Of a stretch of DNA of 64,000 nt, positions 1-64,000 are shown piece after piece. The notes beneath the pieces are model-generated. The model did not search any database. It was not told where the DNA came from and saw only the letters and a list, made by a program, of their open reading frames with translations. Both the position numbers and the translations under genes were made by a program. Origin of the DNA: a cyanobacterium endosymbiont of Epithemia clementina EcSB. GTDB taxonomy: Bacteria; Cyanobacteriota; Cyanobacteriia; Cyanobacteriales; Microcystaceae. Each line of letters starts with the position of its first letter. The stretch's first letter is position 1. The stretch spans positions 1,419,110-1,483,109 of the forward strand of contig NZ_CP123991.1 of NCBI RefSeq assembly GCF_029919255.1, in the 5' to 3' direction.

Positions 1-1338
1 AAAATTTTGGTTTCATCTAACTAGTCCTTCAAAAACTCGGTGGGCTTCACTGAAATATCGATAACACTAAATTTATATAATTTTCTTTCAAACATTGTTT
101 TTAAGGGTATAAGCTTGACAAAACTACTATAGTTAATTAGATTTTTTTTATAATCGAAAAAAATATGTAATGCATAAAATTTGTTAGAGATAATTTCTTC
201 TTATTAAGAAGAAATTATCTCTAATTATTTCATGTTTTTAAAAATAGAAAATATCGTATTTTTTCTATTAAAAACTTTAATTTAAGTAACTTGAATCGCA
301 AAATACTTCAGCAAGATCTGGACTTGATTTGATATCCCTAACACCAAACATTTAAAAAATCTGTCTATAGCCTAAAGCTGCCATTTTCTTTTCTATACTT
401 TAACTTTTGTTTAATTAACGTTAATGTAAATTAATCTCCTCTCCAATAAGAGGCTATATTATTCCTGCAAATACATAAATTTCGATGTTTAAATTAACCT
501 TTAGCAAATTAATTATTAATTATATTGGGCTATTAACACAATTAATAAGCATCTGAAGATACGCGTAAAAACGCATATTAAATTTATTTATAAAACGATA
601 AAAGTAAAATTTTGAATTACATATTAGCATAGACCATGTCTAAAAATATTAGAAATTAATCTAGTACTTAAACATTAGCTATCTTAATAGATATATTATT
701 TTTCTGTTGATTACTAATAATATTCTTCTGTTTTAAAAAACAAATATTGACGATCAATTTATTAAAAACTAAATTAACTAGTTTTTATATTTTTTTAAGG
801 CATTATCTCGTAATAAACTTTAAATATCTAGTGTATATTAATTACTTCAATTTGCTGTTTATCTGGTATTAACTGATGTCTATACGTTGATCGGAGTCCT
901 CTGTAAGTAAGTTTATTTATTGGTAAAATCAGTCACACTGTACAGTTTTTAATGATTGACATATGGCAAAGTAGTTTATTTCCCATTGTTTTTTGAAGTA
1001 ATTAGAAGGAAAATCATCATAACGAAAAAGAAAGAACAATCTAAATTCTTCATTTTTTGTTTTCTGTCTCTGCTGTTATAGTGTGCATAATTTTTAATTA
1101 TGAAAAGATGTCAATGTAGGCAGACAGACAAAGATTAATTTTGGTCTTCCCATCACTTCAGATTAAACTAATAGTACTTTTGGGGTATACTCTCTATGCA
1201 TGTTATGATAGACCGGTAGGCAATAAAACCTTAAGTTACAAAGTCTTTGAAAATAAGTTGCCGTCTTCGTTGGGGTTGAAAGCTACAACTATCAGCAGGT
1301 TGAACTGGGGGATTTAATTGAGTCCTTGTCAAACTAGC
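1..1338. other. Gene-poor AT-rich stretch before the phosphoesterase
   Basis: No open frame here resembles a protein I recognise. It contains one long perfect hairpin (listed separately). Just upstream of the first gene there is a weak promoter-like match, TTTGGG near 1180 and TATGAT at 1204-1209, which could serve the phosphoesterase; this is only a pattern match. Confidence 0.5.
184..224. repeat. Perfect inverted repeat (about 20 bp arms)
   Basis: Arms 184-203 and 205-224 are exact reverse complements around a single T, so in practice a hairpin with a loop of a few bases. It is AT-rich, lies outside any gene and has no T-tract that would make it a classical terminator. Confidence 0.85.
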
Positions 1339-2277
1339 ATGGCCAAGTATTCTAAGCAAAAATTAACCATTGCCGTAGTCGGTGATATTCACGGTCAGTG
1401 GGAAGAGGACGATAATCTCGCCCTAGAAAATTTAGGAGTTGATCTTGTCCTCTTTGTTGGGGATTTTGGGAATGAGGCAGTTTCTATTGTTCGTTTAATT
1501 GCTAATCTTGATCTCCCTAAAGCGGCTATTATGGGCAATCATGATGCTTGGTACACCGCTTCAGACTGGGGGCGAGAACAATGTCCTTATGATCGGACCA
1601 GAGAAGATTGGCTACAAGCACAACTCGATTTATTAGGGACAGCCCATGTAGGTTATGCGAAGCTAGATTTTGTAGAATTAAACCTTTCGGTGGTGGGAAG
1701 TCGTCCCTACAGTTGGGGCGGCTCTCAATGGAAGAACAAGAGCTTTTTACGGGATCACTACGGTGTCACTAGTTTTGCAGAGTCTACTGCTAAAATTGTC
1801 GCTGCAGCCCAACAGGCAACATACAATACTATCGTTCTTTTAGGACATAATGGACCAACAGGATTAGGAGAAGAACCTGAAGCGATCTGTGGACGTGATT
1901 GGAAACCCTTGGGAGGTGATCACGGTGACCCTGATTTGGCACAGGCTATCATTGAAGTTCACGCTTTGGGTAAACACATTCCCTTAGTAACTTTCGGGCA
2001 TATGCACCACCGATTACGGTATACAAATGCTCGACTCAGAATTCAAGTTGAACATAATTCAACAAAAACAATTTATTTGAATGCTGCTAGTGTTCCCCGC
2101 TACATAGAAAAAGATAAGGTTAAATTACGTAATTTTTCATTAGTTTCTTTGAATCAAGGAGAAGTTAGAGAAATATCTTTGGTTTGGGTTGATCCTGATG
2201 GGATGATTGCTTCTCAAGAATGTTTGTATCGTCATCAAGATGCGATTGCTCCAGGTGGAGCCTTCCTAAATACTTAA
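1339..2277 (+). CDS. Calcineurin-like metallophosphoesterase (TIGR04168-type)
   Basis: A cytoplasmic binuclear-metal phosphoesterase of the calcineurin-like fold, of the type conserved in cyanobacteria and plants. The metal-binding motifs appear in order: GDIHG at residues 15-19, VGDFGNE at about 40-46, GNHD at 66-69, GHNGPTG in the middle, and GHMHH near residue 220. The frame is open from a TTG at 1318, but I prefer the ATG at 1339 because the protein then begins eight residues before the first core strand, as usual in this fold. This gives 312 aa, a complete length. The substrate is not known for this family. The gene stands alone, followed by tRNA-Ser. Confidence 0.85.
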   Translation: MAKYSKQKLTIAVVGDIHGQWEEDDNLALENLGVDLVLFVGDFGNEAVSIVRLIANLDLPKAAIMGNHDAWYTASDWGREQCPYDRTREDWLQAQLDLLGTAHVGYAKLDFVELNLSVVGSRPYSWGGSQWKNKSFLRDHYGVTSFAESTAKIVAAAQQATYNTIVLLGHNGPTGLGEEPEAICGRDWKPLGGDHGDPDLAQAIIEVHALGKHIPLVTFGHMHHRLRYTNARLRIQVEHNSTKTIYLNAASVPRYIEKDKVKLRNFSLVSLNQGEVREISLVWVDPDGMIASQECLYRHQDAIAPGGAFLNT

Positions 2278-2412
2278 CTTTCTTAACCAATCAATAAATC
2301 TAACCTATTTCAGGTATTCATGAGTAGAGCTTTTTACCGGTAGTTCGTAAAGTCTTATTAATCACGTGTTGGTCCAAGAATTTTTGATAGAATGGAATCT
2401 GTTCGTATTATT

Positions 2413-2497
2413 GGAGAGGTGGCAGAGTGGTCGAATGCGCCCGACTTGAAATCGGGTTTGGGTCAAACCAACGTGGGTTCAAATCCCACCCTCTCCG
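2413..2497 (+). tRNA. tRNA-Ser(UGA)
   Basis: A complete cloverleaf with a long variable arm, as expected for serine. The acceptor stem GGAGAGG pairs with CCTCTCC, with discriminator G at 2497. The anticodon stem CCCGA/TCGGG encloses the loop CTTGAAA, whose anticodon TGA reads serine UCA codons. The T-arm contains GGTTCAAATCC. The CCA end is not encoded. Confidence 0.97.
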
Positions 2498-2620
2498 TGA
2501 TGAGACCAATTTTTAAGAAGTTCCCGAGCAAACACAAAGTTTTAAAGTTGAGAAGTCACTTTGAGCGATAAGAATTGGCTAAAGTGGTAGATAGTGGCTT
2601 ATGGACGCTCTGTGTACATT

Positions 2621-3252
2621 ATGACATCTTCATCCTTGTCCGTTAGAGAACATCTCCTGTTTCCCTTACCAAGGGTCGTTTGATTCCCAAATTGCCACCT
2701 TACTCTTCATATCTTTTAATTTCGCTATTTTATGATGATAAATACGGTTTTAGAGAATGATTGTTGTTTTGGAGTCTTGATGCTTAATCCTCTCAATGGC
2801 AAAATTGCTAAAGTAGGTTGTTATGCTGAAGTGATTAGATTTCAAGGTTAACCTGGTGATCGAATGAAAGTTCTTATCCTTGGACAGCGAAGATTTAGAC
2901 TGCTCGGTATCGTTCGAAAAAAACCTATCGAGTGGGATTGCTAGAATGAGTCGATAATCAACCTCCATACGAAGATTTAAGACCCCTAGCTTACGAAATG
3001 CAACAGTTATTTAAAAATATCGTACGTCTCTCAGAAAAATTGATAGATCAAAAGATTGAATTGTCCTAAGACTTGCCTGATATTTCTCTATAGTTATCCT
3101 ACTGGATCGCTGGAAATCTCTACAGTATAGCCACAGAACGATAAACCCTACTAGATATATAAAATACTGCAACCAGCTTAAAACGTGAATCAGAGTTTTA
3201 ACTTGTACCCGTAATTATTTAGCGGCTAGAACAGCTTTTCAAAATGCAATAA
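2621..3252 (+). pseudogene. Decayed LON substrate-binding-domain protein
   Basis: The translation from ATG 2621 follows the cyanobacterial family of proteins that contain only the N-terminal substrate-binding domain of Lon protease. Frame 1 gives LLFPLPRVV, FRYFMMINTVLENDCCFGVL and MLNPLNGKIAKVG. The frame shifts near 2930, after a short KKP motif. A second frame then gives PPYEDLRPLAYEMQQLFKN, LSEKLIDQKIELS and LSYWIAGNLYSIA. There are in-frame TGA and TAA codons in the first part and several stops in the second, so the gene is dead. It ends 16 bases before the convergent pheA. The order of motifs makes the assignment firm even though no enzyme is produced. Confidence 0.85.
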
Positions 3253-3267
3253 ACTAGTACAAATAGC

Positions 3268-4134
3268 CTAAAATTGAGCAACATCTATTTTTTTGAGCGA
3301 TAATACCCTATACCCCCCAAAAACCTTTAAAGTTTCCGTATAGATTCTCAGTTCAGCTAGGGCTTCTTCAATAAGATTGAACTCTGAGTTGATCTCAAGA
3401 TCTATAAAAAATAGATATTCCCCCAGTGATCGCTTGGTAGGGCGCGATTCGATACGACTTAAATTAATTCCCCGTTTGGCAAATACCTCTAAGGGTTTAA
3501 CCAGCGTGCCAGGGACATTATCAGGAACACTAAATCCTAAGGAAATCCGACTCCCTTCTATGGTGGTTGGCGTTAATTCCAATATCCAGAACCGAGTACA
3601 ATTATCGGGATAATCGTTAATATCATTGATCAGAATAGGAAAATTGTACAATTTAGCAGCACGGGGAGAGGCGATCGCCGCCGAGGTAGAATCGGGATCG
3701 ATCTGATGTAGGGCTTCCGTGGTCGAATTTGTAGGAATTAAAGAGACAGAGGGCAAATTCTGCTCTAACCAATGTTGACATTGTGCTAAAGCCTGGGGAT
3801 GGGAATAAACTGTTTTCAGTCCTTTTAGAGATTTTCTTCTTGATAATAAAGCATGGGAAATAGGCAAGACTAACTCTTGTTGAATCTTGAGTTTGTCTAA
3901 TTGCCAAAGACTGTCGAAGATAATAGCCACTGTTCCTTCTGTAGAGTTTTCCACCGGAACAACAGCCTGTTGAGTTTCCCCATAGGCAACAGCGTATAGA
4001 GTTTTAGCAATTGTCGGATAGGGACACAGAAGAGATTTTTTTCCCTCTTTTTGCTCTAACCAACGCTGATAAGCTAGAGTAGCCGTTTCTGCATTAGTTC
4101 CTGTCGGACCTAGATGAGCAATGGAAATAGCCAT
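3268..4134 (-). CDS. pheA: Prephenate dehydratase
   Basis: Converts prephenate to phenylpyruvate, the committed step of phenylalanine synthesis. The catalytic domain opens with LGPTGTNAETA at residues 8-18 and carries the TRF active-site motif in NCTRFWILE. A C-terminal ACT regulatory domain follows, with ESRPTKRSLGEYLFFIDLE, the Phe-binding signature that suggests feedback inhibition. The length of 288 aa is normal for a monofunctional enzyme. I use ATG 4134; the frame also opens at a TTG two codons earlier. Retention suggests the symbiont still makes its own phenylalanine. It converges with the LON-domain pseudogene, and the DUF1997 pseudogene lies upstream on the other strand. Confidence 0.95.
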   Translation of the reverse strand: MAISIAHLGPTGTNAETATLAYQRWLEQKEGKKSLLCPYPTIAKTLYAVAYGETQQAVVPVENSTEGTVAIIFDSLWQLDKLKIQQELVLPISHALLSRRKSLKGLKTVYSHPQALAQCQHWLEQNLPSVSLIPTNSTTEALHQIDPDSTSAAIASPRAAKLYNFPILINDINDYPDNCTRFWILELTPTTIEGSRISLGFSVPDNVPGTLVKPLEVFAKRGINLSRIESRPTKRSLGEYLFFIDLEINSEFNLIEEALAELRIYTETLKVFGGYRVLSLKKIDVAQF

Positions 4135-4370
4135 AGGCAATAAATTTGTAACCTGATTGGTTATATTGAGATTTAGATCGCTATACTTAAGTAATTTAAC
4201 TCAATTTAAAGTTCACGTGAGTATAACCTAATTAGTAAAAGGTTTTCTCGAAATTTGTCTAACAAAACCTAATTTTTTGTCAAATCTATTTTCTCAATCA
4301 TTTAAAAATACTAAACTAAAATTTAGACAAAAAATCTTTCAAAGCAAATTTTTAGGTCGATCAATTGTCT

Positions 4371-4775
4371 ATGGATGTTCATTTTAGTGCCTCAGAGTCA
4401 ATCTCCCTGTCCCTTATGGAACTTTATTATTTCCAACCCATAGTTGTTTTAAACGTTTGGGTTGATAGTCAAGGCAAGGTATATTTAAGGTCTCAAGATT
4501 GTCAAATTTAGGACATTGATTATATCAATGATCGCTTTTTTTTGAAGCTTAGGGGACAACCAATCCCAGAAAATTGTAAGGAAAAAACCTGTTTAAAAAG
4601 CTAAGCTAATTTAGAAGTTACGGTAGCTTTAGCTCCCCTATTATGGTTAACTCCTCAACTCTTATTGAAAATGACTGGTAATAGACTCCTAAAAAGTATG
4701 CTACTAAGAATTAAACAATGCCTACTGAATCAACTACTCAAAAACTACAGTGAGTCGGCTGGTAGACATTCTTGA
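4371..4775 (+). pseudogene. Decayed DUF1997 family gene, in frame with two stops
   Basis: From ATG 4371 the frame reads MDVHFSASESISLSL, then VVLNVWVDSQGKVYLRS, DIDYINDRFFLKLRGQ, APLLWLTPQLLLKMTGNRLL and RIKQCLLNQLLKNYS, in the order of the cyanobacterial DUF1997 family. All 134 codons are in one frame, ending at TGA 4773-4775. It is interrupted by an in-frame TAG in the DCQ-I-stop-DID segment and an in-frame TAA after CLKS. Compared with what I recall of the family, about 40 residues are missing between SLSLMEL and YYFQP, which would be an in-frame deletion. The function of DUF1997 is unknown. Confidence 0.8.
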
Positions 4776-5120
4776 AAAGTATTTACTTAAGAAAATTAAC
4801 TTACTCCTTCTGTTAACTCTTTAGCAGGTTGATCTTAAGGCTTAAGTCTGCCCCTTTAGAGCTTTAGAGCCCATTCATAATCAAACACTCCATCTTAACC
4901 CACTAGTTAGATGGCTTTCATTACTTTATAAACACTTTTGTATAGTCATTGGTAGTAAATATTTAAAAATTTTATATTAGGCTTGAAAAAGCGATTACCT
5001 TTCCAGATAAGAGATCATACTGATGATAGTTTATAAATCCCTTCAGACATTTAAATCTTGTTTAAGACAACCTTTTGAGTTGCATAACAATATAGATTTT
5101 AAAATCTTTAAAGATACCTC

Positions 5121-5165
5121 TCCCCAAATCACTATTTTAGTTTTACTAAAATAGTGATTTGGGGA
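5121..5165. repeat. Perfect 21-bp hairpin
   Basis: Arms 5121-5141 and 5145-5165 are exact complements with a 3-nt loop; the arms begin and end in TCCCC/GGGGA. The hairpin lies inside the decayed DNA where rnhB would be expected. Confidence 0.9.
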
Positions 5166-5397
5166 ATTATTATAGATCTTCTGGCTTTAGAATCCTAAAT
5201 TGGTGGACAATAATTTTTAAACCTCTTATTTTGACTGTATTATGTTTTTTTAAAAAACTGAACTTTTACATAAATCAAGTTTTTTGGATACTGGAAATTT
5301 TATAAGGCGAAACTTCCAGCCTTTGTTTATTGTAATTTTGTCACAGCCAAAGTAAGATATCTACTGTCTTTAACTATCATTTATTTTAAAATAAGAC

Positions 5398-5490
5398 GTG
5401 CTTGAAACAGCAAATACTATCACGGGGCTAAATAGTGCTTCGTGTCTCACTTCATCAGCTTCTGTAGCAACTAACGTCCGTGGGGACAAT
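5398..5490 (-). pseudogene. rnhB: rnhB (ribonuclease HII) remnant
   Basis: On the minus strand, 5473 down to about 5402 reads VATEADEVRHEALFSPVIVFAV. This aligns with the N-terminal active-site region of RNase HII, VAGVDEVGRGALFGPVVAAAV, including the DE pair but with the key GRG changed to RHE. No start codon precedes it and stops surround it. About 400 bases further along the strand a piece reading YHQYDLLSGK may match the C-terminal YPxYDLLSNKG motif, but that is weak. In cyanobacteria rnhB commonly follows rne, which is exactly the position here, so context supports the call. Confidence 0.6.
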
Positions 5491-5540
5491 AAATCTAGAT
5501 TAATCTTCATCAATATTAGCTGACGTAATTTTTATCACAC

Positions 5541-5570
5541 ATAAAAAGGGATAATTTAACTTTGTCCCTT
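5541..5570 (-). terminator. Rho-independent terminator of rne
   Basis: On the minus strand, a stem AAGGGA/TCCCTT with a 13-nt loop is followed by a run of T residues, 33 bases after the rne stop codon. It would separate rne from the decayed rnhB. Confidence 0.6.
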
Positions 5571-5602
5571 CTTATGTATTTATTTGAATTCAAAGATAAT
5601 TC

Positions 5603-7585
5603 TCAAGCTTCTTTGGCGGAAGAACGACGACGACGACGACGAATAACAGGGCGTTCAGAGTCACTTTCTGATAGTTTTGTTGATGCTGCTTTATCATCTG
5701 TCTTCTCCTCATTATCAGAAAACTCAGACACCTCAAGGGGAATAGATTGAGGAATAACAAATGATGTGTCTCCAGAAGGAATCTCTGGTTCCTCTTTTAC
5801 CTCTTGCATCTCTTGTTCCTCTCTTATTTCTTGTGTGTTCGACATATTTGCTGAATGTTCAGGAAACTTAACGGATACTAATACAGACTTAGGGTCTTTA
5901 AACTCACGATCAAGACACACTAGAGGAGAAACTCCCATTAAAGCATATAGGTCTTGTTCTAAAGGGGTCATTTCCACAGATACCTTTTCCATGAGTATTT
6001 CTTCTCGGCGTAAATGCCTATGCCCTCGTTCTTTCCTGGGTTCAGCTTCTATTTCTCCTAAATAGTCACTCTCTTTTACCACAAGATTGGGAACCATTTT
6101 AGTTGTTGACTCATCCTTGAATTGAGGTTGAGATTGACGGCGACGGCGACGACGAGTGGTATTGGGGGCATTACCCTGTTCTTGATAGCTTGGATGGTGA
6201 AGCAATTCCAGTTGACTGGAGGTCTGATGGATTTCATCTTCAAAACCAGATTCTCCAAGAATTTCAGGCTTTTCTACCGATTTTTCCACCGGTTTTACAA
6301 CAGGGGAAGAAGAAGCTACAGTAACCGTTTCTAAAGGAATCAATTCAGATTGTCCTGGAAGGCGAATCATATGTCCTAAACCGCCACAACTGGGACAGGG
6401 TTGACCAAATAATTCGTAAATATTTTTGCCTTGACGTTTTCGAGTCAGTTCAACTAAACCTAATTCAGAGAGTTGTGCAATTTGAGGTCTAGCTTTATCA
6501 GATTTGAGGGCTTTATTGAAATGTTCTAATAGCTTAAGTTGATCGCGCCGTGAGTCCATATCGATAAAGTCTACAATGATTACCCCTCCAATATTACGTA
6601 GACGCAATTGACGAGCAATTTCTGTGGCTGCTTCACTATTAGTCCACAGAACCGTTTCTCTGGCTGTTGCTGAACGAGTAAATGAACCAGAGTTAACATC
6701 AACAACTGTCAACGCTTCGGTGGGTTCAATGATGACATAACCGCCAGAAGGTAAATCAACCCTAGGTTTAAGCGCTTCTCGAATCGCGGCATTAACGCGA
6801 AAATAATCTAAAACTCCAAGATGTTCGCGGTGATGATCAATCAACACTCCTTCAGGAGAACGGCCACCACTCCAGTTCATTAAGTGCTGTTTTACTCGTT
6901 TTACCCCTGCCTGGGAATCTACAACAATGCGGTTTACCTCTGCACTATACATATCCCGTAACACCCGTTGAATAAAATCGTCATCACGGTTGAGTAGAGA
7001 AGGAGGACGGGTTGAAGTAGCCTGAACTTGAATAGATTCCCATTGTCGCTGGAGAAACTCTAAGTCTTCCATAATGGCTTCTTCAGCTTTCCCCTCGGCT
7101 TCTGTCCGAACAAGTAACCCCATTCCTGCTGGTTTAATCAAAATAGCTAAAGCACGTAGGCGACTACGTTCATCATCATTTTTAATTCTTCTAGAAAGGT
7201 TAACCCCTCGACCATAGGGCATTAAGACTAAGTACCGGCCTGGCAATGTAATATTCCCTGTGAGTCGTGGACCCTTATTGCCAGTAGGTTCTTTCATTAC
7301 CTGAACCAACACCTTTTGTTGAGGAGTCAACAATTCTGTAATGGCTCCCGCACTTCTTTTTAAGCGAAGAGGACCTAAATCGGTGACATGAATAAACCCA
7401 TTGCGTTCTGCATCCCCAATATTGACAAATGCTGCATCAATGCCTGGAATTACATTTTCGACTACTCCTAAATAAATGTCGCTAACTTGTTGGTTGCCAG
7501 TGGCAACCACTAGCTCTTGAATTTGATCTTCCCAGAAAACAGCAGCAATGTGGTGTTGCTCTGCGATAACAATTTGCTTTGGCAT
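5603..7585 (-). CDS. rne: Ribonuclease E/G family endoribonuclease
   Basis: The main single-strand endoribonuclease for mRNA turnover and rRNA/tRNA maturation. The 660-aa protein has an S1 RNA-binding domain (about residues 35-120, YLGVVENVIPGIDAAFVNIG), the 5'-sensor region, and a DNase I-like catalytic core with the two Mg-binding aspartates in VVDVNSGSF and VIIVDFIDM. A zinc-link motif CPSCGG follows at about residue 395. The C-terminal third is low-complexity and acidic, has an Arg tract in the middle (TTRRRRRRQ) and ends in RRRRRRSSAKEA. That terminal Arg-rich motif is the conserved cyanobacterial element reported to bind polynucleotide phosphorylase. The RNA-degradosome interaction is therefore probably kept. 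The upstream gap may include a long 5' UTR, as in other rne genes. Confidence 0.96.
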   Translation of the reverse strand: MPKQIVIAEQHHIAAVFWEDQIQELVVATGNQQVSDIYLGVVENVIPGIDAAFVNIGDAERNGFIHVTDLGPLRLKRSAGAITELLTPQQKVLVQVMKEPTGNKGPRLTGNITLPGRYLVLMPYGRGVNLSRRIKNDDERSRLRALAILIKPAGMGLLVRTEAEGKAEEAIMEDLEFLQRQWESIQVQATSTRPPSLLNRDDDFIQRVLRDMYSAEVNRIVVDSQAGVKRVKQHLMNWSGGRSPEGVLIDHHREHLGVLDYFRVNAAIREALKPRVDLPSGGYVIIEPTEALTVVDVNSGSFTRSATARETVLWTNSEAATEIARQLRLRNIGGVIIVDFIDMDSRRDQLKLLEHFNKALKSDKARPQIAQLSELGLVELTRKRQGKNIYELFGQPCPSCGGLGHMIRLPGQSELIPLETVTVASSSPVVKPVEKSVEKPEILGESGFEDEIHQTSSQLELLHHPSYQEQGNAPNTTRRRRRRQSQPQFKDESTTKMVPNLVVKESDYLGEIEAEPRKERGHRHLRREEILMEKVSVEMTPLEQDLYALMGVSPLVCLDREFKDPKSVLVSVKFPEHSANMSNTQEIREEQEMQEVKEEPEIPSGDTSFVIPQSIPLEVSEFSDNEEKTDDKAASTKLSESDSERPVIRRRRRRSSAKEA

Positions 7586-9006
7586 GCAATTCCCTCAAAC
7601 TTTTGTAGCCGACTAGAACACTTTATTAAGTCGAGTGCCTGTCGATATAGATTAGTCAAAAAACTGTCTAAATTTAGTCGCAATTGACTTCAAGCCAATG
7701 AAGAATCAACGAAAATTTACTCACCCTTATACTTTCACCCGAACGTCGGCTATCCAATTAAGCTGACGTAAGTAATCTCGTCTGAGGAGGTTGCTCGTTT
7801 TCTGGATGTATCTCTACCAATCTTAAAACGAGAATTGTCATTCGATATTTAGTGAACTCCTCTTTGAATAAACTTGTCAGCACCAACATTCATTGCATGC
7901 GAGATGCTTTCTAGGTGAATTGAGTTGATGATAGAACCAAAAAGAAACACTTTAATTGTTTCTAACAGTGAACTAATCAATGGTTACAGTCAACTAAACG
8001 GTTAAGTGCTATTTGTATTAAATTACTTCAGCTGGTTGAGTGATTTTGGTTTTGTTAGACATTAATCATTAAGGACAATCTACATACATAAATACCAGAT
8101 TATTTTAACCCAATTAAAACCTAGTTGAAAACCTAAAACCATACCATTAGCTCACTTTTAGTTTTTGGATAACGCTAATGTTACCCAATTGTTTCTATTC
8201 ACATCTCCAGGTTGAGCAACCAGTGTTAATCGTATTTCCTAGAATCCTATGTGTTTAGAAGTCAGATGTAACCCTATTTAGTCGCCCTAAGTAGATTCGT
8301 TTTCAGTTATAAGTATCATCCTAACATAAGATATGTCCGTCATTTATTTTTCTTATGTAGACTTGAAAGCTAATGCTCTAAGCACATCTTATAAACCTTT
8401 CTGAATTTTGATAAGAGAAACTTATCCCAAATCCGGTTATAAAAACTTACTTCAATTTGAAGAAAGGAAGAAGGCAGAAAGGAAGAGGGACAAAGATTTG
8501 AGAAAGTAAGAGAAAAAGGGGAATATCAAACCTAAATTGTGATGTCATGGGTTGACACAAAGTCAAAGTGTAGACTGGGGGTGAGGAGGTAAAAGGGAAA
8601 ATATTCGCCGAACTTTAACTCAATGGCAATTATATGCCAAAAAAATTCAGTTTTTTTTTCTTTTCTCAACTAAAAATTCAAACTACTCAGTAAGGGGAAA
8701 ATTTGTCACACTGAGTCTGTAGAATCCATTCATTGTTAAAAATTACGAATAAAAAACTCTTTATTTTAAATAAACAAACCGTGGAGTCAACAGAAGTAAG
8801 TCATCGGCATCATTAAAATTAGTGTAATAGTCTTAATTTCGGTTTGGGGGTTTTGCTCTCGATTTCTCCACTCTTCTCTAACATGAACAGAGATTTCTCA
8901 ACTGATAAAAGAGCCTCAATAGGTTAAGTTTTGCACGTTCTGCCCCTCTAAAAGAGGAAAATAAATGATTTTAAATCTATTATTAGAGCCTCTAGTTAAG
9001 AATAGG

Positions 9007-9045
9007 TTAGTTATAGTATTTTTTTACTAAAAATACTATAACTAA
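9007..9045. repeat. Perfect 17-bp hairpin
   Basis: Arms 9007-9023 and 9029-9045 are exact complements with a 5-nt loop. AT-rich, with no gene next to it. Confidence 0.85.
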
Positions 9046-9133
9046 TAGTACACGCTATATTAATAATACTTATACAAAAGTTGTATTTTATATAGTTTAA
9101 GTTGTTTATTATCATCTTTATAATACCTTTTTT

Positions 9134-9184
9134 GATTAAAACTACTAACTATCTATTAACAATAGATAGTTAGTAGTTTTAATC
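9134..9184. repeat. Perfect 24-bp hairpin
   Basis: Arms 9134-9157 and 9161-9184 are exact complements with loop AAC. This is one of the two longest in the window, about 90 bases from the previous hairpin and unrelated to it in sequence. Confidence 0.92.
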
Positions 9185-10748
9185 GCCAGTTAATATGATT
9201 GATCATTATTTTATTAACTTATTTAAAGTTATCTTTTCCTCTTAACAGATAGTTGTATAGACTAGCTAAGACAGAATAATTATAAATTGAAGTTAAAATT
9301 TTAGTTATTCTTTAATTTTTTTGTCTTTATTCTTTTTATGATTATTTAATGTATTTATAACAGAAGTATTAGTAGTCATTAGTTGCCAACTATAATATTT
9401 TTTAAAAGAAAAATAAAAAATAGTGTAAATTCCTATCTAGGATTTTTTTCATTAAAATAGTCCTATCTTAATACGGCTAGGTTTAGAAAAAAAGAAAATC
9501 AATATTTGCGTAATGTTAATGCAATACAAGCCATAAATATTTTTATGGCTAGAGATAGTTAGTTCGATTATTAAAGCTCAGTGATAAATAATAAATCTAC
9601 AATAAAAAGTAAAATTATCAGACAATTACTCTGATTGTGGTAAATTTTATGATCTCATAGTTATTGCATTTTTTCTATAGGGTTAAAAACCAATAATGAG
9701 GTTTACTAACTACGATGGTAGTATTCATGTTCTGTATCAACATAAATATAATTACTTTTAATGCCATTTAAGTTATTAATTAACTAAAAAATAAATACTT
9801 TTTTTGTCCTATTTTTTAGTAATCAAGGATAGTTCGCTGAATTACCTTCAAGCAACTAGTAAAATTTTATATTGGAAAAAGTAAATTAGCTTCAGTGACA
9901 ACTGTAACAATCATAGACTCTTTCAATATATTTATGTTAACAATTTATTTAAATAGCTCATAAATTATTCGCTTTTTTGTATCTATTATATCTGTGATTA
10001 TCGGTAATTAAAAGATCAACTATCTTGAATTAGATATTGAATAACCTAAAGTATAATTCTTATGTATTTTTCCTGAGACTTTCTTTTAGGTATGTTTTAA
10101 CCTATAGGATAGTTATCCTGCAAGGTATTAATAATTTCAATTGTTATAGTTTTAAAAATTTAATTTTCTAAAACTGTTTATCTTATCTAAGATAGCTTTT
10201 CATTCTTTGAATAAATTTAATTTTTAGCCTTATATTTATAAAATAATTTTTAGGAAATTTATGACTATAAAAAAAAGATTTTTACTATTTATGCTAGCCT
10301 ATACAGGCTATTATTAATAATAGCTAATTTTACTCTATATTTTGTCTATAAATAGTAAAAATCTAGTGATTTTATAAATTTTAAGTTCACCAAGCAATGT
10401 TTTAATTATTGATTTATATAAACAATTGATTGACTTAACTCTTTATTTAACTTTGGTTGTTGGTAAATTTATTAGTATCTTCAAAAGAAGATACTCCGAA
10501 TATATTTTTCTGTAAATGCTGCTGTCTTTTGCTTTAAAAGTTCTAATACCTTAAGACAACTAAAATTTTACAATAACTAAAATAAAAATTGCACTGGTAA
10601 AAAGTTTTTTTCTTTCTTAGATAAATGTTACTATAAGTAATAGTACGATTTTTTTCAAAAAAATTATGCTATCAATTTCTTCAAATAGCTGATTCTGTTA
10701 AATTATTAGACTGATGATTATGAAATTCATAAGAGAGCTTTCGCTAAA

Positions 10749-10791
10749 TAAATTTAAAACATCTTTCATGATGAGAGATGTTTTAAATTTA
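10749..10791. repeat. Perfect 16-bp hairpin
   Basis: Arms 10749-10764 and 10776-10791 are exact complements. It lies just upstream of the unidentified coding remnant. Confidence 0.85.
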
Positions 10792-10835
10792 TATCGTAAC
10801 TTTTGTCTCGATGCTTCCATAATTGAAAAAGCTAA

Positions 10836-11121
10836 TTAAGGGAATGAATCGTGCACTGACTACCTAGCTGATTCTCGTAAGATAGAGCAGGATAAAATAA
10901 AAAAACTTATCAAAGAAGAAAAGAGAATTACACCTTCTGGTTCTTGTATGACATAGTGTTCTGCATGAGGGATAAATTTAAACCTATTGGTCCGTAAATT
11001 ACAAGCTATTAAAAAGACTTTTTCTCCTGAGTCTGGGGAGTCGAGTGAATATAAGCGTTTGGAAGTTACAGGTGGTTCAGCTTATGCTGGAGCTGCTGTA
11101 TACATGAGTAGTCGAACATAG
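10836..11121 (+). pseudogene. Unidentified decayed coding sequence
   Basis: One frame reads DYLADSRKIEQDKIKKLIKE and ITPSGSCMT, then two stops (TAG, TGA). It continues as NLLVRKLQAIKKTFSPESGE and YKRLEVTGGSAYAGAAVYMS, with a stop shortly after. The composition (charged helix, then a Gly/Ala-rich strand) is protein-like rather than random AT-rich translation. I could not place it in a family; phycobiliproteins and phycobilisome linkers were considered and did not match. The adjacent DNA to about 11260 may belong to the same or a neighbouring dead gene. Confidence 0.4.
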
Positions 11122-11838
11122 CTTTATACTCTGTCTAGAAGTTTTAGCTCTTTTATCGAAAGTTGCTCCAATTTTTGTGACTCCAACAAAAAAAGAGCCC
11201 CATGACTAATTTGTATTGACATTAAGCCAATATTGACTCCCTTGGCAGTTGTTCCTTAAGTCTAAATAGATTAAGGTGAAATTCAAAAGGTTTTTACTTT
11301 TGTGTATTAAAATTTTACTTAATCTGTCATGTAGGACTAAATACTTCAAGAGGAAGGAACTAGAAACAGATTTTAACTTTTTAGTTGTTTAAGAGGACTA
11401 ATAATCATTCTACTTTCTTTTTAAAAGAAAGTGGGAGTCATATACATTTTTTTTTACGAGCACAATTATACTTTTTTAGTTATGATAAGAAGTGTTTTTT
11501 TCTTCACAAACTAAACCTTGTGTTATGTTTAAAAATTCTGATATACTTCCTTTCAGTATATAGCTTTCTATCTTCCTCTTTCATATTAACTTTGATTGAG
11601 GTAACACTTCTTTCAATCTGTTAAGTTCTACTATATGGTTGGTTCATTCTTAAGAAGAATTATAGTGATAAAGTCTTATTATTAAGCAATATTCATGCGT
11701 TTCTACCAACTTACTAAGTTTTTAAAGTTTTTGGTATTTTGATATTTTCTCGACTTTTTCTCCTAATTGTTTCTTGTTCTCGATTCTTAACTATCAGTTA
11801 ACTATTCTAAGTTTACTAGCACCGTATATAACAAAACT
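11122..11838. other. Spacer upstream of the M3 oligopeptidase
   Basis: No supported gene. A 79-codon open frame at 11385-11624 is Phe/Leu/Ser-rich, as expected for AT-rich non-coding DNA, and has no recognisable motif. Confidence 0.5.
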
Positions 11839-13914
11839 ATGACCAACACGACTAGAAGAAATAACCCTTTACTCATTGGGGAAGGACTTCCTCCATTTCA
11901 TGAAATTCGGACTGATCAAATAGTTCTGGCTATAACTGAACTAATTGAAAATTTAGATTTCCAATTAACTAACTTAGAAACTAATGTCACTCCCACTTGG
12001 GAAGGATTGGTAGAACCTTTAACAGAAATTGAAGAACGGTTAAGATGGAGTTGGGGAATTGTCGAGCATTTAATGTCAGTTAAAAATAGTCAAGAACTGC
12101 GAAAAGCTTATGAACAATCTCAACCTTATGTTGTTCAATTTACCAACAAAATCAACCAAAGTCAGTTCTTGTATAAGGCATTTAAAGCGCTGCAAAACAG
12201 TGAAGTATGGAATACGTTAGGATCTGCCCAGAAGCGCATTGTTGAGACAGCTATCCGTGAAGCAGAACTCGCTGGGGTAGGCTTAGAAGGAGAAAAACGA
12301 GAACGATTTAATCAAATTCAATTAGAATTGGCAGAACTTTCTACTAAGTTTTCTAATAATGTTTTTGATGCAACCAAAGCATTCAGACTGAAATTAAAAA
12401 CGAAAAAAGAAGTTGATGGTTTACCCGCTAGTTTGCTGAGTTTAGCTGCTCAAACAGCTCGATCTGAAGGGGAAGAAAATGCTACCCCAGAGGCAGGACC
12501 TTGGGTGATTACACTTGATTATCCTAGTTATGTGCCTTTTTTAAAGTATAGTAGTCAACAAGACTTACGAGAAAAAGTTTATAAAGCGTTTTTAACTCGT
12601 GCTTCTAAAGGACATTTGGATAACAATCCCTTAATAGAACAGATTTTAGAATTACGTAAAGAAAAAGCTCAATTATTAGGCTATAATACCTATGCTGAAG
12701 TCAGTTTAGCCCGTAAAATGGCTCCCGATGTAGAAACGGTTGAAAAACTTCTTGAAGAATTACGTCAAGTTAGTTACAAAGCGGCGGTTCAGGACTTAAA
12801 AACTTTAAAAACTTTCGCTAAAACTGATAACTTAAAACATTGGGATATTAGTTTTTGGGCAGAAAAACAAAGAGAAATAAAGTTTAATTTTACTGCTGAA
12901 GAATTGCGTCCTTATTTTCCTTTACCTCAAGTATTAAAGGGATTATTTACTTTAGCACAACGGATTTTTCAGGTCACCATAACTCCTGCTGATGGTCAAG
13001 CCCCTGTATGGCACAAAGAGGTTCGTTATTTCCAGGTTAGAAATGAATTAGGAGAAGCGATTGCCTCCTTTTATCTTGACCCCTATAGTCGTCCACTAGA
13101 AAAACGGGAAGGGGCTTGGATGAATGATTGTATTGGCCGGGCAAAAATTCAAACAGACGGAAGATTTTATACTCGTTTACCTGTTGCTTATCTTATCTGT
13201 AATCAAACCCCTCCTGTGGGGAAAGAACCTAGTTTAATGACCTTTAATGAAGTCACTACTTTGTTCCATGAATTTGGTCACGGACTTCAACATATGTTAA
13301 CTCAAGTAGATTATCCAGGGGCATCAGGAATTAATAATGTTGAATGGGATGCTGTGGAACTACCTAGTCAATTTATGGAAAATTGGTGTTATGATCGCCA
13401 TACTTTATTCAACATAGCTAAACATTATAAAACAGGAGAAACCTTGCCAGAACATTTTTACCAAAAATTAGTGGCTGCACGTAATTATATGAGTGGTTCA
13501 TCCATGTTACGTCAGTTGCACTTTAGTTTTTTGGACTTAGAATTACACTATCGTTATAACCCCAATAAAGAAAAAACTACTTCTCAAGTCCGTGATCGAA
13601 TTTCTCAAAAAACAATGGTAATGAAACCCTTACCAGAAGACTCATTTTTGTGTACTTTTTGTCATATATTTTCAGGAGGCTATGCGGCTGGGTACTACAG
13701 TTATAAATGGGCAGAAGTATTAAGTGCAGACGCTTTTGCTGCTTTTGAAGAAGTAGGTTTGAAAAATGAAAAAGCTATTATAAAAGTAGGTCAAAAATTT
13801 CGGGATACGGTATTAGCGTTGGGAGGAAGCGTTCACCCAATGGAAGTATTTAAAACTTTTCGAGGACGAGAACCTAAAACTGAATCTTTACTAAAACATC
13901 GTGGCTTACTATAG
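11839..13914 (+). CDS. prlC: M3 family oligopeptidase A
   Basis: A cytoplasmic zinc metallopeptidase of the thimet oligopeptidase/oligopeptidase A group that degrades short peptides, including those released by ATP-dependent proteases and cleaved signal peptides. At 691 aa it is full length. The zinc motif HEFGH lies in TLFHEFGHGLQHML at about residues 475-488, and the third ligand region follows as VEWDAVELPSQFMEN. The conserved C-terminal segment FSGGYAAGYYSYKWAEVLSA is also present. The ATG start is followed by MTNTTRRNNPLLIGEGLPPF, typical of cyanobacterial members. It is a lone gene with large empty flanks on both sides, so it has presumably been kept under selection. Confidence 0.95.
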   Translation: MTNTTRRNNPLLIGEGLPPFHEIRTDQIVLAITELIENLDFQLTNLETNVTPTWEGLVEPLTEIEERLRWSWGIVEHLMSVKNSQELRKAYEQSQPYVVQFTNKINQSQFLYKAFKALQNSEVWNTLGSAQKRIVETAIREAELAGVGLEGEKRERFNQIQLELAELSTKFSNNVFDATKAFRLKLKTKKEVDGLPASLLSLAAQTARSEGEENATPEAGPWVITLDYPSYVPFLKYSSQQDLREKVYKAFLTRASKGHLDNNPLIEQILELRKEKAQLLGYNTYAEVSLARKMAPDVETVEKLLEELRQVSYKAAVQDLKTLKTFAKTDNLKHWDISFWAEKQREIKFNFTAEELRPYFPLPQVLKGLFTLAQRIFQVTITPADGQAPVWHKEVRYFQVRNELGEAIASFYLDPYSRPLEKREGAWMNDCIGRAKIQTDGRFYTRLPVAYLICNQTPPVGKEPSLMTFNEVTTLFHEFGHGLQHMLTQVDYPGASGINNVEWDAVELPSQFMENWCYDRHTLFNIAKHYKTGETLPEHFYQKLVAARNYMSGSSMLRQLHFSFLDLELHYRYNPNKEKTTSQVRDRISQKTMVMKPLPEDSFLCTFCHIFSGGYAAGYYSYKWAEVLSADAFAAFEEVGLKNEKAIIKVGQKFRDTVLALGGSVHPMEVFKTFRGREPKTESLLKHRGLL

Positions 13915-13993
13915 TATTTATAGTAGTAAAATTAGTGTTTTATTTATTAAAGTTATTTACCCTCAACTACTTAAAAATCAACAACTATAGACT

Positions 13994-14014
13994 CCAGAGT
14001 TATCCTAACTCTGG
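13994..14014 (+). terminator. Possible terminator downstream of prlC
   Basis: A 9-bp perfect stem CCAGAGTTA/TAACTCTGG with a 3-nt loop lies 80 bases after the prlC stop. What follows is AT-rich but not a clean T-run, so the call is tentative. Confidence 0.4.
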
Positions 14015-14734
14015 GATTAAAAATTATTTCTGAAGTTTGCTGTTTTTAAAACTGAGTCTGATGAAAATTTATGAAGAAAAAGAAAAATATATAGATTTAC
14101 TACAGAAGTAGTATTTACTAAAGCATAGTGCTATGGATATAAAATTTAATTTTAATCTTACTCAAGTATTTTGTGATCTAGATCGCTTCTGTTAAAGATT
14201 TGAACAACATTGTCATTATGTGCTTATATCGACAAATTAACGGCATATTTTAGAGAAGAAATACGCCGTTCTCGTTTGAAAATAAGTGAGACTATGACCT
14301 TAGGGACCAAGCATATGTTGCTCAGTAACTCTTTGATATGAAACTTTTTTTAAAAATACTTCTGTCTTTTATTCTGAATGTTAAGATTAAAAAAATTTAA
14401 ATTTAGTTAAATTTTAAAAATAGCTTTTTTTTACCTGTTTTAGCCAGTAAAAAAAATGGATTTAATAAAATTATTTATCTTACCACTAATAGGTCTATTT
14501 CTATAATTTTAAAAAAAAAAGGAATAGAACATTCCTATTTTTATAGGATAAGGTTTTATTTTGATTATTTAGGCTTAATACTAAAAAGAACAAAAAAAAA
14601 TTAAGTAAAATTTTATATTTTATACTTTCCGGTGAACTCATAGCAGTTTATATTTTCCTTTGTGCTTTTTCTTTCACCTCTGACTGTATTATTTAAACTT
14701 ATCAAGCAGAAGAGTATTTAGAATAGGACCTTGT

Positions 14735-14772
14735 CAACTATAAATAAATTTTTTAAAATTTATTTATAGTTG
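14735..14772. repeat. Perfect 18-bp hairpin
   Basis: Arms 14735-14752 and 14755-14772 are exact complements and almost directly adjoin, so this is essentially one palindrome. Confidence 0.88.
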
Positions 14773-15714
14773 ATTCTATTTAGATAGATTAAAGTAAAGA
14801 CACAAAAAACGTCAGTTTTATTAAAAAATAAATTCATATCCTATATATATTTTTACTAAATTTATATAAATTAACAATAAGACTAATTAATCAAATCAAC
14901 AGCTGGTAGATTGTTTCTAAGTAAATTAAAGTTTTGTTAATTGTCTCTGGAGTTTTTCTAGTCATTACTCGTCACTGTGCTAAGGCAAGTACAGAAAAAT
15001 ATATCACGTTAATTGGAGTGCTGGCTACATCGGGTTCTCTAGCTGTTTTTACTTTTGAACGATGAACAAATAAAGAAGCTTTTCTTACTTATATTACAGA
15101 AGTACTGGTATCATAATTGTGGCTAAAAGCTTGTATCATCATGGATGATTTACCAACTTATAAATTAATAAAAATTAGAGAATTGACAAAATCTTTGGGA
15201 GCAGTAGTTGTGTTTTATCTCCTTATCCTTTTGATTTTAATCTAATTAAAAACTATTGATCAAAAATTAAATGATTTTTACAAATTTAATAATCCTAAAA
15301 TTCTAGAGGACTCAATCAGGCTATCAATGAAGTGATTGATTCAGTAACCGATGAAGACACAATTGGCTAGTTTGCCCACTGCTGTCGTTATGAGCCAATC
15401 AATTAAGGACCTCTACAATAATGAAACTACAAATAGAAAATCAAATTGTAGATAATCAAAGAGTTGAAAATATTTTGCTAAATATCTTCAATATTATCTC
15501 AGATATTGGATTATTAGAAATTGCTATTAGTTCTAGATTATGCAATGTTCTTTTTACTAATATTCCAGTTTCTATTACTCCTACACTCCGAATAGTAAAT
15601 CGTAGGTAACTAACAATTAAAAACTATTAAAGATTAAAGTTAATAAGAGATTAATTTTTAATTAAATAAACGAAATAAAAATTTCAATAGGTTTCTCAAG
15701 AAAATATTTAAATC

Positions 15715-15749
15715 TATTTTTTTGATCTATTAAATAGATCAAAAAAATA
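15715..15749. repeat. Perfect 16-bp hairpin
   Basis: Arms 15715-15730 and 15734-15749 are exact complements with a 3-nt loop, about 60 bases before the dead TPR gene. Confidence 0.85.
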
Positions 15750-15808
15750 ATTGGTTAGTTAACTTATAAACATGATAATTCAAAGGATTTATTGACGAGT
15801 TAAATAAT

Positions 15809-16099
15809 ATGAAAAGTTTATTTTACGAAATTAATATGAATTCTGATAAAACCGATCCTCATTATCAACAGAGATTGAGTTTTTAAAAGTCAGGAAATAA
15901 ACAAACAACCATCGAAAATTACACTTAAGCTTTACATTTGGATTCTACTTATGTTAGGGTTTACCGTCATCAAGGTATTCTTCTAGCAGAGTTAGGACAC
16001 TATAAGTAAACGGAAGTAGATCTACGTCTAGCGACCAAATACTACTTTAAGCAAGACGATATTAACGGTTATTGTAGAGCTATGAATATTAGTAAATAA
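15809..16099 (+). pseudogene. Decayed TPR protein, frame kept, three TAA stops
   Basis: From ATG 15809 to TAA 16097-16099 a single frame of 96 codons is preserved. It contains a tetratricopeptide-type unit: IENYT-stop-ALHLDSTYVRVYRHQG, then ILLAELGHYK-stop-TEVDLRLATKY and FKQDDINGYCRAMNISK. Three internal TAA codons interrupt it. Two sit where TPR proteins of this type usually have glutamine or a similar residue, so they look like CAA to TAA changes. No indel is needed to explain the remnant. Confidence 0.8.
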
Positions 16100-17410
16100 T
16101 TGTTATAGTATTTTTGTTTTTCTCGGAAAAGAGATAATTCTAGACTAATTCTTTGATTTAAATGAACAGTAAATGACAGACGATAATAAAGTAAATTTTC
16201 GAGTTATTAAAATAATTTTTATAGTAAACTTTTCCTTCTTAAATTAACTTTAAAATATAACTAGTAGACTAAAAACAGATGATTGTTTTTCCGTAGTCTG
16301 AGGTAATAAATAGTGTCCAGCACAATTAAATTTTTGTTAAAATAAATTTGTTAGTCATGGACTATTCACAATCTTGTCATAGAAGCTACTTGAAAGCTAC
16401 TTTTCTTTTTTATTCAACAAATATCCGGTTTTAAGAAAAATATCATGTAACGATTAAAGATATAAATACAAAGTTTAATAATTAATTATTAGCTTATTAC
16501 AATTTAAATTGTATAAACAACATGATTGAGTATTTTATGTATAAATTGAGTTGAAATATCTGAATATTTACTTAATTCTAAGAATAGAATTTTAAGATTT
16601 AAACCTATTAAAATTTATCTTAATTGAGATTAAAATATTAAATTATTTTATATAAATGATCAATTAAATATTGGGTATTTTATTGGTATAGGCTACAAGA
16701 AAATATCTATTGTAAGACAGTTTATTATTAAATTAAATCTAAATTAGTATGAATTAAATTAACGGAATAGTTTAACTAACTTAAAAAGTAGATAACATTT
16801 TTAAAAAAATAAAAAATACTTAAAAATAGTGGGATTAAGAATGTAGCTAAAAGGAATAAAGTGAGCTAAAAAATAGAAATAATGCTCAATAATTTAGATT
16901 AAAAATTACAAGTATGGAAAAATAAGACATTAAATTGGTAACTGACAAAATTGCTGTTATCAAAAAACAGAGAAGTTATTATGTAGTGTTTACATTTTTA
17001 TGTAAAATAATTAACGTGGTAATTATAAAAATAATAACAGTTTCAAAAAGAGAGTAAAATAGGTTATTTTCAATATTGAAGATGTTAGTATAGATTTGAA
17101 GTCAATGTAAATCTTTATAAATCATAAAAATTGTAAATAAATCAATGCAATAAACTAAAGTAGCAGTGGATAGATTCTATGCAACTAAACCAGTTAATAT
17201 TCAGTTAAATAATTTTAAAAAAATTTGACTATAAAAGTAAAATTAGACTAGGTGTATAAGACTTTATAGAAAAACCTAGATTAGGTATAGTAATTATTAA
17301 GATTAGCTAATTGGCATTAAAAATATTGTTCACTATACCAAAAAATTGTTAATTAGTTAGGCTGATCATTAAATTGAAGAAATTATTATCTATTTTTACC
17401 GAGTAACAAC

Positions 17411-17455
17411 TTAAGAAAACTTTAATTTTTTATTAAAAAATTAAAGTTTTCTTAA
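17411..17455. repeat. Perfect 20-bp hairpin
   Basis: Arms 17411-17430 and 17436-17455 are exact complements with a 5-nt loop, in empty DNA. Confidence 0.9.
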
Positions 17456-17690
17456 AAAGAGAGCTGATACGTTTAGAAAATCTATCAATTTTTAACTACG
17501 AAGTTTCTTGACTTAGCATTTCAATAGTTTATCTCACATAATAATTGCTTATTTTTGATGACAAAAGATAGTATTTAACTATCTTTTTTTGAAGAAAGTA
17601 TTAGTATGGTGTACTAGAAGTATTCTCATGGCATAAATTAAATTTTTTTTATGAACTCCTCCTGATATTGTAAATTAAAATTTAATCCTT

Positions 17691-17735
17691 TACTATCAAT
17701 ATAATTCAAAGCATCAGTGAATTATATTGATAGTA
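17691..17735. repeat. Perfect 18-bp inverted repeat
   Basis: Arms 17691-17708 and 17718-17735 are exact complements separated by 9 bases. Confidence 0.88.
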
Positions 17736-17957
17736 GTATTTGTTACAAATGTAGTTATTTATCTTTTTTAAAGATGGTGATTAAGTAATTTAGTTATAGG
17801 ATAAATAAACCTAAATAGGTAGATTTTAATAAATGTAGAACATTTTTTAGAAGAGCAATTACTAGATACTAGTTGACTTCAAAAATTAGCTAGCACAATC
17901 AGTGAAGCAAGAATGATGAAAGTTTACTTACATTTTTTTAAACCAAAAACAAGAGCA

Positions 17958-17985
17958 TTAAATTTATGTTTAAACATAAATTTAA
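17958..17985. repeat. Perfect 28-base palindrome
   Basis: Two directly abutting 14-base arms (17958-17971 and 17972-17985) are exact complements with no spacer. Confidence 0.85.
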
Positions 17986-18675
17986 CAGTCAACTAAATTT
18001 TTAATTTAGTAAAAATTATACAAAATATAAAAATTTAAAAAATAAGGAAGAAAGGTAATATAAATTTAACTGTAATTGCTTAAATGTAGAAATGCAAAAT
18101 AATTCTCTTTTTAAAAGTTTGTTTAGACTTACTTAACATATATTCTCAGTGGAGAAGTCTATAGTGGTATTAAATTAATTTTAGAATCCTTAATTCTAGA
18201 ACAGTGAGAGTTCATTACAACGTTGTCCGTATCCAGTTACCTTCTCAGAAATTCCTGAGTGTAAAGTGGCTCTGGAAAAGTCAAAGACTTATTTTACGAC
18301 TACAACCGGGATCTTTTGGGTTGAGTTCTTGGATGTTGCTTCTCAACTCTGCAACTTTTATTAAGGTATTTTTTGTAAAGCAAATCTAGCTGAATCAGCA
18401 AGAACTAAGCTATTAACTATATATAGGTTATTCTCAATCAATTAAGTTTTTCCCAAGTAAACGTCATTTCTCCTTTTCCTTTTCGAGAGAATTATTTTAT
18501 TGCTATTTACCACGAAGTTGTCTGACCACAGGGAAGAAACAGTTAATAGTAAACGGTTTTAAGACTTTAAAATGTTCTAAAACGTAGGGTTATTTATTAT
18601 AATATCTGAAGTATTTTTTTTATGGGTTGACAAATGTCAGTGGATTTAGTTATACTCGTAGACGGTTTGGGAGAT

Positions 18676-18749
18676 GGGACTGTAGTTCAACTGGTTAGAG
18701 CACCGCCCTGTCACGGCGGAAGTTGCGGGTTCGAGCCCCGTCAGTCCCG
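18676..18749 (+). tRNA. tRNA-Asp(GUC)
   Basis: A complete cloverleaf: acceptor GGGACTG/CAGTCCC with discriminator G at 18749, D-arm with AACTGGTTAGA, anticodon stem CCGCC/GGCGG around CTGTCAC (anticodon GTC, aspartate), and T-arm with GGGTTCGAGCCC. CCA is not encoded. It lies isolated in gene-free DNA. Confidence 0.97.
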
Positions 18750-20499
18750 TGTGCACAAAACTAATTTAGATAAAATCTTTAACAAATTAGTTCTTTTTGC
18801 CGCTTGTAGGCACATATTATTGAGGAGTGGGAGTTTTCTCCGCGAACTGCGCAAAAGTATAGCGCAGGCTTTCCTAGCTTGCAGTTAAGACTTTACTGCT
18901 TACATTAGTCTTTTCTCGATAGAAAATGTTGCCATTCATCTGCCCTCGTTTGGATTCTTCACCTAGTCAGTGCTAAGGACTATTTATTAGCTATGATATA
19001 TATACAATGATATATATATCATTTTTAACTATCAGAAAAACTGTTTCGAGCTTCTTAAGATTATTGATTATCTTGCACAACTCAGCTCTAGCCAGTCCCC
19101 ACTAGCTAGAGCTGCGGGGTTCGCCTTTTAATTTTAGCTTGTTTCTGGGGGTTGATTGACCGTTTTAATGTTAGCTTTCCTAATTTTGTCGTTAAGCCGT
19201 TACTCTGCTTTGAGAGTAACGTCAAAAGATTTCGGATACTCGCCTACAATTTGGTGCACTTGGCTTGTTGTATGAGCTGGGGTTTCTAGTGCGGGTGCTA
19301 ACTTCATTGAAGTCTTGATTATCTTAACTAAATAAAATATAAAATCGAACAATATCGTTTTCAAAATGCTTTTCAATACTTTGACTTTTCCAAATTTGTT
19401 TTAATGAATGATCATCCATTTTTTTGTTAATATCTGTCAATTTTAAATAGTATAGTCCGGACGGAGATATCAAGTTAAAGTTTCTGAAAAAATCAGTTTA
19501 AAATAGTTAATTTTTTCAGACAAAATATCTTATTTTTTGTTTATTGAATTTATTTAACTAGAAAAACTTATATCACCAAATATGGCTAATAAATCAATTT
19601 AAGTTGTATTCTTAATAAGTTCTCTAATGACTGTGTCTTAAAAATTTTAACTTAACTTAATACTTTATTTTTTTACTTAATTTTATTGAATAAATAAACA
19701 GGTTAATAACTTTCTTTTAGCCAGAAATGGTTCACATCGTCATGAGTAAATTGATAAATATCTTGGATAGACAATTACAGTCTGAATATTGGTATTCACC
19801 AAAACATACAAGCATAGATATATAAATGATACTCAGCCATTGATTTATTTATAAGAGTTACTATAACTCCCCTCTATTTTATCAGTTTTCTGCTCTTGAT
19901 TTTTAGGATAGCTTTATGTTTTCAAACAGCTTATATTTAAGTTGATCTGTTAATGCGTAATTCCTAGCACATAGGATAGTCAATCGAATTCTATCTTAAA
20001 AACCCAAAACCCTTTTCTAGAAAACGCAGGATGTTTATCTCTTCGTAGTAACATGGCTTTCTATGGTAATAAAACAGATTTACCATTGATTATGTCCGCC
20101 AACTAACTTTATTATCTGATGCTGTACTCCATAGCCTCACAAGGATAGAACATGCCACTGGCTTATTAGTGAATTTTAACTTCGTAGCTATTGGTTCTAG
20201 AAAACCTGACGCTACTCAGACTGTCTTCGTATCCGTTTATTTTGTTCGATTGAACTATCCTACCCTAGTGTCCGAACTTTTAACGATTCTTAGTTAAGGA
20301 GTGGCTTTAGCCTTTATCTTTATTTAGAACCTCTAAGGGGAAATTAATAATAGCTAAATTCGATAAGAAAAACAACCAGGTTTACAATAGTAAATATTAT
20401 TCAGATTTGCTCCTAAAAATTTAATAAATATTCAATAATTTTATTGTAACTTCAACTTCTTGAGGAAAACAAATTGTCTATACCTCTAAGGAGTTACTT
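18750..20499. other. Gene-free stretch between tRNA-Asp and coaE
   Basis: No intact gene. Two stretches look like eroded coding DNA. On the minus strand at about 19150-19330 a frame reads KLAPALETPAHTTSQVHQIV and GEYPKSFDVTLKAE, then a stop, then RLNDKIRKANIKTV. On the plus strand at about 20082-20298 an open frame without a start reads IDYVRQLTLLSDAVLHSLTR and LLVNFNFVAIGSRKPDATQT. I recognise neither. A GC-richer inverted repeat, AGCTCTAGC/GCTAGAGCT, lies at 19085-19113. Confidence 0.45.
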
Positions 20500-20529
20500 T
20501 TACCTAAAAAATCTATTTTTTAGGTAAAA
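20498..20529. repeat. Palindrome covering the coaE stop codon
   Basis: TTTTACCTAAAAAA and its complement TTTTTTAGGTAAAA flank TCTA. The coaE stop codon (20500-20502 on the minus strand) and the last codons lie inside the repeat. It may act as the coaE terminator, as A/T-rich sequence follows. Confidence 0.75.
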
Positions 20530-21105
20530 GTCAACCTGCTGATACAGTACATCTAGAGTCAAAGAATTATCCAAAACGACATCAGCTAAAGCAACTTTTT
20601 TTTCCAAGGAGATTTGACTTTCTATTCTTTTTATAGCCTGTTTCTGAGTCATTTTATTGTTTTTAATTAATCGCTTAATTTGTTGGGAATAAGAACAGCG
20701 GACAACCCAAATTTCTGTTACTAAATTAGTTAGTTTAGCTTCAAATAGTAGAGGAATAGATAAAATTATTATTAAAGATTTTAACTTACTTATTTTTTTC
20801 TCAATTTTTTTTTTAATAAAAGGATGAATTTTACTTTCTAACCACTGTTTTTCTTCTAAGTTATTGAAAATAATATCTCCTAATATCTGACGATTTAATT
20901 GTCCATCAGGTAACTGAATCAATTGGCCATAGCGAGTAAAAATTTCCTGTAATGTAGGAGAATCTGGTTTAACTGCTTCTCTAGCATAAATATCAGCATC
21001 TAAAATAGGAATTTTATAAATCTTATTAATGTAGTTAGAAACCGTAGTTTTTCCAGTGGCAATTCCTCCGGTTAACCCAATAATTCTTTGTAACTTCGTA
21101 CTCAT
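20500..21105 (-). CDS. coaE: Dephospho-CoA kinase
   Basis: Phosphorylates the 3'-OH of dephospho-CoA in the last step of coenzyme A synthesis. The 201-aa protein starts with the P-loop GLTGGIATGKTT at residues 10-21, followed by the family motif DADIYARE, and contains LSIPLLFEAKLTN in the lid/CoA-binding region. The length is normal. The last residues (NRFFR) are encoded inside a palindrome. The ATG at 21105 is the only sensible start. The zinc-ribbon gene starts on the other strand about 115 bases away, so the two are divergent and may share a promoter region. Confidence 0.95.
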   Translation of the reverse strand: MSTKLQRIIGLTGGIATGKTTVSNYINKIYKIPILDADIYAREAVKPDSPTLQEIFTRYGQLIQLPDGQLNRQILGDIIFNNLEEKQWLESKIHPFIKKKIEKKISKLKSLIIILSIPLLFEAKLTNLVTEIWVVRCSYSQQIKRLIKNNKMTQKQAIKRIESQISLEKKVALADVVLDNSLTLDVLYQQVDFYLKNRFFR

Positions 21106-21219
21106 TTTTTATTCCTATCTTTTTAGCAGTTTTAATGTTACAGTCAAGTTTATCTTGTACCCTTCTGGGATAAATCTTAGCTATCCTAGAAAAAAGGAGT
21201 ATTGGTTAAGAAAGAATTT

Positions 21220-21627
21220 ATGAATCTATCAATCTGCCCCAAATGTGGGGGGAATTTAGAAAAAGTTATCTATGAAGAGACCAAAGTGGAACGATGTTAC
21301 CAATGTCGGGGAATTTGGTTTGACTCTTTAGAAGCCGAACAGCTAAAAAATCTTAAAGGTTCTGAGACTATAGACTTAGGAGATTTTCAGGAGGAGAGTC
21401 CATCAGAATCATTACAAAAAAAAGTGAATTGTCCCCGATGTCAAGTTCCAATGCTCAAAATATTTGATTTTGACGAATATCCCCTTTGGTATGAAACTTG
21501 TTTAGAATGCCATGGTCTTTGGTTTGATGCAGGGGAGTTTCAACAATTTAAACAGAATTTTCAGCAGAAAGGATACCTAGCTCGAGCGATGAAAATCCTA
21601 CGTTTTAAAAAAAATGTGTTATCATAA
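21220..21627 (+). CDS. Double TFIIB-type zinc-ribbon protein
   Basis: A small protein with two zinc-ribbon units. The first is CPKCGG...CYQCRGIWFD (about residues 6-35) and the second CPRCQVPML...CLECHGLWFD (about 74-110), both ending in the WFD motif of the zf-TFIIB family. The frame is also open from a TTG at 21202; an AAGGAG at 21194-21199 sits too close to that TTG and rather far from the ATG at 21220, so the start is uncertain. I chose the ATG, giving 135 aa. The role is unknown; such proteins are thought to bind metal and perhaps nucleic acid. It is 109 bases upstream of the cysteine desulfurase on the same strand. Confidence 0.85.
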   Translation: MNLSICPKCGGNLEKVIYEETKVERCYQCRGIWFDSLEAEQLKNLKGSETIDLGDFQEESPSESLQKKVNCPRCQVPMLKIFDFDEYPLWYETCLECHGLWFDAGEFQQFKQNFQQKGYLARAMKILRFKKNVLS

Positions 21628-21736
21628 CATAACAAGGAAAGTGGTGTCTTAATAAGACTAGGGTAGTAATGTGCTGTCAGCACTGACAGGTGCGAGTGAG
21701 GTATTGGCAACTCCGGGTGGTTTAGATTCATTATGT

Positions 21737-22897
21737 ATGTCCCAACGTCCCATTTACCTAGACTGTCATGCCACGACTCCTATGGACGAGCGAGTACTAG
21801 AGGCTATGATGCCTTATTTTACTCGATATTTTGGTAATCCTTCCAGTACTGCTCATATTTATGGGTGGGAAAGCGATGCAGCCGTTAAAAAGGCTAGAAA
21901 AACTCTAGCGGATGCCATTAATTGTAGTCCCGAAGCAATTGTTTTTACCAGTGGCGCAACAGAAGCTAATAATTTAGCAATCAAAGGAATTGCTGAAGCC
22001 TATTTTAATAAAGGACAACATATTATTACCGTCCAAACTGAGCATCGAGCAGTGTTGGAGCCATGCCATTATTTGGAAACACTAGGGTTTGAAGTAACCT
22101 TTTTACCTGTTCAAAAGGACGGATTAGTCGATTTATATGAATTAGAAAAAGCTATTCGTCCTGAGACAATTTTACTGTCAGTCATGGCGGCTAATAATGA
22201 AATTGGGGTTATTCAACCTTTGGCAGAAATTGGACAAATTTGTCATGATCATCAAGTTTTATTCCACAGTGATGCAGCGCAGGCGATCGGAAAAATTCCT
22301 CTAGATGTTCAAACGATGAACTTAGATGTTATGTCTTTAACTGCCCACAAAGTTTATGGACCCAAAGGCATCGGGGCACTATATGTCCGCTGTCGTAATC
22401 CTAGAGTGCGCTTAGCTGCCCAGTTGCACGGAGGGGGACAGGAAAAAGGAGTACGCTCAGGAACCCTCTATACCCCCCAAATTGTAGGATTTGCTAAAGC
22501 TGTGGAATTAGGATTAGAAGAAATAGAGTCTGAAGGAAAACGTCAAAGTCAATTGCGCAATCACCTTTGGCATCGATTAAGTCAACTAGACGGTATTTAT
22601 CTTAATGGTCACCCCACTAAACGGTTACCTGGTAACCTTAACATTAGTGTTGAAAAGGTTGACGGCTCTGCCTTACTACTAGGATTACAGTCAACAGTAG
22701 CAGTATCTTCAGGCTCTGCTTGTTCTTCGATGGGAACAACTCCTTCTCATGTTCTCCTAGCTTTAGGATATCAGGATTCCCTAGCTTATGCCTCCTTGCG
22801 CTTCGGACTAGGGCGATTTACCACCACCCAAGATATTGAGCAGGTGAGTGGGTCAACAATAAGTACCATTAAGTCTTTACGTCAAGCCACTATTTAA
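21737..22897 (+). CDS. Cysteine desulfurase (NifS/IscS class)
   Basis: A PLP enzyme that takes sulfur from cysteine to supply Fe-S clusters and thiolated tRNA. It starts IYLDCHATTPMDERV, carries FGNPSSTAHIYGWE, the PLP-lysine segment SLTAHKVYGPKGIGALYVR and the catalytic cysteine loop SSGSACSS. Open reading continues upstream to 21671, but the ATG at 21737 fits the family N-terminus, giving 386 aa. I cannot tell from sequence alone whether it serves nitrogenase (NifS) or general Fe-S assembly (IscS). No other nif or isc gene is near, which favours the general role. It is followed by decayed DNA rather than by the scaffold genes often found there. Confidence 0.93.
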   Translation: MSQRPIYLDCHATTPMDERVLEAMMPYFTRYFGNPSSTAHIYGWESDAAVKKARKTLADAINCSPEAIVFTSGATEANNLAIKGIAEAYFNKGQHIITVQTEHRAVLEPCHYLETLGFEVTFLPVQKDGLVDLYELEKAIRPETILLSVMAANNEIGVIQPLAEIGQICHDHQVLFHSDAAQAIGKIPLDVQTMNLDVMSLTAHKVYGPKGIGALYVRCRNPRVRLAAQLHGGGQEKGVRSGTLYTPQIVGFAKAVELGLEEIESEGKRQSQLRNHLWHRLSQLDGIYLNGHPTKRLPGNLNISVEKVDGSALLLGLQSTVAVSSGSACSSMGTTPSHVLLALGYQDSLAYASLRFGLGRFTTTQDIEQVSGSTISTIKSLRQATI

Positions 22898-23264
22898 ATT
22901 TAATGTTCAGCAAAACATGGGGGCGTTAAACTAATTTACCTGATGAAATCAGGATCATGATAAACCAATATGCCTCTTCAAAGGAAACGATTTTGGATAA
23001 CTTCTTCTTATTAAAGACCCATGAGGTAAAGTCTTTGTCGAAGTTACAAAAAGGCATAAGTTTCAGTGGAACCAATGAGCAAAATGAGCTATGAGCTAGT
23101 AGCTGAACAATTACTAAACTTTCTGGAAGAAGAAAGAAAAGATCTTAATCCTTAATAACGAGAAGAGTTTAATTCCAGTCATTATCTCAGAACTTTTCCG
23201 AGATAATGACTGGCTTATTGTTGAAACAACCAGTTTAACCACTTTTGCCAGTTTGATTTTCAGT
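22898..23264. other. Spacer after the cysteine desulfurase
   Basis: No supported gene. The piece SYELVAEQLLNFLEEERKDL near 23090-23150 looks protein-like but is short and unidentified. A 14-bp hairpin lies at 23175-23213. Confidence 0.4.
23175..23213. repeat. Perfect 14-bp hairpin
   Basis: Arms 23175-23188 and 23200-23213 are exact complements (CCAGTCATTATCTC and its complement). It lies ahead of the exopolysaccharide-kinase pseudogene. Confidence 0.8.
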
Positions 23265-24880
23265 GTACAGAATCCCCATAATTACGCAGGGAATTGCTAC
23301 TTACTCCTTGAGCCTATTACTTCTAGTGCTAAACTTACCGACCCTAGTACTTTACTTTAGCACCGACAGAAGGAGTTCTTAATGAAAGATTATTTGGTTT
23401 AGACTATCCGACAAATTTGTTTTTTTAGCCAGTTCAGGAATGATCTATTTGGGAAGATATAAGAGAAAATATTCTTATTAAACCTGTTAATCTTAGGGCA
23501 ATAAAAGACGATAATACTAAGATTTTTGCTATGTTGTAAAACATATGGTTGAATTGATATACTCCTAAACAATCGTAAAATATTAAGCTAAATTAGTAGT
23601 TTAAAAGAAAATATTTTCACAGCTAAAAATGAACTAAAAATTCTTAGAGTAACTAAAAAAATTTGCAAAATTAACTTAATTTGATCTCTTATAAAGCCTG
23701 GATAGCATCAACTCTTAGTTAGGACCAAGAAAGGATAGTACAAATGGATAAAATATAAGAACTTGAACGATAAATTGCTGTTATCTCAACAAAGTTTACT
23801 AATAAAAGTCCTCAATACAAGGATCGACAAAAGCAAAGGAACAATTTGCAAAAATTGTTGAATAAAACTACTCAATAAATTCTGACTAACAATTTCTTAT
23901 CTGCATCCCCTAACTCGGTAGCTTTTGAGTATTAAAATAAAGTTAGATAAGATTTGATCCAACAATTAATAGAAACTAGTAACAAAATAGAGGTGTTAGA
24001 AAATTAGCTACAGTCTTTAGCCGTAGAAAGGTAAAAATTAGAAAAAGAAGCTCAGTACTATCCTGCTTTAATTAATGAATTTAGTGATACTAAACTTCAA
24101 ATTCAGCTAACTGAAGAACTGTTGGACAAACTATTTCTTCAACGGAAAACCTTTAAAGTTGAATCAGCACAAAATATTTCTTGACAACTGATCTCTAAAT
24201 CCCAAATTACCATCAATGTTGAAGTAGAATACATTGGTTATCTACCAGATCGGAAAAATAAGCTTCTCGCTGGTCTAGTTGAGAGACTCCTGTTAGGAAT
24301 GGAAATATCAATTTTACGGGAACAACTCTGCAATATTTTCTTATGTGCTAATGATGTTGCTTATTTACTTCCAATTCTCTCCTTGGCTGATATTCCTAAA
24401 GATGATCCTGCTGAATTTTTTAAGGATGTAAACGGCAAGTTTTTATCTTATAAGAAGATGCGAGCATCACATAGACAATCCTAAGAAAAGTTTTTAAGTG
24501 TTGGGAGAATAACTGTTCCTTAGGATTCTCATTTTGCGGTCGAAGCATTTCACTTAAACTATATGTTCAACTTTGTTTACTCTCAAATATCAATCTTCGT
24601 TCGGTACTGATAACTTCAGTTGGAGGCAAAGATGGTCAACGAGTGCTTCTTGTAAATGGTAATTTAGATCATCCTTTACTAATCAAATTTATTAATTATT
24701 AATAGTCAGAAGCCTAGTTAACTTAACCTACTAAATCTGCATCTCAACACCCCTTTATTTTTTTCTCGATATTTTTGTAGAAACCCTGCATGCAACCTCT
24801 TTACACAAGGGAGTATAACAACTAGCTCTGGAGGCTCCTGTATGGCAAGGGATTAATGTTCTACCTCAATCCAGATGATC
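23265..24880 (+). pseudogene. Decayed Wzz-type exopolysaccharide tyrosine autokinase
   Basis: Pieces in family order but in changing frames mark a dead gene for an inner-membrane polysaccharide co-polymerase/tyrosine kinase (GumC/Wzc type). Wzz N-terminus: LLLEPITSSAKLTDPSTLL, then GVLNERLFGLDYPTNL after a frameshift. Coiled coil: KLEKEAQYYPALINEFSDTK and LTEELLDKLFLQRKTFKVES. Membrane-exit region: YIGYLPDRKNKLLAGLVERL, then FLCANDVAYLLPILSLADIP. Kinase domain debris: GGKDGQRVLLVNGNLDHP, where the family has its ATP-binding domain. Many stops interrupt it. A surviving 61-codon frame at 24299-24484 is only one of these pieces. Loss of capsule or slime export fits life inside a host vacuole. 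Confidence 0.85.
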
Positions 24881-24919
24881 AACAATTCAATTATCCTCAA
24901 CTCGTCGGTTCATTCTTTC

Positions 24920-26284
24920 TCAACGGGGGTTTTTATCCTTTACCACTTCGTGTAAAGTTTCCCAACGAAGACTAACTGGTCTAGGGATTTTGGGTAAAGA
25001 GACAGAGGGAGCATGTCCTCCTAAAAGTTCAACAGCTTTTCTATAGTGGGGGTCAGCATGAGTTCCAACTAAGGATGGATCATCCCTCAGTTGTGTATGT
25101 TCCTCTTCGCTTATTTCTATATAAATATCGGGTTTAATCCCTTTTTGATTAATATCCTTCCCACTGGGGGGATAATACCGGGCAATGGTAACCGCTAACC
25201 CAGACCCATCTGATAAGGAGTGAACTGACTGTACAGTTCCCTTACCATAAGTGGTAGTTCCTACCACTGTTGCTCGTTGATTTTCTTTTAACGCCCCTGC
25301 TAAGATCTCACTGGCACTGGCTGAACCATTATCGACCAACACCACTAAGGGTAAATCAGTTAATGAGGTTCCATTAGCTGAAAAATGACGATCACCACCA
25401 CGACGATCAACCGTCATAACAATTTCTCCTTTTTTGAGCCAAAGACGAGCAATATCTACACTGGCAAGAAGCAATCCTCCTGGATTTCCCCGTAAATCTA
25501 AAATATAAGCGGATACCTCTTTATTTCTCAAATCTTTTATTGCGCTTGTCATTTGCTCGGCGGCATGTGAACTAAACTCGTCGAGGCGAATATAACCGAG
25601 GCGAAGTTTTCTCTCCTGTTTGAGGTTATAAGTTACAGAAGCAATTTCAATCTGTGATCGTGTTAGGGTAACGACAAACACCTCTTTCTCCCCACGGGAC
25701 AGTTCTAGAATAACATCAGTTCCTAATTCCCCTTTAACTGCATCTATAGCCTGTTCGAGAGTCATTAAACTTGTTGGTTGGCCGTTGATGCGATTAATAC
25801 GATCACCTCTTTTAATACCCGCCTTAGCAGCCGGTGAACTTCTAACGGCCTCCACCACATATAACTGGCTCGTACGTTTGTCAAATGTTAGTCTTACCCC
25901 CACACCAGACCATTCCCCAGAGGTCTGACTAGTAAGGGTAGCAAAATTATCAGGGGTCAAAAAACGAGTATAAGGATCCCCTAGCCATTTTAGGGCTTTT
26001 TGAATAGCTTTGTATGCCTGTTTATGATTGGCATAATTTCGGCTGAGCAATTCTTGACGCTTTTCCTTCCATTTAACTCGATTGAATTCTTTGTCTACAA
26101 ACTCATTGTTAACAATTTGCCACATCTCATCGATGACCACTTTAGGATTATCCTCTAAGATGGTTATCTCTGATTTAGGAGAACTTAACGCAGGAGTGGC
26201 CAGAGACTGGAGAGTTACAGCTGCGACAATCCCCCCCCAGAGACAAATTTGATGCAACCGAACGGGTTTTATCGGACTATTCAT
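24920..26284 (-). CDS. ctp: Carboxyl-terminal processing protease (S41)
   Basis: A secreted or periplasm-facing serine protease of the CtpA/B/C group. The N-terminus has a signal peptide (VRLHQICLWGGIVAAVTLQS, then ATPALSS). A PDZ domain follows (SSPAAKAGIKRGDRINRING), then the S41 catalytic domain with the serine in DNGSASASEIL and the lysine in YGKGTVQSV; GNPGGLL precedes them. I use ATG 26284 because it places the signal peptide normally; the frame opens earlier at 26329. In photosynthetic cyanobacteria CtpA matures the D1 protein of photosystem II, so retention here suggests another paralogue (CtpB/C type) or other substrates. A run of 8 G lies in the signal-peptide codons. It is downstream of the Nudix gene by 120 bases. 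Confidence 0.93.
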   Translation of the reverse strand: MNSPIKPVRLHQICLWGGIVAAVTLQSLATPALSSPKSEITILEDNPKVVIDEMWQIVNNEFVDKEFNRVKWKEKRQELLSRNYANHKQAYKAIQKALKWLGDPYTRFLTPDNFATLTSQTSGEWSGVGVRLTFDKRTSQLYVVEAVRSSPAAKAGIKRGDRINRINGQPTSLMTLEQAIDAVKGELGTDVILELSRGEKEVFVVTLTRSQIEIASVTYNLKQERKLRLGYIRLDEFSSHAAEQMTSAIKDLRNKEVSAYILDLRGNPGGLLLASVDIARLWLKKGEIVMTVDRRGGDRHFSANGTSLTDLPLVVLVDNGSASASEILAGALKENQRATVVGTTTYGKGTVQSVHSLSDGSGLAVTIARYYPPSGKDINQKGIKPDIYIEISEEEHTQLRDDPSLVGTHADPHYRKAVELLGGHAPSVSLPKIPRPVSLRWETLHEVVKDKNPR

Positions 26285-26404
26285 GGGGATTTTTACAGAA
26301 TAATGACAATATGAAATGGGTTCGAGCAAATCAACAAGGTTTAGGTGATAGAATTAGCCGTCTTCAACCTCGATGGCTTTGATTAAACCACCACAATGGA
26401 AGAA

Positions 26405-26935
26405 TTAAGTGTGAGTAGAGGTGATCACTATGTTTTCTTTTAGCTTTAAGTTGTACTCAAAAAAATCAAGTAGGATTGCCTGATGAACTTTTCCGATGGG
26501 ATGAACCTGATCGGTTTTTGGAGAATAGCATTGTCCTTGCTTAATCATATTTACAGGTACTAACCCAAAATCGACTCCTTCTTGCAAGACTAATTGTTCT
26601 ATCGCAACAGTTAAGGGAGAAGAATAAAGGTAACGAGTAATATTCGGTTCATTATAAACTCTAAACTTTATTGGGTTAGAGACTTTATAATTAATTTCTT
26701 CAACTAGTTCCCGTTTTAGTGCTTGTTTTGGGTTTTCTTCTGACTCTACATGACCTCCAAATAAACCCCAACAGTTAGGATAGGCGATTGTGGGTATGTT
26801 ATCACGCAATTGGAGTAAAAAATTATCCTCTTGGTAAACAATCGCCAAGGCCACCTGAAGAGGAAATTTAGTGTCTTTGTACTCGATATTAGTTAGAGAT
26901 AATTGAGGAGGAGATGAGTATTTATGCGATCGCAT
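26405..26935 (-). CDS. Nudix hydrolase
   Basis: A 176-aa hydrolase of nucleoside diphosphates linked to another group. The Nudix box is complete: GGHVESEENPKQALKREL followed by VEEI, matching GX5EX7REUXEE. The substrate cannot be told from the sequence. The start ATG overlaps a HIP1 octamer (GCGATCGC at 26926-26933), so the first codons encode MRSH through it. It lies 23 bases downstream of the OB-fold gene and 120 bases upstream of the ctp start on the same strand, so the three are probably one transcription unit. Confidence 0.9.
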   Translation of the reverse strand: MRSHKYSSPPQLSLTNIEYKDTKFPLQVALAIVYQEDNFLLQLRDNIPTIAYPNCWGLFGGHVESEENPKQALKRELVEEINYKVSNPIKFRVYNEPNITRYLYSSPLTVAIEQLVLQEGVDFGLVPVNMIKQGQCYSPKTDQVHPIGKVHQAILLDFFEYNLKLKENIVITSTHT

Positions 26936-26958
26936 AGTTATTTGAATCTAATTTAACT

Positions 26959-27477
26959 TTATTTTGAGTTACTTTTATGGGGTAGTAGAAGTTCATTAAC
27001 ATCCAAATCCGGTGTCGATGTAGATTCAGGTTGAGAAGAAGGTAATGGTTGTGTGGGCTGATCGGCAGTTTGGGGTTTAGTCTCAAGTTGTTCTAACTCT
27101 ACAATATACGATTCGCCTAAATCTTGGCCACCAATAGAAATTGGCTGATATTCTACTCGTCCTTTAATAGTTATGGAATCTCCTCGTCTGGGAAGGATGC
27201 CATTGGTCAGAACCCAAACTGTCCCTGTATCATCTTGAAGTTTATAGGAACCATTATCCATAAAGGGCGCATGATCAACCACAGTTCCTTCGATATAATA
27301 AGTTGTCTCTTGAGTTTGATGATCTTCTTTTGGTTGCTGATATTGGATGAGTTCATCGATAGGAGTTACTGGTATTTGAGCTATTCTGAAAAAATCTAGT
27401 CGATTACAACCGATAATTTCTCCTAGCAGTAAGAACAGAAATCCACCATGGCAAATTCTAATGTTTAAATCTTTCAT
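26959..27477 (-). CDS. OB-fold domain protein, possibly membrane-anchored
   Basis: 172 aa. The N-terminus is hydrophobic (GGFLFLLLGEIIGCNR) with a lipobox-like GEIIGC, so it may be exported as a lipoprotein. The central part, about residues 45-125, has alternating strands of an OB-fold: YIEGTVVDHAPFMDNGSYKL, DDTGTVWVLTNGILPRRGDS and ITIKGRVEYQPISIG. The C-terminal 50 residues are Pro/Gln/Thr-rich and probably disordered. I chose ATG 27477 over an upstream GTG. I do not recognise a named family, and the OB-fold is a structural reading, not a function. It is the first gene of a likely unit with the Nudix and ctp genes, and divergent from folD. Confidence 0.75.
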   Translation of the reverse strand: MKDLNIRICHGGFLFLLLGEIIGCNRLDFFRIAQIPVTPIDELIQYQQPKEDHQTQETTYYIEGTVVDHAPFMDNGSYKLQDDTGTVWVLTNGILPRRGDSITIKGRVEYQPISIGGQDLGESYIVELEQLETKPQTADQPTQPLPSSQPESTSTPDLDVNELLLPHKSNSK

Positions 27478-27586
27478 GATGAGTGGGAGTAGCTTCACTT
27501 AACTGAGATATTTTAACTGAAAGGACACCTTGAAATAAGGACACCTTGAAATTTTTACTAGTTCCAAATTCATTAATTATTTGTCG

Positions 27587-28465
27587 ATGTCTTCTTCAAC
27601 TTCGTTTGTATTAAATGGTAAAGCCTTAGCCAAAAAAATGCAGTGTGAACTCCAAGAATGGGTTCAAAAGCAACAACCTAGCATTGGCCGTCCTCCAGGA
27701 TTGGCCGTATTGATGGTAGGGGATGATCCAGCTAGTGCAGTTTATGTTCGTAATAAAGAGCTTGCTTGCGCTAAGACGGGAATTGCTTCTTTTGGTCATC
27801 ATTTCTCTGGCAATATCTCCCAAGATGAATTAGAAACCGTTATTAGACAACTCAATCAAGATCCGCGAGTAGATGGTATATTGGTCCAGTTACCTTTACC
27901 GGTCCATTTAGACGCAGTACAATTGTTACTGGCCATTGATCCCGATAAAGATGCTGATGGTCTTCATCCGATGAATTTAGGACGGTTAATGCGTGGTGAA
28001 CCAGGGTTACGCAGTTGCACCCCCGCGGGAGTCATGCGTCTTTTAGAAGAATATCAGATCGAAGTGGCAGGTAAACAAGCGGTGGTGGTAGGAAGAAGCA
28101 TTTTAGTGGGCAAACCATTAGGGTTAATGTTGCTTGAAAAAAATGCCACAGTAACTATGGCTCATTCTCAGACCCGAGATTTACGGAGTGTGACCCGTCA
28201 AGGGGATATTTTAATTGTTGCGGTTGGTAAACCAGAATTCATTAACGCAGATATGGTTAAACCTGGGGCGGTAGTTATTGACGTGGGAATTAATCGTGTT
28301 GTTCGAGCAGATGGAACTTCCCAACTAGTAGGGGATGTGGATTTCAACTCTGTGGTTAATACAGCGCAATATGTTACGCCAGTTCCTGGGGGAATAGGTC
28401 CTATGACTGTAGCAATGTTATTAAGTAATACGGTGTTGAGTTATCATCAGCGGGAGACACCATGA
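27587..28465 (+). CDS. folD: Bifunctional methylene-THF dehydrogenase/cyclohydrolase
   Basis: Interconverts methylene-, methenyl- and 10-formyl-tetrahydrofolate, supplying one-carbon units for purines and formyl-Met. Motifs: [18 protein letters not shown] with the catalytic Tyr and Lys, [11 protein letters not shown] in the folate site, [14 protein letters not shown] for NADP, and [13 protein letters not shown] near the end. 292 aa from ATG 27587 (the frame opens at a TTG two codons earlier); full length. The stop codon overlaps the next start (ATGA), implying translational coupling with the following two-repeat protein. It is divergent from the OB-fold gene. Confidence 0.96.
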
Positions 28466-28980
28466 ACGAATTTTCCCAGACTTATACTTGTGAGTTACCC
28501 CAAGGTAAAACCTGGCGGGTGTCCATTATCCCTGAGCGGGATGATGTAGATTTTGATTTGATGATTGAAGATCCCGTAGGCAATATTATTGCCCGAGATA
28601 ATAGTACTAATGCCGATGCTTATTGTACATTTACAAGTTTTGTAGGTGGAACCTATTTCTTTAGAGTAACATCGGTTAAAGGAAATTGTAAGTTTGCCAT
28701 TGATGTTAATCCAGTGACAATTATTTTTTCTCGTAATCATTACCATCATCTTGATAGTGGTGTTGTTTGGAAAGTTGCGGTGATTCCAACGGTGAAAAAT
28801 GTAGATTTTAATCTTTATATTGAAGATCCCAAGGGACAAGCAATTATTCAAGATAGTAGTCCCTATCCTTCTGCAACTTGTGTGTTTACCAGTACTGTTG
28901 AAGGTAACTATTGTTTTCGGGTTGAATCCCTTAAAGGAATGAGTGATTTCAATTTTAAAATTGAGAGATTAATTGAATAA
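28462..28980 (+). CDS. Two-repeat PPC-like domain protein
   Basis: 172 aa made of two copies of the same unit. Copy 1 has [20 protein letters not shown], then [20 protein letters not shown]. Copy 2 has [20 protein letters not shown], then [20 protein letters not shown]. The pattern (DxDLxIEDPxG, then GxYxFRV) resembles the beta-sandwich of bacterial pre-peptidase C-terminal (PPC) domains, but without a signal peptide or attached protease. The function is unknown. It begins within the folD stop codon (ATGA), so it is probably made together with FolD. The 600 bases after it are empty. Confidence 0.75.
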
Positions 28981-29631
28981 TTAAATTGATTTAAGTGTAT
29001 ATAAAAGTCATGAATAATCCCAATAACTTAGTTATCTTTAAGCTAAATTAGCTCAATATTTGTTATCTATAACAAAATTTTTAGGATTATCTTCTCAGAA
29101 GAGATTCAACAGAATAAAGACTTAAGAAAAGTAACCTAAATTTGATTAGATTAAGCTAATAATGAGAAACTAACTAGTGAAATACCAAATCCAAAAGACT
29201 TTGGAGTTAAAAATTAATAATATTTCTAAACCTATTAATTTTCCTTTTTTATCAACTTCAATTTGTCATTCATCTCTTCTACTGTTCCTCAAGTTTTTTC
29301 TTGGGAAAGATATACAATATTTTTTTTCTTTTCGACTAACTTTTTCAGCCTATAACATTAATTCATTTAAAGGTAAGCAATGAGAGGAGATTTTATATTC
29401 AAAATATCAAACCTCAATAAATGCTGCTTCTAGCATAGAGCTGCGGCTTTACTTTCTTTATGTTTGTGCGACTTGTCCGGAGGAGTACCACAAAATTTTC
29501 TTCTATTGTTAGAACAATTTTGTGGGGTAGTTCATTAGTATCTTCCATATCTGGAGTCTTTCTTTTAAGATTAAAGATCCAAACGCTATATATAGAGTTT
29601 GCTTCAACTAGTCTCGGATAAAGAAGGGATA
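28981..29631. other. Spacer before the replication-protein gene
   Basis: No supported gene. A segment at about 29385-29460 is similar to one at 52140-52215 (listed as a repeat). A short inverted repeat CCACAAAATT/AATTTTGTGG lies at 29488-29525. A 68-codon Phe/Ser-rich frame at 29177-29383 has no motif. Confidence 0.5.
29385..29460 (+). repeat. Diverged repeat, copy A
   Basis: Shares CTCAATAAATG, then a run of C/T and G/A differences, then CTGC-GCTTT-CTTTCT with copy B at 52140-52215. The 5' flank GAG-AGATTTTA-AT also matches. Most mismatches are transitions. What it derives from is unknown; a decayed mobile element is one option. Confidence 0.5.
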
Positions 29632-32600
29632 ATGAACCATAGACAGGAATGGCAAAATAGCGGTGTTGACGAACAATTGATTAACCTCAATGTGACAGCC
29701 TTAGAGGGCACTTCCCCTTTAGAGTATTTGTTCTATTCTGACGCACTTCCTAGACGTAATGATGGTCGAGTTAATAATTCCATTTTGAGACGTTATAAGC
29801 ATACAGAACGAGGAGGCTGGTGGTGTTCAGGAGTAGATCTGTTGACAGGCGGCGAGGATCTATGGGGATGTTTCAAACCCAATTCCCCCCGTATGAGTTA
29901 TGATGAGCACAAGTCAATTAAATATGAGCATCCCCCTAAAACATCGGCGGGGGTTTTCGCTTTGCGGGTCCCATTGCATCTATGGCGACAATTAGCCCAA
30001 CGCCACCACCTAAATATTACTCCAGAAGAGATTAATAATCAACTCCCAGATTTAGGTTTTTGGCAATGGGTTATAAATAATCCTTCGATCCCTCTTTGCA
30101 TTACTGAAGGGGCTAAAAAAGCGGGGGCGTTATTAACAGCAGGATATCCTGCAATCGCTCTTCCGGGAATTAATAATGGCTATCGAACCCCTAGAGATAA
30201 GTTAGGTAACCGAATCGGAAAGTCTCGTCTCATTCCACAACTCGAAAAACTAGCGATTTCGGGAAGAAAAATTTATATTGCTTTTGATCAAGATAGTAAA
30301 CCAAGTACTATTAAAGAAGTGAATTCTGCTATTAGAAAATTAGGAAGTTTATTTACTCGAGCAGGATGTCAAGTTAATGTCATTGTCTGGCTACCAAAAT
30401 GGGGAAAAGGAGTAGATGATTTTTTAGCTCATAAAGGACTCAAAACTTTTGACGAAGCTTACGAAAAAGCCTTATCTCTAGAAACTTGGAAAGCACAAGG
30501 TTTAAGTCAATTAACTTATCCTTCTGATGTTGAGCTTAATACTCGATATTTAGGAGATTTATCTATTCCTATAAATGCTAAATTAGTAGGAATAAAATCT
30601 CCAATAGGGACTGGAAAAACTAAGGCCATTGAAAAGATTGTCGAACAGGCTATCGCTCGTAAACAAAAGATATTAGTAATTGGTCATCGAGTTAAGTTAG
30701 TCGAACAACTTTGTCAACGATTTCAAATTCCTTATTTAACAGAAATTAAAAAAAATAATATTGAAAATATAAAAGGATGTGGACTTTGTATTGATTCTCT
30801 TCATCCTAATTCTTTATCTAAGTTTAATCCTAGTGATTGGATAGACAGTCTAATTATTATTGATGAAGTTGAACAGGTTTTATGGCATGGATTAAACTCA
30901 AAGACTTGTAAAGAAAACAGGGTTTCTATTCTAAGAACTTTTAAGAAGCTACTTGAACAAAACTTAGAATTTCAAGGAAAAATAGTTATTGCTGATGCAG
31001 ACTTAAGTGATATTTCTCTTGACTATTTAATTTCTTTGATGGGAATTAAATTAAAACCGTTCATTGTAATTAACAATTGGAAATCTAACAATAAAGAAGC
31101 ATGGGGAGTATATAACTATCCGGAAACCACTCCCCAAGAATGGCTTAAAGATTTAGTACAACACATTCAGCAAGGGGGTAAACCTTTTGTTTGTTTATCC
31201 GCTCAGAAATTAACTAGTAAGTGGGGGACACAAACCCTAGAATTTTACTTAAAAAAGCGATTCCCAGAGGTGAGAATCCTAAGGATTGATTCTGAATCGT
31301 TAACCGACCCTAATCATAACGCTTACCAATCTATCAACCACCTTAATCAAATTCTATTAAACTACGATATCATTTTGGCTAGTCCTTCCATTGAGACGGG
31401 AGTCAGTATAGATATTAAAGATCATTTTACCTCCGTTTGGGGATTAGCTCAAGGGATACAAACTGCCACGTCTGTCTGTCAATCAATAGGACGAATTCGT
31501 GATAATATTCCTCGTTATCTTTGGTGTGCTTCCTATGGGTTTAATAAGGTGGGAAATGGTTCTACTTCAATTCCTAATTTATTAACTTCTAGTAATCGTG
31601 TTACTCAGTTAAATATTAAATTATTACAACAATCTGACCTAGAAGCCTTAGATGATATAGATACAGAATTTCAAGCAGAGTCTTTACTTTGTTGGGCAAA
31701 AATGGCGGTTCGTGTTAATGTTTCAATGACTCATTATCGAGAGTCGATATTAAAAAATATTACCGACCAAAATCATCCTGTTTTTCGTAAGAAGAAACTG
31801 GTAAAAATTCAAGAAACAACAAAACATAAAAAATGTTCGTCTAATAGCAATAATTCTCACCAATTAATAAAAGCCATTGAAAGTATTAGAGAACAAAATT
31901 ATAAAGAAGAATGTCTAATGATTTCCCAAGGCAATGAAATTACTAAACAACAATATCAAGCGTTAAATAAGAGGTTAGTTAAAACTGTGGTCGAACGACA
32001 TAACATCAAAAAATATAATTTACAAAAACGTTATTGTATTGAAGTAACTCCTCAATTAGTTGCCTTAGATAATGAAGGATTGTACGATAAACTTCGTATC
32101 CATTATTTCTTAACTTTAGGGCGTTCTTATTTAGCAGATAGAGATACCATTCTTGCAAAAAAAATCATAGAAAAAGGACAGGGGAGTCTTTTCGTGCCTG
32201 ATTTTAATAGTTCTCAATTAGGGGGAATTATTGGGACGATGGAGGTGTTGGGAATTCCGGTGTTACTCATGAACCATGAACGAAAGTTAAAGCCCACGGA
32301 TGAAGACTTGCAAGCTATGGCAAAAATTGCCATTAAAAATCGCACTGAAATCAAAACTATTATGGGAATTGGTATTGCTAAAAATTCTAGTCCTATCACA
32401 ATTATACGGCGCTTGTTAGATAAAATTGGCTATGGATTAACTTGTATTGGTTCTAAAAAAGTTGATAAAAAGCGAGTGAGGGTGTACCAGGTTGTTCTTC
32501 CCGATGATGCTAGAAAAGAGGTATTTAGACAATGGTGGATAAGAGATGAAAAATCCCCAGGCAGTTCTGAACCCTGGTTTGAAGAATATACAAATGGTAA

Positions 32601-32667
32601 GTCAGAAATGGCTAGAATTCAGCAAGAGGAAAACAAAAATTATATTCAATTAAGTTTAGAATTTTAG
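29632..32667 (+). CDS. Plasmid-type replication protein (CyRepA1/DUF3854-like)
   Basis: A 1011-aa protein, the largest in the window. The N-terminal part has a Toprim-like DUF3854 region: CITEGAKKAGALLTAGYPAI at about residue 156, then KIYIAFDQDSKP at about 213. A helicase-type ATPase follows: Walker A SPIGTGKTKAIE at about 322, Walker B-like LIIIDEVEQVLWHG at about 407, and a motif VI-like SVCQSIGRIRDNIPR at about 615. This primase/helicase layout matches the replication proteins of small cyanobacterial plasmids. I start at ATG 29632, preceded by GAAGGG, rather than the upstream TTG. No partition or copy-control gene is adjacent and the neighbours are chromosomal, so it is probably a chromosomal copy. 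The exact role is inferred. Confidence 0.75.
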   Translation: MNHRQEWQNSGVDEQLINLNVTALEGTSPLEYLFYSDALPRRNDGRVNNSILRRYKHTERGGWWCSGVDLLTGGEDLWGCFKPNSPRMSYDEHKSIKYEHPPKTSAGVFALRVPLHLWRQLAQRHHLNITPEEINNQLPDLGFWQWVINNPSIPLCITEGAKKAGALLTAGYPAIALPGINNGYRTPRDKLGNRIGKSRLIPQLEKLAISGRKIYIAFDQDSKPSTIKEVNSAIRKLGSLFTRAGCQVNVIVWLPKWGKGVDDFLAHKGLKTFDEAYEKALSLETWKAQGLSQLTYPSDVELNTRYLGDLSIPINAKLVGIKSPIGTGKTKAIEKIVEQAIARKQKILVIGHRVKLVEQLCQRFQIPYLTEIKKNNIENIKGCGLCIDSLHPNSLSKFNPSDWIDSLIIIDEVEQVLWHGLNSKTCKENRVSILRTFKKLLEQNLEFQGKIVIADADLSDISLDYLISLMGIKLKPFIVINNWKSNNKEAWGVYNYPETTPQEWLKDLVQHIQQGGKPFVCLSAQKLTSKWGTQTLEFYLKKRFPEVRILRIDSESLTDPNHNAYQSINHLNQILLNYDIILASPSIETGVSIDIKDHFTSVWGLAQGIQTATSVCQSIGRIRDNIPRYLWCASYGFNKVGNGSTSIPNLLTSSNRVTQLNIKLLQQSDLEALDDIDTEFQAESLLCWAKMAVRVNVSMTHYRESILKNITDQNHPVFRKKKLVKIQETTKHKKCSSNSNNSHQLIKAIESIREQNYKEECLMISQGNEITKQQYQALNKRLVKTVVERHNIKKYNLQKRYCIEVTPQLVALDNEGLYDKLRIHYFLTLGRSYLADRDTILAKKIIEKGQGSLFVPDFNSSQLGGIIGTMEVLGIPVLLMNHERKLKPTDEDLQAMAKIAIKNRTEIKTIMGIGIAKNSSPITIIRRLLDKIGYGLTCIGSKKVDKKRVRVYQVVLPDDARKEVFRQWWIRDEKSPGSSEPWFEEYTNGKSEMARIQQEENKNYIQLSLEF

Positions 32668-32821
32668 AAATTTGCTTTAACCGTTGATCTCAAAAACTAT
32701 ATTTCTTAGAGTGAATTAGATAAAGGTTAGATTTTTAACGAAAAAATAATAAGTTCTTATCTGCGTCGTAACCCCAGGATGAGGAATCAATCTAAGTATA
32801 TTGAAAGAATTAAATATCAGT

Positions 32822-32852
32822 GGGGTATTACCATCGTGGATGGTAATACCCC
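32822..32852. repeat. Hairpin 1 of an overlapping pair (14 bp)
   Basis: GGGGTATTACCATC (32822-32835) pairs with GATGGTAATACCCC (32839-32852), loop GTG. Its 3' arm shares 32846-32852 with hairpin 2, so both cannot form at once. Confidence 0.92.
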
Positions 32853-32889
32853 CGTAGAGACTTTTTATACAGGGTCTCTACGGGGGTAT
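32846..32889. repeat. Hairpin 2 of an overlapping pair (16 bp)
   Basis: ATACCCCCGTAGAGAC (32846-32861) pairs with GTCTCTACGGGGGTAT (32874-32889), loop of 12 with a T5 run. It is much richer in G and C than its surroundings. It could be a bidirectional terminator for the two convergent genes, an attenuator-like switch, or a replication-related site beside the Rep gene. Confidence 0.92.
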
Positions 32890-33010
32890 GAGGCAACAAA
32901 TCAAGAGATCTTTAGATGCAGACTTGTATATTATAGTAACCAGAAAATTTTAGGAGAAACCTAATGGATTTGCTGATCAAATCTTCCCTGAATTTTACGA
33001 CAAAAAAAAT

Positions 33011-34363
33011 TTAACGCATGGTCACAAACTCTTCAGCAGAACTTGGATGAATCCCAATAGTAGCATCAAAATCAGCCTTTTTAGCTCCCATCTTTACTGC
33101 AATCGCTACTCCTTGAATGATTTCGGCAGCATGATCTCCTACCATGTGTGCGCCTAAAACCCTATCACTTTCTTGATGAACAACAAGTTTCATTAAAGTT
33201 TTTTCCTCTTTGTCAGGTAGTACATAATACATAGGCCGAAACTCGCTACTATACACTTTGATAGCATTCTTCCCATATTGTTCTTTAGCTTTTGCTTCAG
33301 TCAATCCTACTGTAGCAGCCTCTGGAGTACTAAAAACGGCAGATGGGACATTTTCATAACTCATTAGATGCGATTTTCCCCCAAATTTGGTGTCAGCGAA
33401 GGCTCGGCCTTCACTAATGGCGACAGGAGTAAGATTAATACGATCTGTACAGTCTCCGACTGCATATATATTCGGTTCGGTGGTTTGACTATATTTATTG
33501 ACAGCGATCGCTCCATTTTGTACTTCAACCTCTGTATTTTCTAATCCTAAGTTCTCTAAGTTAGGGATACGTCCAGTAGCAGCTAACCCAATGGTATCAG
33601 CCAACACCATGTCATTATTGCTATCTCCTTCTAGAGAAATTATTAAACCTTGGTTTGTCTTTTTTACTTCAGAGATGGAACAGTTCTTCAGGATGCGAAT
33701 ACCATGTTTTTCCATAGACTCTTGGATAGTAGATCGGAGATCTTCATCAAACCCTTTCAAGATTTTATCGCGGCGAATAATCTGGATCACATCTGATCCC
33801 AGTCCATGCATAATACAGGCAAATTCTACCCCAATGTAACCGCCTCCCCAAATGACGACGCGCTTGGGTTGTTCAGGTAGCTCAAACATACTATCAGAGG
33901 TTGCTAAATATTCTTTCCCTGGAATGTCAGGTTTAACGGGACGTCCTCCTACAGCAATTAAAACTTTATCAGCGGTAACTTTGGTATCTCCCACTTCTAT
34001 GGTGTTGGGGTCGAGTAATTTACCATGGGCACGATACAGTTGAACATTGGATTTATCCAACATTTTTTGGTAAATACCATTGAGACGATCAACTTCCCTA
34101 TTGATGGCGGCTATCATTTTAGGCCAGTCGAGGATACTTTTAACCGGACTCCATCCGTATCCTTGGGACTCTTCCAAGAGGCTGGGGAAGTGAGAAGTAT
34201 ACACCATTAACTTTTTGGGAATACATCCTCTGTTAACACAGGTTCCCCCTAGACGATTAAATTCTGCTAACCCGACTTTAGCTCCATATTCGGCAGCGCG
34301 TCTAGCAGTAGCAATGCCTCCTGAACCACCACCAATGACGAATAAATCAAAATCAAAACTCAT
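33011..34363 (-). CDS. gor: Glutathione-disulfide reductase
   Basis: An NADPH-dependent flavoenzyme that regenerates reduced glutathione. The 450-aa protein has the FAD site GGGSGGIATARRAAEYGAKV at its N-terminus, the redox-active disulfide in GGTCVNRGCIPKK, the NAD(P)-binding stretch WGGGYIGVEFACIMHGLG, and the C-terminal catalytic His-Glu in IGIHPSSAEEFVTMR. The ending HPSSAEE and the absence of a lipoyl or mercury module favour glutathione reductase over dihydrolipoamide dehydrogenase. A HIP1 octamer lies at 33504-33511 within the gene. With peroxiredoxin in the same window it points to maintained redox defence, useful for an oxygen-sensitive nitrogen fixer. Confidence 0.94.
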   Translation of the reverse strand: MSFDFDLFVIGGGSGGIATARRAAEYGAKVGLAEFNRLGGTCVNRGCIPKKLMVYTSHFPSLLEESQGYGWSPVKSILDWPKMIAAINREVDRLNGIYQKMLDKSNVQLYRAHGKLLDPNTIEVGDTKVTADKVLIAVGGRPVKPDIPGKEYLATSDSMFELPEQPKRVVIWGGGYIGVEFACIMHGLGSDVIQIIRRDKILKGFDEDLRSTIQESMEKHGIRILKNCSISEVKKTNQGLIISLEGDSNNDMVLADTIGLAATGRIPNLENLGLENTEVEVQNGAIAVNKYSQTTEPNIYAVGDCTDRINLTPVAISEGRAFADTKFGGKSHLMSYENVPSAVFSTPEAATVGLTEAKAKEQYGKNAIKVYSSEFRPMYYVLPDKEEKTLMKLVVHQESDRVLGAHMVGDHAAEIIQGVAIAVKMGAKKADFDATIGIHPSSAEEFVTMR

Positions 34364-34934
34364 AATTCTACTAAATCTCCTAAATTATAGGTTGAAACTT
34401 CTACTTTGTGCTTTTTAGCCCAATTTTTTGTCTTAAGACAGTTGGCTATTCAAACACAATAACCATTTCTAATTGCATATTAAACCTTGTTCGTCAGTTT
34501 CTCCAACTTCTGGATATATTGTTACTTTTTTGTCTGATTTAAATTTTCCAACAAATGATAACAATACCACCCGATCATACCTTTTTCTCAGATAGCTAAA
34601 AATTTAGAAAGTTCTAAGGTTTGTTCGACAGATTTAACGAGAAAAATTGACGATATTATTGAATAATATAAATTCAGGTGATGATGATCACAGAAAAATA
34701 TTTAAACTTTTGACTCCGGAAAAATTTTATATAAGTTAAAACTGCAAAAATATTTTTCTGTTATTGTTAGTGATTTAACACTAACAATAACAGTAGATTT
34801 GTTGAAATCTTATTCACAATTTAATTTTAAAACTCCAGTTCATATGAAAAGTAAAATTACTACTTTAAAAACATTGTTCTTTTTAGAAAAAGGAGGACTA
34901 AGTCTGACAACTAGAAAGCTTAGCAAAAATCATA

Positions 34935-34986
34935 AAAACTAAAATATTCCATAAAATTGATTAATTTTATGGAATATTTTAGTTTT
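34935..34986. repeat. Perfect 24-bp hairpin
   Basis: Arms 34935-34958 and 34963-34986 are exact complements with loop GATT. Together with 9134-9184 it is the longest in the window. Confidence 0.92.
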
Positions 34987-35200
34987 CTGATTGAAGAATC
35001 AATTTAATTTAAAAATAGCAAGATACTTATCAAGATATTTTATAAATTAATGATGTATTTTTTAGTTATTAAGTTTCCAATAAAAATGCATGTCCTCTAG
35101 TTTTAGTCTATTCAAATTAAAGGTATTAAAGTTACGTCTAGCTGCTATTTTAGCAGCTAGACAATGGTAAATTACCTATAAAGCAATAGCGTTAGAAAAG

Positions 35201-35236
35201 AATATTTTTGTACTTCTATTGAAGTACAAAAATATT
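35201..35236. repeat. Perfect 16-bp hairpin
   Basis: Arms 35201-35216 and 35221-35236 (AATATTTTTGTACTTC and its complement) with a 4-nt loop. Confidence 0.87.
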
Positions 35237-36068
35237 TTACTCAACCTATTTTAACCATCAAATATAATTGACATATTGACTTAGCTCCTAATATGTCGGC
35301 TTAGTAGTTATTGATGCTAATATCTATCTTTTAATAAATCACAAAATACTTTACATAAAAATGTAATAACAATTAATTTATTTATTTAATAAAAATATTG
35401 ATTGTTATTAATAATTTTATTAATATAATCTAAACAAATTAGCTAAATTAATCATCAAAACTTATAATTTCTATGCCAAAAGTTTCTATGAAAATAAGCG
35501 TTAAAAAACACTTTAATCTCATTAGTAATTAATCCTAATTAATGTCAATTACGCGATATTTTAGGGTTATCCTGTCATAATTTAGTTACTCCATAAGCAT
35601 TAGTTGCTGATTTAAAGTCAATGGCTAAGATATTAGAAGCAGAAACTTATTGTCAATCTTTAGCCTTAACAGAATTTAATATAACTCTTTTAACTAGTGT
35701 TAAGAACATAATAATTGAAGGTAATTTTCAAGACACAATGGGGACAATGTCTGGTATTTTTTTTGTTGTCTGGCCATCTAAACTTTTTTAGTTATTCCTC
35801 TTTAGCTATTAAACTATTAGTTTTAATATAAACCGATACGAAGTTCCTGTCTAAGAAACTAAAAAGAAAATTGATAGTAGTATTATTTGATTTAATCGAC
35901 TTATAAAGGTGTTTATCTACATAATATATGTGATTCTACTTTAAGACTTTGTACTTAAGTACAAGACAAGAAAAAACATAAAAGATCAGACATTAGGAGT
36001 AGTATAAATAATATAAGATAAAGACTAGTTTTAAGAAAAAATAGCTGATAATCTATTAGTAAGCTTAA

Positions 36069-36683
36069 TCATTTCATAGCTGCTAATAAAGCAATAAGAG
36101 CATTATTTTCATGGGAATTAATTTCTTGATCCAACCAAGCAATCCTTACCGCAATGGGAAAGGCACTCGCCGCTACATCCGGGTCAAGTTTTTTTAATAA
36201 TTCTGGTGATTGAGGAACCTTTAGAGCAGATTTGATACTAATCAGAATAGATTGATCTAACTTAAGGGGAGAAAGCTGATTTTCTACCTCATGCCAGTCA
36301 ATCTTATCATGGGGAATTCCTACTTGGATTAAATACGCTAGTAATCTAGACAGTTGCAATTGTTGGCCATCATTCATGTGGTTATAACTACCCTTGGTAA
36401 GGGTATCAATCTTAGAGTGTGATCGCCCAATATGCATTTCCGATGATCGCAGATTTTCAAGAATTTGTTGCCAGTCTTTAGAATCACATGAATCAGGTTT
36501 AGCTACTGTCAGACAAACATGAATGCGTTCAGCCTTAGGAGAAAGTTTAGTCACCCTCGCCTGAACCCCAAGATAACCTAACCAACGAGCAATGGTGTCA
36601 ACTAGAGTCGCTTGGGTAGCTTGAGAATTTGCTAACAAGCGGATTTGAGTTTGAACTAGGGGGCGGACAATTTGGGAGAGCAT
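36069..36683 (-). CDS. Conserved hypothetical protein, unidentified
   Basis: 204 aa with normal codon use and a soluble, mixed alpha/beta composition. It starts MLSQIVRPLVQTQIRLLANS and contains TIARWLGYLGVQARVTKLSP in the first third. No signal peptide, membrane segment or catalytic motif is visible. The repeated use of Leu/Ser and helix-forming segments in the C-terminal half suggests a helical domain. The length and clean frame in the middle of eroded DNA argue that it is a functioning gene; I recognise no family. Neighbouring DNA on both sides is empty. Confidence 0.7.
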   Translation of the reverse strand: MLSQIVRPLVQTQIRLLANSQATQATLVDTIARWLGYLGVQARVTKLSPKAERIHVCLTVAKPDSCDSKDWQQILENLRSSEMHIGRSHSKIDTLTKGSYNHMNDGQQLQLSRLLAYLIQVGIPHDKIDWHEVENQLSPLKLDQSILISIKSALKVPQSPELLKKLDPDVAASAFPIAVRIAWLDQEINSHENNALIALLAAMK

Positions 36684-37592
36684 GATAACTAAGATGCTTT
36701 AATTTCTCTTCTCTCCGTAATATAGATCAATTGTCAAGTTTAATGTTGTCACAAGGATAGCGAAACCAATTTCGAAGAGGAGTGCAAACTATAGTTTTAG
36801 TGTATGTGATTTGGGTGATAAAGTAATTTTTTAGAATAAATAGGTAATTGTTAGGGAATTACTTCTATTTAAGCTTTTTTAGTCTCGGTACTCAATTTTT
36901 GCTCACGAAGTAGATTCGTATTGACTTCTTTAATATTGTTGATTCATGTAATTAATTACCAATATTTGTCAAGATCTCCTAGGATTTCGCTATGTCTGAA
37001 CAAAAAAATAAAGCATGTTCAGGTCTTTACCCAATTTACTTTTATTAAAAGGGTGATAGTTCTTAAAATTAGTAAAACTAAAATTTTACCTATTCATTTA
37101 GCCTTTTCTCCTAAAATTCTTGCTTTTTCTTTGCCTATAATTGTTGCAAACGACACAACTATCAATCTTGATGGTTTTACCAGTTGTGTTTTAATCAAAC
37201 AAGCTTTACTCTTTAAATATTTTTTAAACAAAAAATTGAGCGGATAAATATCAATCTCAAAACCCGTCGGTCGTGTCTTTGCTGAAGTTTATATTAAAAA
37301 TATTTTTAGGAATTAACCAAAATTTTCCACAAAAAACAGTAAAATAGTTATTGCCAACTAACAGCTACATCGCATCAAATAATTAGTTAATAACCCTCAA
37401 CTCGATAGCATATCTAGGGTTTTTCTTTTTTTAAAAAAATAAACTAACTGTTCATAAGATCAAAAACTTACTTTTGGTTAAGTTAAGGACCATACATTAC
37501 AAAAGTCGAGAGTTAGAATATGTCTCTAATTAGTTTATGCTAAAAAGGACAAGGTTTGCTAAACTCTATGAAAATTGTTTTTTCCAACTTTT
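36684..37592. other. Spacer upstream of the PTPS gene
   Basis: A 108-codon frame at 36921-37247 is open but Ile/Leu/Lys-rich and without motif; it may be chance or a relic. A weak stem AACCCT/AGGGTT with a T-rich tail lies at 37392-37430 and could be a terminator left from a lost upstream gene. Confidence 0.4.
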
Positions 37593-38468
37593 ATGGAATG
37601 CATTATTAGCCGCCGCGCTCAATTCTCGGCGAGTCATCGGTATTGGCTACCCGAATTCGATGAAGAGGAAAATCAACGACTATTTGGGGCTTGTACATGG
37701 TTTCCTGGTCACGGACACAACTATGTCCTCTACGTTTCCTTAATTGGAGAAGTCGATCAGTATGGCATGGTGGAAAACCTTTCCACCGTCAAGCGAGTTA
37801 TCAAAAGAGAAGTCACTGGTCAACTCGATTATAGTTATCTCAACGATGTTTGGGAAGAATTCCAACACACTTTACCCACTACTGAAAACCTAGCAAGAGT
37901 TATTTGGCAAAGGTTAGCGCCCTATTTACCTCTTGCTAATATCCAATTATTTGAATACCCCCAATTGTCGGCGCAATACCAAGGAAATGCTATGAAAGCT
38001 AGTTTGACCATTCGGACCCATTTCAGTGCGGCACATCGCTTAGCTCTTCCCGAATTAAGCTTAGAAGAAAATACTAAAATTTATGGAAAATGTGCCCGTC
38101 CTCACGGCCACGGCCACAATTATCATCTCGAAGTTTCCGTTACTGGAGAGATTGATACACGTACAGGAATGTTAGTAGATTTAGTCGCCTTACAAGAGGT
38201 GGTCAAGAACTATGTAGTTGAGCCGTTTGACCATAATTTTCTTAACAAAGATGTTCCTTACTTTGCTCAAGTCGTTCCTACTGCCGAAAATATTGTCCTT
38301 CATATTGCTCAATTACTGCGAAAACCTATTGAAGAACTCGGTGTCGACCTTGATAAAGTTAAATTAATCGAGAGTCCCAACAACTCATGTGAGATTTATT
38401 GTTGTAAGTCTTCTCAACTCCATCAAGGATTAAGACATCAAGAGTCTGTCTTAGCAAGAACTAATTAG
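37593..38468 (+). CDS. queD: Tandem-domain 6-carboxytetrahydropterin synthase/PTPS family
   Basis: 291 aa made of two PTPS/QueD units. Unit 1 (residues 1 to about 130) has RRAQFSASHRYWLPE, GACTWFPGHGHNY and TTENLARVIWQRL. Unit 2 (about 140-285) has THFSAAHRLALPE, GKCARPHGHGHNYHLEV, DHNFLN, TAENIVLHI and IESPNNSCEIYC. Zinc-binding His residues and the family Cys are present in both units, so both could be active. This two-unit form is the usual cyanobacterial architecture. The likely role is 7-deazaguanine (queuosine) precursor or pterin synthesis; sequence alone does not decide. ATG 37593 is chosen over an upstream TTG. Confidence 0.88.
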   Translation: MECIISRRAQFSASHRYWLPEFDEEENQRLFGACTWFPGHGHNYVLYVSLIGEVDQYGMVENLSTVKRVIKREVTGQLDYSYLNDVWEEFQHTLPTTENLARVIWQRLAPYLPLANIQLFEYPQLSAQYQGNAMKASLTIRTHFSAAHRLALPELSLEENTKIYGKCARPHGHGHNYHLEVSVTGEIDTRTGMLVDLVALQEVVKNYVVEPFDHNFLNKDVPYFAQVVPTAENIVLHIAQLLRKPIEELGVDLDKVKLIESPNNSCEIYCCKSSQLHQGLRHQESVLARTN

Positions 38469-38687
38469 GGGATGAAAATTAAGATAAGCTCGCCTAAAAC
38501 TACTAAGAATTGATTTAAGATTAAAACTGGAAGATTACAAAAAGTTGACAGTTGTTTCAAGGAAATTATCTAGCCATCGATGTGTCTGGTAATATGGGCA
38601 AACGCTAGGCGGTATACTAATACTAAATGATGCGACTGTCTTGTCGCCTGCAAAAATCTCCAATCTTAGATTAAGGATAGATGTACG

Positions 38688-39122
38688 ATGGAACCCCAAG
38701 CTCAAGATACGATGGAATTCCAAACTCAAGAAAAAACGATCCCTGAAGGCTTAGATACTGAAGTTCCAGGGACATTGACCCAGCAACCTCCTATGACTGA
38801 TCAGCCTTGGCAAGAGTGGCTAGAACCTGTAGTTGATCTTCTTTCTAATGCCTCTGATTACATTGGACGATGGTTCAACTCCTATAAACAACTGCTGACG
38901 ACTCTCGGCATTGTCATTCTTGCTATAATCAGCGTTAGGATTATTGTGGCGGTTCTCGGAGCAATTAGCGATGTTCCCCTTTTGGCTCCTGTCTTACAAC
39001 TCGTAGGGTTAACTCACGCTGCTTGGTTTGCGTGGCGTTATCTTTGGAAGGCGTCTAACCGCCAAGAGTTAATGGCTGAATTTGATGCCCTAAGAAATCA
39101 AATTTTTGGCGAAAACGCCTAA
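38688..39122 (+). CDS. CAAD/CURT1-type membrane-curvature protein
   Basis: 144 aa: a polar N-terminal 60 residues, then two membrane segments (LLTTLGIVILAIISVRIIVA at about 68-87 and VLQLVGLTHAAWFAWRYLW at about 104-122), then a charged C-terminal helix. DYIGRWFNSYKQ and LWKASNRQELMAEFDALR are characteristic of the CAAD domain, shared by some cyanobacterial aminoacyl-tRNA synthetases and by CURT1/CurT, which bends thylakoid membranes. A good AAGGAT precedes the ATG, and a terminator follows. Intact retention is notable, since chlP in this window is dead. Confidence 0.88.
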   Translation: MEPQAQDTMEFQTQEKTIPEGLDTEVPGTLTQQPPMTDQPWQEWLEPVVDLLSNASDYIGRWFNSYKQLLTTLGIVILAIISVRIIVAVLGAISDVPLLAPVLQLVGLTHAAWFAWRYLWKASNRQELMAEFDALRNQIFGENA

Positions 39123-39141
39123 ATCAAATTTTTGGTCGACT

Positions 39142-39178
39142 AAAATCCCTCCGACTATTGCAGTACGGAGGATTTTTT
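39142..39178 (+). terminator. Rho-independent terminator after the CAAD gene
   Basis: AAAATCCCTCCG pairs with CGGAGGATTTT (one bulged C) around a 12-nt loop, followed by T residues, 20 bases after the CAAD stop codon. Confidence 0.8.
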
Positions 39179-39348
39179 ACCTATATGTCATTAATTTCGT
39201 TGCATATAAACATAAAGGAACCCATTATGACTTAACAAGTATGATATTGTTCAACAGCACATCGGTAAGGATTTTATGATATATTCAGAACCGAAGGTGA
39301 ACGTGAAAGTTTTCCCAAGGTTAGCAGATTTTAGGAGACTTATGACTT

Positions 39349-39948
39349 ATGACGACAGAAGGACGCCTGCAGGTCGGTCAACCTGCGCCAGACTTCACCG
39401 CGACAGCCGTTATCGACCAGGAATTTCAGACCAAAAGACTATCTAGCTATCGTGGCAAATATGTTGTCTTATTGTTCTATCCCTTAGACTTTACCTTTGT
39501 TTGTCCCACTGAAATCATAGCATTTAACGATCACTATGACGAATTTGCCAAACTTAACACAGAAGTTTTGGGGGTATCAGTCGATAGTGAATTCTCTCAT
39601 CTAGCTTGGATTCAAACTGACCGTAAAGAAGGAGGAATTGGTGATATTAATTATCCTCTGATTTCCGATATCAAGAAAGAGATTAGCACTGCCTATAATG
39701 TCTTAGATCCAGAAGCGGGAGTCGCTCTACGAGGACTATTCATCGTTGATAAGGAAGGAATTGTTCAACATTCCACTGTTAACAATCTTTCCTTTGGCCG
39801 TAGTGTTGAGGAAACCTTGCGAACTCTTAAGGCTATTAAACATGTTCAAACTCACCCCGATGAAGTTTGTCCTGTGGATTGGAAAGAAGGAGATAGAACT
39901 ATGATTCCTGATCCTGTGAAAGCTAAAGTATATTTTTCAGCTGTTTAG
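39349..39948 (+). CDS. Typical 2-Cys peroxiredoxin
   Basis: Reduces hydrogen peroxide and organic peroxides with electrons from thioredoxin. 199 aa. The peroxidatic cysteine is C52 in DFTFVCPTE and the resolving cysteine C174 in [10 protein letters not shown], as in chloroplast-type 2-Cys Prx. A GG(I/L)G motif ([10 protein letters not shown]) and a C-terminal YF (VYFSAV) are the features linked to sensitivity to overoxidation, so peroxide signalling or chaperone switching remains possible. AGGAG occurs upstream, with a tiny ATGACTTATGA just before the start. Kept intact, together with gor, in a cell that must protect nitrogenase and live next to a photosynthetic host. Confidence 0.95.
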
Positions 39949-40097
39949 TTGCCCTTTACCTATACTGCACAAAATTCATGAGCCTCCACCTCTACTGGTT
40001 GAAAATCTGGAGTCAAACTCTGCTTGCGGTTGTGAATATCTTAGTTTTGACAGTTGCTCTCAAGGTAATGAATTTTAATTAAGGATAATGTTAATTT
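39949..40097. other. Spacer after the peroxiredoxin gene
   Basis: No feature seen. Confidence 0.5.
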
Positions 40098-40360
40098 TTA
40101 GGGATTTAGATTGCTCACATAAACGTTTTTGGCTTTTCTTAACTGAGGTACGATAAATTGATTGCTACGGAAAATAGGATCTTCAGCTTTTTTTATTATG
40201 ATTTTGTTACATTCAGGCTAGAAGAGCAACAATTTTTTCTCAATTTCTGCTGCCGGTTGTTTACCTTTAGTTAGCATCGCCACTGACTGTATTTTGCCCG
40301 AATCACCCACAACAACTCTTTAAAATCTCTAATTTTTAGCGATGGCAGTCTCTGCTCTTA
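40098..40360 (-). pseudogene. Unidentified decayed gene, frame kept
   Basis: On the minus strand a single frame reads ETAIAKN-stop-RF-stop-RVVVGDSGKIQSVAMLTKGK, then QPAAEIEKKLLLF-stop-PECNKI, then RSNQFIVPQLRKAKNVYVSN, ending at TAA 40098-40100. Three in-frame stops interrupt a plainly protein-like sequence with no indel. I do not recognise the family. It shows the same style of decay as the DUF1997 and TPR pseudogenes. Confidence 0.6.
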
Positions 40361-42108
40361 ATTTTTACACTACTGCTCATTAACAAATAATATTTTTTTT
40401 TATTATCTTCATAATAAGAGCTCTTAGCCGAAATTATAGAAAGTTTGTGGAGCAAGGAATGGGGGTATTCATTAATGATTACTAGTACCAATCAACGACA
40501 AAGCCAAATTGTAGTTAAGGAGAGACTTAGTATTAAAATCAAGAAATTATGACTATTAAGTGTTCAGATATATACACAGGGCAAGTTCTAGTACATCTTT
40601 TCCTACAAAACTTATCTAAAATCAAAGGGTAAAAATATAATATAAATATTTATTTTCTTTTCCCAAGCCCGACATGAATGTTGACGAGTGACAGAAAATT
40701 TCTAGTTTGGAGTGATTAGAGAAAAATTTTGATCCTAACCTGATGTGGGAGTTCTCCTTAAATTTTGTGTCACGAATTAATTTAGCATAGATATCTGTTT
40801 CAATATCTAGAAAAGTTTTTTGTGATTTTTTTCTAGCGAACGATTGAGATCAAGAGTATTTTTGCCGAATTTTTCAATATATTCTTCAATATTCTGTAAT
40901 TGTTATTTAATTATTTGCTGTATAGAACGATAATTTTATCGTTCTACGCTAGTAGGGAGTTCCGATTTAGCGGACAGAATAAAATTCTGTTTAGGACAAC
41001 GCAATATGCTAATAATTAAGAGTAATATAAATTATTTTTTGAGTATATATTTACTTTGTTATAATCACCAATTTTTACGCTGGAGTAATTCCATCAATTA
41101 AGTTCTAATCAACCCTAGATTATTCTCTGATCCATTAAATAAAAAGTGATTACAATGGTTAATGATGACTCAAGAGTCAAAAATTCCTAAAATAATTCCA
41201 ACATTTACCACTTTAATTACCCCAGTTCATCTAATTCTTCTGTCATTAGATGAGTGTCATAGGTAGAAAATAGAGTTAAAGATTGTTGTTCTGAGAGAAC
41301 AACAATTAATTTAATTAAATAGTATATAATGAAGTTTACTAAAAAACTAAATCTAATTTTTATTTTTTTGTAAGAATAGAAACTTATAATTGTGTTTTTA
41401 AAACATTCATTCCCAAAAAAACTTAAATTAATACTAAAAAAAGTAATGACCGTTGTCCTATAATAAAAAATTACTTGTTACTAACTTCTAATTTTCAAAA
41501 TATAGTTACCACATTAACTGGATATTTGCTAAAAACTTACCTCTACTAAGAGAATAATTACAAAAAATAAAGTAGTCAATTGAATAAAAGTTAAGGAAGG
41601 CTAATTTATAGAACTAATAATTAAAACTACAGCACAAAGAACAAGAAGAAAACAATTGATTGTGAACTCAAATTAACGAAATGTTCCAAGCGACTTCAAA
41701 TTAAGAGAGGTTTAAGAATAATTTCTAGGATTACCTCTACAGACAGACTAACTAAACAAATTTTAATGAAAGCTCAAATCAGTTTGATAATGAAAAAACT
41801 TAAGAAAAAAGTATATGAAAATCTGACGAATAAAAGTAACAATACGAGAGATAGTCGTAGTACTAGAAGAAGTAGATAAAACCATTAATAACTTCTTGAA
41901 GTTAGCTTTAAGCATTAGATCAGTTGCAGATTTCAACCCCATTATCTTATTTCTAATTGCTGAATATCTGAGATTACTTTAGGCTAATAATTAGTCCGAT
42001 AACTAAATGAGTTAAGAATTAGGTGATCTCCTTACGAAGGAGTTTAAAATAGTTAGGTAAACCAATGCTAGAACTACTGATAACATACTATTGAGAGGAA
42101 CTCAATCA
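40361..42108. other. 1.7-kb gene-poor stretch before DUF3038
   Basis: No intact gene. Near 41840-41970 a frame reads EIVVVLEEVDKTINNFLKLA and SVADFNPIILFLIAEYLRLL, which may be a relic but is unidentified. An 11-bp hairpin TAGAACGATAA/TTATCGTTCTA lies at 40923-40946. Confidence 0.45.
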
Positions 42109-42693
42109 ATGTCTTCTACTATCGAAATGTCAATATCTGTAACCAGTTGGGCAGAATTTCCTTTAGCTAATGTTCCTACTTCAGAAGAACTCGAACGGAT
42201 CAACATCCATTTAGACTTAATATTGCTGGGGTTAGAAGCTTTAACCAATCTTAATGGTGATAGTCTGATTGGAGTAGCTACTGAACTAAACTTACAGACA
42301 ACCATGATTCAGAATTGGCTCCCATGGGTACAAAGACAATCTCTAACGTCGTACGAGAACCAAAAATCAAAACTATTAAAAGTAGAAGAGGCGCGCTCGC
42401 TGATCGTTATTATTTGCTATTTATGCCAACAAAATCAAGAAATCATCCGTCGCGCCGTCACCCTCTTAGAACAGATTACAGCTCAAAACAAAGATCCATT
42501 AGGACTCGCCCTACTTAGCAATTACTTTAACAAGTTTGCTCGCCTTTATCACTCAAACGTATCTGAAAACAAACGTCTTGAATCTTCTCAGTTATCAAAA
42601 TTAGCTTTTAAACTCTTAGTAGATTCACTCTTTTACAGTACTACTAATGGCCATCATCGTCTTTGGTTAGTCATGTTAGATTATACCCGTTAG
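42109..42693 (+). CDS. DUF3038 family protein
   Basis: 194 aa from ATG 42109, which has GAGG about 12 bases upstream; an upstream TTG is less likely. It is a mostly helical soluble protein with the cyanobacterial DUF3038 pattern: LDLILLGLEALTNL, then VEEARSLIVIICYLCQQNQE and IIRRAVTLLEQI. No catalytic motif is visible. It is followed after 55 bases by the DUF4335 protein on the same strand; this pairing recurs in cyanobacteria and suggests a joint function, which is unknown. Both frames are clean, so the pair is probably active here. Confidence 0.8.
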   Translation: MSSTIEMSISVTSWAEFPLANVPTSEELERINIHLDLILLGLEALTNLNGDSLIGVATELNLQTTMIQNWLPWVQRQSLTSYENQKSKLLKVEEARSLIVIICYLCQQNQEIIRRAVTLLEQITAQNKDPLGLALLSNYFNKFARLYHSNVSENKRLESSQLSKLAFKLLVDSLFYSTTNGHHRLWLVMLDYTR

Positions 42694-42748
42694 GACGCCT
42701 TTTAAATTATCAATTGCTCTGTCCCCATCCTAAATTTATAGCTTATCT

Positions 42749-44218
42749 ATGAAATTATTTAGCAATACTCCTATTCGACGCTACACTCCTCCTACTTGTA
42801 CTCTGGAATTATGGGACAAACGCTCTTGTTTATCTCGTTGGCGAGAAGAAGCTTCCCCAAAAGAGTTAAACTTTGTGCTAAATTTCGATGATCCTAAACT
42901 CTTAGAAGAACAACAAGTAACGCTTCAGGGAGATCTCTCTCAATTGGAGATTTTATGTGATGTGGTTGCTTGTTATGTCCAAAATCTCCTCTATCAAACC
43001 GTTAATTGTTTGACTATTACTCATCAGTCTTCCTTTGAAGACACAACCTGTTCGGCTAAACTCTCTTCTTCAACCTCTTCAAGTGAGGAAATAATAGATG
43101 AGCTCAATTTACCTCCCTCACTACAGCCCAAAGGATTTTTAAGCCATCAGCTTAATTTAGGTTCCCTAGAAGCTAGAGCCTCCCATCCCTCCGTTAGTTT
43201 GACTTCTTCCCAGCTTTTTGATCTGCTTAACGCTTTAGAAGATTATCAAGAGGATTTGACTGTCTTATCTTTTTCGAAAAATTCTATTCAACGTCAGGGA
43301 ATTTGGGTGTGGACATGGACAGCAGTAGTTGCCTTATTGGCTATTGCTATTCCAATGGTGGGACCAAAATGGTTCGATAGACTAAATCCTGGTGATGTGT
43401 CCTTAATTCAAAATAAAGAAAGTCCAGAACAAATGTTATCTTTTTTAGATGTGTTGCCTCCTGTACCACCTCCACCTAGCGCACCTATTCCTTCTCCATC
43501 AATGCCTCCAATGTTGGCCACGAAAGATCCTTTACCACCCCCCGAAAAGATTAGCATAGCAGCCCCACCTCCTCGTAATCTATCTGTTGATATAAAACCT
43601 CCCACTCCTCCAATGTTGTCAGTTCCTTCTGTATTACCCTTTGCTTCTCCACAAGCCTCAACAGCTAATAACTACTATCAAGTCCCTAATCAGCCTTCGG
43701 CTGAAGATATCCTAACCCTTCAAGGATCAAGAATCCCTGGCCCTGGGATCATGCCTTCTTCTCCTTTAACGATGGCTGACCGTATTGGTGCTATTCCTAG
43801 TATTCCTATCCCACCATCCCTACAAGCTGAGGCGTTAGTAGAGCGATCTCCTGAAAAACAAACCCCCAAAACCCCTATTGTTAACCCTTTGTCCGAAGAT
43901 TATATCTTCGCTAAACCAACTCCCCAGACAACTCTTCTTGATGCCATCCCTCAAGTAGCAGAAGCTCGTCAGTATTTTCAGCAACGCTGGCAACCACCTA
44001 GAAATCTTTCTCAAACTCTAGAGTATCGCTTAATAGTTCAGTCTGATGGTTCCTTGAAACGGGCGGTTCCTTTGGGAAAAGCAGCTATTGTGTATTATGA
44101 GAAAGCATTCATTCCTACTCCTGGTAGTGCCTTTGTTTCATCCCTCGATATGTCGGAGAATCAAACTATTCGCTTAGTGTTAAGTCCTAATGGTAGGGTT
44201 AAAACCTTTTTGGAGTAG
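42749..44218 (+). CDS. DUF4335 family protein with one membrane segment
   Basis: 489 aa. The N-terminal DUF4335 domain (about residues 1-185) starts RRYTPPTCTLELWDKRSCLS. A single membrane segment follows (WVWTWTAVVALLAIAIPMVG, about 188-207). Then come about 190 residues rich in Pro and Ser with PPPP-like clusters, probably an extended linker, and a globular C-terminal part (SQTLEYRLIVQSDGSLKRAV). The layout is of a cytoplasmic domain tethered to the membrane with a long external arm. The C-terminal part resembles a TonB-like strand-helix module only in general shape. The partner gene DUF3038 lies directly upstream. Confidence 0.8.
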   Translation: MKLFSNTPIRRYTPPTCTLELWDKRSCLSRWREEASPKELNFVLNFDDPKLLEEQQVTLQGDLSQLEILCDVVACYVQNLLYQTVNCLTITHQSSFEDTTCSAKLSSSTSSSEEIIDELNLPPSLQPKGFLSHQLNLGSLEARASHPSVSLTSSQLFDLLNALEDYQEDLTVLSFSKNSIQRQGIWVWTWTAVVALLAIAIPMVGPKWFDRLNPGDVSLIQNKESPEQMLSFLDVLPPVPPPPSAPIPSPSMPPMLATKDPLPPPEKISIAAPPPRNLSVDIKPPTPPMLSVPSVLPFASPQASTANNYYQVPNQPSAEDILTLQGSRIPGPGIMPSSPLTMADRIGAIPSIPIPPSLQAEALVERSPEKQTPKTPIVNPLSEDYIFAKPTPQTTLLDAIPQVAEARQYFQQRWQPPRNLSQTLEYRLIVQSDGSLKRAVPLGKAAIVYYEKAFIPTPGSAFVSSLDMSENQTIRLVLSPNGRVKTFLE

Positions 44219-44804
44219 TAGGAAAAAACTTTTTGTATTTCCGATTTAGAGAAAAATTTAATTAACTGAATTATCCAAAATTTTTATCAAAAAATTAGCC
44301 TTTTTTTCTAAAATAGAACGACTAATACATTTCTTATACTCATACATAAACCTATTTAGTTAATTGATTAAATTATTAAAAATAAGTTTTTTTTCTTATT
44401 TAGTACTCGCTTTTTTCAAAGTACTTCTAATTTACCAAAGAAATCATTATAAATCTTGTAGTAGCAAAAATAATATCATTTCTTTGATATTTCTGATATG
44501 TGCAATCGCTATATGTATAATTTTTTTTAAAAAATATACATTTCATGAAGACTAATCTGCTAAGTTAGAGATAAATTTGAGTGATTTTAGACAGATTTAA
44601 TTATCTAAGATTTTTTATTGAATGTTGAATTAAATTAAATAAAATTATAGAAAGTTGAAAGTGAGGAAGATAATCACTCTATGTTCTGAATTAACTAGAA
44701 TAAAAAATTATTTGTTACATAAAAAAGTGATTGTTTGTGATACTAACTCAGTACATATAAGTGTTTTTTTAAATGGATGGAAAAATAAATAGAAAAATAG
44801 TTAT

Positions 44805-44853
44805 ATATCTTTCTATAATATTTACTTTATAAGTAAATATTATAGAAAGATAT
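44805..44853. repeat. Perfect 23-bp hairpin
   Basis: Arms 44805-44827 and 44831-44853 are exact complements with loop TAT. Confidence 0.92.
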
Positions 44854-45647
44854 TGGCATCAGATAAAAAATTATAAAATTTACGAAGTAATTTCTTGATA
44901 TAAATATAATTTGGCTAATTTAGTTAAATAAAGTCGTTATTAAGCAACAAAGTAGTTGTTCTGAAAAACATCACTTCAACCCTAATTGTTTAAATATAGA
45001 GATACAAAATAATTTAATTATTAAAAATTAATGTATAGTTATTTACTTAAAAATGCTATTATTTATAGTTCCAATGCCTTGGAAAGAGATAAAATTGGGG
45101 TTGTTGCCATCAGCTTAGATCTGGAGTCGCTAGAAGACAATTAGAATTTATGTCAAGAAGGTTCAAACACCTTGGTTGAAGTCTTTGGAAAAGATATGGT
45201 AATTTTCAATAGAGTTAATGTCATTATTTTGATTAAAGACAATTTTTTATTTGACAGCTAATTCAATTCATTGAGGTTCCACTAAACCTGGATTAGGCTA
45301 ATAATATCCTGAAGGTGTTTAGCTGAGATAAGTTAGTTGTACTATCTAACTAGAAACGGGAGTACTTCAAAAATAAATATTAATACTTCCGGATAAGCTT
45401 TACAGGAATTCTTTTAGAGAATAGTTTACATATAAAGTTCATCAGGAGCATTAACGATGATTATTCAAATAGAAAAACTGTATTACACTTCTTAAAAAGA
45501 CTGGATGCTAGAAGAAAAAGCTACAGATTAAGATAAACATTGAGATAGAAAAAATATACTCATGACAGTACGAACAACCAACCACAATCAGATTGTGATC
45601 AATTTCTTTCGCAAACTCCCTTTGACAATTCAAGTTGGGATTGTCAT

Positions 45648-45678
45648 ATCTATAAATCAATGACATTGATTTATAGAT
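45648..45678. repeat. Perfect 15-bp hairpin
   Basis: Arms 45648-45662 and 45664-45678 (ATCTATAAATCAATG and its complement) surround a single A. Confidence 0.85.
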
Positions 45679-45955
45679 GCCTCAATATTGCATTTACATT
45701 CATCTTGACGTGATGGTGAGTAATAGTTCAGATGATCTTAAAATTTCGTTTCAAGATTCGTATCAAAGAGCAAATTTTAAGCTCAAAAAAAAACAAGCTT
45801 AAAAGTGAAAGATAAAATTAATCAATATTGAAAATTGATATACATAAAACTCCTGGAATTTATAAAGAATGGTTAACTCATTCCATTAACAGTTCAAAAA
45901 TTTTTCTCTGCTCAAAAGTAGGTGGTGGCTCAATTATAGGTTCATTTTGTCTCTG

Positions 45956-46957
45956 TTAGAGACTTACCTTTTTTAAATGACTACGTGGGTCATATACACG
46001 ACTAGCACTAATTTTTTGATAAAGTTCTCGTTCCGTTTCTGTTAGGCTTTGAGGCGTATCAATCACAATTTTGACTAGTTGGTCTCCTCGTCCATCTTTA
46101 GGATTGACCCAACCCTTACCCCGAAGGCGCAAAGATTGACCCGAACGAATTCCTGGGGGAACTCTTACTGTTACTATTCCATCGGGGGTAGGAACTTCAA
46201 TAGAAGCACCTAAGATAGCTTCATCAGGAGTAATAGGAACTTCACAGATTAGATGCTCTCCTTCAAATTGAAAAAACGAATGGGATATTAATTCAATTTT
46301 GAGATATAAATCTCCCCGTTGCTGATTATAGGGATTAATAGAACCCTTGCCTCGGACTCTTACCCGACTCCCTGTTTTTGCTCCAGCTGGAATGCGAACA
46401 TCAAGAACTTCATTGCCTAAATTAAGGCGTTTTTGTACACCTCTAAAAGCTTCAGAAAAAGTTAAACGTAGGGTTGCCGTTCGATCAGTCGCAGGGGGTT
46501 GATTCCCAAAACCGCCTATATCAGAAAAGCCACTAAAATCACCATATTCAGGCTGTCTTCCAGTGGTAGTTCGATAACTGTAACCTCCTGTTGTTGGTCC
46601 ATTAGTTGAGCCAAAACGACCTAATAATTCATTAATAAATTCATCAAAATTACCATATTGGCTAAAATTAAAACCGCTAACGTCAACACCACTCTGACCA
46701 TTAGGCCAACTACCTTGATTAGCCTGTTGCCAATATTGACCAAATTGATCATATTTCTGACGTTTTTCCTGATCTGATAGGATTTCGTAAGCTTCGCTAA
46801 TTTCTTTGAATTTTTCTTCCGCTTGTTGATTGGCAGGATTTCTGTCAGGATGATATTTCACAGCTAACTTACGGAAGGCTTTTTTAATTTCTTCTCCGCT
46901 AGCGTTTTTATTAACTCCTAAGATGGCGTAATAATCTTTGTAGTCAGTTGAAGCCAT
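45956..46957 (-). CDS. DnaJ-type co-chaperone without zinc finger (CbpA-like)
   Basis: Stimulates the ATPase of a DnaK/Hsp70 and delivers substrates. 333 aa from ATG 46957 (an upstream in-frame start at 46984 is less likely). The J domain occupies residues 1-70 with the essential HPD in [13 protein letters not shown] Gly/Phe/Asn-rich linker follows (about 85-150), then the two beta-barrel C-terminal domains ([19 protein letters not shown] and [19 protein letters not shown]). There is no CXXCXGXG zinc region, so it is a type B (CbpA/DnaJ2) protein rather than canonical DnaJ. No dnaK is adjacent. Confidence 0.93.
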
Positions 46958-47372
46958 TAACAGAAACCTCCTAGCTGGTAACAAAAAACGATTTGAAATT
47001 TAACTTGAATAATTGTATCCTTCTAAATCTAGGTTAACAAAGCCGTCAAGCCTATTTTGTTCGGTTTTCCCTGATATATGAGAGAGGATTTTCCCTACCA
47101 TCACTTTCGAGCAAGTCCATCTTCTAGGACAGGAGGGGTATTATATGGTATACACTAACATTTCTACAACAATCTGGGTTGAAGTCGAGCGGTCAAAACC
47201 GCTATTGCTCTTTAAACAGAGTTCAAAAAGTATATTCTATCAAATTTCTACCGTACCGTACTATTGAATTCTACCTCACAGGTAAATTTTATGGCTTCTT
47301 TGCGTTGTTTTCGGACAGAATTGATAGCATCATAAACAGCCATAGCAATATATTATTAACACAACTTTTTTC

Positions 47373-47410
47373 AGTTACTGTTTAATTTTTAGCAAAATTA
47401 AACAGTAACT
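47373..47410. repeat. Perfect 17-bp hairpin
   Basis: Arms 47373-47389 and 47394-47410 are exact complements with loop TAGC. Confidence 0.88.
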
Positions 47411-47454
47411 TTGGGTATTGGAGTTTCTTAACAATTTGACCCTACTAATATGAG

Positions 47455-47492
47455 TTGAAATAGTTAATATGTTAGGATATTAACTATTTCAA
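47455..47492. repeat. Perfect 16-bp hairpin
   Basis: Arms 47455-47470 and 47477-47492 are exact complements with a 6-nt loop, 45 bases after the previous hairpin and unrelated to it. Confidence 0.87.
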
Positions 47493-48318
47493 TTGTTTAA
47501 ATAGTGTTGATTTTTTGCTTTCTGAGAGTCCAATCAGCAAAATAAGTTTAGATTAATTAAATTAATCTACATTGTCTAGTTTGTAAGTGATTGTTTTTAG
47601 ATATTTAAATGTAATTTAGCTTACTTACTTTTTTTCTGGAGTTGACGCTAGAGGAGTAATAGAGTGTATAAATTTGGGGAGGAAATTTTTAACCACTTGC
47701 CATACTTAATGAAGACTTACTTTGTTGTAATCACAAACTAAGTAAGTCTAGTATTCTAGCAATTTGTCTACACTGTAGTTATTGATAGAGTTCACAGAAT
47801 GGATAATTTTCAAGAATTCTACCGAACTTAGGCTTGTAAAAATATACTGAATTTTAATCTACTAATTTTTAGTAAAAATTTTGATAATAAAAAAATATTA
47901 AAAGCTCAAACAATAATTGATTAGTTGTTTCAGAAAATCAATAACAATAATTTTGCGTAATAGGTTTGCGTAAGTTTATCACAAAGCTCACTTTTTTTCA
48001 AAAAAATTAATTTTTATATCTGCGAGAGCCCACTATAAAATGTAGATCAAGTATATATCAAGGCAAGAATAGAGTATATCTATACATCTTAATATACTAA
48101 AAACAGAGACAGTTGACATGACGAATCCTACTTAATATTTTCTTTTCAAACAGTTTCTAAGATTAATACCCAGTTTATTGTTAAAATCTAATAAAAGGCA
48201 CTAAGCGTTGAACTTATTTCTATATTAATTTCTAAAAAAAAAATACTTAGGTATATTTTTCTATGTTAAATTGATATCTGGAACCTAAAATTAAATAAAA
48301 CTGTGTGAGGACGAATCT

Positions 48319-50190
48319 GTGAGACAAGTACAGTGGAACCCTCTTAGCCTTTATTGTTTTTCCTTAGTATCAACTTTGTTGATTTATTGGTTAATTTCTG
48401 GAAAGTCCGATAAAATTGCCCAATATACTATTTTTCCTAAGCCTTTGCCTGTCGAGGCTTCTGATGAATTTCAACAAGGACAAGAAATTTATCTTAATGG
48501 GAAACTATTTAACATTCCTTGGAGCCAGTGGAATCAGGATAACGATCAACGGATAGGAATCAGTGACATTGGAGCGATGAATTTATTAGGGGTAGAACTT
48601 CTGAGCACGAGCGAACCTAATTTACAGCCTCTTAGATGGTTTTCTACCGATTCTCGCCAGTTTTTTCCTATTCCAGCACGATTTATTGCTCCCTATCGAT
48701 ATTTAGACGTAACTGACTTAATGAAATTAGCGGGAGGGACTTTGCAAGTTAGGGGTAACTTCCTAGAGATTACCTTGCCACCAGCACGCATTGGTGATGT
48801 ACGTGAAGGAAGCCACACTTGGGGTAAGCGCATTGTGGTAGATGTTGATCGTCCGACCGTTTGGCAGGTTAGTCAAGCTAAAGGAAAAGGGGTGGTGATG
48901 ATTTTAGGGAGTACTAATATCTCTCCTTCTGATCAAACGCAAACTAGACTACCCATAACTCCTAGAACCTGGAGTGCTCCTGATGAAGATGATCTCGGTG
49001 GCTATATTTCTACCCCCATCAATTCTCAGCTATTTTCTCTAGAAAACAGTGAGAAACTCACAAAAGTCCACATAAATTTACCCACAGCCCACAGTTTAAA
49101 TGTTTTTAGTATTTCTAACCCCCATCGTATCGTCATCGATGTCCGTCCTGACGCCAAGATACCAAGGCAAATTGCTTGGACAAAGGATATTGTTTGGCGA
49201 CAACAGTTAGTTAAACTACGGAAAGATATTTTTCCGGTTAACTGGTTAGAGATAAACGCGAGATCATCTAAAATCGCCCTAAGACCTATCACCACACATT
49301 CTAACCGACAAGAAGGGACGGCTCCCTTAGTGACCATGGCTAGGGAGTGGAAAGCCTCAGCAGCCATCAATGGAGGTTTTTTTAACCGCAATAATAAGTT
49401 ACCCCTAGGGGCAATTAGATCACATACTCGTTGGTTATCCAGTCCTATTCTAGGTCGGGGAGTAATTGCCTGGAATGATCAAGGACAAATAAAAATGGGT
49501 CGTCTCAGTCTTCGAGAGACTTTAGTCACTAGCAAAGGACAACGCATTCCTGTCCTGTTTCTCAACAGTGGTTATGTCCAAGCAGGAATAGCTCGTTACA
49601 CCCCCGAATGGGGACCTAAATATATCCCTATGTCAGATAAGGAAACAGTTATCCTCATACAAAATAATAGAGTGACTGATCAAATAAAAGCCAGAAAGGC
49701 AGGTGAAACTTCCTTTCTTATCCCGCCCAACGGCTACTTGTTGACCATTCGTAAAAATTCTGTCTCTACCGCTGCGTTGCAACTAGGAACGGAAGTTCGG
49801 CTTGAAAACACCACGGTTCCTGCCGATTTTAATACCTATCCTAATATGCTTGGGGCAGGTCCATTGTTAATTAGTAATAATCGTATCGTGATTAACGGAA
49901 CTTTGGAAAATTTTAGCAAGGAATTTCAGCAACAAAAAGCCTCTCGTAGTGCTATTGGCGTAACAGACCAGGGAAAAATTATGTTAGTTGCAGTTCATAA
50001 CCGTATTGGGGGACGGGGAGCAAGTTTGGGAGAAATGGCACAAATTATGCAACAGTTAGGGGCGGTCAATGCGTTAAACCTGGATGGAGGAAGTTCAACT
50101 TCTTTAAGTTTAGGAGGACAATTAATTGATCGTTCTCCTGTTACCGCAGCAAAGGTTCATAATGGGATAGGAGTTTTTGTGAATCCATAG
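48319..50190 (+). CDS. Exported phosphodiester glycosidase family protein (NAGPA domain)
   Basis: 623 aa. It starts with GTG, preceded by GTGAGGA. The N-terminus is a signal anchor (LYCFSLVSTLLIYWLISG). Residues about 30-300 form a beta-rich N-terminal part related to the AMIN/copper-amine-oxidase-like regions of cyanobacterial envelope proteins. The C-terminal 300 residues are the phosphodiester glycosidase (NAGPA/DUF2233) domain: AAINGGFFNRNNKLPLGAI, NMLGAGPLLI, RSAIGVTDQGKIMLVAVHNR and NALNLDGGSSTSLSLGG. The family includes the enzyme that uncovers N-acetylglucosamine 1-phosphodiesters; in bacteria it is linked to the cell wall or exopolysaccharide. A complete frame in a gene-poor region suggests envelope remodelling is still needed. 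Confidence 0.88.
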   Translation: MRQVQWNPLSLYCFSLVSTLLIYWLISGKSDKIAQYTIFPKPLPVEASDEFQQGQEIYLNGKLFNIPWSQWNQDNDQRIGISDIGAMNLLGVELLSTSEPNLQPLRWFSTDSRQFFPIPARFIAPYRYLDVTDLMKLAGGTLQVRGNFLEITLPPARIGDVREGSHTWGKRIVVDVDRPTVWQVSQAKGKGVVMILGSTNISPSDQTQTRLPITPRTWSAPDEDDLGGYISTPINSQLFSLENSEKLTKVHINLPTAHSLNVFSISNPHRIVIDVRPDAKIPRQIAWTKDIVWRQQLVKLRKDIFPVNWLEINARSSKIALRPITTHSNRQEGTAPLVTMAREWKASAAINGGFFNRNNKLPLGAIRSHTRWLSSPILGRGVIAWNDQGQIKMGRLSLRETLVTSKGQRIPVLFLNSGYVQAGIARYTPEWGPKYIPMSDKETVILIQNNRVTDQIKARKAGETSFLIPPNGYLLTIRKNSVSTAALQLGTEVRLENTTVPADFNTYPNMLGAGPLLISNNRIVINGTLENFSKEFQQQKASRSAIGVTDQGKIMLVAVHNRIGGRGASLGEMAQIMQQLGAVNALNLDGGSSTSLSLGGQLIDRSPVTAAKVHNGIGVFVNP

Positions 50191-53112
50191 TTTATAGCCG
50201 TCGAAAGAGTTATGGTATGTGATAATCATGGAGGTATAAGGCCTACGTCCTAATAAATTTTAAAATCGGTATATACAAAGACCTCACATATCGCGTAAAT
50301 ATTAGTGTTATTTTTTTTTAAAAAATTAATTTAGAAGAAACTTAAGAAGGGAATATATTATATTTTCAAGTATGGTGCAGAATTCTAGTCAACAAAGAAG
50401 ATAACTTATCTAAAATTTAGAAAAAAGAGTAAAATTATACGCTGAAAAAGATGATAAAAAGATGGAAATAGTTCTCACTCTATAAAAAGAGTAAATGACA
50501 ATGATTATTGGTTTTATAAAACAAACAGAAAGTTACAATCTATTTCCAGTTTTCTGTTTTCTTATCCTAAGATGTTGATTTTGCATAAAAGGTTTGGTAG
50601 AACCAAAATCACTGAATATAAGAGTTTACTAAAACTTTTTATTTATATAAATAAAAAGAGATATCAAGGATAATATATTGGAGTATTTTAGAATTTAGTG
50701 AATAGTAAATTCTCTAAAATATCAAAGATAATTCTGGTAAAGTCTTAAGTTCAGAACTGTTAGCCAATTATACTTAATAAGTCTACAAACTAATCTAGCC
50801 TTCCACTGCATAACTTTTTAGAAGTATCGAATAAATCATCTCCAGATCAATCAACAGTTAAAGAACTTCTTTTAATATTTGTCTATTCTACAGCAGGAGC
50901 ACAAATAAGTAAAATTAAAAGTGATAAATTTTCTAGATGTTCATTTCCACAGAGTGCTTCATTACTTGCGGAAACTATTTGACCGTCTTTAGTTACAGAA
51001 TTGTAGCTATGATTTTCGTGTAAATGTGATCTAGAAATCAAACATTTAGAATCGATAAAGCAATCGCTATATATTGGACTAACTTAAAAACTACTCAATA
51101 GTAACTAATTTTATTAATAAATACAATTAGAAAATTAAATTTTAGTTAAAATTTTGTAAGTAGTCGAACATAAATAATTTTATGTTATTATCATTTAATA
51201 TGATATCAATTTATCAAAATAAATAGTGTATAAATAACATATTTTTTATTCTTAATCGAATAAAATTTAAACTTTTATATTTAGTCCTTAGTTAATTAAC
51301 TTACTAGGAGTTCTTAGTTGGTAATAATAAGTATATTTACTTCTAAACTCTTTTTTTATGAGTAAATTTTAATAGCTTTTATCCACTGCTATCACTAGTC
51401 TATATTTATTTTATTTATTCTTTAATATTTGTCATAAAAATCGTTATATTTGAAAAATAACAACATTTTTATTGTCTTAAATCTTTTAAAGAATTAGTCA
51501 ATATTTGAGCTATATTTCTAATTTTTAGATAGTATATATGTTCAACTTACTCCATTTCCTCTAGGTCTATTTAGTACTGTATTATTACCCGCTTTTAGAC
51601 CAACTAAAAGTACTGGACTACTAGAGATAAAAGCTTGATCTATCTAAATATTTTAAACAGATTTTCCTAGAGCTTTACAGAGTGTCTTATACTTACCTCC
51701 GTATAAGTTACTCATAAGCAAATAATCCAAGCATTTATTAGTAGAAATTAATGTTTTTTTTGATAGATATATTTTCTTTGCCCCAATATTTTTTAAATTA
51801 AACTTTATGGTTTAATTAAACCGTATCTTTATTTAAGAACAAGTTTGTAGTCATCTGTGTTATTTAGAATTAACTTAAAAGCGAATAATCAACCGCAATC
51901 GTTTTTAGTCAAATAAAGTTTAAATCTCTAGTACCATACTACAGAATTTTGAGAACTTCTAACTAAGCCTTTAAAATTTAGTGTGTTTCACTGAAAGGCT
52001 TATAACAGACTTATATAGAAATATAATCGATGAAACTAATTCTTGTATTTTCTCCTGTGGAAGTCTATAAAAAAATGAGAATACTGTTCAAATTTTTGAT
52101 ATAGGTAATCTAGACAACAAAATATTTCGATAAAATTGAGAGCAGATTTTACATCTATGGAATTAGATCTCAATAAATGTTGTTTTTAACATAAAACTGC
52201 TGCTTTTCTTTCTATCCATAACTTTCAGTTGAATTCAGATTCCATTAAATTTAGCTCTGGACTCTAATTTTATAGAAAAAAATAGATATAACTTTTTTTC
52301 CTATTATTAATATTTAGCTTTAACTAGACTGCTTGTATGTCTTGAGTTATTATCAAAACGATCAGCGTATCTATTTCTTTGTCTTTACAGTATTTTTGAT
52401 ACTATCTATTTCTAAATCTAAACTCTCTATATTTTTTTATTTTTTAATTTCATATAAAACAGATTAAGTCTTGTTCTTGTCTTTTTTAAAAACTTAGATA
52501 ATTATTTACTATTAATAAATTTTCTTATCCTTTGGTGACATTTTTTCGATATATTTTATGTCTTCTTTCTTCTAAGTTTCTTTGCTTCCACTCACTGGAA
52601 AAATCTACAATTACTTTTTTCCTTGAATAATCTATCTAAAAATTGTTTGCTAAATTGTATTTTCTGAAATTTATACAAAAATTTTTTTAAAAAACTCACT
52701 ATTTAATTGGATTTTAAGAAACAATTTCTATTGTTGTTCTGTATGAAGTTTTTGGGTTACTAGTTAACTTTAAGAAAATCAGTGAAGTTTTTAGTATAGA
52801 TTGGCATATAGCAATTACTCTTTATTTAACTACTTTTTTATTTTATATTTATTTACTTAGCTCTGTATCTTTGTTTTTTAACAAACTTTTTTAATTTGAC
52901 TTAATTTAAATAAAGTAGTTGTGTACTAAAAATTGAAAAACAACCTCGAACAAAGAGGTGACGATAACATTAGTTAATCAAAGTCTTTACTACCAACTAA
53001 AATAACGCATTTTTTGTCTATTTGCGCCCAATAACTTACTCAAAAGTTTTTGAGAGTGATCTTTAAAAAAAGTCCTTCTCAATCAACCCTAACTATTTCA
53101 ATAATAAATGGC
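50191..53112. other. 2.9-kb gene-poor stretch
   Basis: No intact gene. On the minus strand at about 51540-51770 a frame reads YGGKYKTLCKALGKSV, then stops, then DQAFISSSPVLLVGLKAGNN and TVLNRPRGNGVS; it is coding-like but unidentified. A second minus-strand relic near 52560-52610 reads KKVIVDFSSEWKQRNLEERR, faintly like a thioredoxin fold that has lost its cysteines. Copy B of a diverged repeat lies at 52140-52215. Confidence 0.45.
52140..52215 (+). repeat. Diverged repeat, copy B
   Basis: Partner of 29385-29460. Shared blocks in order: GAG-AGATTTTA-AT, CTCAATAAATG, TG-TT-TA-CATA-A-CTGC, GCTTT-CTTTCT. Differences are mainly C/T and G/A. Confidence 0.5.
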
Positions 53113-53484
53113 CTATTTGCCTTTCAAACGCCGTAATTCTTCTTGTAAAAGATCTACTTGATCTCGCAGTTCATCTATATTGTCAGACTTTGAGGTTTTA
53201 GCGGTCTCTTCCTCTTCAGTAATGATTTCAATTAATCGAGGTTCCTTATCGGAAGGAGATTGAGATGAATCTTCTGTCTTTTTCTGAGCTTGCTGTACCA
53301 AATCATCAACATACTTACGGGCTTCTTCGGCGGTTATCTCTCCTCGCGCCACCATTTTATCGGCTACTTTTTGGGCTTGTTCCTCCAACTCAGTTAGAGC
53401 TATACGAGCTTTCTCATTTGCATAAGACGCTAGACCTATTCCCAGATAAAACGCTTTTTGAACTAAACTACTAAGATCAGCCAT
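53113..53484 (-). CDS. Phasin-like coiled-coil protein
   Basis: 123 aa from ATG 53484 (MADLSSLVQKAFYLGIGLAS); an in-frame ATG seven codons upstream also exists. The N-terminal helix is amphipathic. A heptad-like region ALTELEEQAQKVADKMVARG leads to EITAEEARKYVDDLVQQAQK, a pattern seen in phasin-family and PHA-regulator proteins. After an acidic linker the C-terminus ends in a second coiled coil (IDELRDQVDLLQEELRRLKG). It may coat polyhydroxybutyrate granules or act as a small structural protein. No PHA synthase gene is in the window. Confidence 0.75.
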   Translation of the reverse strand: MADLSSLVQKAFYLGIGLASYANEKARIALTELEEQAQKVADKMVARGEITAEEARKYVDDLVQQAQKKTEDSSQSPSDKEPRLIEIITEEEETAKTSKSDNIDELRDQVDLLQEELRRLKGK

Positions 53485-53780
53485 GATTGAAAATTCTGTC
53501 CTCATAACTTAAGCAACATTCTCATCTCTCAGTATAGTCATGTCTCGACTGAATGAATCCTAGCAAAGATAATTTGCTCTCAAGTGAGGATTTTAAGGAC
53601 AGACTATGAAGTCATCAGAATTCACAATAACTATCTACTTTTACAATTATTAACTTCTATAACAAAACTTGTTAAGCACTATTTCTAGTTTAGACAGATT
53701 AAATTGATCGCCTCCTTGAAGATAAAAGTACATTATTACTATGCTTTTCGTAACGCTCGTAGAAATTTAGGAGAAAAACT

Positions 53781-54957
53781 TTGGTTTTAAAAGTAGCTGT
53801 TGTTTGGTCAGGAGCGGCTGGGTCTTTTGCAACTGAAACATTAGCAAAAGCTGGAATAGAAACCTATTTATTTAAGCGTCAATTGGACAAAGCTAAATTC
53901 TTCGGTGGAGCTGTTCTCTTATTGCATAGTAGACGAATTTGAGCTATTGCCGGAAATTATTGACCATCGAGTGAGAAGAATAAAAATGATCTCCCCGTCT
54001 TAATGTTACTGTCGATATCAATACTGAACGGGATAATGAATATATTGAGAAGTGTCGTCGGAAAATTCTCGACGGGTTCTTACCCGACCGGACTGCATCA
54101 TCGGGGGTGAATTGGATTAACAGAACTGTCTATCAACTCGATTTTCCTACCACACCGATGCTTCTATTTTTCACTATGCTGACCACTCTAACGGCAATAT
54201 TCAAGGGAAAAAGATCGATTTAGTGATTGATGCTGATGGGACTAACTTCTACACCAATCGCTAAATCGATTGATGTGGGAGATTATAATCATGTAATCGC
54301 CTTTCAATGACGCATTCGTCTCCCCAAAAATAAAATAGCTTACTACGAAGATCTCGCTTAGATGTTTATATTTATAACAATACCCTGACTTCTACGCTGG
54401 GGGTTTCCCTAAATACGACCATATGGAGGTAGATACAGGGACGATGAAGGTTAATAAGTCTTTTATTAAGGATTGGCCGGTATTCGTCAGCGTGTTTCTC
54501 TTCACTTAGAAGGAGACAAAATTATCAAAGTCGAAGCCCATCTCATATCTGAATCTCCTCGTCCTCGTCGGGTTGTAGATTTTGTGGCTTTAGTAGATGA
54601 TGCTGCAGAAACTGCTAATAAATCTTCTAGAGAAGGTATTTATTCTGCTGCTAAATCTGCACTTATGTGTGCCAAAATTTTTGTAAAAGTGAGTAATGTG
54701 AGTTAACACATTTTTACCAAAGATGAGTGAAAATCTATCTCAAACAGTGGAACAAGAAGTGTGACATAATCTACTTTGTTTTTGGTATTCTGCAACTGGT
54801 CTTCTACCGTTTAGATACATTACGCGAGGCTTTTCTAGAAATTTGTGCTGATAAAGACGTTTGGCGTATAACTTTTGATAGTTATCTCTACAAAACTATC
54901 GTTTTTGACACTTTTTATTTTCCAGTGAACGACGATAAAAGTCGAGTCCATCAATAA
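53781..54957 (+). pseudogene. chlP: Decayed geranylgeranyl reductase gene
   Basis: ChlP reduces the geranylgeranyl chain of chlorophyll (and tocopherol precursors) to phytyl. The remnant starts LKVAVVWSGAAGSFATETLA, where the intact family has the FAD motif GSGPAG; here its first Gly is Trp. After frameshifts, AYYEDLA and VNKSLIKDWPVFVS-like debris follow. Two surviving frames carry the C-terminal half: GDKIIKVEAHLISESPRPRR, FVALVDDAAETANKSSREGI, and then LREAFLEICADKDVWRITFD and SYLYKTIV. Conserved GDAAG has become DDAAE. Multiple shifts and stops leave no possible enzyme. This is the clearest photosynthesis-related loss in the window. Confidence 0.93.
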
Positions 54958-55013
54958 AAAATATTTAAGAGTTTACAACCGTCGACCCCTATACAATCAC
55001 TTAACCTATATTC

Positions 55014-56162
55014 TTAGTTCTGATTATCTCGCATTAACCTAACAAACTTCTCGAATAAATAATCTGCATCGTGGGGTCCAGGACTTGCTTCAGGATGGTA
55101 TTGAACCGAGAAAAAAGGTAAAGTTTTATGGGATAAACCTGCTACAGTCCGATCATTCAAATTAAGATGAGTAATTTCTACATCAACATCTAAGGACTTT
55201 TCTGCCACTGCAAAACCATGATTTTGACTTGTAATCTCTACCTGTTGATTTAATCCACAAGGTTGATTTAATCCCCGATGACCAAACTTTAATTTAAAGG
55301 TTTCTGCTCCCAAAGATAATCCTAAAATTTGGTGTCCCATACAAATTCCAAAAGTAGGTATCTTTGTTTTAATTAATGCTTTGGTAACTTCGATTCCTTC
55401 TCCAACTGCTGAGGGATCACCAGGCCCATTAGACAAGAAAATTCCGTCAGGATTATACTTTAAAATCTCTTCAGGAGGCGTATCGGCTGGAACTACAATA
55501 ACCCGACAACCATAACTAGCTAAACGACGGAGAATATTCCGTTTGATCCCAAAATCAATCGCTACTACCGTTAAAGTACTTTTTGAAATTTCTTTATTAC
55601 TCAGACGAAACTCCCAAATGGGATCAGTCGGAATAGACCACTCATAAACCTCTTTGGTGGTCACTTCCTTGACTAAATTTAAACCAGCCATACTAGGAGT
55701 TAATTGAGCCTGACGTAGTAATTCTGTCGGTTCTAGGATTTCTGTAGAGATTGCCCCATTCATCGTTCCTACTGAACGAATTTTACGAGTTAGGGCACGA
55801 GTATCAATGCCATAGATTCCAATAATTTTGTGGCGATTTAAATAATCAGGGAGAGATTCAGTAGATCGCCAGTTACTCGGACGATAGGTTATATTACGCG
55901 CAATAACTCCTTTAACCTGTGGACAAGAGGATTCCTCATCATCAGGGTTAGTCCCCGTATTCCCCAACTCAGGGTAAGTAAAGGTGACGATTTGACCGCA
56001 GTAACTCGGATCGGTCAAAACCTCTTGATAGCCAGTCATTCCTGTGTTAAAAACGACCTCTCCTAAAGTAGTTCCCTTTGCTCCAAATGACCATCCCTCA
56101 AAAGAAGTTCCATCGACTAACATCAATAATGCTGGTGTCGTCTTTGCTATTGCCATAATCAT
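55014..56162 (-). CDS. carA: Carbamoyl-phosphate synthase small subunit
   Basis: The glutaminase subunit that feeds ammonia to CarB for carbamoyl phosphate, used for pyrimidines and arginine. 382 aa. The N-terminal domain begins [19 protein letters not shown] and has [19 protein letters not shown]. The class I amidotransferase domain has [10 protein letters not shown], the catalytic cysteine in [15 protein letters not shown], and the His-Glu pair in [12 protein letters not shown]. All catalytic residues are present. The frame starts MIMAIAK, so either ATG is possible. carB is not in the window. It is divergent from the HTH gene, with 188 bases between them. Confidence 0.96.
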
Positions 56163-56350
56163 TAAATTTTTGATACTGAAAATAGGTGAAACTCAACGGT
56201 GAGAGATAAACTGGATCAGGCAATATAATGCTTGACTATCTAGTCATCTGTTGAGACACACCCATCCCTAGGTTACAACCGATGATCTTACCAGATGTGA
56301 TTCGGCGTGTTAGGGTGAAGTCAAACTGCCAAGAAGGTAGCTAGAATCCT

Positions 56351-57241
56351 ATGAGTCCCAAGAAACTAAACGACGACGATAAGCAAGAAATTCTTAAGCT
56401 TTATCGCCAAACACCAGAAACTACATCCACCTTGGCTGATCGTTACGGGGTCAGTAGCTCTACTATTAGCCGTTTTCTAAAAAGTTATCTATCAGAGTCA
56501 GAGTATGAAGAGTTAATTCAACAAAAACGTTTAGCACGGACGGCTAAGTCAGAGTTATCATCTACACAAACTTACGCTAAACCTGTGTTGATGATATCAG
56601 AATGTCAATCAGAGTCTCAAACTCCCAAAACTGATAGTAAGCTTGTACTGGTAACCTCAAAGAGTCAATTAGAGTTATCTTCAACCGAAACTAGTACCAA
56701 ACAGCCCCCCATCTTAGTAAAGGATCAGTTATCAAGATATATTCAACATTCAGACGAAGAGGACGAAGAAGACGATCTTGAAGTAGTCGATGTTATTGCC
56801 CTTGGAGAAATGATTGGGGAGGATTTATCGGATGGGATTGATGATGATGAAGATTTAGAGGATGACGATTGGGATGAGGGAGAAGAAGAGAATTATGATC
56901 AATCTTTAGCTCAAGATGGAGATGTTCAAGTCCTACCCTTATCATCTGCTATTTTTCCTAAAACCTGTTATTTAGTGATTGATCGCTCGGCTGAATTAAT
57001 TGCTCGTCCTCTCAAAGAATTTGCTCATTTAGGTCAAATTCCAGCCGAAGAAGTACAACAAAAAACTTTACCAGTATTTGATAATCATCAAGGAGCGCGT
57101 CGCTTTTCTAACCGCTCCCAACGAGTGATTAAAGTTCCTGATGGTCGTCTTCTTTACAAGAGTTGCTCCCATTTATACGCTAAAGGAATTACTCGTTTGT
57201 TGATGGACGGACAACTCTATTCCATAGGCTCTAATCTTTGA
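56351..57241 (+). CDS. HTH protein with acidic middle region
   Basis: 296 aa. Residues 1-65 form a helix-turn-helix of the Sigma-70 region 4/transposase-like type (LKLYRQTPETTSTLADRYGV, then SSSTISRFLKSYL). A Ser/Thr/Gln-rich linker follows. Then comes a strongly acidic stretch of about 65 residues (DEEDEEDDLEVVDVIALGEM, then DGIDDDEDLEDDDWDEGEEE). The last 100 residues are a globular domain (CYLVIDRSAELIARPLKEFA, then VIKVPDGRLLYKSCSHLYAK). This is a conserved cyanobacterial arrangement sometimes labelled transposase because of the HTH, but there is no DDE or other nuclease motif. It probably binds DNA, but the target is unknown. Confidence 0.75.
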   Translation: MSPKKLNDDDKQEILKLYRQTPETTSTLADRYGVSSSTISRFLKSYLSESEYEELIQQKRLARTAKSELSSTQTYAKPVLMISECQSESQTPKTDSKLVLVTSKSQLELSSTETSTKQPPILVKDQLSRYIQHSDEEDEEDDLEVVDVIALGEMIGEDLSDGIDDDEDLEDDDWDEGEEENYDQSLAQDGDVQVLPLSSAIFPKTCYLVIDRSAELIARPLKEFAHLGQIPAEEVQQKTLPVFDNHQGARRFSNRSQRVIKVPDGRLLYKSCSHLYAKGITRLLMDGQLYSIGSNL

Positions 57242-58801
57242 CCATTAAGCCAATATTAATATTTATGAATTCATTAATTCTCTCAATTTTTTTTGCCGAA
57301 AAAATACTATTATTTAAATAATAGTATCTGCTACTTTCAAAAACAGTGATTATATTGAACCGTAGAGTTAAGCAGTAAAATGCCAGCTAAAAAAAACCAG
57401 GAGTTGAAAAGTGACGAAGTTTCTGAGCCCATAAGCTCTCTCTTAAATTAACTTCAATTTATTCTCAATACCTTCTACTGTTCTTTATAGATAGTAATTT
57501 CTTAAATCTAACATCTGATTACCCTACAGACTACAGATTTTTGAATAGAATGAATAAGTTTTTTGAATCAAAATAGCCAATAAAAATAATCCTAATACTC
57601 AGTTTTATTTTTATTGGAAATCTTTAAAAGTTTTCTCTTAACTGGTGTATTTTTATTGAGAGTACCGGTGATTTAATTATACACCTAGTTTAATTTAGCT
57701 TTTTGTTTTTTACTTAAATCTTTCATGTAACTCTGACATAATTTTTAAAAAACTAGTATGTTCAAGCTGTTTAGCTTTTGGTTCTCGTTTCAGTATCTAA
57801 GTTTTTTATTCGTAATTATTAACCTAAATCTTTTATAAGTATTTCTATTTATTGTTTACTTACTCCATTTCTTTTTGTTGTTTAATACTTAATATTACTA
57901 CTTAAAAATAATTTTATTATTCTTGTCTTAAATATTTAAGAATATGTTTTTTAAACTTTTTAAGTTAGCTTAATTATCCTATAAATATGTTCTCATAGTT
58001 AATTTATTATTCTGATGAAGTTTCCTTGTGGTCTAATTAGAATAGATACAAGTTGTTGTTTGATCTACTTTTCGACAAATAAAACTATTAACATCTTATG
58101 TAAAATAAAAAAACGGTAATATTAAGTTTTTCTGAATTAAAAAATATATTTATAAGGATTATTTAATAGTTATATGTTATTAATATAGATTCAGTTAAAA
58201 TATTTAGCTTATTCAAATAAATTTTGAATAAAAAATCTGCTCTAATGACAATTAGACTATTAGAGTTTTTAATAAACTTATTATAAAGGATCAAACTTTA
58301 TCCTTAATTAGATAAGACTAAATTGAATGAAGTAGCAGGTTAAATAAGTAATTTTTTATTAATTTTATAGTGACCTATTGGTCAAATATGAAATTCTATA
58401 AAATTAGACTTTACATTGACTGTGATGTCCTCATTAATTGGATATTGTCTTTGATAAAGATATAAAAATTCTAATTATATAGAGAGTTTTTCTTAAAAAG
58501 ACTGTATTTTTGCCAGTTTAATTAGAAATTAGATCACCTCTATAATTAAGCTTGCTCTATAGAGCAAGCTTAATTAATGGTCGTAGGTAGCTAAGAGACT
58601 TAAATATTTATATTAGTAAAATGTACTTAAATCTAATTTAGCTAATCGAGTTTATTGTCATTAAATTCAGTCTAAATTCCTAGAAAATTATTCATATTTA
58701 TTAATGTAATTCGTTTGCTTAGTTGTTATAAATAAAGAAATTAATAATTTAATACTATCGATCTCAAAAGCCAAAATTTATTAAAGTCAATACATATCTA
58801 G
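57242..58801. other. Very AT-rich gene-free stretch
   Basis: No gene and no clear coding relic seen. It contains the palindrome at 58543-58576. Confidence 0.55.
58543..58576. repeat. Perfect 16-bp palindrome
   Basis: Arms 58543-58558 and 58561-58576 (TAATTAAGCTTGCTCT and its complement), spacer AT. Confidence 0.88.
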
Positions 58802-59040
58802 ATTAATTTAACTGGGACTAATCTAATGGGCACTAATTTAAGCAGAGACGATGGTTTTAAATAAATAAATATTGATAGTGTAAGCTTGAATTTGGCTGAT
58901 TTAAATCTATACAAAAACGAGGAAAACTCGGTTAAAAAATAGTGACTTAACTAAAGGGATCTAATGGATACCTTCATGGTCAGAACTAGTCTTGCTTAAG
59001 CAAAATTTAGTGGGGCGACTAACCCGGGAAATATTTCCAT
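58802..59040 (+). pseudogene. Pentapeptide-repeat protein remnant
   Basis: A frame starting at 58802 reads INLTGTNLMGTNLSRDDGFK, a stop, INIDSVSLNLADLNLYKN, a stop. In a neighbouring frame DLMDTFMVRTSLA-stop-AKFSGATNPGN follows. The A/T-N/D-L-x-x spacing is that of pentapeptide repeats, common in cyanobacteria. The repeats are few, in two frames and interrupted by stops. Confidence 0.5.
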
Positions 59041-59742
59041 TAACCCCAGATAATAAATTAACTTACTTAATAAATTCTAAACAACCATTCTTCGTCAAAA
59101 ATGATAACGAGAAAAACACTAAGACTGCTGGAGTGTAGACAATTGCAATATAATTGCTCACCATAAATCCCTGCTGTTGTGTTGTGCATCCCCGGACTAA
59201 GATATAGATTTTGCTTCCACACCTACTATAATAATTAACTTATTGCCTAAAATTATTTATTACCTAAAATAGAATTACTAGCAACTTCGGTTCCTTTTCT
59301 TCCTGTCAACACAATAATGATTCCCTCAGTTGAAACAACTATAGTCTTTAAAATTGTCTGTTTTGTTAGTTTTTCTTGAAACCACAATTAAAAAATCAAA
59401 GAAACTCACATAGAAGTTGGGGTAAAGTGACAAGCTACGGCAATACCCGCTCCAATATAACTAACAAGAGATGGGAACGGATATTTAGGAGAAATTACAC
59501 CAGGAAGGAAACAGCACCTTAAATGCTCTTCTGGTTCTAGAAACCGCAAAGACATCAAAGTTAACATTAAGCCGATTTCCCAATTGGGAGGTAATCGTAT
59601 CGGGAAATATAGAGAGACAAGGGGAAAGCAACCTTAACTAAGGGTAAGTTTTAGGTTGGTGAGGTTTTTATGAGACAATAATTTAGTCTATTACCCAATA
59701 AAGTTTTTTGACAATTTACTTTTGATATCTGACGTAAAGCGA
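59041..59742. other. Spacer with unidentified coding relics
   Basis: GC content is higher than in the preceding 1.5 kb and several protein-like fragments are visible: minus strand near 59130-59200 with SNYIAIVYTPAVLVFFSLSF, and plus strand near 59510-59630 with LNALLVLETAKTSKLTLSRF. I cannot assign them. They indicate recently lost genes. Confidence 0.4.
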
Positions 59743-60114
59743 ATGACCACTCAGTTACCTCCTCTCAACACCAATACCATCTGGGCAATTCTTAATGAGG
59801 AAATCGATGACGCGACCGTCAACCAATTGGTTTGGTACTATCTAGGCTATCGTTATGATCAATCTCGCAAAATTTGGGATAATACTAAAGTTCCTGAAGA
59901 TTGGCGAAAAGATTATCCAGACCCCCCAGATTTTATTGAAAATCGACCTCCTATTGTTAAGCTGACTCGTTCTATTCCTAAAGAAAATAAACAATTACTC
60001 AAAGAAAAGTTAGGATTTAAAGGCTATAAAATCGGTGAATTTGGACCAAAACAAACTCGCCGTGCTACTATGGCTAACTGGTTGTTGGGTTATTCTAACG
60101 AGTTAAATCTGTAG
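59743..60114 (+). CDS. DUF1823 family protein
   Basis: 123 aa from ATG 59743; an upstream TTG in the same frame is less likely. The sequence follows the cyanobacterial DUF1823 family throughout: LNTNTIWAILNEEIDDATVN, LVWYYLGYRYD, YPDPPDFIENRPPIVKLTRS and KEKLGFKGYKIGEFGPKQTR. No catalytic motif or membrane segment is evident. The function is unknown; conservation of length and ends argues that it is active. It converges with the chelatase gene, 41 bases away. Confidence 0.85.
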   Translation: MTTQLPPLNTNTIWAILNEEIDDATVNQLVWYYLGYRYDQSRKIWDNTKVPEDWRKDYPDPPDFIENRPPIVKLTRSIPKENKQLLKEKLGFKGYKIGEFGPKQTRRATMANWLLGYSNELNL

Positions 60115-60155
60115 TAAACAGTTATTAGAACAACTTTCTATTTGTTTAGCATTTT

Positions 60156-61100
60156 CTAGGGAACCTGCCAGATTTTTTCATGATATTGCATCACATCATC
60201 ATAGGAATTTTGAGGGAGATGATGGTGGTCGTGAAAATGGTCATGTTCGATGGGAGTTAGTCGGAATTTACACATCTCACAATTCATCTGAGTCTGTCCT
60301 AGTTGACTTTCAATTTCCCGTTCGCGAATTATTAAAAATAATTCCGGAGTCAATCCAATTTCAGGAAAACTAAGGATCTCAATATCGGGGTACTGTTCTT
60401 GTTGTTGGGCGCAAATATAAAAAATCTTCTTAACCAATGCCCCTGTAAACAGAAAATGAGGAAGTACGATAATGCGTTTAGGATTATAGAGTCTTGCTCG
60501 TTCAAACCCTTCTTCTAGACGGGGATGAGTAATACCAATAAAACAGGTTTCAACTGTGCGGTAGTGACTTCCTTCCCATAATAAACGGGAAAATTTACAC
60601 ATTTCACTATTAGCATCAGGATCACTCGAACCCCTGCCAACAATAAGTAATACAGTGTCTTCAGGGGCAATGGTTTCTTTATCAAGTTTAGCTAAGCGTG
60701 ATCGCCAGACATCTAACAGCAGGGGGGTATTACCAAAATGTCGGCCATAGTGAAACCTTAAAAAGGGATAACGTTTTTTAGCTTGATCTAAAGCATTAGT
60801 GACATCAAATTTTGTGTGACGGGCAGCAAACAATAAAAAAGGGAGAGCCGTCATTTCCCTAAATCCCTCAGTCACACAACGATCAATCCCTTCTTGAATC
60901 AACGGTTCTGTTAACTCCAAAAAGCAGGGAATGACGGGGCGTGAGGTATCTAATGTTTGATAAGTGTTCACAAAATTAAGAAACGTTTGTTTTCCATCGA
61001 TATCTCTAGTTCCATGTCCGATAATTAGTAAAGGACGTCGGAAGGGCAAAGGGGAGAATTTGTCCAATATTTCTGGAAATGTCAAAGCTCGAGCAATCAT
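60156..61100 (-). CDS. Sirohydrochlorin chelatase (CbiX/SirB type)
   Basis: Inserts Fe (siroheme) or Co (cobalamin) into sirohydrochlorin. 314 aa with two CbiX units: [20 protein letters not shown] (about residues 25-44) with the metal-site His, and [17 protein letters not shown] in the second half, where the HG of the first unit is [22 protein letters not shown] and [19 protein letters not shown] match the family. The C-terminus has [21 protein letters not shown], a CXXC plus His-rich tail as in cyanobacterial/plant SirB, likely metal or Fe-S binding. Siroheme is needed by sulfite and nitrite reductases. Its ATG overlaps the stop of a small upstream ORF (ATGA). Confidence 0.9.
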
Positions 61101-61273
61101 CCATACCTCGCAGATGAATCCAAAGGGTTACAATGAAAATGGCGGCTGTCAGTAATGAGATGAAGCTTCACATCTGATTCCTGTTCCTCATCATAACCAC
61201 TTTCCTTTAATCCTATCAACGATTTCTGATTTTCCCCCCCCTTTGCTTTACCAGCAATTAAGAGTCTAGTCAT
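61097..61273 (-). CDS. Small ORF translationally coupled to the chelatase
   Basis: 58 codons plus stop: [20 protein letters not shown], then [20 protein letters not shown] and [18 protein letters not shown]. The stop TGA overlaps the ATG of the chelatase (ATGA), the usual sign of translational coupling. The composition is normal for a soluble protein. A run of eight G bases encodes the AKGGE segment, so the frame could depend on slippage. No clear ribosome-binding site is seen. I recognise no family. It may be a real small gene or the tail of an eroded upstream gene. Confidence 0.45.
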
Positions 61274-62330
61274 CTTAATGATGAACGCATATTGAAAATT
61301 AGAGTTGTGTGATTAGATAGGAGAACACTTATATTGTTAGTCACAATTAAAACTCTTAAATAGTATTTTTCACTTTTTTCTTGTTTAGTCAGAAATGTCC
61401 AATATTTGGATTAAGTTTCGTACGGAATGTTTCTAAAAGTTACACATTGACAAATAAACCTCAATATAAGCTGTCTTAAAACATAAGGACATCACTAGAA
61501 ACAAAGAGCAGAGCACTAATAAAATGAAGAGATTTTCAAAATTGGAGATAGCTATTAAAATCTCTACGAAGAAATCAATACTTAAGTGTATTTATTCGCT
61601 ATTCTAGTCAGGTAATAAACATAAAACTATCAGAGTAATTAATTTAATTAAATTATTTTATCTATCCTAAAACTAAATTTTTGATATAAATTGCAAATGA
61701 CTTATCTGGTTATTGAATGTTACGTTAGGCTTCTAACGTAATTGAGTGAAGTTAATAAATTTATAGTGAGAAAACTTAAGAATATAGAGTTAGTCAATAA
61801 TTGGTATCAAATATAAAAAAATTATTTTTTGAAGTTAATTTCAACTCTCAACTAGAACATTTAAACTAAAATCAGTTTCTAGACAACCTGAGATTGTCTA
61901 ATCAACGAACAAAATTGTAATTTATCCTAGTTAACCTTTCCTGAAAACTATTGATGAATAGTTGTTTACACAAATGATAATATCCATTATTACTCGGTTA
62001 ATGGTATCGGAGATGATACTCTATTTGATTTTTAAGAATCAAGGAGATTCAATTCATGTTAATGAGCACACCATACAAGTGGATCAAATTTATTATATTG
62101 ATCTTAATCAATATAATAAATCCTTAAATTAATCATTAATTAAATTCCTAATTAAGGTGCAGGGAGGAGCGCATACTTCAATATAAACTTATACAATCAC
62201 AGTCTATAAATATCAAGTTTTATAGTCTAATTTTTAGTATTAATACTGGAGTATTCTACGGTTTATTTCGCTCAATTAATGAGATGGTTTAAACGCAAAA
62301 TAGCATAGGGCGGATGATACCGATCATACT
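61274..62330. other. Gene-free AT-rich stretch
   Basis: No gene recognised. It holds the hairpin at 62088-62121. The segment CCTCAATATAAGCTG at about 61460 is weakly like the diverged repeat at 29385 and 52140. Confidence 0.5.
62088..62121. repeat. Perfect 15-bp hairpin
   Basis: Arms 62088-62102 and 62107-62121 (ATTTATTATATTGAT and its complement), loop of 4. Confidence 0.85.
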
Positions 62331-63143
62331 TTACTTTAGATTCAAAAATTTATCTAAAGCTGTTATCAAGCGCGGCGGCCAACGACGAACTTTTGTTACC
62401 CAATTTAAGTCTTGATAACGGTTATCCATTCCTACCGTTGCTACCCAATTACTCTCCGCTTCCCCTTGTTTTCCCAAGTCCCACAAAATAGCTGTTAATG
62501 CTGCTCGCGTATCGGGAAACATAGGATACTTTCGTATAATATTTTTTATTTGCTTTAAGGCTTCCTTCGTGTTTCCCAATTGATAGAATACCAAAGCAAC
62601 ATTGGCTTTAGCAAAGGTAAAGTCAGGATCAATGTTGACAGCTGTCTGGTAATCTTTTAATGCTTGTTCCCAGTTGCCTAAACTTCCTTGGGCATTCCCT
62701 CGATTATTGTAGGCCATAGCATCATTGGGAGCAATTTCTAAGACTCGGTTATAGTTTATAATTGCCTCTTGATATTTTCCTTGTCTTTCTAGAGCTGTTC
62801 CTCGATTAAGATAAATAGCAGACTCATTAGGAGCTAATTCAACAGCCTTATTAAAGTCTGCAATCGCTTTGTCTAATTTATTCTGACTAACACGAGTATT
62901 TCCCCGATTACTCCATAATGCTGAATTTATCGGAAATTTTTTGATTAATTGAGTCCAATAGGTTTCTGCTTGGGTAAAATTTTCTTTTTGCGTGGCTTCG
63001 AAAGCTTTTTCTGCAATTTCCTTCCCCCATTCTAATTGTTCTTGAGTAATTGGCGCAATAGGAGTTTCTTCGGCTAAAATCCTGGTAATAGTCCCAAACC
63101 ACAATAAGAAAATACTTAACAGACTTAATAGTATACGGATCAT
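62331..63143 (-). CDS. Exported TPR protein
   Basis: 270 aa. The N-terminus is a signal peptide (MIRILLSLLSIFLLWFGTIT, then a polar region from about residue 25). About five tetratricopeptide repeats follow: AEKAFEATQKENFTQAETYW, ALWSNRGNTRVSQNKLDKAI, AIYLNRGTALERQGKYQEAI, AMAYNNRGNAQGSLGNWEQA and TFAKANVALVFYQLGNTKEA. The C-terminal 60 residues contain WVATVGMDNRYQDLNWVTKV and lack TPRs. It is probably a periplasmic or thylakoid-lumen scaffold; similar proteins occur widely in cyanobacteria and assist complex assembly. It is 32 bases downstream of purE and probably co-transcribed with it. Confidence 0.88.
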   Translation of the reverse strand: MIRILLSLLSIFLLWFGTITRILAEETPIAPITQEQLEWGKEIAEKAFEATQKENFTQAETYWTQLIKKFPINSALWSNRGNTRVSQNKLDKAIADFNKAVELAPNESAIYLNRGTALERQGKYQEAIINYNRVLEIAPNDAMAYNNRGNAQGSLGNWEQALKDYQTAVNIDPDFTFAKANVALVFYQLGNTKEALKQIKNIIRKYPMFPDTRAALTAILWDLGKQGEAESNWVATVGMDNRYQDLNWVTKVRRWPPRLITALDKFLNLK

Positions 63144-63175
63144 TGGAGGTTTCTATTGATAGTGTTTTTTACCTA

Positions 63176-63712
63176 TTATGACTTCTGTTCCATTTTTTTT
63201 AAATAGTCTTCATAGCCTAACTGTTTGAGTTCTTCTTGCTTATCGATAACTATTTTTGTTAGATCTTGTCGATGTTGTTGGATTTGTTTCAGTAGTTTAG
63301 AATCATGGGACGCCAGAATCTGCACTGCCAGTAGTCCAGCATTTTCAGCGTTTCCAATGGCGACGGTGGCGACGGGAATGCCTCTAGGCATTTGCACAAT
63401 GGAATAAAGAGAGTCTATCCCCTGTAAATGACTGGTAGCAATAGGAACGCCAATGACAGGGAGAGGAGTTAAAGAAGCTACCATTCCCGGTAAATGGGCT
63501 GCTCCTCCTGCCCCTGCAATGATAACTTTTATTCCCTTTTTATGCGCAGTCTGGGCATAATCTACCATTATTTTTGGTGTACGATGAGCAGACACGATCG
63601 TAACTTCACAAGAAACTGAAAAGTCTTGACAAACGATGATCGCACTTTTCATCGTGGGTAAATCAGAATCACTTCCCATAATTATGCCTACACGAGAAGA
63701 AGAGTTAGTCAT
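63176..63712 (-). CDS. purE: N5-CAIR mutase
   Basis: Rearranges N5-carboxyaminoimidazole ribonucleotide to CAIR in purine synthesis. 178 aa. The signature [16 protein letters not shown] lies at residues 9-24 and the catalytic SAHRTP at about 41-46, followed by [20 protein letters not shown] and [19 protein letters not shown]. Length and active-site residues are normal, with a short charged C-terminal extension ([11 protein letters not shown]). It is the first gene of a likely unit with the TPR protein, and divergent from the amidohydrolase-like gene at the window end. Confidence 0.96.
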
Positions 63713-63879
63713 GATAGTTGCTCAGGTATATTCGACAGAGTTATTCTAACAATGAAAAGCTATCTAGATATGGAGACTCGATAACAATGGAGCCATTGAT
63801 TAAGCTGAGCTTCTTGGTGAACTTACGATTCTAGATGATTCATAAAATCTAATCAAAAAATAGTAATTTACATTAAAAA

Positions 63880-64000
63880 ATGCTAAAAAATATTAAAATT
63901 ATTAATGCTAAAATATCCGGCTATCAAGAAAGTCAACAAGTTTCTATTAATTCCCAAGGAATTATTGAAGATATCTCATCAATGGGAACAAGTTTTAAAT
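63880..64000 (+). CDS. N-terminus of an amidohydrolase-like protein (partial)
   Basis: The window ends after 40 codons: MLKNIKIINAKISGYQESQQ, then VSINSQGIIEDISSMGTSFK. The pattern (a short strand ending IINAKI, then VSINSQGII) is that of the N-terminal beta domain of amidohydrolases such as N-acetylglucosamine-6-phosphate deacetylase, and nagA-like genes lie next to purE in some cyanobacteria as I recall. The catalytic residues lie beyond the window, so the identity is provisional. Confidence 0.4.
   Translation, partial: MLKNIKIINAKISGYQESQQVSINSQGIIEDISSMGTSFK

Follow-up and report, generated by a model that had tools for sequence, protein, structure and literature searches.

A chromosomal CyRepA1-family gene with a predicted NrdR operator in the DnaA-less cyanobacterial endosymbiont of Epithemia clementina

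The CyRepA1 locus

The window analyzed here is a stretch of 64,000 nt from the genome of the cyanobacterial endosymbiont of Epithemia clementina EcSB (G000; 3.07 Mb, single contig, 99.78% complete). The longest frame in the window was a CyRepA1-family ORF, open on the forward strand from TTG 29599 to a stop at 32667 (1022 codons/aa), and the runner-up had 691 aa. ATG 29632 is the likely start rather than TTG 29599, because the MNHRQEW position is where most orthologues in the alignment start and because the second of two predicted NrdR boxes in the leader extends to 29598. The features of the locus are as follows:

29528..29631, forward strand: conserved leader upstream of the ATG (29528-29598 aligned with seven relatives, 29599-29631 read by eye)
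29542..29557, no strand assigned: predicted NrdR box 1, CTTCCATATCTGGAGT, a 16-bp palindrome scoring 14.1 bits with an RNR-trained matrix
29583..29598, no strand assigned: predicted NrdR box 2, ACGCTATATATAGAGT, a 16-bp palindrome scoring 18.6 bits, 41 bp from box 1
29632..32667, forward strand: chromosomal CyRepA1-family protein of 1011 aa with a DUF3854/Toprim-like domain and an SF2-type helicase region (ORF, NF042913, PF12965, motif residues, dN/dS)
30058..30441, forward strand: DUF3854 (Toprim-like) domain with E159, D219/D221, and D262/D263 in the numbering of the 1011-aa protein (PF12965 match, motif residues)
30577..32442, forward strand: CyRepA1 model match, helicase region with Walker A (IGTGKT), IDEVE box, and QSIGRIRD motif (NF042913, motif residues)

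The 1011-aa protein scored 542.1 bits against the CyRepA1 profile NF042913 (curated cut-off 200), which makes it a family member by score, and 179 bits against the DUF3854 profile PF12965. It had the CyRepA1 layout of an N-terminal DUF3854 domain and a helicase region, and the Toprim-like, Walker A, DEVE, and motif-VI residues were all intact. E159, K162, D219, D262, D263, K329, D411, E412, R621, and R623 were kept in 43/43 rows of the 44-row chromosomal clade described below, counted without the broken copy of G023, which has an in-frame TAA. The gene was the sole NF042913 match over the cut-off in G000, with the second match far below it at 26.6 bits. A search of solved structures by sequence returned nothing convincing for the protein (best E 0.056), and an AlphaFold model built with 6 close sequences was too poor for use (mean pLDDT 39.8).

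A preliminary description, made from the DNA letters and ORF translations, had portrayed the gene as an intact protein resembling plasmid replication proteins and as the largest target for mutation in the window of an eroding chromosome. The open frame, the profile scores, and the rank of the frame bear this out, and erosion is plausible given that stop-to-stop frames of at least 120 aa covered 31, 62, and 45% of the successive thirds of the window.

Phylogeny, gene order, and selection

A tree of 76 CyRepA proteins, inferred by a quick method, placed the window gene in a clade of 44 rows with an SH-aLRT support of 100; the long-branch warning issued by the tool concerned branches outside this clade. 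Besides the window gene, the clade held the copy with the best score from most relatives. The plasmid and other paralogues tested fell outside it, and so did five f25-family genes, partly from draft contigs, which had no boxes. For the 28 genomes common to both, the CyRepA1 and RNase E trees agreed in 16 of 25 splits, compared with 0.2 common splits on average and never more than 3 in 500 label shuffles. Both strong conflicts involved the pairing of G025 with G039 in the RNase E tree, where these two have long branches.

In G000 and in three related genomes of the endosymbiont type (G002, G003, and G005), CyRepA1 had the same neighbors in the same order: folD and a PPC-domain gene (or what remains of it) before it, gor and other genes after it. 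The PPC-domain gene (28462-28980 in the window) was itself open in G000, G003, and G005, and was represented in G002 by a short piece only, with 2 stops in the 48 codons compared. Strain SU2 (G001, 5.2 Mb), which has DnaA, carried CyRepA1 with the downstream neighbors gor and 36069 as in the window. In G004 and G006, no window neighbor of CyRepA1 was found within the 20 kb examined.

Pairwise dN/dS of CyRepA1 between G000 and G005, G002, and G003 was 0.119, 0.180, and 0.142, respectively, with 1011/1011 codons aligned and no stops. These values were similar to those of folD (0.119, 0.139, 0.094) and gor (0.126, 0.152, 0.124) for the same pairs. Selection is therefore at work on the intact frame, one of the two explanations that the preliminary description had offered for it. 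The same description had named two observations that would refute its reading: free-living relatives with ordinary dnaA carrying the gene at the same place, as a plain conserved gene, which SU2 largely provides, and a neutral substitution ratio, in place of which the values here (0.12-0.18) indicate purifying selection.

Taken together, these comparisons show, at the level of sequence, a chromosomal orthologue from an old CyRepA1 lineage within this order of cyanobacteria, passed on by vertical descent and maintained by purifying selection. Judged by descent, it is an ordinary conserved chromosomal gene. It stands as a CyRepA1 member by sequence, yet not as a "plasmid protein", and its location on a 3.07-Mb single contig together with its place in the chromosomal clade does not qualify it as plasmid-borne.

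Predicted NrdR boxes in the leader

Some 70 nt of the leader had 76-93% identity between G000 and G001, G004, G006, G008, G013, G014, and G021, and none of these seven had a window gene upstream of CyRepA1 in the stretches compared. The two palindromes in the leader resemble the NrdR box. The pattern ACRCTANATATAGNGT had a single zero-mismatch match in the G000 genome, at box 2. We trained a matrix on the boxes in RNR promoters of 19 genomes, first located with the assumed NrdR consensus, so that the RNR scores are partly self-trained. The CyRepA1 leaders were unseen in training. The main scan covered spacings of 31, 32, 40, 41, and 42 bp, and the pair threshold of 3.5 bits was chosen after the controls were scored.

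Box pairs above 3.5 bits were present in 42/44 clade rows and in 10/12 further homologues, or 52/56 leaders, which include many close relatives and do not amount to 56 independent cases. The clade count is made up of 36/38 rows, 3/3 rows scored separately (G033, G023, and G041, the 3 of 41 loci missed by the N-terminal motif), and another 3/3 (G399, G020, G027). The 12 further homologues (G341, G401, G362, G389, G304, G299, G315, G364, G366, G038, G260, G419) are absent from the tree and were taken as orthologues on identity alone (43-60%). Both boxes scored above zero in 38/56 leaders, and in 14 of the 52 positive pairs one box was at or below zero and the other carried the score (e.g. G002, G035, and G399). 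G002 and G035 encode NrdR, so loss of NrdR does not account for a weak box. The leaders lacking a box pair were those of G038 and of G341, G380, and G382 in genus g57. These three g57 genomes have a clade-type CyRepA1 without NrdR boxes, and DnaA was absent in G380 and G382 and present in G341.

None of the controls exceeded the threshold: 0/31 paralogues (maximum -4.3 bits), 0/5 plasmid homologues, the five examined of 235 records (maximum 2.8 bits), and 0/182 background upstream regions (maximum -0.6 bits). The plasmid homologue scoring 2.8 bits had two weakly positive boxes (0.8 and 2.0). Three of an original 185 background entries were dropped because each scored identically to, and was in fact, the operator of G016, G014, or G011 read from a divergent ORF.

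The boxes in G000 are 41 bp apart start to start, which corresponds to a 25-bp spacer. Most genomes had a spacing of 40-42 bp; in G304 and the five genomes belonging to families f26 and f27 it was 31 bp, giving spacers of 24-26 or 15 bp. A separate scan that left the spacing free over 20-59 bp picked 40-42 bp in 24/38 leaders. NrdR proteins of four bacteria have been reported to bind box pairs with spacers of 14-17 or 24-27 bp (PMC12051234), and the spacers found here fall within these two classes, that of G000 within the latter.

NrdR was found over the cut-off in 54/59 sampled genomes, including G000 (G000:C1:2069503, 227.8 bits), and G013, G021, G046, and G047 had no NrdR match. At E<=1e-20, RNR had no match in G046 and G039. 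RNR-promoter scores were lowest in three of the NrdR-less genomes, G013 (4.3), G021 (7.6), and G047 (-4.9), whereas the training set of 19 genomes gave 21.6-38.0; this difference supports reading the motif as an NrdR box. The CyRepA1 pair was also weak in G013 (6.4) and G021 (9.9), where the gene is still open, but this argument is soft because pairs were weak despite the presence of NrdR in G024 (3.8) and G035 (8.6).

Within G000, two strong boxes occurred at only RNR (19.0 + 18.6) and CyRepA1 (14.1 + 18.6) among 45 box-like sites, in a scan seeded by at most 2 mismatches to one CyRepA1-leader pattern, from which weaker operators would escape. The third-best paired site (20.4 bits) was rejected: only one of its boxes is strong (21.0, against -0.6 for the other), and the site falls within a long open frame. 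In genus g7, RNR adjoined CyRepA1 divergently in 5/7 genomes, and no RNR was seen beside CyRepA1 in the short stretch examined of the other two, G419 and G020.

The two 16-bp boxes of the G000 leader match RNR promoters of its own lineage, and in most of the sampled leaders the comparison shows a paired, operator-like site resembling those ahead of RNR in the respective genomes. The CyRepA1 gene appears to be under the same switch as RNR, through a predicted NrdR operator.

Proposed role in chromosome replication

We propose that the gene probably encodes a long-established chromosomal helicase-primase, with expression tied to the supply of dNTPs and a function in replication priming, restart, or DnaA-independent initiation. 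NrdR would repress the CyRepA1 gene together with RNR at high dATP and release it as DNA synthesis draws dNTPs down. The helicase region of the protein would unwind DNA, and the Toprim-like domain would prime or organize priming. CyRepA1 would in this way serve chromosome replication in step with dNTP supply, whether by restart, origin-independent priming, or DnaA-independent initiation. The full-length copies in all nine DnaA-less family genomes sampled (below) speak for this proposal. Several observations count against it, namely the boxless leaders of G341, G380, G382, and G038, the one-box pairs (14/52), and the retention of the gene without NrdR in G013 and G021. The DnaA-less genomes that lack the gene, the lack of an origin-like GC-skew switch (both below), and the broken copy in G023 count against it as well.

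The same data would fit a plain repair helicase. CyRepA1 could be a replication-stress or repair helicase-primase that serves restart at stalled forks and is no initiator, a serious candidate that we nonetheless do not favor. An operator shared with RNR would suit release of the gene at times of dNTP shortage, the helicase motifs are present, and CyRepA1 is found in DnaA-bearing relatives as well. The characterized relatives, however, are reported as plasmid replication proteins (PMC9978351, PMC10079941), and the PHROG profile matches of the 1011-aa protein include replication and origin-binding families.

A more specific version of the replication role is that this plasmid-family replication protein has long belonged to the machinery that copies the chromosome in the order, tied by NrdR to dNTP supply and working as a DnaA-independent initiator. 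We put this forward tentatively and would not be surprised to see it fail. If true, a DnaA-independent initiator would help explain the loss of DnaA in several lineages, including the diatom endosymbionts and the very reduced G013 and G021 (1.44 and 1.49 Mb).

Absence of DnaA and the question of replacement

The DnaA profile PF00308 had no match in G000, and the same search was positive in 13/14 control genomes, which answers the check for dnaA suggested in the preliminary description. DnaA loss has been reported for the symbiont of Epithemia turgida and for Atelocyanobacterium symbionts (PMC7198777), and for UCYN-A also in PMC6315102. Our class sample contained 18/388 genomes without DnaA.

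These absences raise the reading that CyRepA1 is the chromosomal initiator that took the place of DnaA in these endosymbionts, which we regard as unlikely. Full-length CyRepA1 was present in 9/9 DnaA-less family genomes sampled (G000, G002, G003, G005, G009, G013, G019, G021, G026), members of the CyRepA1 family are described as plasmid replication proteins (PMC9978351), and the predicted NrdR-type operator would suit such a function. Against this, CyRepA1 was not enriched where DnaA had been lost. In the order sample, matches over the cut-off occurred in 13/18 DnaA-less and 67/80 DnaA-bearing genomes (p=0.31, kinship ignored), and a clade-like score in 6/18 and 28/80 (p=1, kinship ignored), with G034 counted as clade-like by score yet outside the clade in the tree. 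Five genomes of this sample (G047, G181, G309, G335, G351) had neither DnaA nor CyRepA1 over the cut-off, and in the family sample 35/36 genomes had a match over the cut-off whether DnaA was present or not. GC skew over 20 sampled 20-kb stretches and the window had no origin-like switch at the CyRepA1 locus; it tracked the coding strand (r=0.77), with a two-arm residual of p=0.90.

The co-occurrence and skew results weigh against a general replacement of DnaA, not against a replication role, and we rejected general replacement as an explanation. The suggestion in the preliminary description that the gene was taken over for chromosome replication is thus divided: the predicted operator supports a replication-linked role, and neither the co-occurrence nor the GC skew that was to be inspected at the locus supports a takeover from DnaA. 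In G032, dnaA (7538-8020, forward strand) and CyRepA1 (9680-11623, reverse strand) lie convergently on one small contig (L051, G032:C158).

Plasmid-related explanations

Several rhopalodiacean endosymbionts are reported to carry a small (~6 kb) extrachromosomal fragment or plasmid (PMC5638926, PMC12903740), and CyRepA1-family members replicate plasmids, so the window gene could act in trans for that element. This is improbable, as the gene is conserved to the same degree across many further members of the family. To our knowledge, no such small plasmid occurs in those other genomes.

In the region 28900-33100, no attachment-like direct repeats flanked CyRepA1 as a pair, the repeats found being imperfect and two-copy only, and there was no iteron array next to the gene. 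Matches were found in 235 plasmid records, none with at least 60% identity and the top-listed one at 50.9%, in a search that may leave out records near the window's own genome. Because of its clade, the agreement with RNase E, the gene order, the dN/dS values, and the lack of a close plasmid match, we read the gene as a conserved chromosomal one and not as a recent plasmid guest. The preliminary description had entertained a recent arrival and an integrated plasmid. That the gene came in recently, or is what remains of an integrated or decaying plasmid, is hardly credible: the family was characterized on plasmids and paralogues sit on small contigs or plasmids of relatives, but the vertical tree, the gene order identical in four genomes, purifying selection, the lack of attachment-like repeats in 28900-33100, and the distance of all plasmid matches speak against it.

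Comparison with known systems

CyRepA1 has been described as the Rep of pSYSA (Slr7037) in Synechocystis (PMC9978351). The window gene has the family (542 bits) and the DUF3854/helicase layout in common with Slr7037, a likeness established via the NF042913 profile. It differs in being chromosomal and vertically inherited, with a replication function that is a candidate only, and in having a predicted NrdR-type operator where pSYSA is reported to have an sRNA/antisense region (PMC9978351).

Chromosomal CyRepA homologues have been counted in 80/145 cyanobacteria, with their function said to need validation (PMC10899382), and the window gene is one of this kind. The text of that paper, as far as it was available to us, makes no mention of NrdR, of a single orthologous clade, or of retention in DnaA-less endosymbionts, and a text search of the cyanobacterial CyRepA papers found no mention of NrdR either. 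Among the matches listed in our literature search, no title or start of an abstract joined NrdR with CyRepA; an entry in a regulog database may exist. The predicted regulatory tie between CyRepA1 and dNTP synthesis is absent from the literature we found and gives the gene a testable role in chromosome replication. It also offers a functional clue for chromosomal CyRepA genes that have so far been counted in print.

The NrdR regulon is reported to comprise RNR genes and, in Pseudomonas, topA (PMC4409342). The CyRepA1 leader resembles it in the pair of 16-bp palindromes, the bound-class spacers, and the position near the start of a DNA-synthesis gene. It is unlike the known regulon in that the predicted target is a Rep-family helicase-primase.

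As in the DnaA-independent cyanobacterial replication described in PMC7198777, G000 lacks DnaA and has no regular GC-skew pattern in the stretches sampled. The part of that report available to us names no initiator, and some DnaA-less genomes here lack CyRepA1. The window gene provides a concrete lead on how replication may start without DnaA in cyanobacteria and their endosymbiotic relatives, as a candidate Rep-family helicase-primase that is seemingly controlled with RNR and can be tested in free-living relatives.

Directly downstream of the CyRepA1 gene, at 32822-32889 of the window, lie nested perfect inverted repeats with 14-nt and 16-nt arms, perhaps a MITE-like or other small repeat.
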